A stretch of 49,662 bases of DNA from an uncultured Roseburia sp. (GTDB taxonomy: Bacteria; Bacillota; Clostridia; Lachnospirales; Lachnospiraceae). Where the stretch lies: NCBI GenBank assembly GCA_947088345.1, contig CAMUGE010000023.1:1-49662 (forward strand), written 5' to 3'. Shown here piece by piece: positions 1 to 49,662 of this stretch. The notes below the pieces were generated by a model, which did not search any database, was not told where the DNA came from, and saw nothing but the letters and a program-made list of their open reading frames with translations. The translations under genes and the position numbers were made by a program. The first letter of the stretch is position 1. Each line of letters opens with the position of its first letter.

Positions 1-374
<374 letters not shown>

Positions 375-413
375 AACCTGCTGTAAACAGAAAAAACGGA
401 AAGGAGACAGACC

Positions 414-925
414 TTGGAAGAGATGACAAGACTCTTTAATCTCGATGCCCAGCTGCTGCACGACCTCGTGTTGATGATACTGGCGATTTTTTTCCTCTTT
501 TTCTTTATGTCAAAATTGCTCTTCAATCCTGTCCGCAAGATGCTTGAGGGCAGACAGGCAAAGATTGCCGCGGATATTAAGACGGCGGAGACAGATAAAG
601 AAGAGGCGAAAGAATTAAAGGCGCAGTATGCGGCAAAGCTTAAGGACATTGATAAAGAAGCGGAGCAGATTCTTGGCGAGGCGCGTAAGAAAGCGCAGGA
701 CAATGCTGCGCGCATTGAGGCCGATGCAAAACAGGAAGCTGCGCGTATCATCCAGAATGCAAACGCGCAGGCGGAGCTTTCCAAAAAGCGCGCTATGGAT
801 GAGGTAAAACAGGAAATGATTACAGTTGCATCGATGATGGCGGCAAAGGTGGTTGCAGCCAAAATTGATGTTGCTATACAGGAAAAGCTGGTAGATGAGA
901 CGTTAAAAGAAATGGGTGAGTCGAC

Positions 926-938
<13 letters not shown>
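414..938 (+). CDS. atpF: ATP synthase F0 subunit b (peripheral stalk)
   Basis: 174 residues: a short N-terminus, one transmembrane helix at about 16-36 (LVLMILAIFFLFFFM), then a long charged coiled coil rich in Ala, Lys, Glu and Gln, ending with the delta-contacting part. It anchors F1 to F0 as the stator. The start is TTG at 414, chosen because AAGGAG at 401-406 lies 7 bases upstream; the first ATG (423) is too far. The 3' end overlaps atpH by 13 bases, which suggests translational coupling. Confidence 0.95.
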
Positions 939-2997
<2,059 letters not shown>

Positions 2998-3030
2998 TCG
3001 GTAGAAAATAAGGAAAGGCGGTGAATAATT

Positions 3031-3894
3031 ATGGCATCCATGAGGGACATAAAGCGAAGGAAAGGCAGCATACAGAGTACGCAGCAGATCACGAAAGCCA
3101 TGAAACTTGTTTCTACCGTAAAACTGCAGAAAGCAAAAAACAGGGCGGAGCAGACAAATCCGTATTTTAATTATATGTACCGTACTGTTACATCCATGCT
3201 GGCAAAATCAGGCACGATTGATCATCCCTATTTGAGAAAAGGGGATTCCGATAAGAAAGCGGTTGTTGTAATCACGTCAAACCGCGGTCTTGCCGGTGGT
3301 TACAATTCCAATGTCACAAAGCTTGTTACAGGCAGCGGCGAACTTCCCCGTGAAGATGTGGAAATCTATGCCATCGGAAATAAGGGAAAGGAAGCCTTAG
3401 AGCGCAGGGGATATCATATCAAAGCCGATGAATCTTCGATTATAGAACTTCCGGTCTATGAGGATGCTGCCATTCTCTGCAATAAAGTGCTGGAAGCTTA
3501 TACAGCCGGGGAAATCGGTGAAATTTATCTGGCTTATACGCATTTTAAAAATACAGTCAGCCATGAACCTAAGCTTTTGAAGCTGCTTCCGGTGGAGATA
3601 GACGCCAAAGAAATTGACAGGGCGTCCGAATCGAGCGTGCTTATGAACTATGAGCCGACGGAGGAGGAAGCGCTTGATATGATTATTCCAAAATATATTA
3701 CAAGTCTTTTTTACGGGGCGCTTGTGGAAGCTGTGGCAAGTGAGAACGGAGCAAGGATGCAGGCGATGGATTCAGCGACAAGCAATGCGGAAGAGATGAT
3801 AAGCGATCTGACATTGAAATACAACCGGGCGCGTCAGGGCTCGATCACACAGGAGCTTACAGAAATTATCGCAGGGGCTTCTGCAATTTCATAG
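3031..3894 (+). CDS. atpG: ATP synthase F1 subunit gamma (central stalk)
   Basis: 287 residues. The N-terminus MASMRDIKRRKGSIQSTQQI and the following helix match the gamma signature, and the C-terminal helix carries MQAMDSATSNAEEMI and LTLKYNRARQGSITQEL, which are highly conserved in gamma. It is the rotor shaft inside the alpha/beta hexamer, coupling c-ring rotation to catalysis. A GGCGGTG ribosome site precedes the ATG. The gene sits between atpA and atpD as usual. Confidence 0.97.
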   Translation: MASMRDIKRRKGSIQSTQQITKAMKLVSTVKLQKAKNRAEQTNPYFNYMYRTVTSMLAKSGTIDHPYLRKGDSDKKAVVVITSNRGLAGGYNSNVTKLVTGSGELPREDVEIYAIGNKGKEALERRGYHIKADESSIIELPVYEDAAILCNKVLEAYTAGEIGEIYLAYTHFKNTVSHEPKLLKLLPVEIDAKEIDRASESSVLMNYEPTEEEALDMIIPKYITSLFYGALVEAVASENGARMQAMDSATSNAEEMISDLTLKYNRARQGSITQELTEIIAGASAIS

Positions 3895-3927
3895 TAGTTT
3901 TCATTATAATAAATTAAGGAGAAATAA

Positions 3928-5334
<1,407 letters not shown>

Positions 5335-5366
5335 CCGATAGACTATAGTCAGGATGGAGGAAGAGA

Positions 5367-5777
5367 ATGGCGGACGAAAGTAAGATTTTTCGTATCGAAA
5401 TCATAACGCCTGACCGCGTTTTTTATACAGGTGAGGCGACGATGATTGAGTTTAATACGGCTGCCGGGGAGTTAGGTATCTACAGAAGGCATATTCCGCT
5501 TACAACCGTACTTGCACCCGGGATCGTTAAGATTCATAAGGACGGGGAAGAGGATGTAACGGCAGCGGTCCATTCGGGTTTTGCTGAAGTTTTGCCGGAT
5601 CAGGTAACGCTTCTCGCCGAAATTGCGGAATGGCCGAATGAAATTGACAAGCACCGCGCCGAGGAAGCGAAAAGGCGCGCTGAGGAGCGTCTTGCCAACA
5701 AGACGGCGGAAATTGATGTAAAACGTGCCGAGTTTGCACTTCGCAAAGCGTTGGTAAGGATTGATATTGCAAAATAG
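5367..5777 (+). CDS. atpC: ATP synthase F1 subunit epsilon
   Basis: 136 residues: an N-terminal beta-sandwich (opening FRIEIITPDRVFYTGEA, with the typical GELGIYRRHIPLTTVLAPG) followed by a C-terminal two-helix region rich in Arg, Ala and Glu that can inhibit ATP hydrolysis. It is the last gene of the atp operon and is followed within 10 bases by a strong terminator. GGAGG upstream of the ATG fixes the start. Confidence 0.96.
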   Translation: MADESKIFRIEIITPDRVFYTGEATMIEFNTAAGELGIYRRHIPLTTVLAPGIVKIHKDGEEDVTAAVHSGFAEVLPDQVTLLAEIAEWPNEIDKHRAEEAKRRAEERLANKTAEIDVKRAEFALRKALVRIDIAK

Positions 5778-5783
5778 TACAGG

Positions 5784-5821
5784 AAAAACAGGAAGCGCCA
5801 AGAGACGTTTCCTGTTTTTTT
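5784..5821 (+). terminator. Rho-independent terminator of the atp operon
   Basis: Inverted repeat AAAAACAGGAA (5784-5794) and TTCCTGTTTTT (5809-5819) with a few extra pairs in the loop, ending in a run of seven T. It lies 7 bases after the atpC stop. Confidence 0.9.
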
Positions 5822-5960
5822 GATTATAGACGATTACCCGGATTGCAGAAGAAGGAGGCTTTGCAGCCGCTTTCTGTTTTTGCGGGCTGTTTCAGAAAAA
5901 ATGGAGTATGACGACGCAAAATCACCGCAAGTATTGCAATGGACAAAAGTAAGATAAGCA

Positions 5961-5989
5961 TTGCCTGACCAGGGAACGTGTGCTATACT
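5961..5989 (+). promoter_or_regulatory. Sigma-A-type promoter for the 6066-8260 gene group
   Basis: TTGCCT (5961-5966), 17-base spacer, TATACT (5984-5989). It lies about 75 bases before the start of the 6066 gene and after the atp terminator. The rest of the 5822-6065 gap shows no gene. Confidence 0.7.
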
Positions 5990-6065
5990 TTGGGGTAAGA
6001 AACCATGGAGTTAGGCGGCTGCTTTCCTTGTTTCGCCTGTAGGGATGGTATCATAGGAGAATGGC

Positions 6066-6974
6066 ATGAGTATAAAAGATAAAACGGAACAGGTCTTAAG
6101 GGATATCTATATTTTGCTTTCAAAAAGTGAGATTTATAACGGGGATGCGAACAGGTTAATTGTAGATAAAGAACAGATTGTGGAGCTGCTAAACGGGCTG
6201 AGTGTCTGTGTCAGCGGACTGATGGATGAGTACGGAATTTCACAGAGCGGACGCGACAGGCTTGAGCGTGAGACAAAAAAGGCAAAGGACGACATTGTGC
6301 GTTCTGCAAACCGACAGGTCGAAGATATCTACGCGGCCGCTTTTCTCTATACGGACGAGGCGCTTCGCAGGGTACTTGAGGTAATGCAGGAGACGCAGCA
6401 GTCTGTAAAAGCCCTCTGTAAAAAAGTGGAGCTGGATTTTCAAAAAGAGCAGGAATCCGTTAAGAATAATAAAATGGAATTAAGAGGCCAGCTTCGTGTA
6501 TTCCGTGATACAGATAAATATTTAAAATTGATTGAGGAACAGAATAAGGCGTTAGAGCGTGAACAGAAGAAAGCAAAAATGCAGGAGGAGGGTTCAAAAT
6601 ATGCGAAAATAAAGCCTGAGATCAAGGTGAATGCGGCTTATTTTGAACGCATGGGCATCCCGCTTGAGGATGCGAAAGACGGGGAGGCCAAGGAATCCGC
6701 CGCGGGTCTTCGGTCAGCAGCGGATGTTCCGCAGGACGCAGAGAACGAAGAGCAGTTTTCCGATGAATCGAAAGAGACGGTTGTTCCGGAGATTCGTGTC
6801 AATCTGGACGCGGAATATTTTAAGTGGCGCGACAATGGATTGAAGATCGAGGAGGAGACGCCGCTGGATGAAAAAGAGGCGGATGCGGAGGTGGACCGGA
6901 AGCCGGAAAAGAGGTTTTTATTCGGGAAAAAACGGACAAATAAGCCGGATCAGTCGGATGGTGAAAGGAGCTGA
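6066..6974 (+). CDS. Hypothetical coiled-coil protein
   Basis: 302 residues, not recognised. Residues about 1-190 are strongly helical and charged, with heptad-like stretches (ERETKKAKDDIVRSANRQ; KALEREQKKAKMQEEG), suggesting a long coiled coil. The C-terminal third is acidic and low-complexity. The segment IRVNLDAEYFKWR near 240 resembles IKVNAAYFERMGIP near 190, an imperfect internal repeat. No signal peptide or membrane helix is seen, so it is probably cytoplasmic. AGGAG lies 8 bases before the ATG. It is followed 2 bases later by a small membrane-protein gene, so the two are probably one operon. A DivIVA-like or stator-like scaffold role is conceivable but not shown. Confidence 0.8.
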   Translation: MSIKDKTEQVLRDIYILLSKSEIYNGDANRLIVDKEQIVELLNGLSVCVSGLMDEYGISQSGRDRLERETKKAKDDIVRSANRQVEDIYAAAFLYTDEALRRVLEVMQETQQSVKALCKKVELDFQKEQESVKNNKMELRGQLRVFRDTDKYLKLIEEQNKALEREQKKAKMQEEGSKYAKIKPEIKVNAAYFERMGIPLEDAKDGEAKESAAGLRSAADVPQDAENEEQFSDESKETVVPEIRVNLDAEYFKWRDNGLKIEEETPLDEKEADAEVDRKPEKRFLFGKKRTNKPDQSDGERS

Positions 6975-6976
6975 AC

Positions 6977-7378
6977 ATGTTCTTATTTCTCATGTCGAAA
7001 GAGAAAAGGGAGGAATATCGTAAGAAGACATACTGGTACAGAAAGGAATTTATCTACCGTTCGCCGACGCCGCACGACTGGCTTTTTCCCTATACCGGGA
7101 CGGAGAGTGATTTTGTATCACTGTTTGGACGTCTGACATTGGCGCCGATGTTTGTATTTTTGTGCATCTGTTTTATTCATTTGATGGATTCGGAATATGA
7201 AGCGCGCGTTACGCTTCTGCTTTGTTTTGTGGTGACGGATATTTTTGTTTTGACCGGTTTTGTCCGGGCGGTGCTAAAAAAGAAAAAACGCATGGATCGG
7301 GAGTCGCAAGATACAGGCGGGACGTCCGAAAAGAAAGAGACTGTATCACATTTGGATCTCTATGAGGATGATCTGTAA
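6977..7378 (+). CDS. Hypothetical small membrane protein
   Basis: 133 residues, not recognised. A basic N-terminal segment of about 45 residues is followed by two hydrophobic helices (about 53-71 and 80-100), then a charged tail containing KKKKR. This topology suggests both ends in the cytoplasm. AAAGGAG lies 7 bases before the ATG. It is packed between the 6066 coiled-coil gene and the 7403 gene and is probably co-transcribed with them. Confidence 0.75.
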   Translation: MFLFLMSKEKREEYRKKTYWYRKEFIYRSPTPHDWLFPYTGTESDFVSLFGRLTLAPMFVFLCICFIHLMDSEYEARVTLLLCFVVTDIFVLTGFVRAVLKKKKRMDRESQDTGGTSEKKETVSHLDLYEDDL

Positions 7379-7402
7379 ACGCAGAAAAGGAGAAATTGTC
7401 CG

Positions 7403-8260
7403 ATGAATTTTGAAAAAGAGAAAAAGAAATATGAGAAGCGATACGAGGAAGAAACAAGAGAGTTATTGGTTCTGACCGGAGAGTATGTCGGAGGGGCCGG
7501 CAGCGTCGGAAATGGGATTTGGTCTCCGAGCGCCGATATTCTTGGATATGTGGATCTGAAAACGGGAGAAACTGAAGAAAAAGAAGGTGGTTTAAGCTGG
7601 CTTGCGCGTGAGGAGGATAAAGACGGGTGGATTTATTGTCTGGAGGATCTTACCATTTATCATATCACATGCCGTAAAATTAAATCTGGTGAAGTAATGA
7701 AAAATGCACCTGAGCAGTTTTTCAATCAGTTTCTGCTGACCGGAGTTGTGGAGCGCAATGTTTCAAATCCGCAGCTGTCCGCCGTTCTGGAAAAATATAA
7801 AGAGATTGTTACGCTGGAGGATGGGGACTGCGGCACATTCATACTCGACCGCCATTTTAACTGGTTTGAGAGCGCGCTTGACTGGCTGGGAGAAGAGTGC
7901 CAGGTGAATCTGGAATGTGATGAGGATAAAGGACTGACGGCGGAAAAGGCGTTGGCACATTTTAAGCAGATTTATCGTAATCTGAAAGAATGGGACGAAA
8001 AATTCCGCCGGTTTGCAGCGGAAAAGCTTGCGGAAAGTGCCTGCGAATGGCAGGATGACGCCTCTGATGAGGAGGGAGAGGAAGCGCCGGTGATTACGGA
8101 AGAGATATTTGCGCAGCGTATTAAAATCTGCGAATTTAGCATAGATGCGGAAGGGGATTACGAGGTCTATTATAATGACGACGATATGTTCTTTGGGCAT
8201 GTGATTATTATAGACGGCAGCGTGGACGGCGAGATGGAGGACGCTTATATTGCCGGGTGA
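7403..8260 (+). CDS. DUF2262-like protein of unknown function
   Basis: 285 residues. The C-terminal part (about 225-280: RIKICEFSIDAEGDYEVYYN, then DDMFFGHVIIIDG) resembles, from memory, the DUF2262 family pattern of a short beta domain with a DxDMFxGH-type motif. The N-terminal half has a small beta domain (LLVLTGEYVGGAGSVG) and a WLAREEDKDGWIYCLEDLT segment. The composition is very acidic. No membrane segment is seen. AAGGAG lies upstream of the ATG. It ends 2 bases before repeat copy 1. Function unknown. Confidence 0.75.
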   Translation: MNFEKEKKKYEKRYEEETRELLVLTGEYVGGAGSVGNGIWSPSADILGYVDLKTGETEEKEGGLSWLAREEDKDGWIYCLEDLTIYHITCRKIKSGEVMKNAPEQFFNQFLLTGVVERNVSNPQLSAVLEKYKEIVTLEDGDCGTFILDRHFNWFESALDWLGEECQVNLECDEDKGLTAEKALAHFKQIYRNLKEWDEKFRRFAAEKLAESACEWQDDASDEEGEEAPVITEEIFAQRIKICEFSIDAEGDYEVYYNDDDMFFGHVIIIDGSVDGEMEDAYIAG

Positions 8261-8262
8261 CA

Positions 8263-8494
8263 GTGTGAGAAGAACTTCTAAAGCTCGCAGCAGATCCGCT
8301 AACGCGAAACAGGTTCGCGCGCGAAGAAGTACTAAGTCTCACACCAGAGAATCCCCAAAAACAGGGGATTCTGGGCGCAGATTTGAGTCGCGGCAGAGCC
8401 GCGACATTGAAGTTAGCGTGAAAAGTACTTGTAAGGCTCATGCCAGAGAGCAAAACGCGAAACAGGTTCGCGCGCCAATAAGTACTTTTCATGC
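8263..8494 (+). repeat. Structured intergenic repeat, copy 1
   Basis: About 232 bp, nearly identical to 11661-11896. Internal structure: GTGTGAGA (8263-8270) pairs with TCTCACAC near 8340 around a CGCGAA/TTCGCG hairpin (8303-8319); AGAATCCCC/GGGGATTCT hairpin (8348-8372); GTCGCGGC/GCCGCGAC hairpin (8387-8405); and a 15-bp outer stem (8416-8430 with 8480-8494) enclosing a second CGCGAA/TTCGCG hairpin (8456-8472). It thus has two similar modules. Differences between copies often keep the pairing. No promoter is visible directly before this copy. Confidence 0.9.
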
Positions 8495-8675
8495 GGAAAT
8501 ATTATGCGCGCCTGCGCGTAAGGTATGATATCGCTAAGGCGGCCGCGACTGGCGCGTCAAAGCGCTCAAATCCCTCAGGATCAGGGGAAAAGCCAGTTGA
8601 GCTGGCTTGGGAGTTGATGCGGATTTGTCCGCGTTGTTATCGTGATTTCAGTCGCAGAAAGGCAGCGGTGTGGAG
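8495..8675 (+). other. Gene-free hairpin-rich stretch after repeat copy 1
   Basis: No plausible gene. Short inverted repeats include AGCCAG/CTGGCT (about 8590-8608) and GCGGA/TCCGC (about 8619-8633). They may be decayed or related repeat material. Confidence 0.5.
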
Positions 8676-8715
8676 ATAAGAAAGGCATATGCAGAGTGCA
8701 GTGCCTTTTCTTATT
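8676..8715. terminator. Probable bidirectional terminator
   Basis: ATAAGAAAGGCA (8676-8687) pairs with TGCCTTTTCTTAT (8702-8714) with one bulge; T-rich on the plus strand and A-rich upstream. It separates the repeat region from the two-component genes. Confidence 0.7.
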
Positions 8716-8791
8716 TGGATATTCGGGGATTGCCAGGATTTTTCCTGATTTGTAAGCCCCCAAAGCGGGCGTATGGAAGTTAGCGGGAAAT

Positions 8792-8808
8792 TTAAGAATA
8801 GATTAAGA
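8792..8808 (+). promoter_or_regulatory. Direct repeat, candidate response-regulator operator
   Basis: TTAAGA at 8792-8797 and again at 8803-8808, an 11-bp period, one helical turn, as in OmpR/PhoB-class operators. It lies about 85 bases before the response-regulator start, next to a possible TACAAT -10 near 8840. Autoregulation is inferred. Confidence 0.45.
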
Positions 8809-8887
8809 AAACAATGCTACAAATGTTTTTGTTTTCCTGTTACAATGAAAGAAATTTATTCTTAGGAAGTTAGAGGGGGGAGAATAT

Positions 8888-9580
8888 ATGCAGACGATAT
8901 TAGTGTGTGATGACGACAAGGAAATTGTAGAGGCGATTGAAATTTATCTGCAGCAGGAGGGCTATCATGTCTTAAAAGCTTACGACGGCGAAGAGGCACT
9001 TTTCATGCTGAAAAATAATGAGATACATCTTCTGATTATGGACGTTATGATGCCGCGTCTTGACGGGATACGCGCAACCTTAAAAATCCGTGAAGAGAGC
9101 AGTATTCCGATTATTATCCTCTCGGCTAAAACAGAAGATGCGGACAAAATACTTGGCCTTAATATCGGCGCTGACGACTATGTTGCAAAACCATTTAATC
9201 CGCTGGAACTGGTAGCCCGTGTGAAATCCCAGCTGCGCCGCTATACACAGCTTGGAAATGCGGCGGAGGAGACGGATGCGGTTTATTCTGCCGGCGGGCT
9301 TTCCATCAACGATGATCTGAAAGAAGTCACAGTCGATGGAGAACCGGTAAGATTAACGCCGATTGAATACAATATTTTGCTGTTGTTGGTAAAAAATCAG
9401 GGAAAAGTTTTTTCGATTGACCAGATTTATGAGAGCATCTGGAATGAAGATGCGATCGGCGCGGACAATACGGTTGCCGTCCACATACGTCATATACGGG
9501 AAAAGATAGAGATTAATCCAAAGGAGCCGCGTTACTTAAAAGTAGTCTGGGGTGTCGGATATAAGATTGAGAAAAATTAG
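8888..9580 (+). CDS. OmpR-family response regulator
   Basis: 230 residues. Receiver domain 1-120: acidic pocket Asp8-Asp9-Asp10, phosphoacceptor Asp52 in LLIMDVMMPRLDG, conserved Ser/Thr in IIILSAKTED, and Lys in DYVAKPF. Residues about 130-228 are a winged-helix DNA-binding domain (VRLTPIEYNILLLLVKN ... VAVHIRHIREKI ... VVWGVGYKIE). It most resembles VanR-type regulators. AGAGGGGGG lies upstream of the ATG. The partner kinase follows after 29 bases. It probably controls transcription in response to an envelope signal; targets are not known. Confidence 0.93.
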   Translation: MQTILVCDDDKEIVEAIEIYLQQEGYHVLKAYDGEEALFMLKNNEIHLLIMDVMMPRLDGIRATLKIREESSIPIIILSAKTEDADKILGLNIGADDYVAKPFNPLELVARVKSQLRRYTQLGNAAEETDAVYSAGGLSINDDLKEVTVDGEPVRLTPIEYNILLLLVKNQGKVFSIDQIYESIWNEDAIGADNTVAVHIRHIREKIEINPKEPRYLKVVWGVGYKIEKN

Positions 9581-9609
9581 CCGCGGCAAGGCCGCGACAT
9601 GGGGGTTGC
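9581..9609 (+). repeat. Short hairpin fragment of the repeat family
   Basis: CGCGGC (9582-9587) and GCCGCG (9591-9596) form a hairpin, followed by ACATGGGGGTTGCATG. Repeat copy 2 has the same hairpin followed by GCATGGGGGTTAGCGTG (near 11797-11819). The GGGGG here is the apparent ribosome site of the kinase gene. Confidence 0.6.
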
Positions 9610-11622
9610 ATGGAGCGAACATCGTACTCTTTAGGAAAGAAAATAACAGGTATTGTGCTTCATCAGTTGTTTACAGTTGTCCTGATGGTTTCCGTATTTT
9701 TGCTGGGCATGCTTCTCAGTAAAAATATTCTTGCATTTTCCGATGCCGGTTCCGGGGATTTTTTGGATTCCGGCTACTATCTGACCTGTGTGGAGGAAAA
9801 GTGTGATGACTTAAGCGCATATCTTTATTTGAGACAAAAAGGCGACGATAGAAAATCAGAAGAAAATCGCCACTATATGCGGTATTTAAATGAATTTAGA
9901 GGAGAGGATTCCAATTTTATTTTTTGGTACAAAAAAGCGGACGATTGGTGTTCCAATCATCCACAGGCCGTGGAGGGGCAGAGTTTTGAGATAAATGATG
10001 TCTGTGAAGAAGCAAAAAAAATGGGAAATTATCTGCTGTATGATATGCAGGAAAAGCAGTTTCGCACCGATATCAGGGGGCTTGAGCGGTACTTTCTGGA
10101 AATGAGGACAGCAAAGACATTCTGGGGATTTGACAATGTGGCTTTGGTGATTGGAATTGACACACAATTTACAGCAGACGATGATCTGGCATATGCTGCG
10201 AGAGAGTATGCAAAGCTGCAGCCATGGATTAAAATCAGCATGTTGGGCGCTATCGTCAGTGTTGTAGGCTGGATTCGCTCACTTGTATATCTTACAATTG
10301 CGTCCGGGCACAAGGCGGGCGAGGAATGGGTGATTGTGCTTAATCCGTTTGACAGGATAAAAACAGAATTTCTTGCAATCGGCTTTTTTGTCGTGACTGG
10401 CGAAATGATCATTATGATGGCGCGTATTAACAGTCAGGAATGGGATGTAGCCGGACTTCTGGTTGCGTCCGGAAGCATTGGATTTTTGATAGACACGGTA
10501 TTTCTGCTGTTTTATCTGAGTATGGTGCGCCGCCTGAAAGCCGAGGTTTTGTGGGAAAACAGTTTTGCTTTCTGGTTTAAGACAAAAACTGAAAAACTGT
10601 TTCGGGAGCGCTCCGTTACGGTCAAGGTTGTGATGTTGTTTTCCTGCCACGCTGTCATATGCTTTGTTCTGGCAATTGGGGCGTTTTGTCAGCGCCGTCT
10701 ACTTTCACTGCTGTTGCTGTTCTTTCTTTTTGCGGCCGAAGCCTATTATTTTTTGCGGCAGGCAGTCGAGCATCATAAGATACGAAAAGGTGTGGAGGCG
10801 ATTGCATCCGGAGAGCTGGAATTTAAAATTGATGAGGATGAACTGCACGGCGAGGACAGAAAACTTGCCGCTGCGATTAATAATATCGGTTCCGGTTTGC
10901 TTCACGCGGTGGATGACAGCACTAAAAACGAGCGCATGAAAGCAGATCTGATCACGAATGTATCGCATGATATTAAGACGCCGCTGACCTCAATTATCAA
11001 TTATGTGAATCTTTTGAAGATTGAAAAAGTCGATAATCCGCGCGTCAGCAATTATGTGCGCATTCTGGATGAGAAATCGCAGAGACTTAAACAGCTGACA
11101 GAAGATCTTGTGGAGGCGTCGAGAATCAGTTCCGGAAATGTGAAGCTTGAGATGCAGAAAATTAATATCGTGGAACTTGTGTATCAGACGGGTGCAGAAT
11201 TTAACGATAAATTTGAAGAGAAAGAACTGACTGTCGTCACAAAGCTTCCACAGAACGCGGTTTTTATTTTGGCGGACGGAAGGCAGCTTTATCGTGTTAT
11301 TGAAAACCTGTACAATAATGTAGCGAAATATGCATTAAAAAATACGCGCGTCTACGTTGATATCCAGGAGCAGGAGGAGGCGGACGAAGTAGTCCTTTCC
11401 ATAAAAAATGTGTCAGAGCAGTCGCTTGCAATGGAGAACAGCCAGGTTGCGGATTTGACCGAACGCTTTATCCGCGGAGAGACGTCAAGAACGACGGAAG
11501 GCAGCGGCCTTGGGCTTTCTATTGCCAAAAATCTGACTGTTTTGATGGGCGGCCAGTTTGAAATCAGTGTGGACGGCGATTTATTTAAAGTAAATGTGAG
11601 ATTTCCCGTTTTTTCTGCTTGA
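9610..11622 (+). CDS. Membrane sensor histidine kinase
   Basis: 670 residues. A first membrane helix at about 13-38 is followed by an extracytoplasmic stretch to about 195, then several more hydrophobic helices to about 385. The kinase core follows: H-box NVSHDIKTPLTS with the phospho-His near 453, N-box ENLYNNVAKYA near 565, and G-box GSGLGLSIAKN near 636. It resembles VanS-type kinases but with an unusually elaborate multi-helix input region. It pairs with the response regulator just upstream. GGGGG, 4 bases before the ATG, derives from a repeat-like hairpin segment. A promoter for the next gene overlaps its stop codon. Confidence 0.92.
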   Translation: MERTSYSLGKKITGIVLHQLFTVVLMVSVFLLGMLLSKNILAFSDAGSGDFLDSGYYLTCVEEKCDDLSAYLYLRQKGDDRKSEENRHYMRYLNEFRGEDSNFIFWYKKADDWCSNHPQAVEGQSFEINDVCEEAKKMGNYLLYDMQEKQFRTDIRGLERYFLEMRTAKTFWGFDNVALVIGIDTQFTADDDLAYAAREYAKLQPWIKISMLGAIVSVVGWIRSLVYLTIASGHKAGEEWVIVLNPFDRIKTEFLAIGFFVVTGEMIIMMARINSQEWDVAGLLVASGSIGFLIDTVFLLFYLSMVRRLKAEVLWENSFAFWFKTKTEKLFRERSVTVKVVMLFSCHAVICFVLAIGAFCQRRLLSLLLLFFLFAAEAYYFLRQAVEHHKIRKGVEAIASGELEFKIDEDELHGEDRKLAAAINNIGSGLLHAVDDSTKNERMKADLITNVSHDIKTPLTSIINYVNLLKIEKVDNPRVSNYVRILDEKSQRLKQLTEDLVEASRISSGNVKLEMQKINIVELVYQTGAEFNDKFEEKELTVVTKLPQNAVFILADGRQLYRVIENLYNNVAKYALKNTRVYVDIQEQEEADEVVLSIKNVSEQSLAMENSQVADLTERFIRGETSRTTEGSGLGLSIAKNLTVLMGGQFEISVDGDLFKVNVRFPVFSA

Positions 11623-11647
11623 TTTTTACGGTTAGGCCTTATATAAT
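11619..11647 (+). promoter_or_regulatory. Sigma-A-type promoter ahead of repeat copy 2
   Basis: TTGATT (11619-11624), 17-base spacer, TATAAT (11642-11647). It overlaps the kinase stop codon. Initiation near 11654 would put the whole of repeat copy 2 in the leader of the hydratase mRNA. Confidence 0.7.
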
Positions 11648-11660
11648 TTTTAAGTGCCTA

Positions 11661-11896
11661 GTGTGAGAAAAACTTCGAAAGCTCGCAGCAGATCCGCTAA
11701 CGCGAAACAGGTTCGCGCGCTAAGAAGTTCTAAGTCTCACACCAGAGAATCCCCAAAAACAGGGGATTCTTGGCGCAGATTTGAATCGCGGCAGAGCCGC
11801 GGCATGGGGGTTAGCGTGAAAAGTACCTGTAAGGCTCATGCCAGAGGGCAAAACGCGAAACAGGTTCGCGCGCCGACAAGTACGAAGTTTCACGCT
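11661..11896 (+). repeat. Structured intergenic repeat, copy 2 (hydratase leader)
   Basis: About 236 bp, nearly identical to 8263-8494, with the same hairpins. In the 3' module AGCGTGAAA pairs perfectly with TTTCACGCT, where copy 1 has a G-T pair, so at least one difference preserves structure. It lies between a good promoter and the hydratase start, so it should be transcribed as a long structured 5' leader. The remaining 11897-11982 contains another TTTCGC/GCGGAA hairpin followed by CATGGGGGTCAGTGTG, echoing the repeat tail. Confidence 0.88.
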
Positions 11897-11982
11897 CCGG
11901 ATATGAGATTTCGCAAAGCGGAATCATGGGGGTCAGTGTGTCAGAAAACGAAAAATTAGATGGGCAGGAATGGAGGATTACT

Positions 11983-14286
11983 ATGAAATTATATGAGAGC
12001 GGAGTTTACCTGATAGACGGGAATGAAATTGTTGAGGATGGGGCGGAGGCCCTTTCTGCGATAAAGGCAAAGAGCGGGCTTTCTTTCACAAAAGAGGAGG
12101 CGGCGCAGGAAACGATTGCCTATGGAATATTAAAAGAACATAACAGTTCCGGAACTATGGATAAACTCGAAATCAAATTTGACAAGCTGACGTCACATGA
12201 TATTACATTTGTGGGCATAATACAGACAGCAAGAGCATCCGGACTTGAAAAATTTCCGATTCCGTATGTTTTGACAAACTGCCACAACAGCCTTTGTGCG
12301 GTTGGCGGAACGATAAACGAGGATGACCATATGTTTGGTCTGACATGTGCAAAGCGTTATGGCGGAATTTACGTGCCGCCGCATCAGGCGGTAATTCATC
12401 AGTTTGCCAGAGAAATGCTGGCCGGCGCCGGAAAAATGATTCTAGGTTCCGATTCGCATACCAGATACGGCGCACTCGGGACGATGGCGGTCGGCGAGGG
12501 CGGGCCGGAGCTTGTAAAACAGCTGTTAAATAAGACGTATGATATTGATATGCCGGAAGTAATCGGGGTATATTTAAAAGGCGCGCCGCAGAAAGGCGTC
12601 GGGCCGCAGGATGTCGCATTGGCGCTGATCGGCGAAGTGTTTGACCGCGGTTATGTGAAAAATAAAGTGATGGAATTTGTCGGACCGGGCGTGTCAAATT
12701 TAAGCGTTGATTTCCGTATCGGTATTGATGTAATGACCACAGAGACAACATGTCTTTCTTCGATCTGGCGTACGGACGAAAAAGTAAAAGAATTTTATGA
12801 AATCCACGGAAGGGAATCGGAATATAAAGAACTCAATCCTGGCCGCACCGCTTATTATGACGGTATGATTGAGATTGATCTGAGTGAAATCAAACCAATG
12901 ATTGCCATGCCGTTCCATCCGAGCAATACGTATACGATCGAAGAGTTGAATGCAAATCTTATGGATATCTTGACCGACTGCGAAAAACGTGCAGAGGTCA
13001 GCTTTGACGGCGCAGTAAAACTCGATTTAAGGAGTAAAGTCAGAAACGGAAAACTGTATGTGGATCAGGGCATTATTGCGGGCTGTGCCGGCGGAGGTTT
13101 TGAAAATATCTGCGATGCGGCGGATATCTTAAAGGGAAGCAGTATTGGCCCGGACGAATTTACATTAAGCGTGTATCCGGCAAGTACGCCGATTTATATG
13201 GAGCTGGTTAAAAATGGCGCGGCTGCGTCTCTGATGCAGACAGGCGCGATTTTAAAGACGGCGTTCTGCGGTCCTTGCTTTGGCGCGGGCGATACGCCGG
13301 CGAATAATGCGTTCTCCATACGTCATTCGACCAGGAATTTCCCGAATCGTGAAGGCTCCAAAGTACAGCAGGGGCAGGTGGCGTCAGTTGCGCTTATGGA
13401 TGCGCGCTCGATTGCCGCAACCGCTGCAAACAAAGGGTATCTGACTGCAGCGACTGAAATTGATGCCACATATACGAAACCAAAATACTTCTTTGACAAA
13501 ACAATTTATGAAAATCGTGTCTTTGACAGCAAAGGCGTTGCCGACTCGAACGTTGAAATTCAGTTTGGACCGAATATTAAGGATTGGCCGGCTATGAGCG
13601 CGCTGCCAAAGAACCTTGTGCTAAAGGTGGTATCGGAGATTCATGATCCGGTTACAACAACAGACGAATTGATTCCGTCCGGCGAGACATCGTCGTTCCG
13701 CTCAAATCCGCTCGGGCTTGCGGAATTTGCACTTTCCAGAAAAGATCCGCTTTATGTGGGCCGCGCAAAAGAGATTCAGAAAGCGCAGAAAGCCGTGGAG
13801 TCCGGTAATTGTCCGGGACAGGCTTATGAGGAGTTAAAGCCGGTAATGTCAGCAATCAAAGAGTCATTCCCGCAGAAAGATTTTCATGACGGTGAGCTTG
13901 CGGCAAATATCGGTTTTGGAAGTACGATATTTGCGGTTAAGCCTGGAGACGGATCTGCGCGCGAGCAGGCTGCGTCCTGTCAGAAAGTGCTTGGCGGCTG
14001 GGCTAATATTGCAAATGAATACGCTACAAAGAGATATCGCTCGAACTTAATTAACTGGGGTATGCTGCCGTTTTTGATTTCTTCCAAAGAACTGCCGTTT
14101 GAGAATCTCGATTATATTTTCCTGCCGGATATCAGGGATGCGGTAGAGCAGAAAAAGACAGATATCGCAGCGTATGTTGTAAAGGGCGGCGTTTTAAAAG
14201 AGTTTACATTACAGCTCGGGGCAATGACGGATGATGAACGTGAGATTATATTGAAAGGGTGCCTGATCAATTACTATAAAGCTTAG
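11983..14286 (+). CDS. Aconitase-family hydratase (YbhJ-like)
   Basis: 767 residues from the ATG at 11983, chosen because GGAGG at 11972-11976 lies 6 bases upstream; longer in-frame starts would lie in the leader. Aconitase-type features: [21 protein letters not shown], first cluster cysteine in [13 protein letters not shown] (about residue 367), CGPC in [13 protein letters not shown] (about 430), and [15 protein letters not shown]. These three cysteines should hold a [4Fe-4S] cluster. A C-terminal swivel-like domain follows. The SCT motif of true aconitases is replaced by GCAGG, as I recall for YbhJ-type hydratases, so citrate/isocitrate is not certain as substrate. No other TCA or leucine-pathway genes are nearby. 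Confidence 0.85.
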
Positions 14287-14323
14287 GCGGTTTGGATGAG
14301 ATGGCTGCAGAGAGGTACAAAAC

Positions 14324-15604
14324 ATGGATAATAAAAATAATTTAAAACAATACCTGACGATAGCGCTTGTTATCTTTGGAACGTTTTGCTGTTGTACATT
14401 GTTTTTCTTTCTGATTTACCGCTATCACGGGTTTGCAGATTCATGGAGAGGGATGTTTAGTATCCTGCAGCCGATTACAATGGGACTAGTGCTGGCCTAT
14501 CTGTTGAATCCGGTTATGTGCTTCTTCGAGCGATATCTGCAGCCTTTCTTGGAAAAATATATGAAAGATGCGGACAAGGCGAAGACGGCGGCGCGATATA
14601 TTGCGACAACAGGGGCGCTCGTCTTCTTTTTGGGGATTATTACACTTTTGATTGTTGCGGTTGTACCGTCACTGCGCACCAGCATCGAGGATTTTATCGT
14701 TGCACTGCCGGGAGATTTTAATGATTTAATCGACTGGGTTTATGAATTTGTAAAAGGGGACACCCAGCTGGCGACTGCACTGCGCGACGTGCTTGAAAAT
14801 GCGAGCGAGACGCTTCAGTCTTTCTTAAATGAAGGGATGCTTACACAAGTGCAGTCTTATCTCGTGTCAATTACAAGCGGCGTCGTTTCCGGCGTGAAGT
14901 TTGTTATCAATATTCTGGTAGGACTGGTGATCTCGGTCTATGTTATGGTCAGCAAAGAGAAATTCGCAGGACAGGCGAAAAAGATTCTTTATGCTGTTTT
15001 TAAACCGGTGCGGGCAAATATTATTATTAAGACGGTGCACAAATGCAATGAGATTTTTGGCGGTTTTATCTCCGGTAAGATTCTTGATTCTGCAATTATA
15101 GGCGTACTGGCATATATTATATTGTCCATTATGCAGATGCCGGATGCGCTTTTGGTGTCGGTCATTGTGGGGGTAACAAATGTAATTCCTTTTTTCGGTC
15201 CGTTTATCGGAGCGATCCCGTCTTTTGTAATCATTGTGCTGCAGAGTCCGATACAGGGACTTTATTTTCTGATATTTATTCTGATTCTTCAGCAGGTTGA
15301 CGGTAATATAATCGGACCAAAGATTCTGGGAGATTCTACCGGACTCTCGGCGTTCTGGGTTGTATTTGCAATTTTGGTATTTGGAGGTATGTGGGGCTTT
15401 GTAGGCATGCTTCTCGGCGTACCGATTATGGCCGTGATTTATTATATTGTTAAGAACGTTGTGGAGTTTGCGCTGAAAAAACGCGGACTCCCAATGGAAA
15501 CAGAGCATTACGAAAAAATGACGAGGGTGGATAAAGAGACGAATAAGCTTGTCTATGAATTTGTGCCAAAGACCAAGATACGAAAAAAGAAAAAAAGAAA
15601 GTAA
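14324..15604 (+). CDS. AI-2E family (PerM/YtvI-like) permease
   Basis: 426 residues with about eight membrane helices: one near 10-33, a pair near 42-60, one at 90-115, then after a soluble region (about 120-185) the C-terminal helices. The motif IGPKILGDSTGLSAFWVVFAI is highly characteristic of the AI-2E/PerM family, as is GVPIMAVIYYIVKNV. The C-terminal tail is strongly basic (IRKKKKRK). The transported substrate is unknown; family members include sporulation YtvI and ion exchangers. It follows the hydratase by 37 bases and is possibly co-transcribed. Confidence 0.88.
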   Translation: MDNKNNLKQYLTIALVIFGTFCCCTLFFFLIYRYHGFADSWRGMFSILQPITMGLVLAYLLNPVMCFFERYLQPFLEKYMKDADKAKTAARYIATTGALVFFLGIITLLIVAVVPSLRTSIEDFIVALPGDFNDLIDWVYEFVKGDTQLATALRDVLENASETLQSFLNEGMLTQVQSYLVSITSGVVSGVKFVINILVGLVISVYVMVSKEKFAGQAKKILYAVFKPVRANIIIKTVHKCNEIFGGFISGKILDSAIIGVLAYIILSIMQMPDALLVSVIVGVTNVIPFFGPFIGAIPSFVIIVLQSPIQGLYFLIFILILQQVDGNIIGPKILGDSTGLSAFWVVFAILVFGGMWGFVGMLLGVPIMAVIYYIVKNVVEFALKKRGLPMETEHYEKMTRVDKETNKLVYEFVPKTKIRKKKKRK

Positions 15605-15632
15605 GAAATAAAAGAACAAAGAACAGTAGTTT

Positions 15633-15661
15633 TTGACATATTTCCGCACTTATGATAAACT
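15633..15661 (+). promoter_or_regulatory. Sigma-A-type promoter for the TPR/AAA+ gene
   Basis: TTGACA (15633-15638), 17-base spacer, TAAACT (15656-15661), about 60 bases before the start at 15720. Confidence 0.75.
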
Positions 15662-15719
15662 AGACAGAAACAGTAAAAGGGGCGCACCGAGGATGACGAC
15701 GTATTTTGAGGTGGCATAA

Positions 15720-18700
15720 TTGGATAAATATGAATATAAATTAAAGCTGGATGAGATGAAATCGCTGTCCGCGGCAGGGCGCACCGACGAGGCCGCCGAG
15801 ATTGCGGATACGATTAATTGGCATAAAGTGAAAAATGCAAATGATCTGGTGAAAGCCGGAGAGGTATACGAAAAAGTAGACCGGTTTGAGGAGAGCAGGG
15901 AATTTTTCCTGATGGCTTATGACCGCTCTCCGATCGGGAGGACGATTATATGCCATCTTGCGGAAATAGCGATCAAAATGGGAAATTTTGACGAGGCGGA
16001 GGACTATTATCAGGAATTTGTCGGACTTGCCCCGCAGGACAATTTAAAATATGTATTAAAATATCAGATCAACCGTGCCAAAGGCGCGGATGTTCACGTG
16101 TTAATACAGATTCTTGAGGAGTTAAAGGAGCAGGAGTATTCGGAGGAATGGGCATATGAACTGATCAAATTATACCGGCAGGCAGGAATGGAAGAAAAAT
16201 GTGTGGATGCCTGTGATGAGTTAATCTTATGGTTTGGAGACGGCCCCTATGTGGAGCGTGCGCTTGAAATCAAGATGCTGTACCGACCGTTAAACGAAAA
16301 GCAGGAGGAAAAGTACCGCATGTTCCATCCGGAGATCGGGGGCATTACGGAGGTAAAGCAGGAGTCGGGCGCCGCACTTTCTCAGGTGTCGCAGGAGACG
16401 ATGCAGATTCCCAAAATACAGTATTCTCCGGAGCGTTTTAACACGGTAAATCTTCAGAAAGAACTGCAAAAGGGGATACGCCAGATTATGGAGGCAACCG
16501 GCAAAGAAGGCGTGCATGACGGGATTGATTCGCTGATGCGGGCTGTGGAGGAATTGCCGAGTATTGCCATTACAAAAGAGTTTAAACTGCCGGAGCCGAT
16601 TGAGACTTCTGCAGAAGAAGTATATGCACAATATCATCCCACTTATATGAACATGCTGGCCGAGGAACGGGACGGTCAGATGAGCCTGATGATTCCTGAT
16701 TCCGTCAAAGAACCGCAAGTAAGCGGTCAGATGAATATTGGAGATCTGATGGCAGACTGGGAGGCAGCACAAAAAGAAGCGGATCGTCGTAATCTGGAAG
16801 CGGCGCGTACGCGGGCAATGCGCGAAGCCGGGGAGATTATGGAGCAGCTGGCAGAATTTATTCCGGTTCTGGATTCTGGAATTACACCGCAGGAGCTTCT
16901 CAAACAGTACAGTGAGGACGGGAATCTTGAGGAGGAAGCGGCTGCAGAGCTTGTTGTCAGTATGAATCAGATGCTTCAGGAGCAGATTGAACGCTATTCG
17001 CAGGAACAGGCGTGGTACGACGCAAAAATTGCCGCTGCCCATGCGATGAATGAAGATGAGCGCCTGGAAAAGATGCTGCGGGATCTGACAGAAACATCAG
17101 AGAACGGGCCTGTCGGACAGGAACAGGATATGGCAGTTGGCAATGAACAGGCGGATTTTACGGAAGCGGAGTTTGGGAGAACTGTAGCCGGGGCATATGT
17201 ACAGAGCGTCAGTGCAAAGCAGGCGGATGACGGGCAGTCAGCTGCTGTGCCTGCGGACAGTCAGTTTTCTGCTGACGGCGATTTTGGCGGGCGGCAATAT
17301 TACGGAACAGATCTGTCTGCAGAGAGTCAGAATACATTTTTTGACGGGAACGCCGACTTTAGCAGTCCGAATCTGTCGGCACAGGATGAGAGCGCAGTGG
17401 CGGAGTTTGGACAAAACAATCGCTGCGCCGACGAATTTGCGGATCAGACAACAGATGCGGAATGGGATGGAAGAAATTCTGATGAAAATGCGTATGAAAT
17501 GCAAACAGGGGTATCCGGCGATGGATTGAGTGCGGATGAAGCTGTTATTGCGCCTGCAGGTGAGACGGAGGAATTTTTCGACAATGCAGAAAATAAGAGA
17601 ATAGAATATAACGGCGAGACGGAATATCAGGAAAATACAGGAACCAAAGCGCATGGAGAAAGAGACGCAGGAACCGGGGAGCATACAGGCACAGTACCAA
17701 CCGACGCGGAAATATCTGGCAAAACAAGTTATGAAAAAGTCGATTCATATCGGGATACATTACAGCCCGACACGGAAAGATACAACGAATCGGGGTATGC
17801 CGGGGCCGGTAAATTTGAAGAAGCCGGATTCTCAGGAGATAATAGCCATACTGTTGCAGGTTTTTCTGACGACCAGCCAGGGGAGCGCGCAGTACAGCCC
17901 GGTATGGGAAACCGGACGGCGGGAGGCAGTTTGCGAAGCGGTTATTCTGCAAAGAATGCCGCGCAAAAAGATGTGTCAGATGATATCGAAAAACGCCTGG
18001 TAGAGAATCTTTACCGCGAGGAAATGATGCGTCAGGAGAAACCCAGAGAAAAGAAAACGGCAAAACCGGCAGCCTTGCTTACAAGGGAACAGCGTAAGAT
18101 TTTTACTTATTTTGTCTCCATTAAGGGAATGGAACAGCAGTTGTGCCAGGTACTTGCAAAGACGGCAGAATCGCTTAAATCCAGAAAAACGGCGGCGGAA
18201 GGGAACCTGATGATCCAGGGGGAGCAGGGGAGCGGAAAGACCGTTCTGGCAAAAGCAATGGCAAAGGCATTGAAAAAGACAGTTGGACAGCCGTCGGGAA
18301 AGGTCGGTACGATTGAGGCGTCAAAGCTGAACAGGGGGGATACGGCGGCGCTTACCAATTTTGTGGCAGGAGGCTGTCTGATTATTGAAAAGGTTGGCGA
18401 TATCTCAAGAGAAACGGCGGATAAACTGGCGATGCTTCTGGCTTCGGAGAACAGTAAGCTCTTTGTAATTATTGAAGATACAAGAGCAGGAATTACAAAA
18501 GCATTTGCGAAAAGCAGTGCGTTTGCTTCCTGCTTTACCCATAAAATAATTATTCCTATCTTTACAAATGACGAACTGGTTACATTTGCAAAATCTTATT
18601 CAAATGAATTGGGGTATATGATTGATGAGATGGGCGTTCTTGCACTGTATAACAGCATAAGCAGCATTCAGAAATTAGACCATGCAACGACTTTGTCAGA

Positions 18701-18836
18701 GATCAAAGAGATTGTAGACGGTGCAATTTCTCATGTTGAAAAGCGTGGCATAAAAAAAATAATGAGCATCATTACATCAAGCCGCTACGATGCGGATGAT
18801 TATGTTATATTGCATGAGAAAGATTTTAATGCATAA
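15720..18836 (+). CDS. TPR protein with C-terminal AAA+ ATPase domain
   Basis: 1038 residues. TTG start with GAGGTGG about 6 bases upstream. Residues about 1-190 are TPR-like helical pairs (AGEVYEKVDRFEESREFFL; GNFDEAEDYYQEFVGLAPQD). A long acidic, Gln/Gly/Asp-rich low-complexity region spans about 300-760. The C-terminal 260 residues form an AAA+-like domain: Walker A GEQGSGKTVLAK near 835, a Walker-B-like CLIIEKVGDI instead of the usual D-E, and LFVIIEDTRAGI. This order (TPR, linker, AAA+) recalls EccA/CbbX-type ATPases, so a chaperone or assembly role is plausible but unproven. It overlaps no neighbour; glgB follows by 13 bases. Confidence 0.85.
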   Translation: MDKYEYKLKLDEMKSLSAAGRTDEAAEIADTINWHKVKNANDLVKAGEVYEKVDRFEESREFFLMAYDRSPIGRTIICHLAEIAIKMGNFDEAEDYYQEFVGLAPQDNLKYVLKYQINRAKGADVHVLIQILEELKEQEYSEEWAYELIKLYRQAGMEEKCVDACDELILWFGDGPYVERALEIKMLYRPLNEKQEEKYRMFHPEIGGITEVKQESGAALSQVSQETMQIPKIQYSPERFNTVNLQKELQKGIRQIMEATGKEGVHDGIDSLMRAVEELPSIAITKEFKLPEPIETSAEEVYAQYHPTYMNMLAEERDGQMSLMIPDSVKEPQVSGQMNIGDLMADWEAAQKEADRRNLEAARTRAMREAGEIMEQLAEFIPVLDSGITPQELLKQYSEDGNLEEEAAAELVVSMNQMLQEQIERYSQEQAWYDAKIAAAHAMNEDERLEKMLRDLTETSENGPVGQEQDMAVGNEQADFTEAEFGRTVAGAYVQSVSAKQADDGQSAAVPADSQFSADGDFGGRQYYGTDLSAESQNTFFDGNADFSSPNLSAQDESAVAEFGQNNRCADEFADQTTDAEWDGRNSDENAYEMQTGVSGDGLSADEAVIAPAGETEEFFDNAENKRIEYNGETEYQENTGTKAHGERDAGTGEHTGTVPTDAEISGKTSYEKVDSYRDTLQPDTERYNESGYAGAGKFEEAGFSGDNSHTVAGFSDDQPGERAVQPGMGNRTAGGSLRSGYSAKNAAQKDVSDDIEKRLVENLYREEMMRQEKPREKKTAKPAALLTREQRKIFTYFVSIKGMEQQLCQVLAKTAESLKSRKTAAEGNLMIQGEQGSGKTVLAKAMAKALKKTVGQPSGKVGTIEASKLNRGDTAALTNFVAGGCLIIEKVGDISRETADKLAMLLASENSKLFVIIEDTRAGITKAFAKSSAFASCFTHKIIIPIFTNDELVTFAKSYSNELGYMIDEMGVLALYNSISSIQKLDHATTLSEIKEIVDGAISHVEKRGIKKIMSIITSSRYDADDYVILHEKDFNA

Positions 18837-18849
18837 GGGGGAAGGAAAC

Positions 18850-20748
18850 ATGGCGAATTTTTCAAAATTGGATCGTTATCTGTTTGGGCAGGCAACGCAC
18901 TATGATATTTACAGGAAGCTCGGGGCGCATCTGACTGATCAGTATGGGATTCTGGGAACATGTTTTGATTTGTGGGCGCCAAATGCAAAACGTGTCTGGA
19001 TTATTGGTACCTTTAATAACTGGGATGAGACTGCAAACGAGATGGAACGGTTAGAGCCTGAGACAATGGGAATTTTTGAACTGTTTGTCGCCGGAGCAAA
19101 AGAGGGGGATATGTACAAGTATTTGATAGAGACAGAGGACGGTTCCTTTCTCTATAAAGCAGATCCCTATGCAAATTTTGCGGAGCTGCGTCCGGGAACG
19201 GCATCCGTGATTGCGGATATTGATCATTTTAAATGGACAGATGCGAAGTGGATGACTGACCGCGCATCAGAAGAAAGCATTTATGAAAGACCGATGGCAA
19301 TTTATGAAGTACATCCCGGTTCCTGGAAACGTCATCCCTGCAGGGAAGATGAGGGATTTTATACGTATCGTGATCTTGTGAAATATCTGATCCCGTATGT
19401 GGTGGAGATGGGGTATACTCATATCGAGCTGATGGGAATTGCTGAATATCCGTTTGACGGTTCGTGGGGATATCAGGTTACCGGTTATTATGCGCCGACA
19501 GCGCGGTATGGTACGCCAAAAGATTTTGCTTACTTTGTAAACGAATGTCATAAACATAAAATCGGCATTATTCTGGACTGGGTACCGGCCCATTTTCCAA
19601 GAGATGCGCATGGGCTGGCAGAATTTGACGGCACATGCCTTTATGAGTATGCAGACCCCAGGAAAGGCGAACATCCGGATTGGGGTACCAAAATATTTGA
19701 CTATGGCAAAAACGAAGTGAAGAACTTTTTAATTGGCAGCGCGCTGCTCTGGGTGGAGCATTATCATGTGGACGGACTGCGTGTAGATGCAGTTGCATCC
19801 ATGCTTTATCTCGATTACGGCAAACAGGACGGACAGTGGGCGCCAAATAAATACGGCGACAATAAGAATCTGGAAGCGATTGAGTTTTTTAAACATATCA
19901 ATACGCTGATTACAGGAAGAAACAAGGGCGCCTTGATGATTGCTGAGGAGTCGACGGCATGGCCTAAAGTAACGGGGCCAGTGGAAGAGGACGGACTGCA
20001 TTTTAGTTTTAAATGGAATATGGGCTGGATGCATGACTTTCTTGATTATATGAAACTTGATCCATATTTCCGTAAAAATAATCATAATAAAATGACTTTT
20101 GCAATGAGCTACAACGAGAGCGAGAAATATATCCTCGTTTTGTCGCACGATGAGGTTGTGCATCTGAAGTGTTCCATGTTAAATAAGATGCCTGGTCTTG
20201 GTATTGACAAATTTCGCAATCTGATGGCCGGATATGCTTTTATGATGGGGCATCCCGGGAAAAAGCTGCTTTTTATGGGACAGGAATTTGCACAGCTGCG
20301 CGAGTGGAGCGAGGAGCGGGAGTTAGACTGGTTTTTGCTTGCAGAACCGGATCACCAGCATATTCATAACTGGGTGAAAGAGCTTTTACGCATTTACCGC
20401 AAAAATCGCGCGATGTACGAATTGGACAGCAGCTGGGAAGGATTTGAGTGGATCAATGCAAATGACGGAGATCGCAGTATTTTCAGTTTTGTCCGCAAAA
20501 GTAAGGATGAGAAAAATAATCTTTTGTTCATCTGCAATTTTACACCAATGGAGCGTGCGGATTACAGAGTCGGCGTGCCAAAGAAAAAAGTGTACAAATT
20601 GATTTTAAGCAGTGATGAGGAGCGGTTTGGAGGAAGCGGTATCGAACGTCCGGAGAGCTATAAGGCGGAAAAAATAGAATGTGACGACAGGCCGTATTCC
20701 TTTGCTTACCCGCTTTCCCCGTACGGAGTGGCCGTATTTCGTTATTAA
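18850..20748 (+). CDS. glgB: 1,4-alpha-glucan branching enzyme
   Basis: 633 residues from the ATG at 18850 (GGGGGAAGG just upstream; a longer reading frame starts inside the previous gene). An N-terminal CBM48-like domain (GTCFDLWAPNAKRVWIIGTF) is followed by a GH13 barrel with the nucleophile in VDGLRVDAVASMLYLDYG, the acid/base in IAEESTAWP, and LSHDEVVH, then a C-terminal beta domain. It makes alpha-1,6 branches in glycogen. No other glycogen gene is in the window; its partner here is the TPR/AAA+ gene, which is probably co-transcribed. Confidence 0.95.
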   Translation: MANFSKLDRYLFGQATHYDIYRKLGAHLTDQYGILGTCFDLWAPNAKRVWIIGTFNNWDETANEMERLEPETMGIFELFVAGAKEGDMYKYLIETEDGSFLYKADPYANFAELRPGTASVIADIDHFKWTDAKWMTDRASEESIYERPMAIYEVHPGSWKRHPCREDEGFYTYRDLVKYLIPYVVEMGYTHIELMGIAEYPFDGSWGYQVTGYYAPTARYGTPKDFAYFVNECHKHKIGIILDWVPAHFPRDAHGLAEFDGTCLYEYADPRKGEHPDWGTKIFDYGKNEVKNFLIGSALLWVEHYHVDGLRVDAVASMLYLDYGKQDGQWAPNKYGDNKNLEAIEFFKHINTLITGRNKGALMIAEESTAWPKVTGPVEEDGLHFSFKWNMGWMHDFLDYMKLDPYFRKNNHNKMTFAMSYNESEKYILVLSHDEVVHLKCSMLNKMPGLGIDKFRNLMAGYAFMMGHPGKKLLFMGQEFAQLREWSEERELDWFLLAEPDHQHIHNWVKELLRIYRKNRAMYELDSSWEGFEWINANDGDRSIFSFVRKSKDEKNNLLFICNFTPMERADYRVGVPKKKVYKLILSSDEERFGGSGIERPESYKAEKIECDDRPYSFAYPLSPYGVAVFRY

Positions 20749-20800
20749 ATAGCAGAACTTAGTGATCTGCGTATGTATTCCGGTCAGGGATAAAAGTTAA

Positions 20801-20827
20801 TAAATGTGCTGAAATATCCGATATATA
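20801..20827 (+). promoter_or_regulatory. Candidate flagellar sigma (sigma-D/28) promoter
   Basis: TAAA (20801-20804), 13-base spacer, CCGATATATA (20818-20827). The same 10-mer CCGATATATA occurs before the flagellin gene (31019-31028). It overlaps a GCTGAAATAT/ATATTTCAGC inverted repeat. Confidence 0.5.
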
Positions 20828-20839
20828 TTTCAGCTGTGG

Positions 20840-20876
20840 AATGGCGCAGTGGAGTTGACTGCGCCATTTCTGTTTA
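20840..20876 (+). terminator. Terminator or leader attenuator hairpin
   Basis: AATGGCGCAGT (20840-20850) pairs perfectly with ACTGCGCCATT (20858-20868), followed by TCTGTTT. It may end glgB transcription, but lies downstream of the sigma-D-like promoter and so may also be in the leader of the 20906 gene. Confidence 0.65.
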
Positions 20877-20905
20877 CCGGATTTTAAATAAAGGCAGGGG
20901 AAACA

Positions 20906-23900
20906 ATGAGAGTAGAACAGAACCAGACAGGAATAATAGAATTTTTGCAGCAGGGTACAGCAGCCCAGGAGACAGCGACGTCTGTGTTTTCCAAAGAGAA
21001 AGCGGCGGCGGAGAGTACGCAGCAGGGCTCGGCGGTCACTGTAAATATGAAAGACGTGACTTATATGAAACCGCAGGCCGAAGAAGAAAAATCTCTGGAG
21101 GAACAACTCGAGCAGGGAGCGGCAATGAATGCGCAGGACCGCAAAAATCAGATGACAGTCCTCTCAAACACGACGAGTGAGGAAGATTATGAGAAGATAC
21201 AGGAGGACGGATTTTCTCTGGATCAGTCGGCAGGCAGCACGATTATTACTGTCACGGATAAAATTAAGACGGCGCTGGCGAAAGCTGGTGTTGATATTTC
21301 AAGTTTTGGCGACGATCTGGATCTGTCTGAGATGGAGGCAATTACAGGAAGCGCAGAGTTGGCTGCACAGCTGGCCGCAGCTTTAAAACAGGCGGATTTG
21401 CCGTTGACAAAGGAAAATCAGCAGGACGCGGCCGAAGCGCTGATGCAGGCGCTTTCTCTGACCACGCCCACGGAAGGCGCAGTGAAATATATGATGGATA
21501 ATCATCTTGAGCCGACGATTCAAAATCTTTATCTGGCACAGAACAGCGGAGGCGCCGGCTATTTTGGTCCGCAGTCACAATTTGACATCTCATCCTTTAA
21601 AGAACAGGTGGAATCGGTGATCAGGGAGGCCGGTATTGCGGTAGATGAAGCTTCGCTGGCGGACAGCAGATGGCTTTTGGAACATGAGATACCATTGACG
21701 CCGGAAAATCTTCAGTATCTGCAGGATCTAAAAGGTGTGGGAACTGCTGTCTGTGATGTGGCCGAATCCACGATGTCGGAGCAGTCATGGGAGGCTGTCA
21801 GGACAATCGCGTCTTCCATTGCGGAGGCAGTTGCAGAGGGGGCGCGTCCGGCGGATGCAGTCCTTTTGGAGGGGTATAAAAACAGCGGGAAAGCGCAGAC
21901 TGCATTTGAGGCGGTAAATCAGGCGACAGACGAAGATCTTGCATATCTGGTAGATCATGATTTGGATCTGACCATACAGAATCTTAAAATTGCCGCCGCA
22001 AACAGAGGAGAGCACGGCGCTGCATCAGAGGATGGTCAAGGCGGACAGAATAAAGCGTCTGATTATACGCAAAAGGGGCTTGCACTTTTAACGGCAAAAC
22101 GTCAGTTGGAGGAGGCACGTCTCGCTATGACAGCAGAGGCTAACTATGCGCTTCTGAAAAAGGGGATTTCGATTGACACAAAACCTCTTGCAGAATTAGT
22201 CGATCAATTAAAGGAGGAGGAAAATTCCTATTATCGCAATCTCCTTGCGGCGGAGGGTGTAACCCCCAATGAGGAAAACGTCGCGCTGCTAAAAGAGACG
22301 ATTGAAAAGATTTCCGATATCAGGGATGTTCCGGCGTATGTGCTGGGGCAGAAATCACTTGAGATTCCTACGGTGGACTCTGTTCACAGTACAGGAATGG
22401 CGCTGAAAGATACGTTTGAACGTGCAAACGAGCGATACGAGACGCTGATGACGGCTCCGCGCGCTGATCTCGGCGATTCGATTAAAAAAGCATTTCGCAA
22501 TGTGGACGATCTGTTAAACGATCTGAACCTTGACACATCGGAGGCAAATCGTCGGGCTGTTCGCATACTGGCTTATAACGAACTGGAAATTACGGAAGAC
22601 GCCATTTCCAGGATGAAAGAGGCTGACGAGAAAGTTCAGCGTGTTTTTGCCAATTTAACTCCTGCTGTAGTTACAAAAATGGTTAAGGACGGAATCAATC
22701 CGCTTTCCATGGATTTTGACAGTTTAAACAGGACAGCTGAGCAGATTCGTTTGTCGTCAGGGGAAGAGGAGGCAGAGAAATTCAGTGAGTACCTCTGGAA
22801 ACTGGAACAGAATCAAAAAATCAGTGAACAGGAGCGCGCCTCGTACATAGGTATTTATCGACTGATCCATCAGGTTGAAAGCAGCGACGGTGCGGCGATC
22901 GGCGCATTGGTGCACCAGGGAGCAGAGTTTACAATGAAAAATCTCTTGACTGCTGTGCGGTCGGAGAAAAAGAGCGGAAAGGTTGATATATCAGTAGATG
23001 ATACAGCGGGAAGCATAGAGTCGGCAGGCTATAAAGGGGCTTCGATTACAGAGCAGATTGAAGCGGCTTATCAGATGAACTGTATCAAAGATGTAACGGA
23101 AGTATTGTCACCGGAGAGCATGCGAGATGTGCTGCAGAAAACTAAGGACTGGCAGGAGATGACGCCGGAGCAGTTAAAAGAGGCGCTTCTTCATGCGCCA
23201 CAGGATGAAAGCGCCGACGCATCATACTGCAGAGAACAGCTCGATATGCTAAAGCAATGTGCGGCGGCTTCGAAAGATGTGTACGAGGCGCTGGAGAAAT
23301 ATGATATTCCAAATACGGTGAACAATATTCTTGCACTGGAGGCAATGCGCGCGGACGGAAATAAGATGTTTCGAAAGATCTTCGGGTCCGGTTTAAAGGA
23401 CTCGGATGACAAAGTCGGTGTGGAAGATATTGAAAAGATAAAAGAAGAGTTGATAAAAGAGTTTGGTGAGGCAGTATCTGAACCGGAGGAGATGGCCATT
23501 GCGCAGGAGAAATTAGGCGAATTGGCAGAAAATGTAATGAAAGGAATGATTACTGACGGCGAGGTTACCAGTATAGACGTTCGTGAAATGAGGCTTTTTT
23601 CGGCGCAGTTGTCTGTCAACAGTCTTCTTGCAAAACAGGAGAAGTATTCCGTGCCTGTGATGGTAAATGGCGGTGTTGTAAACGTATCACTAAAAATTGT
23701 CAGGGGAGTCGACAAAAAAGGCATTGTGGATATTATGATGGAAAGCGAGCTGAGGGGAAAAATTGCAGCTACTTTTCAGGCGAAAGAGGATGGAATCAGC
23801 GGATTTTTGGCAACGGATAATCCCGGGACAAAGGCGCTTTTTGAAGAAAATGCAAGTCAGCTAACAGAGAGTATATTCGGCCAGGGCGGAGAAAATACGG

Positions 23901-24070
23901 ATATGCATTATGCATATGTAAAGGATCTGGATTTTGATCATTTTTCGACCGGGAGATTTGGAGAGAAAGCGAAAGAGCAGGAATCCGGGGACGAAAGCTA
24001 CCGCGTACAGACAACGCGGCTGTACCATATCGCGGAAAGCTTTATCCGTCAGATTCGTTCCATTGTGTAA
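20906..24070 (+). CDS. Large helical-repeat protein, DUF6240-like with FliK-like C-terminus
   Basis: 1054 residues, no signal peptide or membrane helix. A degenerate motif recurs through the protein: LLEHEIPLTPENLQYLQDLK, LVDHDLDLTIQNLKIAA, LVHQGAEFTMKNLLTAV, LEKYDIPNTVNNILALEAM, MMDNHLEPTIQNLYLAQ. This matches my memory of the DUF6240 family in Lachnospiraceae. The last ~140 residues (QEKYSVPVMVNGGVVNVSL, then GKIAATFQAKEDGISGFL) resemble the FliK C-terminal domain, in which beta strands are followed by a helix. A flagellar hook or secretion role is inferred, also from the upstream sigma-D-like promoter. Start ATG with GCAGGGG 5 bases upstream. Confidence 0.75.
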   Translation: MRVEQNQTGIIEFLQQGTAAQETATSVFSKEKAAAESTQQGSAVTVNMKDVTYMKPQAEEEKSLEEQLEQGAAMNAQDRKNQMTVLSNTTSEEDYEKIQEDGFSLDQSAGSTIITVTDKIKTALAKAGVDISSFGDDLDLSEMEAITGSAELAAQLAAALKQADLPLTKENQQDAAEALMQALSLTTPTEGAVKYMMDNHLEPTIQNLYLAQNSGGAGYFGPQSQFDISSFKEQVESVIREAGIAVDEASLADSRWLLEHEIPLTPENLQYLQDLKGVGTAVCDVAESTMSEQSWEAVRTIASSIAEAVAEGARPADAVLLEGYKNSGKAQTAFEAVNQATDEDLAYLVDHDLDLTIQNLKIAAANRGEHGAASEDGQGGQNKASDYTQKGLALLTAKRQLEEARLAMTAEANYALLKKGISIDTKPLAELVDQLKEEENSYYRNLLAAEGVTPNEENVALLKETIEKISDIRDVPAYVLGQKSLEIPTVDSVHSTGMALKDTFERANERYETLMTAPRADLGDSIKKAFRNVDDLLNDLNLDTSEANRRAVRILAYNELEITEDAISRMKEADEKVQRVFANLTPAVVTKMVKDGINPLSMDFDSLNRTAEQIRLSSGEEEAEKFSEYLWKLEQNQKISEQERASYIGIYRLIHQVESSDGAAIGALVHQGAEFTMKNLLTAVRSEKKSGKVDISVDDTAGSIESAGYKGASITEQIEAAYQMNCIKDVTEVLSPESMRDVLQKTKDWQEMTPEQLKEALLHAPQDESADASYCREQLDMLKQCAAASKDVYEALEKYDIPNTVNNILALEAMRADGNKMFRKIFGSGLKDSDDKVGVEDIEKIKEELIKEFGEAVSEPEEMAIAQEKLGELAENVMKGMITDGEVTSIDVREMRLFSAQLSVNSLLAKQEKYSVPVMVNGGVVNVSLKIVRGVDKKGIVDIMMESELRGKIAATFQAKEDGISGFLATDNPGTKALFEENASQLTESIFGQGGENTDMHYAYVKDLDFDHFSTGRFGEKAKEQESGDESYRVQTTRLYHIAESFIRQIRSIV

Positions 24071-24093
24071 ACATTGTTTAGACAGTGTTTTAC
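24067..24093. terminator. Weak hairpin between convergent genes
   Basis: GTAAACATTG and CAGTGTTTTAC form an imperfect stem between the ends of the 20906 gene and the amidase gene. It lacks a long T run, so function is uncertain. Confidence 0.35.
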
Positions 24094-24851
24094 GTTACAG
24101 GCAGAAGCTGTTCTGCTTTCAGGTAATCAAGTATTCCAAGATAGATGGCGTTTACAATTTTCGATTGATAATCAGCATCCAGCAGCAGATCTGCTTCAAT
24201 CGGATTACTTAAAAACCCACATTCTACAATTATTGTAGGTGTGGGTGTTTTTTTGAGCAGATAGTAGCTTTCGTTTGCTTTTGCCATTCGTTTGTTGGAT
24301 GGGTCAAGATTGGCGATCAGACTGTTTTGCATGGTATCGGCCAGTTTTTTTCCTTCTGTGGACTGACCGTAGTAGAATACCTGCGCGCCTTTAATATCGG
24401 ATGTCGTATAGCTGTTTTGATGAATGCTGACCGTAAAGAGAGGATTTGCCTCTGTAATTCGTTCGCAACGATTCTGCATATCGGATACTTTCATGTTTTT
24501 TACATTATCGTCCGACAGGCTGATATCAGAATCGCGTGTCATAACAACAGATATGGATTCCTCGCAAGAAAGTGTTTCCTTTAACTGCAGGGCAATCGCA
24601 AGATTGATATCTTTTTCCAGCGCTTTGTTGACGCCTACTTTACCCGGATCAAAGCCTCCATGTCCGGGGTCGATTACAATGCAGACGGTGTTCCCTTTGT
24701 TCTTATTCTGTGTGTTGCTGTTTTGCTGTGTGTGATCGGGCGTTACTTTTTCGCTGGATACATAGGCGGCGCTCTGCCTCGCAAGGAAAAATGCGGCGAT
24801 AATCAGGCAGACTGCCATCACCAATTCAATTTTTTTGGCGAGATGATTCAT
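24090..24851 (-). CDS. N-acetylmuramoyl-L-alanine amidase (Amidase_3, CwlD-like)
   Basis: 253 residues. One N-terminal membrane helix or signal anchor (about 8-24), a short Asn/Gln-rich linker, then an Amidase_3 domain: zinc His in VIDPGHGGFDPG (His64), second His in TVSIHQNSY (about 146), and catalytic Glu in IIVECGFLSNP (about 218). It cleaves the amide bond between muramic acid and the stem peptide outside the membrane. CwlD acts in spore cortex synthesis, and this short single-domain form fits, but vegetative roles are possible. Its GGGG ribosome site lies inside a 16-bp hairpin (see 24854-24906). The GH18-type gene is 67 bases upstream on the same strand. Confidence 0.9.
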   Translation of the reverse strand: MNHLAKKIELVMAVCLIIAAFFLARQSAAYVSSEKVTPDHTQQNSNTQNKNKGNTVCIVIDPGHGGFDPGKVGVNKALEKDINLAIALQLKETLSCEESISVVMTRDSDISLSDDNVKNMKVSDMQNRCERITEANPLFTVSIHQNSYTTSDIKGAQVFYYGQSTEGKKLADTMQNSLIANLDPSNKRMAKANESYYLLKKTPTPTIIVECGFLSNPIEADLLLDADYQSKIVNAIYLGILDYLKAEQLLPVT

Positions 24852-24853
24852 AT

Positions 24854-24906
24854 TTTTCCCCGTTTTCCGTTATTTTTTATATAAGTTATTCGGAAAATGG
24901 GGAAAA
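24854..24906 (-). promoter_or_regulatory. Hairpin sequestering the amidase ribosome site
   Basis: On the minus strand TTTTCCCCATTTTCCG pairs with CGGAAAACGGGGAAAA over 16 positions with one mismatch. The second arm ends 2 bases before the amidase ATG and contains the GGGG ribosome site. Confidence 0.7.
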
Positions 24907-24918
24907 TATGATTTTTAG

Positions 24919-26766
24919 CTAATTGATATATTTGATGATGGTATCCCAGACGTCACTGCTTTCTAAACCGAGTTTCCAAAAAGCGCCGCCCGCTAGATTG
25001 TACTCTTTGAGAACTTTCAGTTTTTCTTCCAGAGATACCGCGTTTTCTATCCAGATTTTATAAGTGATCCCGTCGTTTACATATTCGGCATAATATTGTC
25101 CATCTGCATCAGACCAGACAGGCGTTATGGCATTTGCAGAAAGTAGTTTTGCAATCTCGTTCATATTGGTAGCATAACTGTCAAGTGTAAACAGCTGGTA
25201 GCTGTCAGCAAAGTCTTCCTCATCCGCAGCGTTATCGGCTGTCGCATCATCCATATTCTGGTCATTGTTATTGTCAGCCGGGTTTTCATTGTTATCATTT
25301 GTGTTGTCCGGATTCTGCGCGGCGTTATCCGGGCTTTCGCCCTGTTCGGCGGGCAGTGGAGTTTCGCTCCATACTCTGGTGTAAAACGGCATACCCAGTA
25401 TAATCTGTTCAGCCGGTACTTCATTCAATGTGTTTTGTACGCCCTCGGTCACAAAGCCGATTGATGCGACAGATCCTGCCTCGTCGCAGCCGGCATAATG
25501 TTCGTCATAGGCCATGATTGCGATATAATCTGCAAAAAGCGCCTGCTCGGCACGGTTGTAAAAAGCAGTGTAATCGGTCGGCACATAGTTGTCGACGGAG
25601 AGCACAATATTGTTAGCTTCACATTTTAACGAGAGTTCACGGATAAACTGTACATATGCGTCGCCGGCTTCCGGTTTCAATGCTTCAAGATCAACATTAA
25701 TGCCGTCCAGATTGAACTGGATTGCTGCGGAGATCAGATTGTTTACCAGTGTCTCGCGGCGTGAAGTATAGGTAAGTACTTCTGTTGTGTTGACTTCTTT
25801 ATTTTCCAGGTTGCTCACAAGCGCCCATACTTCTACCTGATGCTGGTGGCAGTAATCCACGTAATCTTTGCTTGCAAGAGACGCAATATTTCCATTGTTG
25901 TCATTGAGATAAAACCAGGTTGGGGATATTACGTTGAGACCTTTGCTGTTTGGAAGAACGGTGCTAATCGTGCTGTTTGCTGTTTCGGATGTAACCTGAT
26001 GCCAGCCCATATTGATTTTAAAATCCTTTTTAATATGAGAGAACGATTCCTGCACGTATTCACTGACAGCTGTTTTTACGGTTGTTTCGCTCAGTAATTT
26101 GGAGCGAACATATCCGATAATGCCGTCGGCTGTCGCAACCTTGGTCCATTTTTCGTCCGGTGTAAGGACGATAACCTCCGACTCTTTTAAGAGATCAGTG
26201 AGGATTGGGCTTTTGATACCTCCCTGGTAGCGAAGCTGCGTATCCTTTTTAATAACAGCAGTCTCATAATCACCCCATTCGCTGGTCATCACGATACGAT
26301 GGGGGTTATTGTATACTACATAATTAAAATCAGAATATTGTTTGACAAAGTCAAGCGCTACATACGTTTGATCCGCATCTGCTTTTACGATAGGGTGATC
26401 AAAAGGAATGGTATCTTTTGTCACTGTGTATTGTGATTCTCCTGCATGTACCGTTATCAAGTCGGATGAAGTTGTGTAACGCAATATATTTTCGTTATAA
26501 TCCCAGTAAAAACGGGGATTAAAAGATTTTACCATATCATAGTCCAGGTATATAACATTGTTTTCCACTCTTGCTTTTGTATCAAGCAGCTTGTGATCAA
26601 GTATAATGGCGGCCTCGTCTTGTGAGGACATGCTGTAATAGTCGTTTAAATCCTGTCGTTCTTTGGTCGGCGTATATTTTTCAATCAGATTTCCCAGTGC
26701 GATAAAAAGTAAAATGACAACGATCAATACGCCCACGGCAATAAATGGTATGATTTTTTTCTTCAT
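24919..26766 (-). CDS. GH18-type glycoside hydrolase, membrane-anchored (YaaH/YdhD-like)
   Basis: 615 residues. An N-terminal membrane helix (about 5-26) is followed by a region like the copper-amine-oxidase N-terminal domain (about 30-165), an SH3-like segment (about 165-230: VIVLTPDEKWTKVATADGII), and a GH18 barrel (about 245-600). The GH18 signature DGINVDLEAL carries the catalytic Glu. An Asn/Asp-rich insert of about 50 residues (SPDNAAQNPDNTNDNNEN) interrupts the barrel. Relatives act on spore cortex or peptidoglycan during germination; that role is inferred. A promoter precedes it and the amidase gene follows. Confidence 0.88.
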   Translation of the reverse strand: MKKKIIPFIAVGVLIVVILLFIALGNLIEKYTPTKERQDLNDYYSMSSQDEAAIILDHKLLDTKARVENNVIYLDYDMVKSFNPRFYWDYNENILRYTTSSDLITVHAGESQYTVTKDTIPFDHPIVKADADQTYVALDFVKQYSDFNYVVYNNPHRIVMTSEWGDYETAVIKKDTQLRYQGGIKSPILTDLLKESEVIVLTPDEKWTKVATADGIIGYVRSKLLSETTVKTAVSEYVQESFSHIKKDFKINMGWHQVTSETANSTISTVLPNSKGLNVISPTWFYLNDNNGNIASLASKDYVDYCHQHQVEVWALVSNLENKEVNTTEVLTYTSRRETLVNNLISAAIQFNLDGINVDLEALKPEAGDAYVQFIRELSLKCEANNIVLSVDNYVPTDYTAFYNRAEQALFADYIAIMAYDEHYAGCDEAGSVASIGFVTEGVQNTLNEVPAEQIILGMPFYTRVWSETPLPAEQGESPDNAAQNPDNTNDNNENPADNNNDQNMDDATADNAADEEDFADSYQLFTLDSYATNMNEIAKLLSANAITPVWSDADGQYYAEYVNDGITYKIWIENAVSLEEKLKVLKEYNLAGGAFWKLGLESSDVWDTIIKYIN

Positions 26767-26835
26767 GGAAAGCCTCTTTCTTCTTCTGAACCTTTTGCGA
26801 CTGTAACAAATTCATTTGATAGGAATACTGTGACT

Positions 26836-26863
26836 ATTTTAGCATAACCATATATAAAATCAA
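26836..26863 (-). promoter_or_regulatory. Promoter for the GH18-type gene
   Basis: On the minus strand: TTGATT (26858-26863), 16-base spacer, TAAAAT (26836-26841), about 70 bases before the start. Confidence 0.6.
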
Positions 26864-26874
26864 GTGCAAAACAA

Positions 26875-26936
26875 CCGACCCGTGTCAGGTCGGCTATTTA
26901 TTGCCGCTTTTTACAGCTATATCTGTAAAAAGCGGC
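26875..26936 (-). terminator. Double hairpin downstream of the 27015 gene
   Basis: A perfect 14-bp stem GCCGCTTTTTACAG/CTGTAAAAAGCGGC (26903-26936) and a CCGACC/GGTCGG hairpin (26875-26893) followed on the minus strand by TTGTTTTG. They probably end transcription of the 27015 gene. Confidence 0.7.
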
Positions 26937-27014
26937 GTATCTTTTCGAACAAACCAGTAATCCGGATGCTCTTCGGACATTGAGCACTCCGTATTGTTAT
27001 ACAGATAATTCGGA

Positions 27015-27242
27015 TTAATTATTATGATCCGTTTTCTCTTTCTTTATTCGGTCAAAGTGAAGTTCTTTTAACACCCCCTCGTCAAAAACATAGTCTCTCA
27101 TATAATCTGAGTGTTCGTGAAAACATAGCTGACTGGTAACAGTTTTGGAATTGCTGGGATTACCGTCAAGCCAGATGGTGATTCCCCTGTGCTCTAATGA
27201 GGACAGTTCCAAATAGAGATTTTTTTCAAGTTCGGTATCCAA
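27015..27242 (-). CDS. Small hypothetical protein
   Basis: 75 residues, not recognised. TTG start at 27242 with AGGGGG about 10 bases upstream; no ATG is available in frame near the start. The sequence is charged and soluble (ITIWLDGNPSN; SDYMRDYVFDEG), with no membrane helix. It lies just downstream of the 27337 ParA-like gene on the same strand and is followed by a double hairpin, so it may be the last gene of the kinase/ParA operon. Confidence 0.6.
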   Translation of the reverse strand: MDTELEKNLYLELSSLEHRGITIWLDGNPSNSKTVTSQLCFHEHSDYMRDYVFDEGVLKELHFDRIKKEKTDHNN

Positions 27243-27336
27243 AAATCATTCCCCCTATAAGTGATTTGCCAAAAGGAGTTTTTCGCGGGTAACAGTCGTG
27301 ATATATAATTACCGGCGCAGCACATTTACCGGTGGA

Positions 27337-27990
27337 TCAGGATACCACGTTCTGCAGAAACGGAAACAGTTCTTTTTCGATTTGAAACGGATTTTTGATA
27401 AATGGGATGCTTTGCACGGAAATATGATACTCTTTGGAGAACAAGGCGGTGGTTTTACGACTCCCCGATTGTACGAAGTATAAGATACACGGTCCGTTTT
27501 GATCTCCGAAGCAGTATTCTTTCATAAAATTTTTGTAATACGGGATTTTCCATGGCGCGAGACTTCCTAAAACCAGTTTGATATCACAGCGCAGAAATTC
27601 TGATTTCTTTGCTTCCGGGCTGCTGCCTAAATCCAGGATAAGATATTCATACCCGCGGTTTAGGAGCATGGGGACATGTTCACAGGCAACGTTTGGATAG
27701 TAATCGACGCAGCCTCTGTGAATCACTGCATCTGTCCGCTCCTTATTACAGAAAGCAATTTGTCCGCCGCGGGAGGAGATATTTTCATTGGAAAATGGGT
27801 TATCGTCAGAAAACAGACAGGATATCTCATTTCTTTCATGCAGTTCTAAGAATGCTGTTTTTTTTCTCAGTTTTGAACTGCAGAAGCAGGAAATGGCAAC
27901 AGCGAGATGTGTGACGCCACAGCCGGGGCAGCAGCCGACTATGCCAATGGTTGTGCGGGAGCGTTCCCTTTTTTTATCAATGTGAAAAAT
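27337..27990 (-). CDS. ParA/CpaE-like P-loop protein without a canonical start
   Basis: 217 residues if started at ATT 27990, where AAAGGAG (28001-28007) lies 10 bases upstream. No ATG, GTG or TTG exists in this frame between that ribosome site and the P-loop. The N-terminus TTIGIVGCCPGCGVTHLAVAI has a deviant Walker A (GCCPGCGVTH instead of GKGGxGKT). Later YLILDLGSSPEAKKSEFLRC resembles the Walker B region of CpaE/ParA. It overlaps the kinase gene by 52 bases in the -1 frame, with an A7 run in the overlap, so a frameshift fusion is an alternative. A role with the Tad pilus is inferred. Confidence 0.65.
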   Translation of the reverse strand: MFHIDKKRERSRTTIGIVGCCPGCGVTHLAVAISCFCSSKLRKKTAFLELHERNEISCLFSDDNPFSNENISSRGGQIAFCNKERTDAVIHRGCVDYYPNVACEHVPMLLNRGYEYLILDLGSSPEAKKSEFLRCDIKLVLGSLAPWKIPYYKNFMKEYCFGDQNGPCILYFVQSGSRKTTALFSKEYHISVQSIPFIKNPFQIEKELFPFLQNVVS

Positions 27991-29369
27991 TTGTTTCTTT
28001 CTCCTTTCTGCTTGGTGATGACAGAAACAAGCCGTTCCACTTCTGTTGTGGATCGGTATGGATTGTTGCCGCAGGGAAAACAGTAAACAGGAGTCTGCAG
28101 TAGCTTTGAAATGCGTCTGGCAGCCTGACGGTTGCCATAGTTGCAAATAAAAGTAATGTTTTTCTTTACTTTTATCTGTTGTGCAAAAGAGAGCGTATCT
28201 GACATATCCCAGTCGCTTCCGCATAAAATAATGCACATAAGGTCTGCCGTGTCACATTGGTAAATGGATTTTGCATTCAGGCATCCGCAGTCCTTGATGC
28301 GAATTGCATCTGACGGCAGAGGATCTTGTACATTTAAACCATAAGCAGGTATACCGTAAAAATATTTGTCTCTGTAAATGCCGTCTTTCTCTTTTAGAGA
28401 GGTATGGTATGCTGTGAGGGAATCAAAGCGGTCTGTCTGTTCGTCAGCAATATAAATGGAAGAAATTCCCTGTTTATTCAGAGCCGAAACAAACGATACT
28501 GCTATATGGGTTGCTCCTGCGCCCGGCTTGCAGCCTGCGACAAAAATGTTTCTGATGAGATGCGGATACTGTTTTTGCGCGGCCGGCCGGATGCGAAAGA
28601 GTGCATTCCGTAAATCGGCTGCCGTTTCAAATCGTTTTGTTGCGGAGTATGCCGTAGCTTTGGCGACGATCTCTGAGAGAGAGTCGGAGTAGCGAATGCC
28701 TGTGATATCAGACATGTATTGTAAAATTTTTCCGACACTGTAGATATCACAGCCTGTACTAACCGGAGAACCGGCCAGGGCTTCCGGTGCGGCAAAACCG
28801 GCAGTTCCGTAATACTGGAATTGTTTGGAAGAATCGGAAATAAATGAAGCGATTCCGAAGTCGATTAATTTTATTTGATTTCCGCATACTATAATATGCT
28901 CCGGCTTTAAATCCTGATACAGGATGGGGTATGGAGATAAATGGTGCAGATAATCTAAAATATCGCAAAGTTGGATGCAGAATTCGACTGCCGATTCTTC
29001 CGTAAAATGATCTTGGCAGGATAAATAGACGTCCAGTGAATCACCCTGAATATATTCTTCAATCATATAAATAAAAGAGTTATCCTCGTCGATATCGTAT
29101 ATAAAGGGAATACCAGGGTGTCTTAGATTTTTCAGGAGAACGGCTTCTGCAGGAAAACCGTCTTCCGAATAGAGAGAAGCTGTCAGTGCGGCGCCTTTGG
29201 GGATACACTTGATCGCACGGTAAAGCTTCAGTTTCAGATGTTCGGCAAGATATACGACGCCGCTGCTGCCGGCGCCTAATTTGGAAATGATTTTGTATTT
29301 ACCGAACAAAATAGTATCTTGTATGCAAATCCACTCCTTTCTGAAAGGTGTGTCAGATCCGCATCTCAT
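27939..29369 (-). CDS. Ser/Thr protein kinase fused to ParA/CpaE-like domain
   Basis: 476 residues if begun at ATG 29369. Kinase domain: glycine loop LGAGSSGVVYLAEH, Lys in YRAIKCI, catalytic loop LYQDLKPEHI (YQD rather than HRD, so a non-RD kinase), IDFGIAS, and GTAGFAAPE. It is followed by a P-loop-like domain opening NIFVAGCKPGAGATHIAVSF, with the GKT of Walker A replaced by GATH. There is no membrane helix or PASTA region. The promoter predicts transcription starting at about 29369, so that ATG would be leaderless; AAAGGAG at 29334-29340 points instead to ATT 29330 or ATA 29324 (461-463 residues), right before the kinase fold. It probably signals to the FHA protein of the Tad locus. Confidence 0.8.
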   Translation of the reverse strand: MRCGSDTPFRKEWICIQDTILFGKYKIISKLGAGSSGVVYLAEHLKLKLYRAIKCIPKGAALTASLYSEDGFPAEAVLLKNLRHPGIPFIYDIDEDNSFIYMIEEYIQGDSLDVYLSCQDHFTEESAVEFCIQLCDILDYLHHLSPYPILYQDLKPEHIIVCGNQIKLIDFGIASFISDSSKQFQYYGTAGFAAPEALAGSPVSTGCDIYSVGKILQYMSDITGIRYSDSLSEIVAKATAYSATKRFETAADLRNALFRIRPAAQKQYPHLIRNIFVAGCKPGAGATHIAVSFVSALNKQGISSIYIADEQTDRFDSLTAYHTSLKEKDGIYRDKYFYGIPAYGLNVQDPLPSDAIRIKDCGCLNAKSIYQCDTADLMCIILCGSDWDMSDTLSFAQQIKVKKNITFICNYGNRQAARRISKLLQTPVYCFPCGNNPYRSTTEVERLVSVITKQKGERNKFFTLIKKGNAPAQPLA

Positions 29370-29375
29370 GCATAG

Positions 29376-29404
29376 TTTATAACATGACAGAGCGATATTT
29401 GCAA
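29376..29404 (-). promoter_or_regulatory. Promoter for the kinase gene
   Basis: Minus strand: TTGCAA (29399-29404), 17-base spacer, TATAAA (29376-29381). Initiation would fall near 29369, at the first in-frame ATG. Confidence 0.65.
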
Positions 29405-29468
29405 CGACATTTGAATATATTGTGAAAAATATACAAAAAAATTTTAAGAAAAAAGCCGAAATAAGGGG

Positions 29469-29497
29469 TTTACAAATACGCGATATAGTGGCATACT
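29469..29497 (+). promoter_or_regulatory. Promoter for mecA
   Basis: TTTACA (29469-29474), 17-base spacer, CATACT (29492-29497), about 130 bases before mecA and divergent from the kinase promoter. The leader contains ATGCC/GGCAT and CTGCAG/CTGCAG inverted repeats. Confidence 0.6.
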
Positions 29498-29628
29498 TTA
29501 CTTCAAATAGACATTTGTTTTTAATAGTAGATACAGTAAATAGTTTTCCGGTAAAAGACAAAATATGCCATCCGGCATAAGGATGATACGCTGCAGCAAG
29601 CTGCAGGCAACGGAAAGGCGTGATATTT

Positions 29629-30399
29629 ATGAAAATAGAAAAAGTAAATGACAACCAAATTCGCTGCACACTTACAAAGGAAGATCTGGCAGAACGTCAG
29701 CTAAAAATCAGCGAGCTTGCATATGGAACGGAAAAAGCAAAGATTCTATTCCGTGATATGATGCAGCAGGCGGCTTACGAATTCGGTTTTGAGGCGGATG
29801 ATATTCCGTTGATGATTGAGGCAATCCCGCTGTCGGCAGATACGATAATTTTATTAATTACAAAAGTAGAATGCCCGGAAGAGTTTGAGAACCGCTTTTC
29901 CAAATTTGGCGACTCTGATGTAATGGATTATTACGGAGCCTCAGACTATGCGCCGCAGGAATCGCCCGGTGCGGACGATATTCTTGATATATTTAAACGT
30001 ATGCAGAAAGAAAACGCTGCACTGGAGGGGGAGACCGCGCAGGAAAATGACAGTAAAATTGCCGGGGCGGCGGACACTGCAGACGGCAAAGCGCAGGTTT
30101 CGGTTCTTGTTGATATTACAAAATTGTTTGTGTTTGGAGAGTTGGAAGAAATCAGTCGTGCTGCACGCATCTTAAACGGATTTTACAGCGGAAAGAATGA
30201 TCTGTATAAAAATGAAAATAATTACTGTCTCTTAGTCAGCAAAAGTTCACATACGCCGGAAGATTTTAACAAAGTCTGCAATATTCTTTCCGAATACGCA
30301 CAGCAGCAGACGTATACGCCGGCTGTAGGCGCATATATGAGTGAGCATTTCAAGATTATTTTACAGAAAAACGCGCTTCAGACGCTGGTTCAGTTTTGA
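29629..30399 (+). CDS. mecA: ClpC adaptor protein MecA
   Basis: 256 residues from ATG 29629 (AAAGG about 10 bases upstream; a GTG nine bases earlier is too close to that site). The N-terminal domain (MKIEKVNDNQIRCTLTKEDL ... FRDMMQQAAYEFGFEADDIP) and C-terminal domain (VLVDITKLFVFGELEEIS ... LVSKSSHTPEDFNKV ... ILSEYAQQ) both match MecA, joined by an acidic linker. MecA presents substrates such as competence or sporulation regulators to ClpC/ClpP. It stands alone with its own promoter and terminator. Confidence 0.88.
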   Translation: MKIEKVNDNQIRCTLTKEDLAERQLKISELAYGTEKAKILFRDMMQQAAYEFGFEADDIPLMIEAIPLSADTIILLITKVECPEEFENRFSKFGDSDVMDYYGASDYAPQESPGADDILDIFKRMQKENAALEGETAQENDSKIAGAADTADGKAQVSVLVDITKLFVFGELEEISRAARILNGFYSGKNDLYKNENNYCLLVSKSSHTPEDFNKVCNILSEYAQQQTYTPAVGAYMSEHFKIILQKNALQTLVQF

Positions 30400-30441
30400 G
30401 GAAATAGGAACAAAGCGGGCAAGTCCGCTTTCACTCCCAGA

Positions 30442-30465
30442 GGCCGGCTTAGCCGGCTTTTTCCC
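30442..30465 (+). terminator. Terminator of mecA
   Basis: GCCGGC-TTA-GCCGGC followed by five T, about 45 bases after the mecA stop. A smaller GCGG/CCGC hairpin precedes it. Confidence 0.7.
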
Positions 30466-30528
30466 TCGTTTGGGGGGATTGTCCGCTTGGACGCACCGAG
30501 ATCAGCTGCATTCCTGACAAAATATTTT

Positions 30529-30557
30529 TTGCACGAGTGCGCATCCTGTTTTATATG
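30529..30557 (+). promoter_or_regulatory. Orphan promoter-like sequence, possible small RNA
   Basis: TTGCAC (30529-30534), 17-base spacer, TATATG (30552-30557), with no gene behind it before the 30617-30650 terminator. An RNA of about 85 bases could be made. The rest of the 30400-30663 gap shows no coding sequence. Confidence 0.3.
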
Positions 30558-30616
30558 ATAGGGAAGTCATAAACATTAACACTTTAAAATAATAAGGTAA
30601 TTCCTATACAGAACAT

Positions 30617-30650
30617 AAAAAGCAGTCTGCAACAAACAGGCTGCTTTTTA
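30617..30650. terminator. Bidirectional terminator
   Basis: AAAAAGCAG (30617-30625) and CTGCTTTTT (30641-30649) with an inner CTG/CAG; T-rich on both strands. It ends the DUF1858 gene on the minus strand and possibly a small RNA on the plus strand. Confidence 0.8.
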
Positions 30651-30663
30651 TACATATCGGTTT

Positions 30664-30879
30664 TTACTGTGTAGCGAGGTCTTTTGCAAGAAATTCATTA
30701 ATCTGAGATACAAGAGCGTCCGGATCGATGCCATGTACCATTGCAGCTTCTTCAATGGTTTCCATCTGGGAAGACGGGCATCCAAGACAGTGCATACCGA
30801 TATTTAAAAGAATAGGTGCAATATTTTGATCAATTTGGAGTAATTCACCGATCATCGTAGATTTTGTTACCTGTGCCAT
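30664..30879 (-). CDS. DUF1858 redox-disulfide protein
   Basis: 71 residues from the ATG at 30879 (AAAGGAG 7 bases upstream). It matches the small DUF1858 / hybrid-cluster-protein-associated redox disulfide family: MIGELLQIDQNIAPILLNIG then MHCLGCPSSQMETIEEAAMVHGI by memory of the family pattern. The CLGC pair is the likely redox or metal site. Function is not established. It is monocistronic, with a strong terminator. Confidence 0.88.
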   Translation of the reverse strand: MAQVTKSTMIGELLQIDQNIAPILLNIGMHCLGCPSSQMETIEEAAMVHGIDPDALVSQINEFLAKDLATQ

Positions 30880-30999
30880 TCGTTTTTCTCCTTTCTGACG
30901 TATCATTTATCCGGGTATCTTTAATATGCCCTGAAATTACATGAATATGATTATAATACATCTGTTTTCAAAATGCAATAATTCCTGAAAAATCCCCTT

Positions 31000-31028
31000 T
31001 AGTGTTTTAAAAAAAGAACCGATATATA
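31000..31028 (+). promoter_or_regulatory. Flagellar sigma (sigma-D/28) promoter of flagellin
   Basis: CCGATATATA (31019-31028), a near-consensus sigma-28 -10, with a weak TAGT 15 bases upstream (31000-31003). The remaining part of the gap 30880-31118 has no gene. Confidence 0.6.
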
Positions 31029-31118
31029 ATGCGAACAGTTGCGAAATATAAATAGTTGATGAAACAGACAGGGATTGTCAAAGACAGAGCATGGATGCGG
31101 GAAAGGTAAGGTTTAAGA

Positions 31119-32633
31119 ATGAAAATTAATTACAATGCTTCAGCGGCAATTACAAACAAGCATTTGCTCGGTATTGAGAACAAAATGGGGACGTCCATGG
31201 AGAGGCTTTCTTCCGGGTTCAAAATTAACAAGTCCAAGGATAATCCGGCCGGAATGGCGATTTCCAATAAGATGCGTGCGCAGATCGACGGATTAAACCG
31301 CGCATCAAAAAACTCTTCCAACGGTATTTCGATTATCCATATTGCTGACGGCGCATTAAACGAAACATCCGGTATTCTGACACGTATGCGTGAGCTTGCA
31401 GTACAGGCGGCCAACGATGCGACGCTTTCTCTTGAAGATAAACAGGCGATCCAGTCTGAGATCGAATCGTTAAAGCAGGAGGTTGATCGTATTTCAACGG
31501 ATACGGAGTACAATGCAAAGCCGTTGCTGGACGGGACACTGGATACAAGGGTTTATACGGATCATGTTACCCGGGTAAATACCTCGGATTACGTATTGCC
31601 GGGCGACTACTCACTGACAGTATTACAGCCCGCTACACAGGCTAAAGTGATGACGAACGGAAAAGATTTTAACAGTGATACTGCGATTGTCGGTGTGACC
31701 GGTCATATGAAAATTAACGGATATGATTTTGCAATTGACGCAGGCGATACGCTGCGGGAGGCTTATGAGAAAATAAGAAAAGCCGGCGAGATCGGCGAGA
31801 CATTTGTAAAAAAGGATGAGACGACAGGAGATCTTACATTTACTGCAGATGCATACGGAAAAGAAAGTATTGAAAAAATTACATTTGACAGCAAAGAACT
31901 TGCCGATGCGCTGGGATTTACTGCAGACGCGGACGGCAACAGTGTGATAAAAGATGAGACGAACGGTGTATATGTCTATGGAAGTAATAATAACGGAACT
32001 ATAACATATCCTTCCGGAAAAGATATGGAATTGAATGATACCAGTGACTGGGTTGGATTTGGGAAGACGGCAACAGCCTATTTTGAGGGAAATAAGGTTA
32101 CAATATCAGACGTAAACGGTTTTTCATTTTCTTTCAAGGTGGATGAAAATTATGCGGACGGTCAGCAGGAGCTGGATGTAAACGGGCTGCCTACCGGGAA
32201 TACGTATGACGGTGTATTGGAATTTGAAGTAACCGATATGGGTACAATGACACTTCAGATCGGAGCAAATATGGATCAGAATATGGAGGTCCGTATTCCG
32301 GATGTGTCTACAAAGTCACTCTACATAGATGAGTTGGATGTGACTACTGTAAACGGCGCCGACCGCGCCATTGTACAGCTGGACGAGGCAGTTTCCATGG
32401 TTTCTGCAATTCGTTCACGTCTTGGTGCATATGAAAACAGGCTGGAGCACACGGGAAAGAATCTGGATGCATTTGAGGAGAATATGACAAATGCGCTGTC
32501 GGGGCTTACCGATGTAGATATGGCGGAAGAAATGACAAATTATACACAGCAGAGCGTCTTAAATCAGGCTGCGATTTCGGTATTGACGCAGGCAAACGAT
32601 ATGCCGCAGCAGGTATTGTCAATACTGCAGTAA
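31119..32633 (+). CDS. hag: Flagellin
   Basis: 504 residues. The N-terminal D0/D1 part is typical (MKINYNASAAITNKHL; MERLSSGFKINKSKDNPAGM; MRELAVQAANDATLSLEDKQ). The central 160-390 region is a large variable, surface-exposed insert rich in Asp, Gly and Thr. The C-terminal D1/D0 part has IRSRLGAYENRLEHT and AAISVLTQANDMPQQVLSIL, ending at the usual position. No signal peptide, as expected for type III export. It has its own sigma-28-type promoter; the FliS-like gene follows by 12 bases. Confidence 0.96.
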   Translation: MKINYNASAAITNKHLLGIENKMGTSMERLSSGFKINKSKDNPAGMAISNKMRAQIDGLNRASKNSSNGISIIHIADGALNETSGILTRMRELAVQAANDATLSLEDKQAIQSEIESLKQEVDRISTDTEYNAKPLLDGTLDTRVYTDHVTRVNTSDYVLPGDYSLTVLQPATQAKVMTNGKDFNSDTAIVGVTGHMKINGYDFAIDAGDTLREAYEKIRKAGEIGETFVKKDETTGDLTFTADAYGKESIEKITFDSKELADALGFTADADGNSVIKDETNGVYVYGSNNNGTITYPSGKDMELNDTSDWVGFGKTATAYFEGNKVTISDVNGFSFSFKVDENYADGQQELDVNGLPTGNTYDGVLEFEVTDMGTMTLQIGANMDQNMEVRIPDVSTKSLYIDELDVTTVNGADRAIVQLDEAVSMVSAIRSRLGAYENRLEHTGKNLDAFEENMTNALSGLTDVDMAEEMTNYTQQSVLNQAAISVLTQANDMPQQVLSILQ

Positions 32634-32645
32634 TGGAGGATTTCG

Positions 32646-33122
32646 TTGAAAAAAGAGAAGATAGCAGAATTTACAAGAAAAATCAGCCAGAGCAACAGAA
32701 GCGAACTGATCGTTGTGATTTACGATATTTATTTTGTCTGTTTGTCCGATGCCCGCGCCGCTTATAAGAATGAACAATGGGACGATTTTAAAGAATCTGT
32801 TCGACATGCGCAACGAGCCATTGACGAGCTGATTGACGCGTTAGATTTTTCTTACGAGCTTGCCAGGAATCTTTGCCAGATTTATATGTTTTGCAAAGAT
32901 ACGCTGGCAAAAGCAATCTATGCGAGGCAGATTTCGGAGATCGAAACGGCGGAACGCCTGATGGGAAAATTATACGAGAGTTTTGTTCAGGTCGCAAAGC
33001 AGGATCTGTCAAAACCGCTGATGCAAAATGCGCAGCAGGTATATGCAGGATTTACCTACGGACGCGAAGAGCTGACGGAGACATGTCAGGATTTTACAAA
33101 TAACAGAGGTTTCCTTGTATAA
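32646..33122 (+). CDS. FliS-like flagellin export chaperone
   Basis: 158 residues, all-helical. TTG start with GGAGG about 7 bases upstream. The segment KIAEFTRKISQSNRSELIVV and the 4-helix pattern resemble Lachnospiraceae FliS-type proteins, and the location directly after flagellin supports a chaperone that binds the flagellin C-terminus. FliS itself is shorter (about 125 residues), so this is a divergent member. A strong hairpin overlaps its stop codon. Confidence 0.75.
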   Translation: MKKEKIAEFTRKISQSNRSELIVVIYDIYFVCLSDARAAYKNEQWDDFKESVRHAQRAIDELIDALDFSYELARNLCQIYMFCKDTLAKAIYARQISEIETAERLMGKLYESFVQVAKQDLSKPLMQNAQQVYAGFTYGREELTETCQDFTNNRGFLV

Positions 33123-33138
33123 GGGAACCTCTGTTATT
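33099..33138 (+). terminator. Terminator hairpin overlapping the FliS-like stop codon
   Basis: AATAACAGAGGTTTCC (33099-33114) pairs with GGGAACCTCTGTTATT (33123-33138) with one mismatch; the loop contains the stop codon. There is no clear T run. Confidence 0.65.
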
Positions 33139-33169
33139 GACTGTTGGCAGGGAAACGCAGCACCGGCTG

Positions 33170-33409
33170 TTATGGGCCTGTATTAAGCGCGCGTTTGTTT
33201 TTGTAAGTTTTTATACTGGAAAGCAGGAATTTATAGCGCATCTGTACCGAATTTAACTGGTAAATATAACAGTCGATCAGGTCCGGGTCCACAGCGTTTT
33301 CCAGATTTCGATAGGCATCCTGTAATTCCACTGCTGTCTGATGGAGATTATTTTTAAGTACAGTATAATGTTCGTCATTTGTTTCTTCCGTTCGGAATAA
33401 ATGCAGCAT
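33170..33409 (-). CDS. yaaL: YaaL family (DUF2508) small protein
   Basis: 79 residues, helical. The core ELQDAYRNLENAVDPDLIDC then YIYQLNSVQMRYKFLLSSIK is the DUF2508/YaaL pattern (NxENxxDPDLID-YIYE). GGGGGG lies upstream of the ATG at 33409. In Bacillus yaaL lies between recR and bofA; here bofA is 200 bases away but divergent. The function of the family is unknown, with a link to sporulation loci. Confidence 0.8.
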   Translation of the reverse strand: MLHLFRTEETNDEHYTVLKNNLHQTAVELQDAYRNLENAVDPDLIDCYIYQLNSVQMRYKFLLSSIKTYKNKRALNTGP

Positions 33410-33606
33410 AATGATCCCCCTTTTCCGGTTAGCGTTATAATGTCCTGATTACATTATAAGCGGGAGGAGTCCATTCTATACTGATTTTGGGAAAAAATCG
33501 GAAGAATTGGTGAATTTTTGTATTCATATCCTGCCGTTTTTTTTCATAAGAATTATCAGGTGGGCTGCACAACGCAGTAAATGATTAGGCGGGAGTGATT
33601 TCATAC

Positions 33607-33879
33607 ATGTTCGATCTGAAAAATATTGCAATCATTGCATTTATCTGTATCTGTATCCTTTTGATTATGATATTGCGGAGGCGGGCCAATTTTTTATTGT
33701 CGTTTTTCACAAGAGTGCTGGTTGGTATGAGCGGGATCTATTTTATCAATCGTTTTCTTGAGGCGGGCCAGATCCCGCTGGCAGTCGGATGGAATCCGGT
33801 TAGCCTGTTGGCGGCGGGGAGTCTTGGGTTGGGCGGGGTAGCGCTTCTCTACGCAGTGGAAGCATGTAAATTTTTATAG
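33607..33879 (+). CDS. bofA: Pro-sigma-K processing inhibitor BofA-like
   Basis: 90 residues, membrane protein with two or three hydrophobic helices. The C-terminal half VLVGMSGIYFINRFLEAGQI then PLAVGWNPVSLLAAGSLG is characteristic of BofA. ATG at 33607 is preferred; a GTG at 33595 is in frame but lies on the ribosome site GGGAG. In Bacillus BofA holds the SpoIVFB protease inactive in the forespore membrane. In organisms without that checkpoint its role is unclear. Confidence 0.85.
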   Translation: MFDLKNIAIIAFICICILLIMILRRRANFLLSFFTRVLVGMSGIYFINRFLEAGQIPLAVGWNPVSLLAAGSLGLGGVALLYAVEACKFL

Positions 33880-33883
33880 ATAA

Positions 33884-33913
33884 AGTGTTTCGATTCACAG
33901 TTACCGAAACGCT
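33884..33913 (+). terminator. Hairpin after bofA
   Basis: AGTGTTTCG (33884-33892) pairs with CGAAACGCT (33905-33913). No T run. The remaining 33914-34084 contains nothing recognisable. Confidence 0.45.
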
Positions 33914-34084
33914 TGTCGCGTTGGTGACGGCCAGGCTGCTTCGAGTGTGAGCGGTCATCAGTATGCAATTGAAATTTATTCATAAATTACAAATTCTTAA
34001 AAAAACTCTGCGATGTTACATTCGCAGCTGAAAAAACCGAAAAATCATGTCAAAAGAGAATAGTTGTGAATCGTAACGACAAAA

Positions 34085-34852
34085 TCACGGCTTTGCTTTG
34101 AAGACCTCGTCGGCGGGGTACCCTCCTGTGCATTTTTGCATACCCCGCTGGATGCTGTCTGCTGAATTTCCCCAGTCTTTGTCTTTATTTCTGTAATCGT
34201 TTTTTTCTACAAACCAGGCTACTTCCTGCTGTACACGCCGCATATTTTCCTGCATCAGAGAAAACAAGACAGGATAAAATGTTTTTTTCTGTTCCTCACT
34301 CAGCTTATCTTCTGCCGCTTCCGTCAGATCTCCAAAATGGGGCAGGCAAAAGCCTTTGCTCTGTTCAAAAAGTGCGTGAAATTCTTCGTTTTTTCGATAA
34401 AGATCAAAAAAGGTATCAAGATAGCGATTGTAAATTTTCTGAAAATGATCACAGACATAGCAGGAACGCTCTTTTTTTTGAATCCATGCGCCAAGAGGCG
34501 TCTTTGGTTCGCTTATGCCGGCGTCCGTTCGCTTCATTCGTTTTAGCAGGCCGGACTTTGAAGGAGTAAATTTTTCAAGCTCTGTTTTTAGCTCATTGTC
34601 TAATTTTCGTAAATGTGTGCTTAAAATCAGGGCATTTCCCAGTCTGTTTCCATAATCATACATCATTTTAAAGTGATGACGGCAAAAACCGATTGCATCT
34701 GTTTGTTCCCGAATATCATCCTCCATATAAGCGGAGCCAAGGATAAAGGAGATCGCGTGGCGTTCTGCCTGTCGCTCCAAAAAACAGAAAGGGCATTCGT
34801 CTTCAGCTTTAAAGGCGTCAATCAGGGGTATGGTAGCGATATTTTCTTTCAT
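34085..34852 (-). CDS. DUF6062-like cysteine/histidine-rich protein
   Basis: 255 residues, soluble. Four Cys/His clusters are regularly placed: CPFC near residue 20, CRHH near 57, CYVCDHF near 134, and CLPHF near 172. They look like metal-binding sites. From memory this matches the DUF6062 family (PLIDAFKAEDECPFCFLERQ). Function unknown. AAAAGGAATTAA-type weak ribosome site before the ATG at 34852. It stands alone with its own promoter. Confidence 0.75.
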   Translation of the reverse strand: MKENIATIPLIDAFKAEDECPFCFLERQAERHAISFILGSAYMEDDIREQTDAIGFCRHHFKMMYDYGNRLGNALILSTHLRKLDNELKTELEKFTPSKSGLLKRMKRTDAGISEPKTPLGAWIQKKERSCYVCDHFQKIYNRYLDTFFDLYRKNEEFHALFEQSKGFCLPHFGDLTEAAEDKLSEEQKKTFYPVLFSLMQENMRRVQQEVAWFVEKNDYRNKDKDWGNSADSIQRGMQKCTGGYPADEVFKAKP

Positions 34853-34894
34853 TTAATTCCTCCGGATTATTATCAGTCAGATAGATTTGTTTAG

Positions 34895-34923
34895 ATTATA
34901 GCACGCTTTTTGCGTTACGAAAA
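34895..34923 (-). promoter_or_regulatory. Promoter for the DUF6062 gene
   Basis: Minus strand: weak TTTTCG (34918-34923), 17-base spacer, TATAAT (34895-34900). Confidence 0.5.
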
Positions 34924-35030
34924 GAAAATCCGAAAACAAATTACGAACAACGTTTATCTTGTTTACAACAATGGTATGAAAAAAGGAAGCGCTTGATTTG
35001 TCAAAATCCATTGTGTAAATTTTGTGGAAA

Positions 35031-35039
35031 TTCGACAAA
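35031..35039 (+). promoter_or_regulatory. Spo0A-like box upstream of the tad promoter
   Basis: TTCGACAAA contains TTCGACA, the complement of the 0A-box core TGTCGAA. It ends 25 bases before the -35 of the tad promoter. Confidence 0.45.
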
Positions 35040-35064
35040 GATAGAAAAATACTTGCAATAACTA

Positions 35065-35093
35065 TGGACAACAGAAGAAGCGACTGTTATAAT
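35065..35093 (+). promoter_or_regulatory. Promoter of the tad operon
   Basis: TGGACA (35065-35070), 17-base spacer, TATAAT (35088-35093), about 28 bases before the first start codon. Confidence 0.75.
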
Positions 35094-35121
35094 GCGATTA
35101 CATCAAAGGGAAAGAGGTGAT

Positions 35122-35576
35122 ATGTCAGGACAGTTTTTTATTTGTTATTGCTGCTGTTTCTAATATTAGCAGTGGCCGAGGATGTTCGGAAGATGAAAAT
35201 CAGTAACCGGCTGATTGTTTCCGGACTAGCTTTGGGGCTTGCGTTCCGTTTGTTTGGGGAAGGGATTACAGGAATGCTCCATTTTCTTTTAAATATTTCT
35301 ATACCGGTTATCTTATTATTTCTACTGTATCACATGCATGTAATTGGGGCAGGTGATATCAAATTAATTTCCGTCGTCAGTAGCTTTTTCTCATGGAATC
35401 AGACAGCAGCTCTTGTCATGGTTGCTTTTTTTACCGCGGCTGTATTTGGACTGCTGAAAAAAATATTTCTGATTTTTACTGCAGGGCATCCATGGAATAG
35501 CAGAACGACAATTCATTTTTCATCTTTTATCTTAATAGGTTATTTGACGGTAGTCTGGAGGTGCATTGTTGGGTAA
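35122..35576 (+). CDS. Prepilin peptidase (TadV/CpaA-like), frame anomaly at start
   Basis: A24 aspartic peptidase with the two catalytic Asp motifs AEDVRKMKISN and GAGDIKL and about four to five membrane helices. The main frame (from 35142) has only a TTG with no ribosome site. A perfect site GAGGTGAT lies directly before ATG 35122, but that frame stops after 13 codons; a -1 shift on the T6 run 35134-35139 joins it to the peptidase frame, giving a natural N-terminus MSGQFFYLLLLLFLI. Hence a frameshift, slippage or a one-base sequence error. It should process the Flp prepilin at the membrane. First gene of the tad operon; overlaps the next gene. Confidence 0.8.
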
Positions 35577-36615
35577 AATTGAAGTGGCTTTTTGCGAGGA
35601 GGACGAGACATACCGTAATCGCTTTGTCACCTATTTAATGGAGTACAGATCAAAGGAAATTGCAGTCAGCGCATTCTCTACCGTAAAGTCTTTTGTGGAA
35701 GAAGCAAAAAAGAGAAAGTTTGATGTAATTCTTCTGGGCAGAGGGTTTGCAAAAGTAGCGGAAATTCTTTGGGAGCAAAAGTTTCCGGTGCTGTTGTTAG
35801 AGGATCAGGATCTGATCAAAGTGGCGGAGGACGAGACGTGTAATCGTGATTCGGATATGCGCACGGTATTTCGATATCAGAGTATGGAATACATTCTTCA
35901 TGAAATATTAGCAGTAGCGCAGGGAAATGAAAATGATCCTGCACCATTCGTGAGGATTTCTGAGATGGAGATGATCGGCGTCTGCGCTCCGGGTCAGTGT
36001 GAGATGCAGATCCCGTTTTCGGTAGTGGGGGCACAGTATATGGCCGAAAAGAAAAAGGTTTTGTATCTGAATTTAACGGAACACAGCGGTTTTATGAATC
36101 TGTTTGAGTTGGACTGCAGGTATGATATGGCTGATCTTGTTGTTCGGCTGCGCCGGGGAACGCTGACGCAGGAAATTTTATTCCGGTGTATCTATGAATT
36201 GGACCATATTTTCTATATTCCTCCATTTGGGAATCCGGAAAATCTACATGAATTTTTATTTTCAGATTTTTTGGCGCTGCTCCGTTATTTAGGGGAAAAG
36301 ACGGATTTCCAGTTACTTGTAGTTGATTTTGGGGGCGGCCTGGATCAGTTTTCCAAAATGCTTGAACAGTGTAGCAATATTTATTGTTTGACAAGGCAAG
36401 GATACTTTTACGAGTGTCAGATAAAACAGTTTTCCGAATATATTGAGAAATGTACATGCAAAAACATGAAAGACCGTTTGCATTATATTGATATACCATT
36501 TTCGGCAAAAAATATTCGTTGCAGTAAGGATGTGCTGCGTCAGCTGCTCTACAGCGAGTTTGGAGATTATGTGCGCAGTTGTTTTCAGGGACAGCTAAAT
36601 CGGGAAAAGAGGTAA
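35569..36615 (+). CDS. TadZ/CpaE-like protein with degenerate ATPase
   Basis: 348 residues from TTG 35569 (GGAGG 7 bases upstream; TTG 35566 is closer but poorly spaced). The N-terminal ~120 residues look like a response-receiver fold (VAFCEEDETYRNRFV; KFDVILLGRGF) without a clear phospho-Asp. The rest resembles MinD/ParA, but the P-loop region is IGVCAPGQCEMQIPFSV, lacking the lysines of Walker A; LLVVDFGGGLDQF matches a Walker B-like strand. TadZ localises the Tad machine at the pole. Placement before tadA supports the call. Confidence 0.78.
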   Translation: MGKIEVAFCEEDETYRNRFVTYLMEYRSKEIAVSAFSTVKSFVEEAKKRKFDVILLGRGFAKVAEILWEQKFPVLLLEDQDLIKVAEDETCNRDSDMRTVFRYQSMEYILHEILAVAQGNENDPAPFVRISEMEMIGVCAPGQCEMQIPFSVVGAQYMAEKKKVLYLNLTEHSGFMNLFELDCRYDMADLVVRLRRGTLTQEILFRCIYELDHIFYIPPFGNPENLHEFLFSDFLALLRYLGEKTDFQLLVVDFGGGLDQFSKMLEQCSNIYCLTRQGYFYECQIKQFSEYIEKCTCKNMKDRLHYIDIPFSAKNIRCSKDVLRQLLYSEFGDYVRSCFQGQLNREKR

Positions 36616-36619
36616 GGAT

Positions 36620-37834
36620 TTGGAAGAGGGAGAAATCACAAACCTAAGAGAAGAGATTCTGGCGGAGCTGGACCTGACACACGAGCCGAAAGATGAGGAA
36701 GTTTATCGCTTTATTTCTGAAAAAACCGGACATTATGCGAAAACAAGATTAATCGGACTAAAGGAGCGGGAAGATTTAGAGCGATTTTTGTTTCACTCTT
36801 TGCGAAAATTGGATGTTATTCAGGAACTTCTGGAGGATAACAGTATTACTGAGATAATGGTTAACGGTTCGGATCATATTTTTTATGAGAAGAACGGGAT
36901 GATCTATGAGTTTGAGAAACGCTTCTCATCCAAAGAAAAGTTAGGTGATGTCATTCAGCAAATGATTGGTAACAGTAATCGAATGGTTAATGAAGCTTCG
37001 CCTATTGTTGATGCAAGGCTGGCGGACGGTTCACGTATCAATATTGTTCTGGAGCCGATTGCAATTGACGGTTCTACAATCTGTATCCGCAAATTTCCAA
37101 GAGATCCCATCCGAATGCAGGATCTGATCCGGATGGAGTCAATATCAGTTGAGGCGGCAGATATGCTCTGTATGCTTGTGAAAGCCGGTTACAATATTTT
37201 TGTATCCGGAGGGACAGGTTCCGGCAAAACAACGTTTTTAAATGCTCTCTCCCAGTATATTCCGAGAGAAGAACGTATTATAACAATTGAGGATGCGGCT
37301 GAACTTCAGCTTTTGGACAAACCGAATTTGGTTCGTCTTGAGACAAGGAGAGCAAATACAGACGGTGTGGCGCCGATTACGATACGGGATCTGATAAAAA
37401 CGGCGCTGCGCATGAGGCCGGAACGAATTATTGTTGGTGAGTGCCGCGGCGCGGAAGCGCTTGACGTCCTGCAGGCAATGAATACCGGGCATGACGGGAG
37501 CCTTTCTACCGGGCATGCAAATTCATGCGGCGATATGTTGAGCCGTATGGAGATGATGGTGTTGATGGGAGTTGATCTGCCATTGACAGCAATCCGAAAC
37601 CAGATTGTGTCCGGAGTGGATCTGTTAATCCATTTGGGCAGGCTGCGTGATAAGAGCAGACGCGTTTTAAATATTGCGGAGGTATCAGAGATGAAAGACG
37701 GCCAGATTATTCTGAATGAGATTTTTCGGTTTGCAGAGAAAGGAATTGTAAATGGGCATGTCTGTGGAAGTCTGGAAAAGGTCGGCCATCTGCGGAATAC
37801 AGAAAAATGCGTCAAAGCCGGGTACGAATCATAG
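36620..37834 (+). CDS. tadA: Tad pilus assembly ATPase TadA (VirB11/CpaF family)
   Basis: 404 residues. TTG start with AGAGGTAAGG just upstream. N-terminal domain to about 170, then the ATPase: Walker A GGTGSGKTTFLNAL at 197-210, Asp box (ITIEDAAELQL), Walker B-like RIIVGECRGAEALD, and His box HDGSLSTGHANS. It is the hexameric cytoplasmic motor that powers Flp pilin polymerisation and possibly retraction. Complete and canonical in length, between tadZ-like and tadB. Confidence 0.95.
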   Translation: MEEGEITNLREEILAELDLTHEPKDEEVYRFISEKTGHYAKTRLIGLKEREDLERFLFHSLRKLDVIQELLEDNSITEIMVNGSDHIFYEKNGMIYEFEKRFSSKEKLGDVIQQMIGNSNRMVNEASPIVDARLADGSRINIVLEPIAIDGSTICIRKFPRDPIRMQDLIRMESISVEAADMLCMLVKAGYNIFVSGGTGSGKTTFLNALSQYIPREERIITIEDAAELQLLDKPNLVRLETRRANTDGVAPITIRDLIKTALRMRPERIIVGECRGAEALDVLQAMNTGHDGSLSTGHANSCGDMLSRMEMMVLMGVDLPLTAIRNQIVSGVDLLIHLGRLRDKSRRVLNIAEVSEMKDGQIILNEIFRFAEKGIVNGHVCGSLEKVGHLRNTEKCVKAGYES

Positions 37835-37877
37835 GGTAGTGTTTTTCCGAGGTGTGATGTAAAAAAGAGGAGTAGGT

Positions 37878-38615
37878 TTGGATTACAGAAAATATCGGCT
37901 TAACAGAAAAGAACAGTTGTTTTGCATGGCCGCATGTATTGCTGTCGGTATCGTAACAGCGCAATTGTTTTATCGCAGTATCTACGGACTGATTGTTATA
38001 CCATTATTGCTGCCGCTTATTTATTGTCTTTATAGAAAGGAAATGCACAGGCGGCAAAAGGAGATGCTTCTGGAAGAGTTTCGGGAGGCGATGCAGTCGG
38101 TATGCGCATCACTCTTGGCCGGATATTCCATGGAAAATGCATGGTATGAAGCCGAAAAAGAACTGGAAAAATTTCAGAAGAAGAAAACGATTCTGGTTAC
38201 AGAACTTCATCTTATCAATGTAAAGGTACGGATGAATCAGCCGTTGGAAGAAGTGCTGGCTGAGTTTGCGCAAAGAAGCGGCTGCGAGGAAATTGAGAGT
38301 TTTTCGGAAGTGTTTTTGTTTGCAAAGCGAAGCGGTGGTGATTTTGCCGGAATTATACGGACAACCGTTCAACGGCTGAATGCCAAAATAGAGGTGGAAC
38401 GAGAGATTAATACGGTTATTTCCGGAAAGCGGCTGGAGGGACGTATTATGAGCGTTATGCCGGCTGCGCTGCTTCTTTATCTGAATATTACATCCGGGGA
38501 TTTCTTAAGTCCACTGTACAAAAACCCGGTTGGCGTCTGCGTGATGACAGTGGCTCTTTTTCTCTATATAGCTGCAATGCTCTGGTCGGAAAAAATTGCG
38601 GATATCAGGATATAA
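37878..38615 (+). CDS. tadB: Tad platform protein TadB (T2SSF family)
   Basis: 245 residues. TTG start after GAGGAGTAGG. Two N-terminal membrane helices (about 13-50), a cytoplasmic four-helix T2SSF domain (FREAMQSVCASLLAGYSMEN; SEVFLFAKRSGGDFAGII), then two C-terminal helices. It forms the inner-membrane platform with TadC around TadA. It is shorter than many TadB proteins (about 300), lacking part of the N-terminus. Confidence 0.88.
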   Translation: MDYRKYRLNRKEQLFCMAACIAVGIVTAQLFYRSIYGLIVIPLLLPLIYCLYRKEMHRRQKEMLLEEFREAMQSVCASLLAGYSMENAWYEAEKELEKFQKKKTILVTELHLINVKVRMNQPLEEVLAEFAQRSGCEEIESFSEVFLFAKRSGGDFAGIIRTTVQRLNAKIEVEREINTVISGKRLEGRIMSVMPAALLLYLNITSGDFLSPLYKNPVGVCVMTVALFLYIAAMLWSEKIADIRI

Positions 38616-38694
38616 GAATTTGTAAATCGGGAAAGTGTGCAGAACTAAAAAATAATTATAACATAAACGGAAGCGAATGGAACAGGAGGAATCT

Positions 38695-39970
38695 ATGGTT
38701 CTATGTACGATAGCAGGCATATTGTCGGGATGCGCGTTGATAATCGGGCGCAGGCGGTTGCCGGAAAACGGAAAGAAAGCTGTATTTATTCTGTTTTTAG
38801 TGAGTCTGATGGGACTTGCTGCAGGGGTATCTCATACCTGTACATTGGCGGATGTGACAAAGATCAGAAGACAACCGCCCGGGGATGGTGAATATCAGAA
38901 AGAACTAAGACTGCATGCCGACGGAATTTTAGAAGACACAGATTATATTGTCCATGTGCCGGAACAGATTTTTACTGCAGATGAAGAACACATGTATTTG
39001 CGGGCGGCACAGGAGGAGATTTCACAAACTTTTTCGGGACAAAACGATTCGGTAAACGAAATCAGAATGAAAGTTGAGGCAAAGAGCAGTTACCAAAACG
39101 GCGCTGTCTCGGCTGAATGGCTTTTTTCTCCCTGTGATGTAATAGATTCAAAGGGTAATATTATTTTACAGGAGATTCCGGAAGAAGGAATCTCTGTGCA
39201 GGCAGATGTCAGTTTAAGCTGCGGAGAATCAAAATGTGATTATCTGTTTTATTTTCAAGTTTTTCCGCAGATTTTAGATGAACAGCAGCAGTTTCTGCAA
39301 ACATTGGAGGCCGTCTTAAAAAAGGCGAGTCAAGAGCCTGGACGGGAGTATTTATCTCTTCCGAACGAGATCGGTCAGTATCATGTTTCATGGTCTGAGA
39401 AAAAAGACTATCTTCCGGAAAAAATTTTTCTTTTCGGTATCGTTGCAGCGGCACTGGTTCCAGTCGCAGAACAGAGCAGACTAAGAGAACGGCAGAAAGA
39501 ACGCCAAAAACAACTGCAGTTAGAATATCCGGATCTGTTGAGTAAACTCGCTCTTCTGATCGGAGCCGGAATGACATTAAAAATGGCATGGACACGCATT
39601 GCAATTTCCTACCAGAACAAGAGACAGAACGAGGGAGGAAAGCATAGGCCAGTATATGAGGAAATGCTTTTTGCAATGCGCCGGATGGAAAACGGCCTGG
39701 GGGAGGAACACGCCTATCTGCAGTTTGGAGAACGCTGCGGATTACAGAAATATAGAAGATTTTCCGGTTTGCTTGCCCAAAATTTGCGCAAAGGCAATCG
39801 GGAAATCATGCAGCTTCTGCTCTCGGAATCAGATCATGCATTTGAAGAGCGAAAGGCTCTGGCGAGAAAATACGGAGAGGAGGCTGCGACCAAACTGTTG
39901 TTTCCCATGATAGTATTGTTGGGGGGTCGTCATGGCAATTTTATTGGTGCCAGCGATTATGTCCTTTTAA
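38695..39970 (+). CDS. tadC: TadC platform protein with extra N-terminal region; frameshift near the end
   Basis: Start ATG 38695 with AGGAGG 5 bases upstream (an earlier ATG at 38677 lacks a site). After two membrane helices comes a ~160-residue extracytoplasmic-like beta-rich region, then a T2SSF part (YPDLLSKLALLIGAGMTLKM; FSGLLAQNLRKGNREI; KYGEEAATKLLFPMIVLLG). The frame then runs off into a polar tail ending at 39999, whereas skipping one base in the G6 run (39921-39926) gives VVMAILLVPAIMSF and a stop at 39968-39970, exactly the conserved TadC end. The gene is therefore frameshifted, programmed, or mis-sequenced here. Confidence 0.82.
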
Positions 39971-40070
39971 TCTATTTTTGCGAAAGTTTAAAATTATAAT
40001 AATATTTGTGCGTGTGCGCTGCCGGGCACAAAGTTTCTTAAAAAAAGTCAGCGCAGAAATGAGGAAAATT

Positions 40071-40253
40071 ATGGGAGAAGTATTAAAACAAGAAGTAAAA
40101 TCATTTTTTCTGGAAGAAGACGGTGTAGGTGTTGTAGAACTGATCCTGATACTTGTAGTTTTGATTGGGCTGGTCGCTATTTTTAAGACCCAGTTGACAG
40201 GAATTATCAATAAGATCTTTAAGACAATCAGTACAAATGCAGGTAAAATCTAA
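40071..40253 (+). CDS. flp: Flp1-type type IVb pilin
   Basis: 60 residues from ATG 40071 (GAGG 6 bases upstream; longer in-frame ATGs lie over tadC). A short basic leader (GEVLKQEVKSFFLEEDG) precedes VGVVELILILVVLIGLVAIF, a single hydrophobic helix with Glu at position +5 if cleaved after DG, as in type IVb prepilins. The mature pilin is about 42 residues, like Flp pilins. It is the predicted pilus subunit and the substrate of the two prepilin peptidases in this operon. Its stop overlaps the next start (TAATG). Confidence 0.88.
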   Translation: MGEVLKQEVKSFFLEEDGVGVVELILILVVLIGLVAIFKTQLTGIINKIFKTISTNAGKI

Positions 40254-41839
40254 TGGGCAGAAAGGGGGCGTTTTGTGGAAGCATAACTGTATTTTCGGCG
40301 CTGAGTCTGATGTTGATTTCATCCTTTCTCTTTGCATTGCTCGAGGCGGGGAGAATCTATGGTCTTTCGGTCGTTTCGGACCGAAAGACGCAGATTGCCA
40401 TAGAATCCGTCTATGCACAATATCAATCGTTGCTGTTTGATAAATATCATATTCTTGGATTAGACGGGGCATTTTCGGGCGAAGTGTTCTCAATGGAGAG
40501 TGTTGAAAATGTGCTTGATTCCTATCTGTGGAAGAATTTACAGGAAAAAGGCAGTATAGATATTTTTCGGTTGCAACCAACCGGTATTGACATTCAGGAA
40601 TATCAGCTGCTCACAGATGGAAAAGGGAAAGTTTTTGAGGAAGCGGTTTCAGCTTATATGCGATCTAAGATGGCAGCTGATGTTGTGGATAAGCTTCTAT
40701 TACAGTACGAAGATATCTCTGATGTGGCAGCTGATACGCAGGTGAATGAAGGTGTAGAAAAAGCAAATGCTGCCATTGTGGAAGCCAAAAGAGCAGAGGA
40801 GGCAAAAGGAGACATAGATCAAAGCGAGGAGTCAAAGATCGAACAGGTCGATACCGACACGGGGGCGGCTTCCGGGGATGTTGCTGCAAAAAATCAAGCC
40901 GGGGCCGGGGATGCTGCCGCAGGAGAGGATCTGGGAGGTGTACAGGAGGATTCGGTGGAAAATCCGCTAGATGTTGTGATGAAACTAAAACAGGAAATGA
41001 CGTTAAGTTTTTTTCTGGGCAGCGATGCCGCACTGTCGGATAAGCGAGCGGATTTATCGGATACGGTATCAGGCCGTAAGTTGCAGCAGGGAACGTCAGA
41101 GGATGCCGTGCATACCTCGCTTATAGACAAATGCCTGATGGCTGAGTATATAGACGAAACATTCAGTGACTATACCAATCCGGCAGAAAGAGGAAAACTC
41201 TCCTATGAGATGGAATATATTTTCTGTGGTCATAACAGTGATAAAGCAAATCTGGAGAGTACGCTCAATCGTCTTCTTTTGTTCAGACAGTCGGCAAACT
41301 TTTTGTATCTGTTAAAAGATCCTGTGAAATGGAAAGAAACACTTGTCGCGGCTACATCGCTTGCAGGATTTTCGGGAAATCCGGTTGTCATAAGGGTGGT
41401 TCAGATTGGCGTTGCAGTAGCATGGGCTTTTGTTGAAAGTATTCTGGACATACGTGCGCTTCTTTCCGGTGATAAGATTTCTCTAATTAAAAGTGCAGCG
41501 GAGTGGACTACAGATACGGAGAATCTTCTCTCATCTGTCGCTTCCGGAGGAAAGGCAAAAAATTGTAATAAGGGACTTTCTTATCAACAATATCTAAAAG
41601 GTTTATTTCTATTAGAAAGTGTAAAAAAACTGGCATACAGGAGCATGGATTTAATGGAAATAAGAATCAGGGAATCCGGATATTCTAATTGCCGTATGGA
41701 TTATATGATACGCAAATCAGTATGTCAGGTATCCTGGAAAGCGGACAGTTTGTTTGGGCGTATGACAGTAATTGGAAAAACGAAATACAGGACAGAAGAA
41801 TATGACATTAACAGGACAAAAAAATTTGGTTATGTATAG
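40253..41839 (+). CDS. DUF5702-like membrane-anchored Tad protein (TadG-like)
   Basis: 528 residues. A short basic N-terminus and one hydrophobic helix (CGSITVFSALSLMLISSF then LFALLEAGRIYG) resemble the TadE/TadG N-terminus. The large external part contains a Glu/Asp/Ala-rich linker (about 165-240) and a Trp/Lys-rich helical region. From memory this is DUF5702, common in clostridial Tad loci. It is probably a minor pilin or envelope component. Start codon overlaps the flp stop; AGGTAA lies 8 bases upstream. Confidence 0.75.
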   Translation: MGRKGAFCGSITVFSALSLMLISSFLFALLEAGRIYGLSVVSDRKTQIAIESVYAQYQSLLFDKYHILGLDGAFSGEVFSMESVENVLDSYLWKNLQEKGSIDIFRLQPTGIDIQEYQLLTDGKGKVFEEAVSAYMRSKMAADVVDKLLLQYEDISDVAADTQVNEGVEKANAAIVEAKRAEEAKGDIDQSEESKIEQVDTDTGAASGDVAAKNQAGAGDAAAGEDLGGVQEDSVENPLDVVMKLKQEMTLSFFLGSDAALSDKRADLSDTVSGRKLQQGTSEDAVHTSLIDKCLMAEYIDETFSDYTNPAERGKLSYEMEYIFCGHNSDKANLESTLNRLLLFRQSANFLYLLKDPVKWKETLVAATSLAGFSGNPVVIRVVQIGVAVAWAFVESILDIRALLSGDKISLIKSAAEWTTDTENLLSSVASGGKAKNCNKGLSYQQYLKGLFLLESVKKLAYRSMDLMEIRIRESGYSNCRMDYMIRKSVCQVSWKADSLFGRMTVIGKTKYRTEEYDINRTKKFGYV

Positions 41840-41851
41840 TATAGGGGGTGT

Positions 41852-41954
41852 ATTGCGGTGTCTCTTTCAAAATCGTTCCAAAATAAAATGAAAGACTCTC
41901 TCCCCGAGAACCACATAACAGATGTGTGTCATACAAGGAAAGAGACACCGCAAT
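41852..41954. repeat. 17-bp perfect inverted repeat across the TadE-like start
   Basis: ATTGCGGTGTCTCTTTC (41852-41868) and its exact complement GAAAGAGACACCGCAAT (41938-41954) flank 69 bp (23 codons). The left arm contains the GTG start codon (41858-41860). The 69-bp segment is open in both orientations in the gene's frame. Either an invertible segment or an mRNA hairpin over the start. Confidence 0.85.
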
Positions 41955-42721
41955 GCATCTGCCGGGAGGGGTCTGTTTCCCTGGAAGCAGCGTTTGTGAT
42001 CCCATGTCTTGTCTGCTTTTTTGTAACAATTTTGTTTTTCTTTCGCGTAATACAGGTACAGCTTGCCATTCAGGAGGCCGCAGACCATACGGCAAGAAAA
42101 TTGGCCGTCTATATGGCTGCCGGATACGAGAAAGAGAGATGGGAGAAGAAATCCGCCGTAAAATTATTACTGACAAAAGAGTTGAAAAAAAGCGGCGTTT
42201 CAGATACTTATCTGAAAGGCGGAGTGTCAGGGATTAAAATTGGCGAATCCGATTGGAGTAAAGAAGACATTTCCCTGAAATTAAAATATCGTTTCCGTTG
42301 TCCAATCCGTTTTTTTGGTTTGTTGGAACTATCGTCCTCTTCTGTGGCTGTAACCAGAAAATGGACAGGGTGGATAGACACGGAAGACAACAGGGATACG
42401 TCCGATCTATGGGTCTATATTGCACGGACTGGGTCAACTTATCATAAATCGGATGACTGCACGCATTTGACGCTTTCCATTCAGTCTGTGGAGGAAAGTT
42501 CAGTAAAGAATTTACGAAACGAAAACGGTGGAAAATATAAAAAGTGTAAATTCTGCGCGAAAGTAAATAACAAGTGGAACCATGTTTACATTACGAACCA
42601 GGGAGACAGATTTCATTATGATTTAAATTGCGGCGGGATTAAAAGAACAGTGAGTAAAATACGTTTAACTGAGGCAGGAGGGCGTAAGCCCTGCAGCCGC
42701 TGTTATCGGGTATCGAAATAA
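41858..42721 (+). CDS. TadE-like protein with two C-terminal CxxC-type repeats
   Basis: 287 residues. GTG start with AGGGGGTG about 7 bases upstream. A ~38-residue cytoplasmic leader precedes GSVSLEAAFVIPCLVCFFVT, a TadE-type hydrophobic segment with the S/T-x-E-A-A motif. The external part ends with two related modules: VYIARTGSTYHKSDDCTHLT ... CKFC (about 182-232) and VYITNQGDRFHYDLNCGGIK ... CSRC (about 241-284); each has H-x-n-C then CxxC, suggesting metal binding. The leader is encoded between the arms of a perfect inverted repeat, so it may be switchable. Probably a minor pilin. Confidence 0.8.
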   Translation: MSLSKSFQNKMKDSLPENHITDVCHTRKETPQCICREGSVSLEAAFVIPCLVCFFVTILFFFRVIQVQLAIQEAADHTARKLAVYMAAGYEKERWEKKSAVKLLLTKELKKSGVSDTYLKGGVSGIKIGESDWSKEDISLKLKYRFRCPIRFFGLLELSSSSVAVTRKWTGWIDTEDNRDTSDLWVYIARTGSTYHKSDDCTHLTLSIQSVEESSVKNLRNENGGKYKKCKFCAKVNNKWNHVYITNQGDRFHYDLNCGGIKRTVSKIRLTEAGGRKPCSRCYRVSK

Positions 42722-42789
42722 AAATAAATAGATCAGGCGGACAATAGAAATCGGTTCAATACAGTAAATAATCATATAGGAGTATAGAG

Positions 42790-43212
42790 ATGTGGCAGGA
42801 GGCGGCGTTATTTCTGGTATTGACACTGTTGGCATACCAGGATTACAGGGAAAAGAAAGTAAATTTATTTATCCTTCTGATATCCGGTGCTGCAGGAACT
42901 CTGGCACAGGCAATAGCAGGGCAGTACACAGCGGGTAATTTAATCGCGGGAATCGGAGTTGGCGCTGCGGTATGTCTGTTTTCCGGGGTTACAAGAGGGA
43001 AAATTGGAATGGGTGATGGGCTTGTTATCGTACTTTGCGGCATATTTTTGGGGTTTGAACGAAATATTATGTTGTGTATGGCAGCCATTTATCTTGCAGG
43101 AGCAGCGGCTCTGCTTCTGTTTTTGATGAAGAAAAGAGGGAGGAACTACAGGATGCCATTTGTACCGTTTTTGTGGGCGTCATATGTAGTCAATTTGCTA
43201 TGGAACATGTAA
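42790..43212 (+). CDS. Second prepilin peptidase (A24 family)
   Basis: 140 residues with about five membrane helices. Catalytic Asp motifs YQDYREKKVN (about Asp18) and GMGDG (GxGD, about residue 77) are both present. It lacks the N-methyltransferase domain of PilD, like TadV. AGGAG lies upstream of the ATG. It is the second such enzyme in the operon (the first is at 35122), perhaps specialised for the TadE-like proteins on either side. Its stop overlaps the next gene's start. Confidence 0.88.
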   Translation: MWQEAALFLVLTLLAYQDYREKKVNLFILLISGAAGTLAQAIAGQYTAGNLIAGIGVGAAVCLFSGVTRGKIGMGDGLVIVLCGIFLGFERNIMLCMAAIYLAGAAALLLFLMKKRGRNYRMPFVPFLWASYVVNLLWNM

Positions 43213-43406
43213 CGGGAAGCATTACAGTGGAGGCAGCGCTTGTTATTCCGGTACTTTTGCTTGTCTTTGGAAGTATAATGCAGAAAGGAATTGATCTGTA
43301 TACAGAAACAAAGGAAATGACAGTCGAACAAATGGAAGAAGATGACTGGGACATTGTAAAGGAATTTAACCGGAGAACATTTCTTGAGGAGATTACGGAG
43401 AAATGA
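43200..43406 (+). CDS. Small TadE-like protein
   Basis: 68 residues from ATG 43200, overlapping the peptidase gene by 13 bases. The N-terminus HVTGSITVEAALVIPVLLLV is a TadE/pilin-like hydrophobic segment with G-S-x-T-V-E-A-A; the rest is charged. It has only the pilin-like helix and a short tail, so it may be a minor pilin. No clear ribosome site; coupled translation with the peptidase is likely. Confidence 0.75.
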   Translation: MEHVTGSITVEAALVIPVLLLVFGSIMQKGIDLYTETKEMTVEQMEEDDWDIVKEFNRRTFLEEITEK

Positions 43407-43413
43407 GGTGGGG

Positions 43414-44604
43414 ATGAATATAAGATATATACGCAATTCGAACGCAAGTCATATGATTATTGATGGGAAAGATTGTTTATTGGATTGGGAACAGTGCATG
43501 ATGCATTACAACGCAATGGAAGGGATTCTGTTTGCTGACAGTGTCTGTGATAATGGTATTACAAGTTTTTGGTATAATATCACAGGCAAACAGGCATTAG
43601 ACGTGATATTAGAAAGTAGCAAATTGGATTATAAACTGTTATATCAGATTATCAATGGCATTTATCACGCGGCAGATAAGTTGACGCAGCTTCTTTTGCG
43701 GACAGACGCGCTGCTGCTCTCGCCGGAGAATATATTTGTTGATCATAAGACGGGTGAAGTATGGTTTTGCTATTATCCGGGGAACGAGCGGATGCTGACA
43801 GATGCATTTGGAGTACTTTCCGAATATTTGTTGACGAGAGTTGATCACAGAGATGAAGATGCAGTTGCGCTGATCTATGGATTGTATGAACAGACAAGGG
43901 AGGAGAATTTCAGTTTAGTTCAGCTGCAAAGGGAATTGAAAACGCCCTATCCGAGAGAGGAGGCGGTCTGCGACTTTCGGCAGGAGCAAGAACCGGAATG
44001 CAAAGATTGTGAGAGCTTAGATCAAAAAGTAAGAGAGGAGAAAGCAGAAGACCTATATCCAGAGAGCAGCGGAGCAGTGTTATTGAACAAAACGGGAATA
44101 TTATACAGACTGAAAAAATTTTTTTGGTCAGGTGAAAAAACGGACACTTTGAAAGAAAACCGTTCGACTTTTCTATTTGGAGTAAAAGAAAAAATATCTC
44201 ATATTAAGTTCAAAAGAAAAGATTCTTTGTCGGAACCTTTTGTGTTTGTACCGGAGAAAGAATTGGTTTTGGAGGAACATCCTACAGTATTGTTGTCGGA
44301 TTTGCATAAAAAGCAGACAGGCATATTAAAATATAATGGTCAAAATGGACAGAAAGACATGGTTATTTCTACAGACCCTTTTTTGATCGGAAGCGACAGG
44401 TCTTGCGAGGGATATGTGCCAAGTGAAACGGTCAGTCGTAAACATGCCAAAATTACAAAACAGGAGGATATTTATTTTATAGAGGATTTAAATTCCGCCA
44501 ACGGTACTTATGTCGGCGGAGAATTGCTTAGCTGCAGAGTAAAGATGGGCCTTCACCAAGGAGATGTCGTTATATTTGCTGATGAAAAATTTATATTTTC
44601 TTAA
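43414..44604 (+). CDS. DUF6382-FHA domain protein
   Basis: 396 residues from ATG 43414 (GAGGTG 5 bases upstream). Residues about 1-175 match, from memory, DUF6382 (YNAMEGILFADSVCDNGITS; GEVWFCYYPGNER). A charged linker follows, then an FHA domain (about 318-395): FLIGSDRSCEGYVPSETVSR, KHAKI, and LNSANGTYVGGE. Gly, Ser-Arg-x-H and Asn-Gly residues for phosphothreonine binding are present. No membrane helix. It is the last gene of the tad operon and overlaps none; a partner for the Ser/Thr kinase at 27939 is likely. Confidence 0.88.
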   Translation: MNIRYIRNSNASHMIIDGKDCLLDWEQCMMHYNAMEGILFADSVCDNGITSFWYNITGKQALDVILESSKLDYKLLYQIINGIYHAADKLTQLLLRTDALLLSPENIFVDHKTGEVWFCYYPGNERMLTDAFGVLSEYLLTRVDHRDEDAVALIYGLYEQTREENFSLVQLQRELKTPYPREEAVCDFRQEQEPECKDCESLDQKVREEKAEDLYPESSGAVLLNKTGILYRLKKFFWSGEKTDTLKENRSTFLFGVKEKISHIKFKRKDSLSEPFVFVPEKELVLEEHPTVLLSDLHKKQTGILKYNGQNGQKDMVISTDPFLIGSDRSCEGYVPSETVSRKHAKITKQEDIYFIEDLNSANGTYVGGELLSCRVKMGLHQGDVVIFADEKFIFS

Positions 44605-44615
44605 TTATTGGGTGG

Positions 44616-44644
44616 TTTACACTTATTTGTAATTTCAGTATAAT
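44616..44644 (+). promoter_or_regulatory. Promoter of the rhomboid gene
   Basis: TTTACA (44616-44621), 17-base spacer, TATAAT (44639-44644), 34 bases before the start at 44678. Confidence 0.75.
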
Positions 44645-44677
44645 TAGTACATTGTTTTAATGAAAGGTGTAAATGGA

Positions 44678-45745
44678 ATGCGGACTGTTTTGGAAGATAT
44701 ATTTTCGTCCGGCGGATATCGTTTTTTAAACTTTGGCGACCCTGCCATAAAAATTTTTTACTTCTATGAGCAGCAGAGATTTCGAGTTATAGTTACGGTT
44801 AGTCTGGATAATTTCGGGATTTCCAATGCGAATGAATACCGGGAACTTGAGACAAAGATTTTAAATCTGTTTTATCATCCGGATGGAAAAATAGTGGATT
44901 TACCTGAATATCTGCCGATTTATCATGTGGATCTTTTAACTGTGTTTCTCGGTAAAAGTGACGAAAAAGTAAAGAAAATATGTGCAGAATATCCGAATGC
45001 ATGGGGATATTTCCCCGATGGAAACAGGCTTGTTATCTATGAAAATCAACCGGGAGATTTTTTTGGGCTGCGTGACGCGATTGAGTCTGCCGATCAAATG
45101 CAGGGTTCGGGCCAAATTTTTGCTGTGGGAGTCAAACAGCGCATTTGGGAATTGCTGCATCCCAAAAACTATATTCCCGCATATAGTACGATTTTATTTG
45201 CGTTATTAAATGTCCTGATTTTTCTGATACTGGAATTGATAGGGGATACCAGAGATCCGCTGTTTATTGAAACTTATGGTGGATTGTATCCGGAGGATAT
45301 CCTGGTACATGGTGAATGGTGGAGAATTTTGACTTCCTGTTTTTTACATTTCGGAGCGTCGCATTTGATGAACAATATGGTTATATTCTGCTGTGTCGGC
45401 TCCAGGCTTGAGCGCGTGATTGGGCACTGGAAGCTTGCCGTATTGTTTTTGCTCTCAGGAATCGGGGGGAGTCTTTTATCCTGTTTTGCAATGGTTTATA
45501 GCAGCGAATATGCAGTTTCAGCGGGTGCTTCCGGCGCTGTATTTGGAACGATCGCCGGATTGCTGTGGGCGGTAATCTGGAATAAAGGTTCGCTTGAGGG
45601 AATTACGACAAAAGGGCTTTTCGTAATGCTAGGTCTTAGTCTGTATTATGGATTTTCTACCATAGGTGTTGATAATTGGGGGCATATCGGCGGGATGTTA
45701 ACCGGTTTTTTGATTTCCGTAATTTTGTATCATGAAAAAGATTGA
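44678..45745 (+). CDS. Rhomboid family intramembrane serine protease
   Basis: 355 residues from ATG 44678 (AAAGGTG 8 bases upstream; ATG 44660 is in frame but lacks a site). A cytoplasmic N-terminal domain of about 165 residues precedes six membrane helices. Rhomboid motifs: WWRILTSCFLHFGASHLMNN, catalytic Ser in SAGASGAVFGTIAGLL (about 285), and His in NWGHIGGMLTGF (about 334). It cleaves membrane proteins within the bilayer. Its own promoter follows the tad operon; Tad components with single helices could be substrates, which is inference. Confidence 0.92.
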   Translation: MRTVLEDIFSSGGYRFLNFGDPAIKIFYFYEQQRFRVIVTVSLDNFGISNANEYRELETKILNLFYHPDGKIVDLPEYLPIYHVDLLTVFLGKSDEKVKKICAEYPNAWGYFPDGNRLVIYENQPGDFFGLRDAIESADQMQGSGQIFAVGVKQRIWELLHPKNYIPAYSTILFALLNVLIFLILELIGDTRDPLFIETYGGLYPEDILVHGEWWRILTSCFLHFGASHLMNNMVIFCCVGSRLERVIGHWKLAVLFLLSGIGGSLLSCFAMVYSSEYAVSAGASGAVFGTIAGLLWAVIWNKGSLEGITTKGLFVMLGLSLYYGFSTIGVDNWGHIGGMLTGFLISVILYHEKD

Positions 45746-45754
45746 TTTTCATGA
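45730..45754 (+). terminator. Hairpin over the rhomboid stop codon
   Basis: TCATGAAAA (45730-45738) pairs with TTTTCATGA (45746-45754); the loop ends with the stop codon. It is followed by A rather than T, so termination is doubtful. Confidence 0.3.
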
Positions 45755-45812
45755 AAAAAATTTATATACTACATGTAATACGTTTGATCAGATTGTTTAG
45801 ATGGAGGCTGCC

Positions 45813-46805
45813 ATGAAAGTAAATGTTTATTACGGAGGAAGGGGATTATTAGATGATCCGACAATTTACGTGCTGAATAAAATGGAGGAAGTGCTCAAAG
45901 AACTGCGTGTTACGGTAGAACGGATTTTAATCTATGAACATAAAAATGAGATTGCGACACTTCCGCAGACATTAAAAGATGCAGACGGCATTATTCTGGC
46001 AACTACGATAGAATGGCTTGGCATTGGCGGATATATGCAGCAGTTTCTTGATTCCTGCTGGTTATATGGCGATAAAGAAAAGATAAAGACTACCTATATG
46101 CAGCCAATCGTTATGTCAACCACATACGGGGAGCGCGAGGGTGAAATGACACTTGCAAATGCGTGGGAGATTCTTGGAGGATTGCCTTGTCCAGGACTTT
46201 GCGGATATGTAGATGATCTGGTCAGCTTTGAGATGAATAAGGATTACAATCTTATCATTGAAAAGAAAGCCGAGAGTCTGTACCGTACAATTTCGCAGAA
46301 AATGAAGAGCCTGCCGAACAGTAATCTCGCAGTAAAACAGAGCGTATTGCGAACTACGCAGATGGAGCTTACACCACAGGAGAGTGAGCAGTTATCGAAA
46401 TATGTATCGGATGACAGCTATGTTAAGAAGCAAAAAGAGGATATTCAGGAGCTTGCATCAATGTTCAAGGACAGGCTTGGAAAAGTGCAGCAGGAGGAAG
46501 AAAGCGCATATATTGATCAGTTTCAGGAGCATTTTGTGCCGCAGGAAAATTTTTCGGCACGGTATCTGTTTATTTTATCGGAAAGAAAAAAACCCCTGTT
46601 TGTGGAAGTAAACGGGGAGGTATTGAACATACGATATGGACAGGAAGAGAATGTAGATATCTACGCAAAGCTTGCCCCTGAAGTAATGGACAGCGTGGTA
46701 GATGGAAGAATGACTTTTCAGAGAGCATTTATGACAGGTGAAATGACAGCAAAAGGTAATTTTAAGATACTGCGAATGCTGGATACACTGTTCAGCTTTG
46801 CTTAA
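45813..46805 (+). CDS. Flavodoxin-fold protein with SCP2-like C-terminal domain
   Basis: 330 residues from ATG 45813 (GGAGG 5 bases upstream). The N-terminal ~150 residues look like a flavodoxin/NADPH-dependent FMN reductase fold (VNVYYGGRGLLDDPTIYVLN; DGIILATTIEWLGIGGYMQQ). The C-terminal ~100 residues resemble SCP2 sterol-carrier domains (VDIYAKLAPEVMDSVVDGRM then TFQRAFMTGEMTAKGNF). The combination suggests a flavin protein with a lipid-binding module; substrate unknown. The 3' end overlaps the convergent kinase gene by 14 bases. Confidence 0.75.
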   Translation: MKVNVYYGGRGLLDDPTIYVLNKMEEVLKELRVTVERILIYEHKNEIATLPQTLKDADGIILATTIEWLGIGGYMQQFLDSCWLYGDKEKIKTTYMQPIVMSTTYGEREGEMTLANAWEILGGLPCPGLCGYVDDLVSFEMNKDYNLIIEKKAESLYRTISQKMKSLPNSNLAVKQSVLRTTQMELTPQESEQLSKYVSDDSYVKKQKEDIQELASMFKDRLGKVQQEEESAYIDQFQEHFVPQENFSARYLFILSERKKPLFVEVNGEVLNIRYGQEENVDIYAKLAPEVMDSVVDGRMTFQRAFMTGEMTAKGNFKILRMLDTLFSFA

Positions 46806-47439
46806 ACGGCAATGAAATCGAAAACGTACACCCTTTTCCGATTTGAGAATCGAATGTGATGGTACCATGGTGGGACTCGACAATCTGTTTTGTTATGGAC
46901 AGACCGAGTCCGCTGCCGCCATCCTTTGTTGTAATAAAAGGTTTGAAGACTGTATTACCCAAAGCAGGATCTAAACCTCTGCCACTGTCGCTGATGTTCA
47001 TAATTAAACAATCATTTTCTGTAAATACTTCAATATGAACAATACCGTCTTCTTCCATGGCTTCATAGGCATTTTTTAACAGATTTGTAAGAGCATGCTT
47101 CATAAGCTGCGGATCAAGATCCACAGCAGGAATGTTGTCTTCCATGGAAAGCTGACAGCGGAAATCACTTTGCGAGAGCATATGTGCAGTATTCTCAATT
47201 TCCTGCACAAAATTTTGGACATTGATCTTCTTAAAATTCAGTTGTCCGGAAAGTCTGAATAACGAAAGTTGTGTGGTCATATTCTTTAATACATCAATTT
47301 CTGACATTGTTTCGGCCCAATAGTCATAATTGTTAACCTCTGGATGCTTTTTGGCAACAAGCTGAAGCGAACTGTTAATTAAAGTAATAGAATTTTTGAT
47401 TTCGTGGAAGATTAAGAAAAAATATTCATTATTCAACAT
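46792..47439 (-). CDS. Soluble orphan histidine kinase
   Basis: 215 residues from ATG 47439 (AAAGGTGG 7 bases upstream). It lacks any sensor or membrane domain: the H-box FLIFHEIKNSITLINSSLQL starts near residue 8, followed by N-box LTNLLKNAYEAM, G1 SDSGRGLDP, and G2 GGSGLGLSITKQIVESHHG. No response regulator is adjacent. Short soluble kinases of this kind in clostridia can feed Spo0A; the Spo0A-like box upstream fits but does not prove this. Confidence 0.88.
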   Translation of the reverse strand: MLNNEYFFLIFHEIKNSITLINSSLQLVAKKHPEVNNYDYWAETMSEIDVLKNMTTQLSLFRLSGQLNFKKINVQNFVQEIENTAHMLSQSDFRCQLSMEDNIPAVDLDPQLMKHALTNLLKNAYEAMEEDGIVHIEVFTENDCLIMNISDSGRGLDPALGNTVFKPFITTKDGGSGLGLSITKQIVESHHGTITFDSQIGKGCTFSISLPFKQS

Positions 47440-47520
47440 TTGCGTACCACCTTTATCACTTAGCCATATTAATAAACCATAGGAAAACCGAATACTATCC
47501 ATGTAGAACAACTTGGATAT

Positions 47521-47549
47521 AGTTTAGCATTAACTGTGAAAAAGTGCAA
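47521..47549 (-). promoter_or_regulatory. Promoter of the orphan kinase gene
   Basis: Minus strand: TTGCAC (47544-47549), 17-base spacer, TAAACT (47521-47526). Confidence 0.65.
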
Positions 47550-47568
47550 CAATATTTGTGTAACAAAA

Positions 47569-47577
47569 TTCGACAAA
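47569..47577 (-). promoter_or_regulatory. Spo0A-like box upstream of the orphan kinase
   Basis: TTTGTCGAA on the minus strand includes the core TGTCGAA, 19 bases upstream of the kinase -35 and also upstream of the divergent HIT gene. Confidence 0.45.
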
Positions 47578-47633
47578 TGCAACTAAAAGGTAGAAAAAAG
47601 TAGTATTTTGTAAAATCTGGAATGGAGGATGTC

Positions 47634-48050
47634 ATGAACGGACAAGATTGTATTTTTTGTAAAATTATTAAGGGGGAGATTCCTGCAAATACTATTTATG
47701 AGGACGGTGAGTTTAAAGTAATTTTAGATGTTAACCCTGCATCAAAAGGACATGCGTTAATTTTACCCAAAGAACATTACGCTGATATCTATGAAATTGA
47801 AGAGGACGTGGCGGGTAGAGCGATGAAGCTTGCGAAAAAGCTGGCCTGTCATATGACGAATGTGCTTTCATGCGACGGATTTAATCTGATTCAGAATAAC
47901 CATGAGGTAGCTGGCCAGACAGTATTTCATTTTCATCTGCATTTGATACCCCGATATGTGGGTGACAAAAACGCAGATCTTTTGCGCTACACCAGTGAAA
48001 CATTTACACCGGAAGAGATGAAAGTGATCTGTGATTCGCTTAAACTGTAA
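47634..48050 (+). CDS. HIT family nucleotide-binding hydrolase
   Basis: 138 residues from ATG 47634 (GGAGG 6 bases upstream; ATG 47622 lies on that site). Opening CIFCKIIKGEIPANTIYED and the triad QTVFHFHLHLIPR (HxHxH) are diagnostic. The protein hydrolyses purine nucleoside phosphoramidates or AMP conjugates in the cytoplasm. The two Cys of CIFC with a later His may bind zinc as in other HIT proteins. Divergent from the orphan kinase; followed by a shared terminator. Confidence 0.94.
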   Translation: MNGQDCIFCKIIKGEIPANTIYEDGEFKVILDVNPASKGHALILPKEHYADIYEIEEDVAGRAMKLAKKLACHMTNVLSCDGFNLIQNNHEVAGQTVFHFHLHLIPRYVGDKNADLLRYTSETFTPEEMKVICDSLKL

Positions 48051-48057
48051 AATAACC

Positions 48058-48081
48058 GGGGCGGCAATTGTTAACCGCCCC
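48058..48081. terminator. Bidirectional terminator between the HIT gene and murG
   Basis: GGGGCGG (48058-48064) and CCGCCCC (48075-48081) between convergent genes; T-rich flanks on both strands. Confidence 0.75.
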
Positions 48082-48097
48082 ATCTCATTCTTTATTT

Positions 48098-49174
48098 CTA
48101 GCGTGCGTAGCGGGATGTATCCAGAATCAGTTTTACAATGGTATCCACTGCGTTAGTACTGCTGCTTTTTGACATGGCCTGCAAATATTGTTCTTTATTC
48201 AGAAAAACGGCTTCTATACCCTCTAATAATGTCGTATTAGTCAGAGTTTCTTCCTCAATCACATAGCTAAAGCCCTGCGAGCGGAAAGAATTTGCGTTTA
48301 AGATCTGGTCGCCTCTACTGGCCGCAGCAGAAAGCGGAATTAGTATATGTAGTTTTTTAAGTGCAAGAAGTTCACATATAGCATTTGCACCGGCTCTGGA
48401 TATTACCAGAGCTGCCAGAGCGAACATGTCGGCAAGTTCCTGATTGGCATATTCAAACTGCGCATAGCCTTTCGTTCCGTCTAATGTCCTGTCAAGATTG
48501 CCTTTTCCGCAGAGGTGGATGATATTATATTTTTTCAGCAGTTCAGGAAGTAAATTGCGGACCGCCGTATTGATGGCCCTTGACCCGCTGCTTCCGCCGA
48601 TGATTAGAATAGCGGGTTTTGCGTGGTCTGTAAAATGACAGAGTGAAAAAGCGGAAGATGCTTTGCCGTTTAATAATTCTTTCCGAAGTGGCGATCCGGT
48701 CAGAACAGCTTTTTCTGCCGGCAGATAGCTTAAGGTTTCCGGAAAGTTGCAGCAGACTTTTGTGGCGCTTGGAATGGCGAGCTTGTTAGCCAGACCGGGC
48801 GTCAAGTCCGATTCGTGGATAATGGCAGGAATTTTACAGTGCTTGGCGGCTAAGATAACGGGGACAGAAACAAATCCGCCTTTGGAGAATACAATGTCCG
48901 GTTTTATTGTTTTTAAAAGTCTGACAGACTGGCTGTAGCCTTTTATCACCTTAAATGGATCGGAAAAGTTTTTCGGATCAAAGTAGCGTCGTAACTTACC
49001 AGAAGAGATGCCGTAGTAAGGAATTTTTTGTTCTTCTGTCAGACGTTTCTCAATGCCGTCATAAGATCCGATATAAGAAATTTCATAACCTTCGTTGCGC
49101 AGTGCTGGCATTAATGCGATATTGGGCGTTACATGGCCTGCAGTACCGCCTCCGGTCATAACAATTTTTTTCAT
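48098..49174 (-). CDS. murG: UDP-GlcNAc:lipid I GlcNAc transferase MurG
   Basis: 358 residues. N-terminal glycine loop IVMTGGGTAGHVTPNIAL (TAGH rather than the common TGGH), IPYYGISSGKLRRYF, FSKGGFVSVPVILAA, IIHESDLTPGLANKL, and C-terminal UDP-GlcNAc loops GGSSGSRAIN and ISRAGANAICEL. It converts lipid I to lipid II on the inner membrane face. It stands outside a dcw cluster here, like the second, stand-alone MurG seen in clostridia. Its own promoter is upstream. Confidence 0.93.
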   Translation of the reverse strand: MKKIVMTGGGTAGHVTPNIALMPALRNEGYEISYIGSYDGIEKRLTEEQKIPYYGISSGKLRRYFDPKNFSDPFKVIKGYSQSVRLLKTIKPDIVFSKGGFVSVPVILAAKHCKIPAIIHESDLTPGLANKLAIPSATKVCCNFPETLSYLPAEKAVLTGSPLRKELLNGKASSAFSLCHFTDHAKPAILIIGGSSGSRAINTAVRNLLPELLKKYNIIHLCGKGNLDRTLDGTKGYAQFEYANQELADMFALAALVISRAGANAICELLALKKLHILIPLSAAASRGDQILNANSFRSQGFSYVIEEETLTNTTLLEGIEAVFLNKEQYLQAMSKSSSTNAVDTIVKLILDTSRYAR

Positions 49175-49210
49175 AGCTGCGTTCCCTTTCTTTCAAGTCT
49201 TACTTTCTAT

Positions 49211-49239
49211 TTTATAATACCCATATCAGTAAAAGTCAA
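49211..49239 (-). promoter_or_regulatory. Promoter of murG
   Basis: Minus strand: TTGACT (49234-49239), 17-base spacer, TATAAA (49211-49216), about 35 bases before the ATG. Confidence 0.75.
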
Positions 49240-49269
49240 GCAAAGACTTTCGAAACTTCAATAAGTCTT

Positions 49270-49299
49270 TTGGCCAAGTCCTGAAAAATCTGCTATAAT
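49270..49299 (+). promoter_or_regulatory. Promoter of the transposase-like gene
   Basis: TTGGCC (49270-49275), 18-base spacer, TATAAT (49294-49299). The left end of an insertion sequence should lie in 49240-49330, but the other end is outside the window. Confidence 0.5.
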
Positions 49300-49337
49300 A
49301 AATGGGGATTTATTATATACCAAAGCAGAGGTGGACT

Positions 49338-49662
49338 ATGATACAGATATGCCGGAAAGATAAAGAAAAGGTATTTGAGGCAATCCGCACTGGAAAGATA
49401 GATGCAGCAGAAATGTCATTTCCCAACCTGATAGACGACATCATCCTTACGTTGAAAAAAAGGGGGCTTATAGACCTCCTCGCCCAGGCCCTGCCGGATA
49501 AACGAAGGGACAACAGCCATATTCCTTTTGACATCCTTCTGTGCCTTGCCGTTGCTGCCAAGCTCAAATGCAGGACCAGCCTTACAGATGTCCCTTTCGC
49601 AGTGACGGAAGGATTTCTGGAAACTGGAAGACTTCAAAAGCACAAAATACAACTATATTACC
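49338..49662 (+). mobile_element. 5' part of a transposase-like gene (runs off the window)
   Basis: An open frame of at least 108 codons from ATG 49338 (AGAGGTGG upstream) to the window end without a stop. The motif SHIPFDILLCLAVAAKLKCR then TSLTDVPFAVTEG recalls the N-terminal region of transposases common in Lachnospiraceae, although the catalytic DDE residues lie outside the window. The IS family cannot be named from this part. Confidence 0.6.

Follow-up and report, generated by a model that had tools for sequence, protein, structure and literature searches.

RNase III processing stems occur in operons and in rRNA spacers, and in the intragenic invertons and invertible promoters of gut bacteria a short segment lies between brief, exactly matching inverted repeats. 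The stem at the start of the Tad pilus gene tadE described here resembles RNase III processing stems in being long and near-perfect, with a large loop and free sequence, and differs from them in that the tadE start and leader codons lie inside it. With the intragenic invertons it shares a short segment flanked by short exact inverted repeats, whereas it differs from these in having a single orientation among species, in tolerating G-U pairs and in having arms that covary. With regard to coupling by RNA unfolding, the opening of a structure over a downstream ribosome site by upstream translation is an accepted model, with phage f1 VII-IX, MS2 coat-lysis and rpmI-rplT among the named cases (PMC12548453). 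The tadE element likewise places structure over a downstream ribosome site and adjoins an upstream stop codon, but unlike those cases it has a stem of about 20-35 pairs and a mostly coding loop of about 40-240 nt, is present in 49/57 genera despite great sequence turnover, carries a loop motif, and persists after the start codon has left it.

The element was not found in the open-licence papers searched, which also returned nothing on the invertons of gut bacteria, and a search of nine loci against Rfam 15 (matches up to E 1) gave no family match at the tadE element, the only match being a far sub-threshold lncRNA elsewhere in L018. Mechanisms of this kind are known; what appears to be undescribed is the element itself, together with its extension into the gene, its maintenance from genus to genus despite sequence turnover and its loop motif. 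An RNA element at one junction of the Tad pilus operon, kept by the majority of the genera sampled in an important gut family, gives a direct handle on how the Tad pilus may be switched on, and shows how an RNA stem can take in a gene's start codon along with its coding leader.

The inverted repeat at the DUF5702-tadE junction

The window, which is the whole stretch of 49,662 nucleotides analysed here, is contig 23 in a 3.05 Mb assembly of an uncultured member of Roseburia, a genus belonging to the Lachnospiraceae, and its closest relative is contig 36 (32,810 bases) of G032. It contains a Tad pilus operon made up of a TadZ-like receiver domain (27.3 bits, slightly below the cut-off of 27.4), T2SSE ATPase, Flp1-like pilin, DUF5702 gene and tadE, plus genes for an A24 peptidase and an FHA/DUF6382 protein and another TadE-like frame (Pfam). 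The frame starting at 41858 matches PF07811 TadE with 26.1 bits against a cut-off of 22.9, and the small second TadE-like frame (43074-43403, between the A24 peptidase and the FHA/DUF6382 protein) reaches 24.3 bits with the same cut-off. The features of the junction are as follows:

40253..41839, + strand: upstream gene with a DUF5702 domain (Pfam PF18960), TAG stop at 41837-41839
41844..41848, + strand: GGGGG at the stem base, likely a Shine-Dalgarno-like stretch with a putative role only (sequence; relatives' consensus AAAGGCAGGTG)
41846..41868, + strand: 5' arm of the RNA stem, exact part 41852-41868 (repeat, folding, covariation)
41858..42721, + strand: tadE-like gene, 287 codons, GTG start within the 5' arm (Pfam PF07811 TadE)
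41869..41937, + strand: loop, 69 nt, equal to 23 codons of the tadE leader
41896..41905, + strand: loop motif CTCTCTCCCC (near-invariant columns, codon test, sense/antisense counts)
41938..41960, + strand: 3' arm of the RNA stem, encoding leader part KETPQCIC, exact part 41938-41954

A sequence-only reading of the window had described a perfect 17-bp inverted repeat flanking 69 bp, with its left arm on the tadE start codon, and had considered a chance origin very unlikely. This description holds in all three respects: ATTGCGGTGTCTCTTTC at 41852-41868 recurs as its exact reverse complement at 41938-41954 with a spacing of 69 nt, the GTG at 41858 lies within the left arm, and by hand arithmetic only about 4e-4 exact 17-bp pairs at most 150 nt apart are expected in 49.7 kb. 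The repeat extends to 20 nt when one mismatch is allowed (41849-41868 / 41938-41957), and RNAfold, which allows G-U pairs, predicts an unbroken run of 23 pairs (41846-41868 / 41938-41960) and a single further pair outside it. The predicted energy of the stem region is -56.7 kcal/mol (z -4.3), and none of 200 shuffles was as stable. The stem begins 6 nt after the TAG stop of the DUF5702 gene, and its 5' arm holds the end of the ribosome-binding region, the GTG start and tadE codons 2-4. When the entire window was scanned for paired arms at most 420 nt apart, the tadE repeat ranked first with a score of 51.5, followed by a pair scoring 39.5 at 38084 / 38293, within a pilus-operon reading frame that spans 37878-38615.

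A further observation concerns the other end of the protein. The C-terminal half of TadE (42400-42718) contains two VYIT..G..YH....C-like blocks, with paired CxxC motifs in the family consensus, and several Cys and His columns at the C-terminus are invariant across 32 aligned relatives. This pattern suggests a duplicated metal-binding domain.

Distribution of the stem in Roseburia and the Lachnospiraceae

We searched 62 genomes of the genus Roseburia, of which 59 gave a tadE match, and all 59 loci were read. The sequence-only reading had proposed a comparison with related strains; among the Roseburia genomes a stem is present at the corresponding site in 59/59 with tadE. Each genome has 20-24 of the 24 register positions paired, with a longest uninterrupted run within the register of 10 to 24 positions; the register used is the best-scoring one per genome, picked with a mild G-U bonus, and was re-anchored by 8 nt for L017 and L027. 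In each of these genomes the start-codon region pairs with codons that are mostly located 30 nt upstream of an LEAA motif, and the distance from start codon to partner ranges from 74 to 188 nt, and is in frame in 58/59. Alignment A1 comprises 43 of the 59 rows (the 16 excluded mostly have longer loops), and the RNA model made from these 43 rows matches 59/62 genus genomes, with the best match always at the tadE locus and a lower score on the opposite strand wherever that matched (94.5 vs 32.6 bits for the window). Since the model is derived from the same data, its matches show uniqueness within genomes rather than independence; weak second matches elsewhere were seen in G031 C38, G060 C25 and G027 C37 (E 0.06-0.09). 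When duplex energies were compared with 100 shuffles per genome, most of the rows listed had a z below -2.5, and weak values among them were found for L051 (0.0), L060 (-1.8) and L003 (-1.3), with the 3' arm of L051 and L060 falling outside the fixed interval used.

The comparison was extended to 60 Lachnospiraceae genomes, one per genus, of which 57 have a tadE match, and a stem was accepted when it outscored its best shuffle by 8 or more. It was found in 49 of the 57 genera, made up of the window genome, 4/4 model matches (G086, G091, G136, G141), 38/44 parsed loci and 6/8 re-anchored loci, and was not found in the remaining eight tadE genera (G089, G093, G095, G096, G105, G113, G129, G137). 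Two of four further Lachnospiraceae checked also have it. A strict search with the RNA model matches just 47/250 genera, and thus misses many diverged cases. The controls for the family stems were single-base shuffles, 15 to 40 each, and 27 parsed loci of a 29-locus family set pass this control; in that set L082 and L084 were unparsed, and L064 was anchored on the wrong helix. The 67 family helices collected span 22-43 positions, some with mismatches, and include L064, L147 and L148, which as anchored are probably not the element. The longest loop observed, 238 nt in L104 (G123), seemingly contains extra sequence, and the tadE frame there opens behind the loop.

Outside the family, no convincing stem was found in 15 tadE relatives from the class sample, where the best candidate (L157) has a broken helix and scored 33.5, its top shuffle reaching 28.5. 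Two more tadE relatives, which share the order but belong to other families, gave no convincing stem either. By sequence comparison, the element is confined to the Lachnospiraceae within this sample.

Selection as a sense RNA and the question of inversion

The 59 Roseburia genomes and 24 pairs give 1416 cells, of which 1146 are Watson-Crick, 190 G-U, 25 A-C and 55 other; without position -7, where the pair is mostly U-G, there are still 153 G-U against 25 A-C cells. Selection at the DNA level cannot tell G-U from A-C, as each is the other on the opposite strand, and the large excess of G-U thus points to a sense RNA, being sensible for one RNA strand only. The excess in the 67 family helices (223 G-U, 18 A-C) is weaker evidence than the Roseburia count, because the choice of helix favours G-U over other mismatches. 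In A1, 93.4% of the cells are paired and both sides have changed in 19/25 pairs, with a covariation score of 0.497 that was reached by 0/500 shuffles, and slid partners score 0.10-0.19. On the TadE protein tree, the type of Watson-Crick pair changes at least 11, 9 and 8 times at positions -4, -3 and -2, respectively. Even the tadE start codon takes part: it is GTG in 49/59 and ATG in 10/59 Roseburia genomes, and the partner base changes along with it (pair 0 is G-C in 48, A-U in 10 and G-U in one genome). As 14 of the 24 5'-arm positions precede the start codon, tadE coding cannot explain their match. Comparison of the sequences shows that the stem is under selection as a sense RNA.

This is the background against which the two interpretations offered by the sequence-only reading can be compared. 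It had suggested a phase-variable invertible segment switching the N-terminus of the protein, and had given an mRNA hairpin covering the GTG start as the alternative; the hairpin is supported by a stem that covaries and is widely conserved, whereas the inversion is not. An intragenic inverton switching the TadE leader would account for the exact 17-bp arms in the window and for the fact that the tadE frame stays open when the segment is inverted. The latter is true as had been stated, but is unremarkable, since the inverted loop is open in 14/58 genomes (L051, which is out of frame, was excluded), where base-shuffled loops would give 10.2. In 55 of the 59 species the sense orientation gives the better fit to the loop motif and in none does antisense, with four ties, so that a loop better in the inverted orientation was not seen in any of the 59 genomes compared. 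Nor are the arms conserved in the manner of DNA recombination sites in Roseburia, as they diverge with compensation at one orthologous place, and G-U (190) far outnumbers A-C (25). An invertible segment is in our view extremely improbable here, and the locus may serve as a cautionary case for invertons called from inverted repeats alone. Hairpin-templated repair, which would keep the arms complementary without selection, would fit the near-perfect arms of many genomes, but such a mutational artefact would not produce a one-stranded preference for G-U over A-C, would not hold the stem at the same junction in 49/57 genera and would not conserve a loop motif in one sense; we give this explanation next to no credence.

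The start codon, the loop motif and candidate mechanisms

In Roseburia, the distance from the upstream stop to the tadE start is 2 nt in 15/59 genomes, 13-33 nt in 39/59 and larger in 5/59, which means that 54/59 have a coupling-type spacing of at most 33 nt. In the family the upstream stop ends within -33 to +13 nt of the stem base for 57/67 helices, and 53/67 have an in-frame start inside the 5' arm. We lean towards the reading that the DUF5702-tadE junction carries a cis-acting mRNA stem-loop whose arms are the two copies of the repeat, closing tadE unless upstream translation opens the stem. The stem would keep tadE closed to free ribosomes, and a ribosome finishing the upstream gene would open the stem base, with tadE translated mainly then, a form of translational coupling by RNA unfolding. 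Against coupling, the predicted stability of -56.7 kcal/mol in our judgement far exceeds what is needed for blocking initiation, and the sampled sequences of 8/57 tadE genera are without the stem. Coupling is also reported to be lower where structure directly follows the upstream stop (PMC12548453), and on that basis the stem could also act as a brake. Stop readthrough or frameshifting driven by the stem was considered and rejected as a general mechanism, as none of the three frames, taken relative to tadE, is without upstream stops (35, 16 and 8 of the 59 Roseburia genomes).

The structure covers the start in most genomes, but not in 14 (three Roseburia and eleven other genera). Two of the Roseburia genomes, G060 and G079, have a tadE frame that is interrupted within the loop and opens again before its end, with a strong stem, and in G062 tadE is out of frame with the stem still present. 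In G090, G114, G121, G123, G125, G134, G139, G140, G212, G253 and G109, the frame opens in the loop, the 3' arm or beyond, and all eleven have kept a strong stem. The 5' arm of G090 lacks ATG, GTG and TTG in all frames, and 31/31 positions are paired. Frameshifts in metagenome-assembled genomes could mimic some of these cases; G112 looks like one and was excluded from the count, as was G124, in which the sole arm-free start is upstream. In G112 (L129) the tadE frame has no in-frame start across the stem region, possibly through an assembly frameshift. As the genera of G090, G125 and G139 contain one genome each, we used the pair G060 and G079, which are sisters on the TadE tree (100/100) and both start tadE within the loop. 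Between their two stems, both partners have changed at -3 (U-A vs C-G) and at -2 (G-C vs A-U), from which we infer that pairing probably remained under selection once the start codon had left the stem. The persistence of the stem in the 14 cases also means that closing the start cannot be its sole function.

This persistence would be accounted for by the main rival, in which the stem is a processing site for RNase III. The enzyme reads duplex length and processes at duplexes of about two turns or more, and a long stem with free sequence and conserved pairing suits such a mode of recognition. A cut would let the pilin/DUF5702 and tadE parts of the message meet separate fates and, with the start inside the stem, would shut off tadE. 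RNase III alone would leave unexplained why the start codon lies inside the arm in most genomes, and also the conserved UCUCUC motif in the loop. We regard it as unlikely, if far from negligible, as the explanation of the element, and it may act together with coupling.

In A1 several columns of the CTCTCC stretch in the loop are invariant or nearly so, and this constraint goes beyond the protein. A codon test covering the 44/59 Roseburia loops with a parsable motif showed that the Leu codon of the motif is CTC in 38/39 cases (77/1236 Leu codons in tadE bodies), and the Ser codon is TCT in 38/38 (131/1079 in tadE bodies). CTCTC, located near the loop centre, occurs in the sense orientation in 44/59 Roseburia loops, with 2.7 expected and none in antisense, and in 35/64 family loops, with 3.5 expected and two in antisense, leaving 29/64 family loops without it. 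G140 and G212 retain the motif, though it lies outside the tadE frame there. As judged from these sequence comparisons, the UCUCUC loop motif is conserved beyond coding need. It is probably a contact for a factor or an RNA, which would give the junction a second function that is independent of the start.

A further possibility is that the UCUCUC-bearing loop serves, either set free or within the message, as a small regulatory RNA or a protein site, for which the stem would be a scaffold. The CTC and TCT codon choice, the excess in sense over antisense in the family loops and the retention of the motif outside the tadE frame in G140 and G212 all fit this possibility, but the motif is missing from the 29 family loops, there is no Rfam family match in the nine loci searched, and a recurrent partner was not found among the 41/59 loci that were long enough and had the motif, and we consider it improbable. 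A tentative proposal combining these elements, which we rate as rather unlikely in its entirety, is a Lachnospiraceae-wide Tad-pilus RNA switch, in which a factor or RNA binding UCUCUC would choose between an open stem and a closed or RNase III-cut stem, with a core function independent of the tadE start. If this were true, the minor pilin would be set post-transcriptionally, with an open stem allowing TadE to be made and the pilus to be assembled, and a closed or cut stem turning tadE off.

Finally, we considered whether the loop motif might act as a decoy by pairing with the 3' arm, since arm and motif change together in a few Roseburia rows, but this is not claimed here, as other genera combine TCTCTC with different arms. 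The rows concerned are L018, L023, L024, L025, L043, L045 and L050, which have TCTTTT rather than TCTCTT in the arm and CTTT or CTTTTC as loop motif, and these joint variants may reflect either shared descent or an alternative pairing with the 3' arm.
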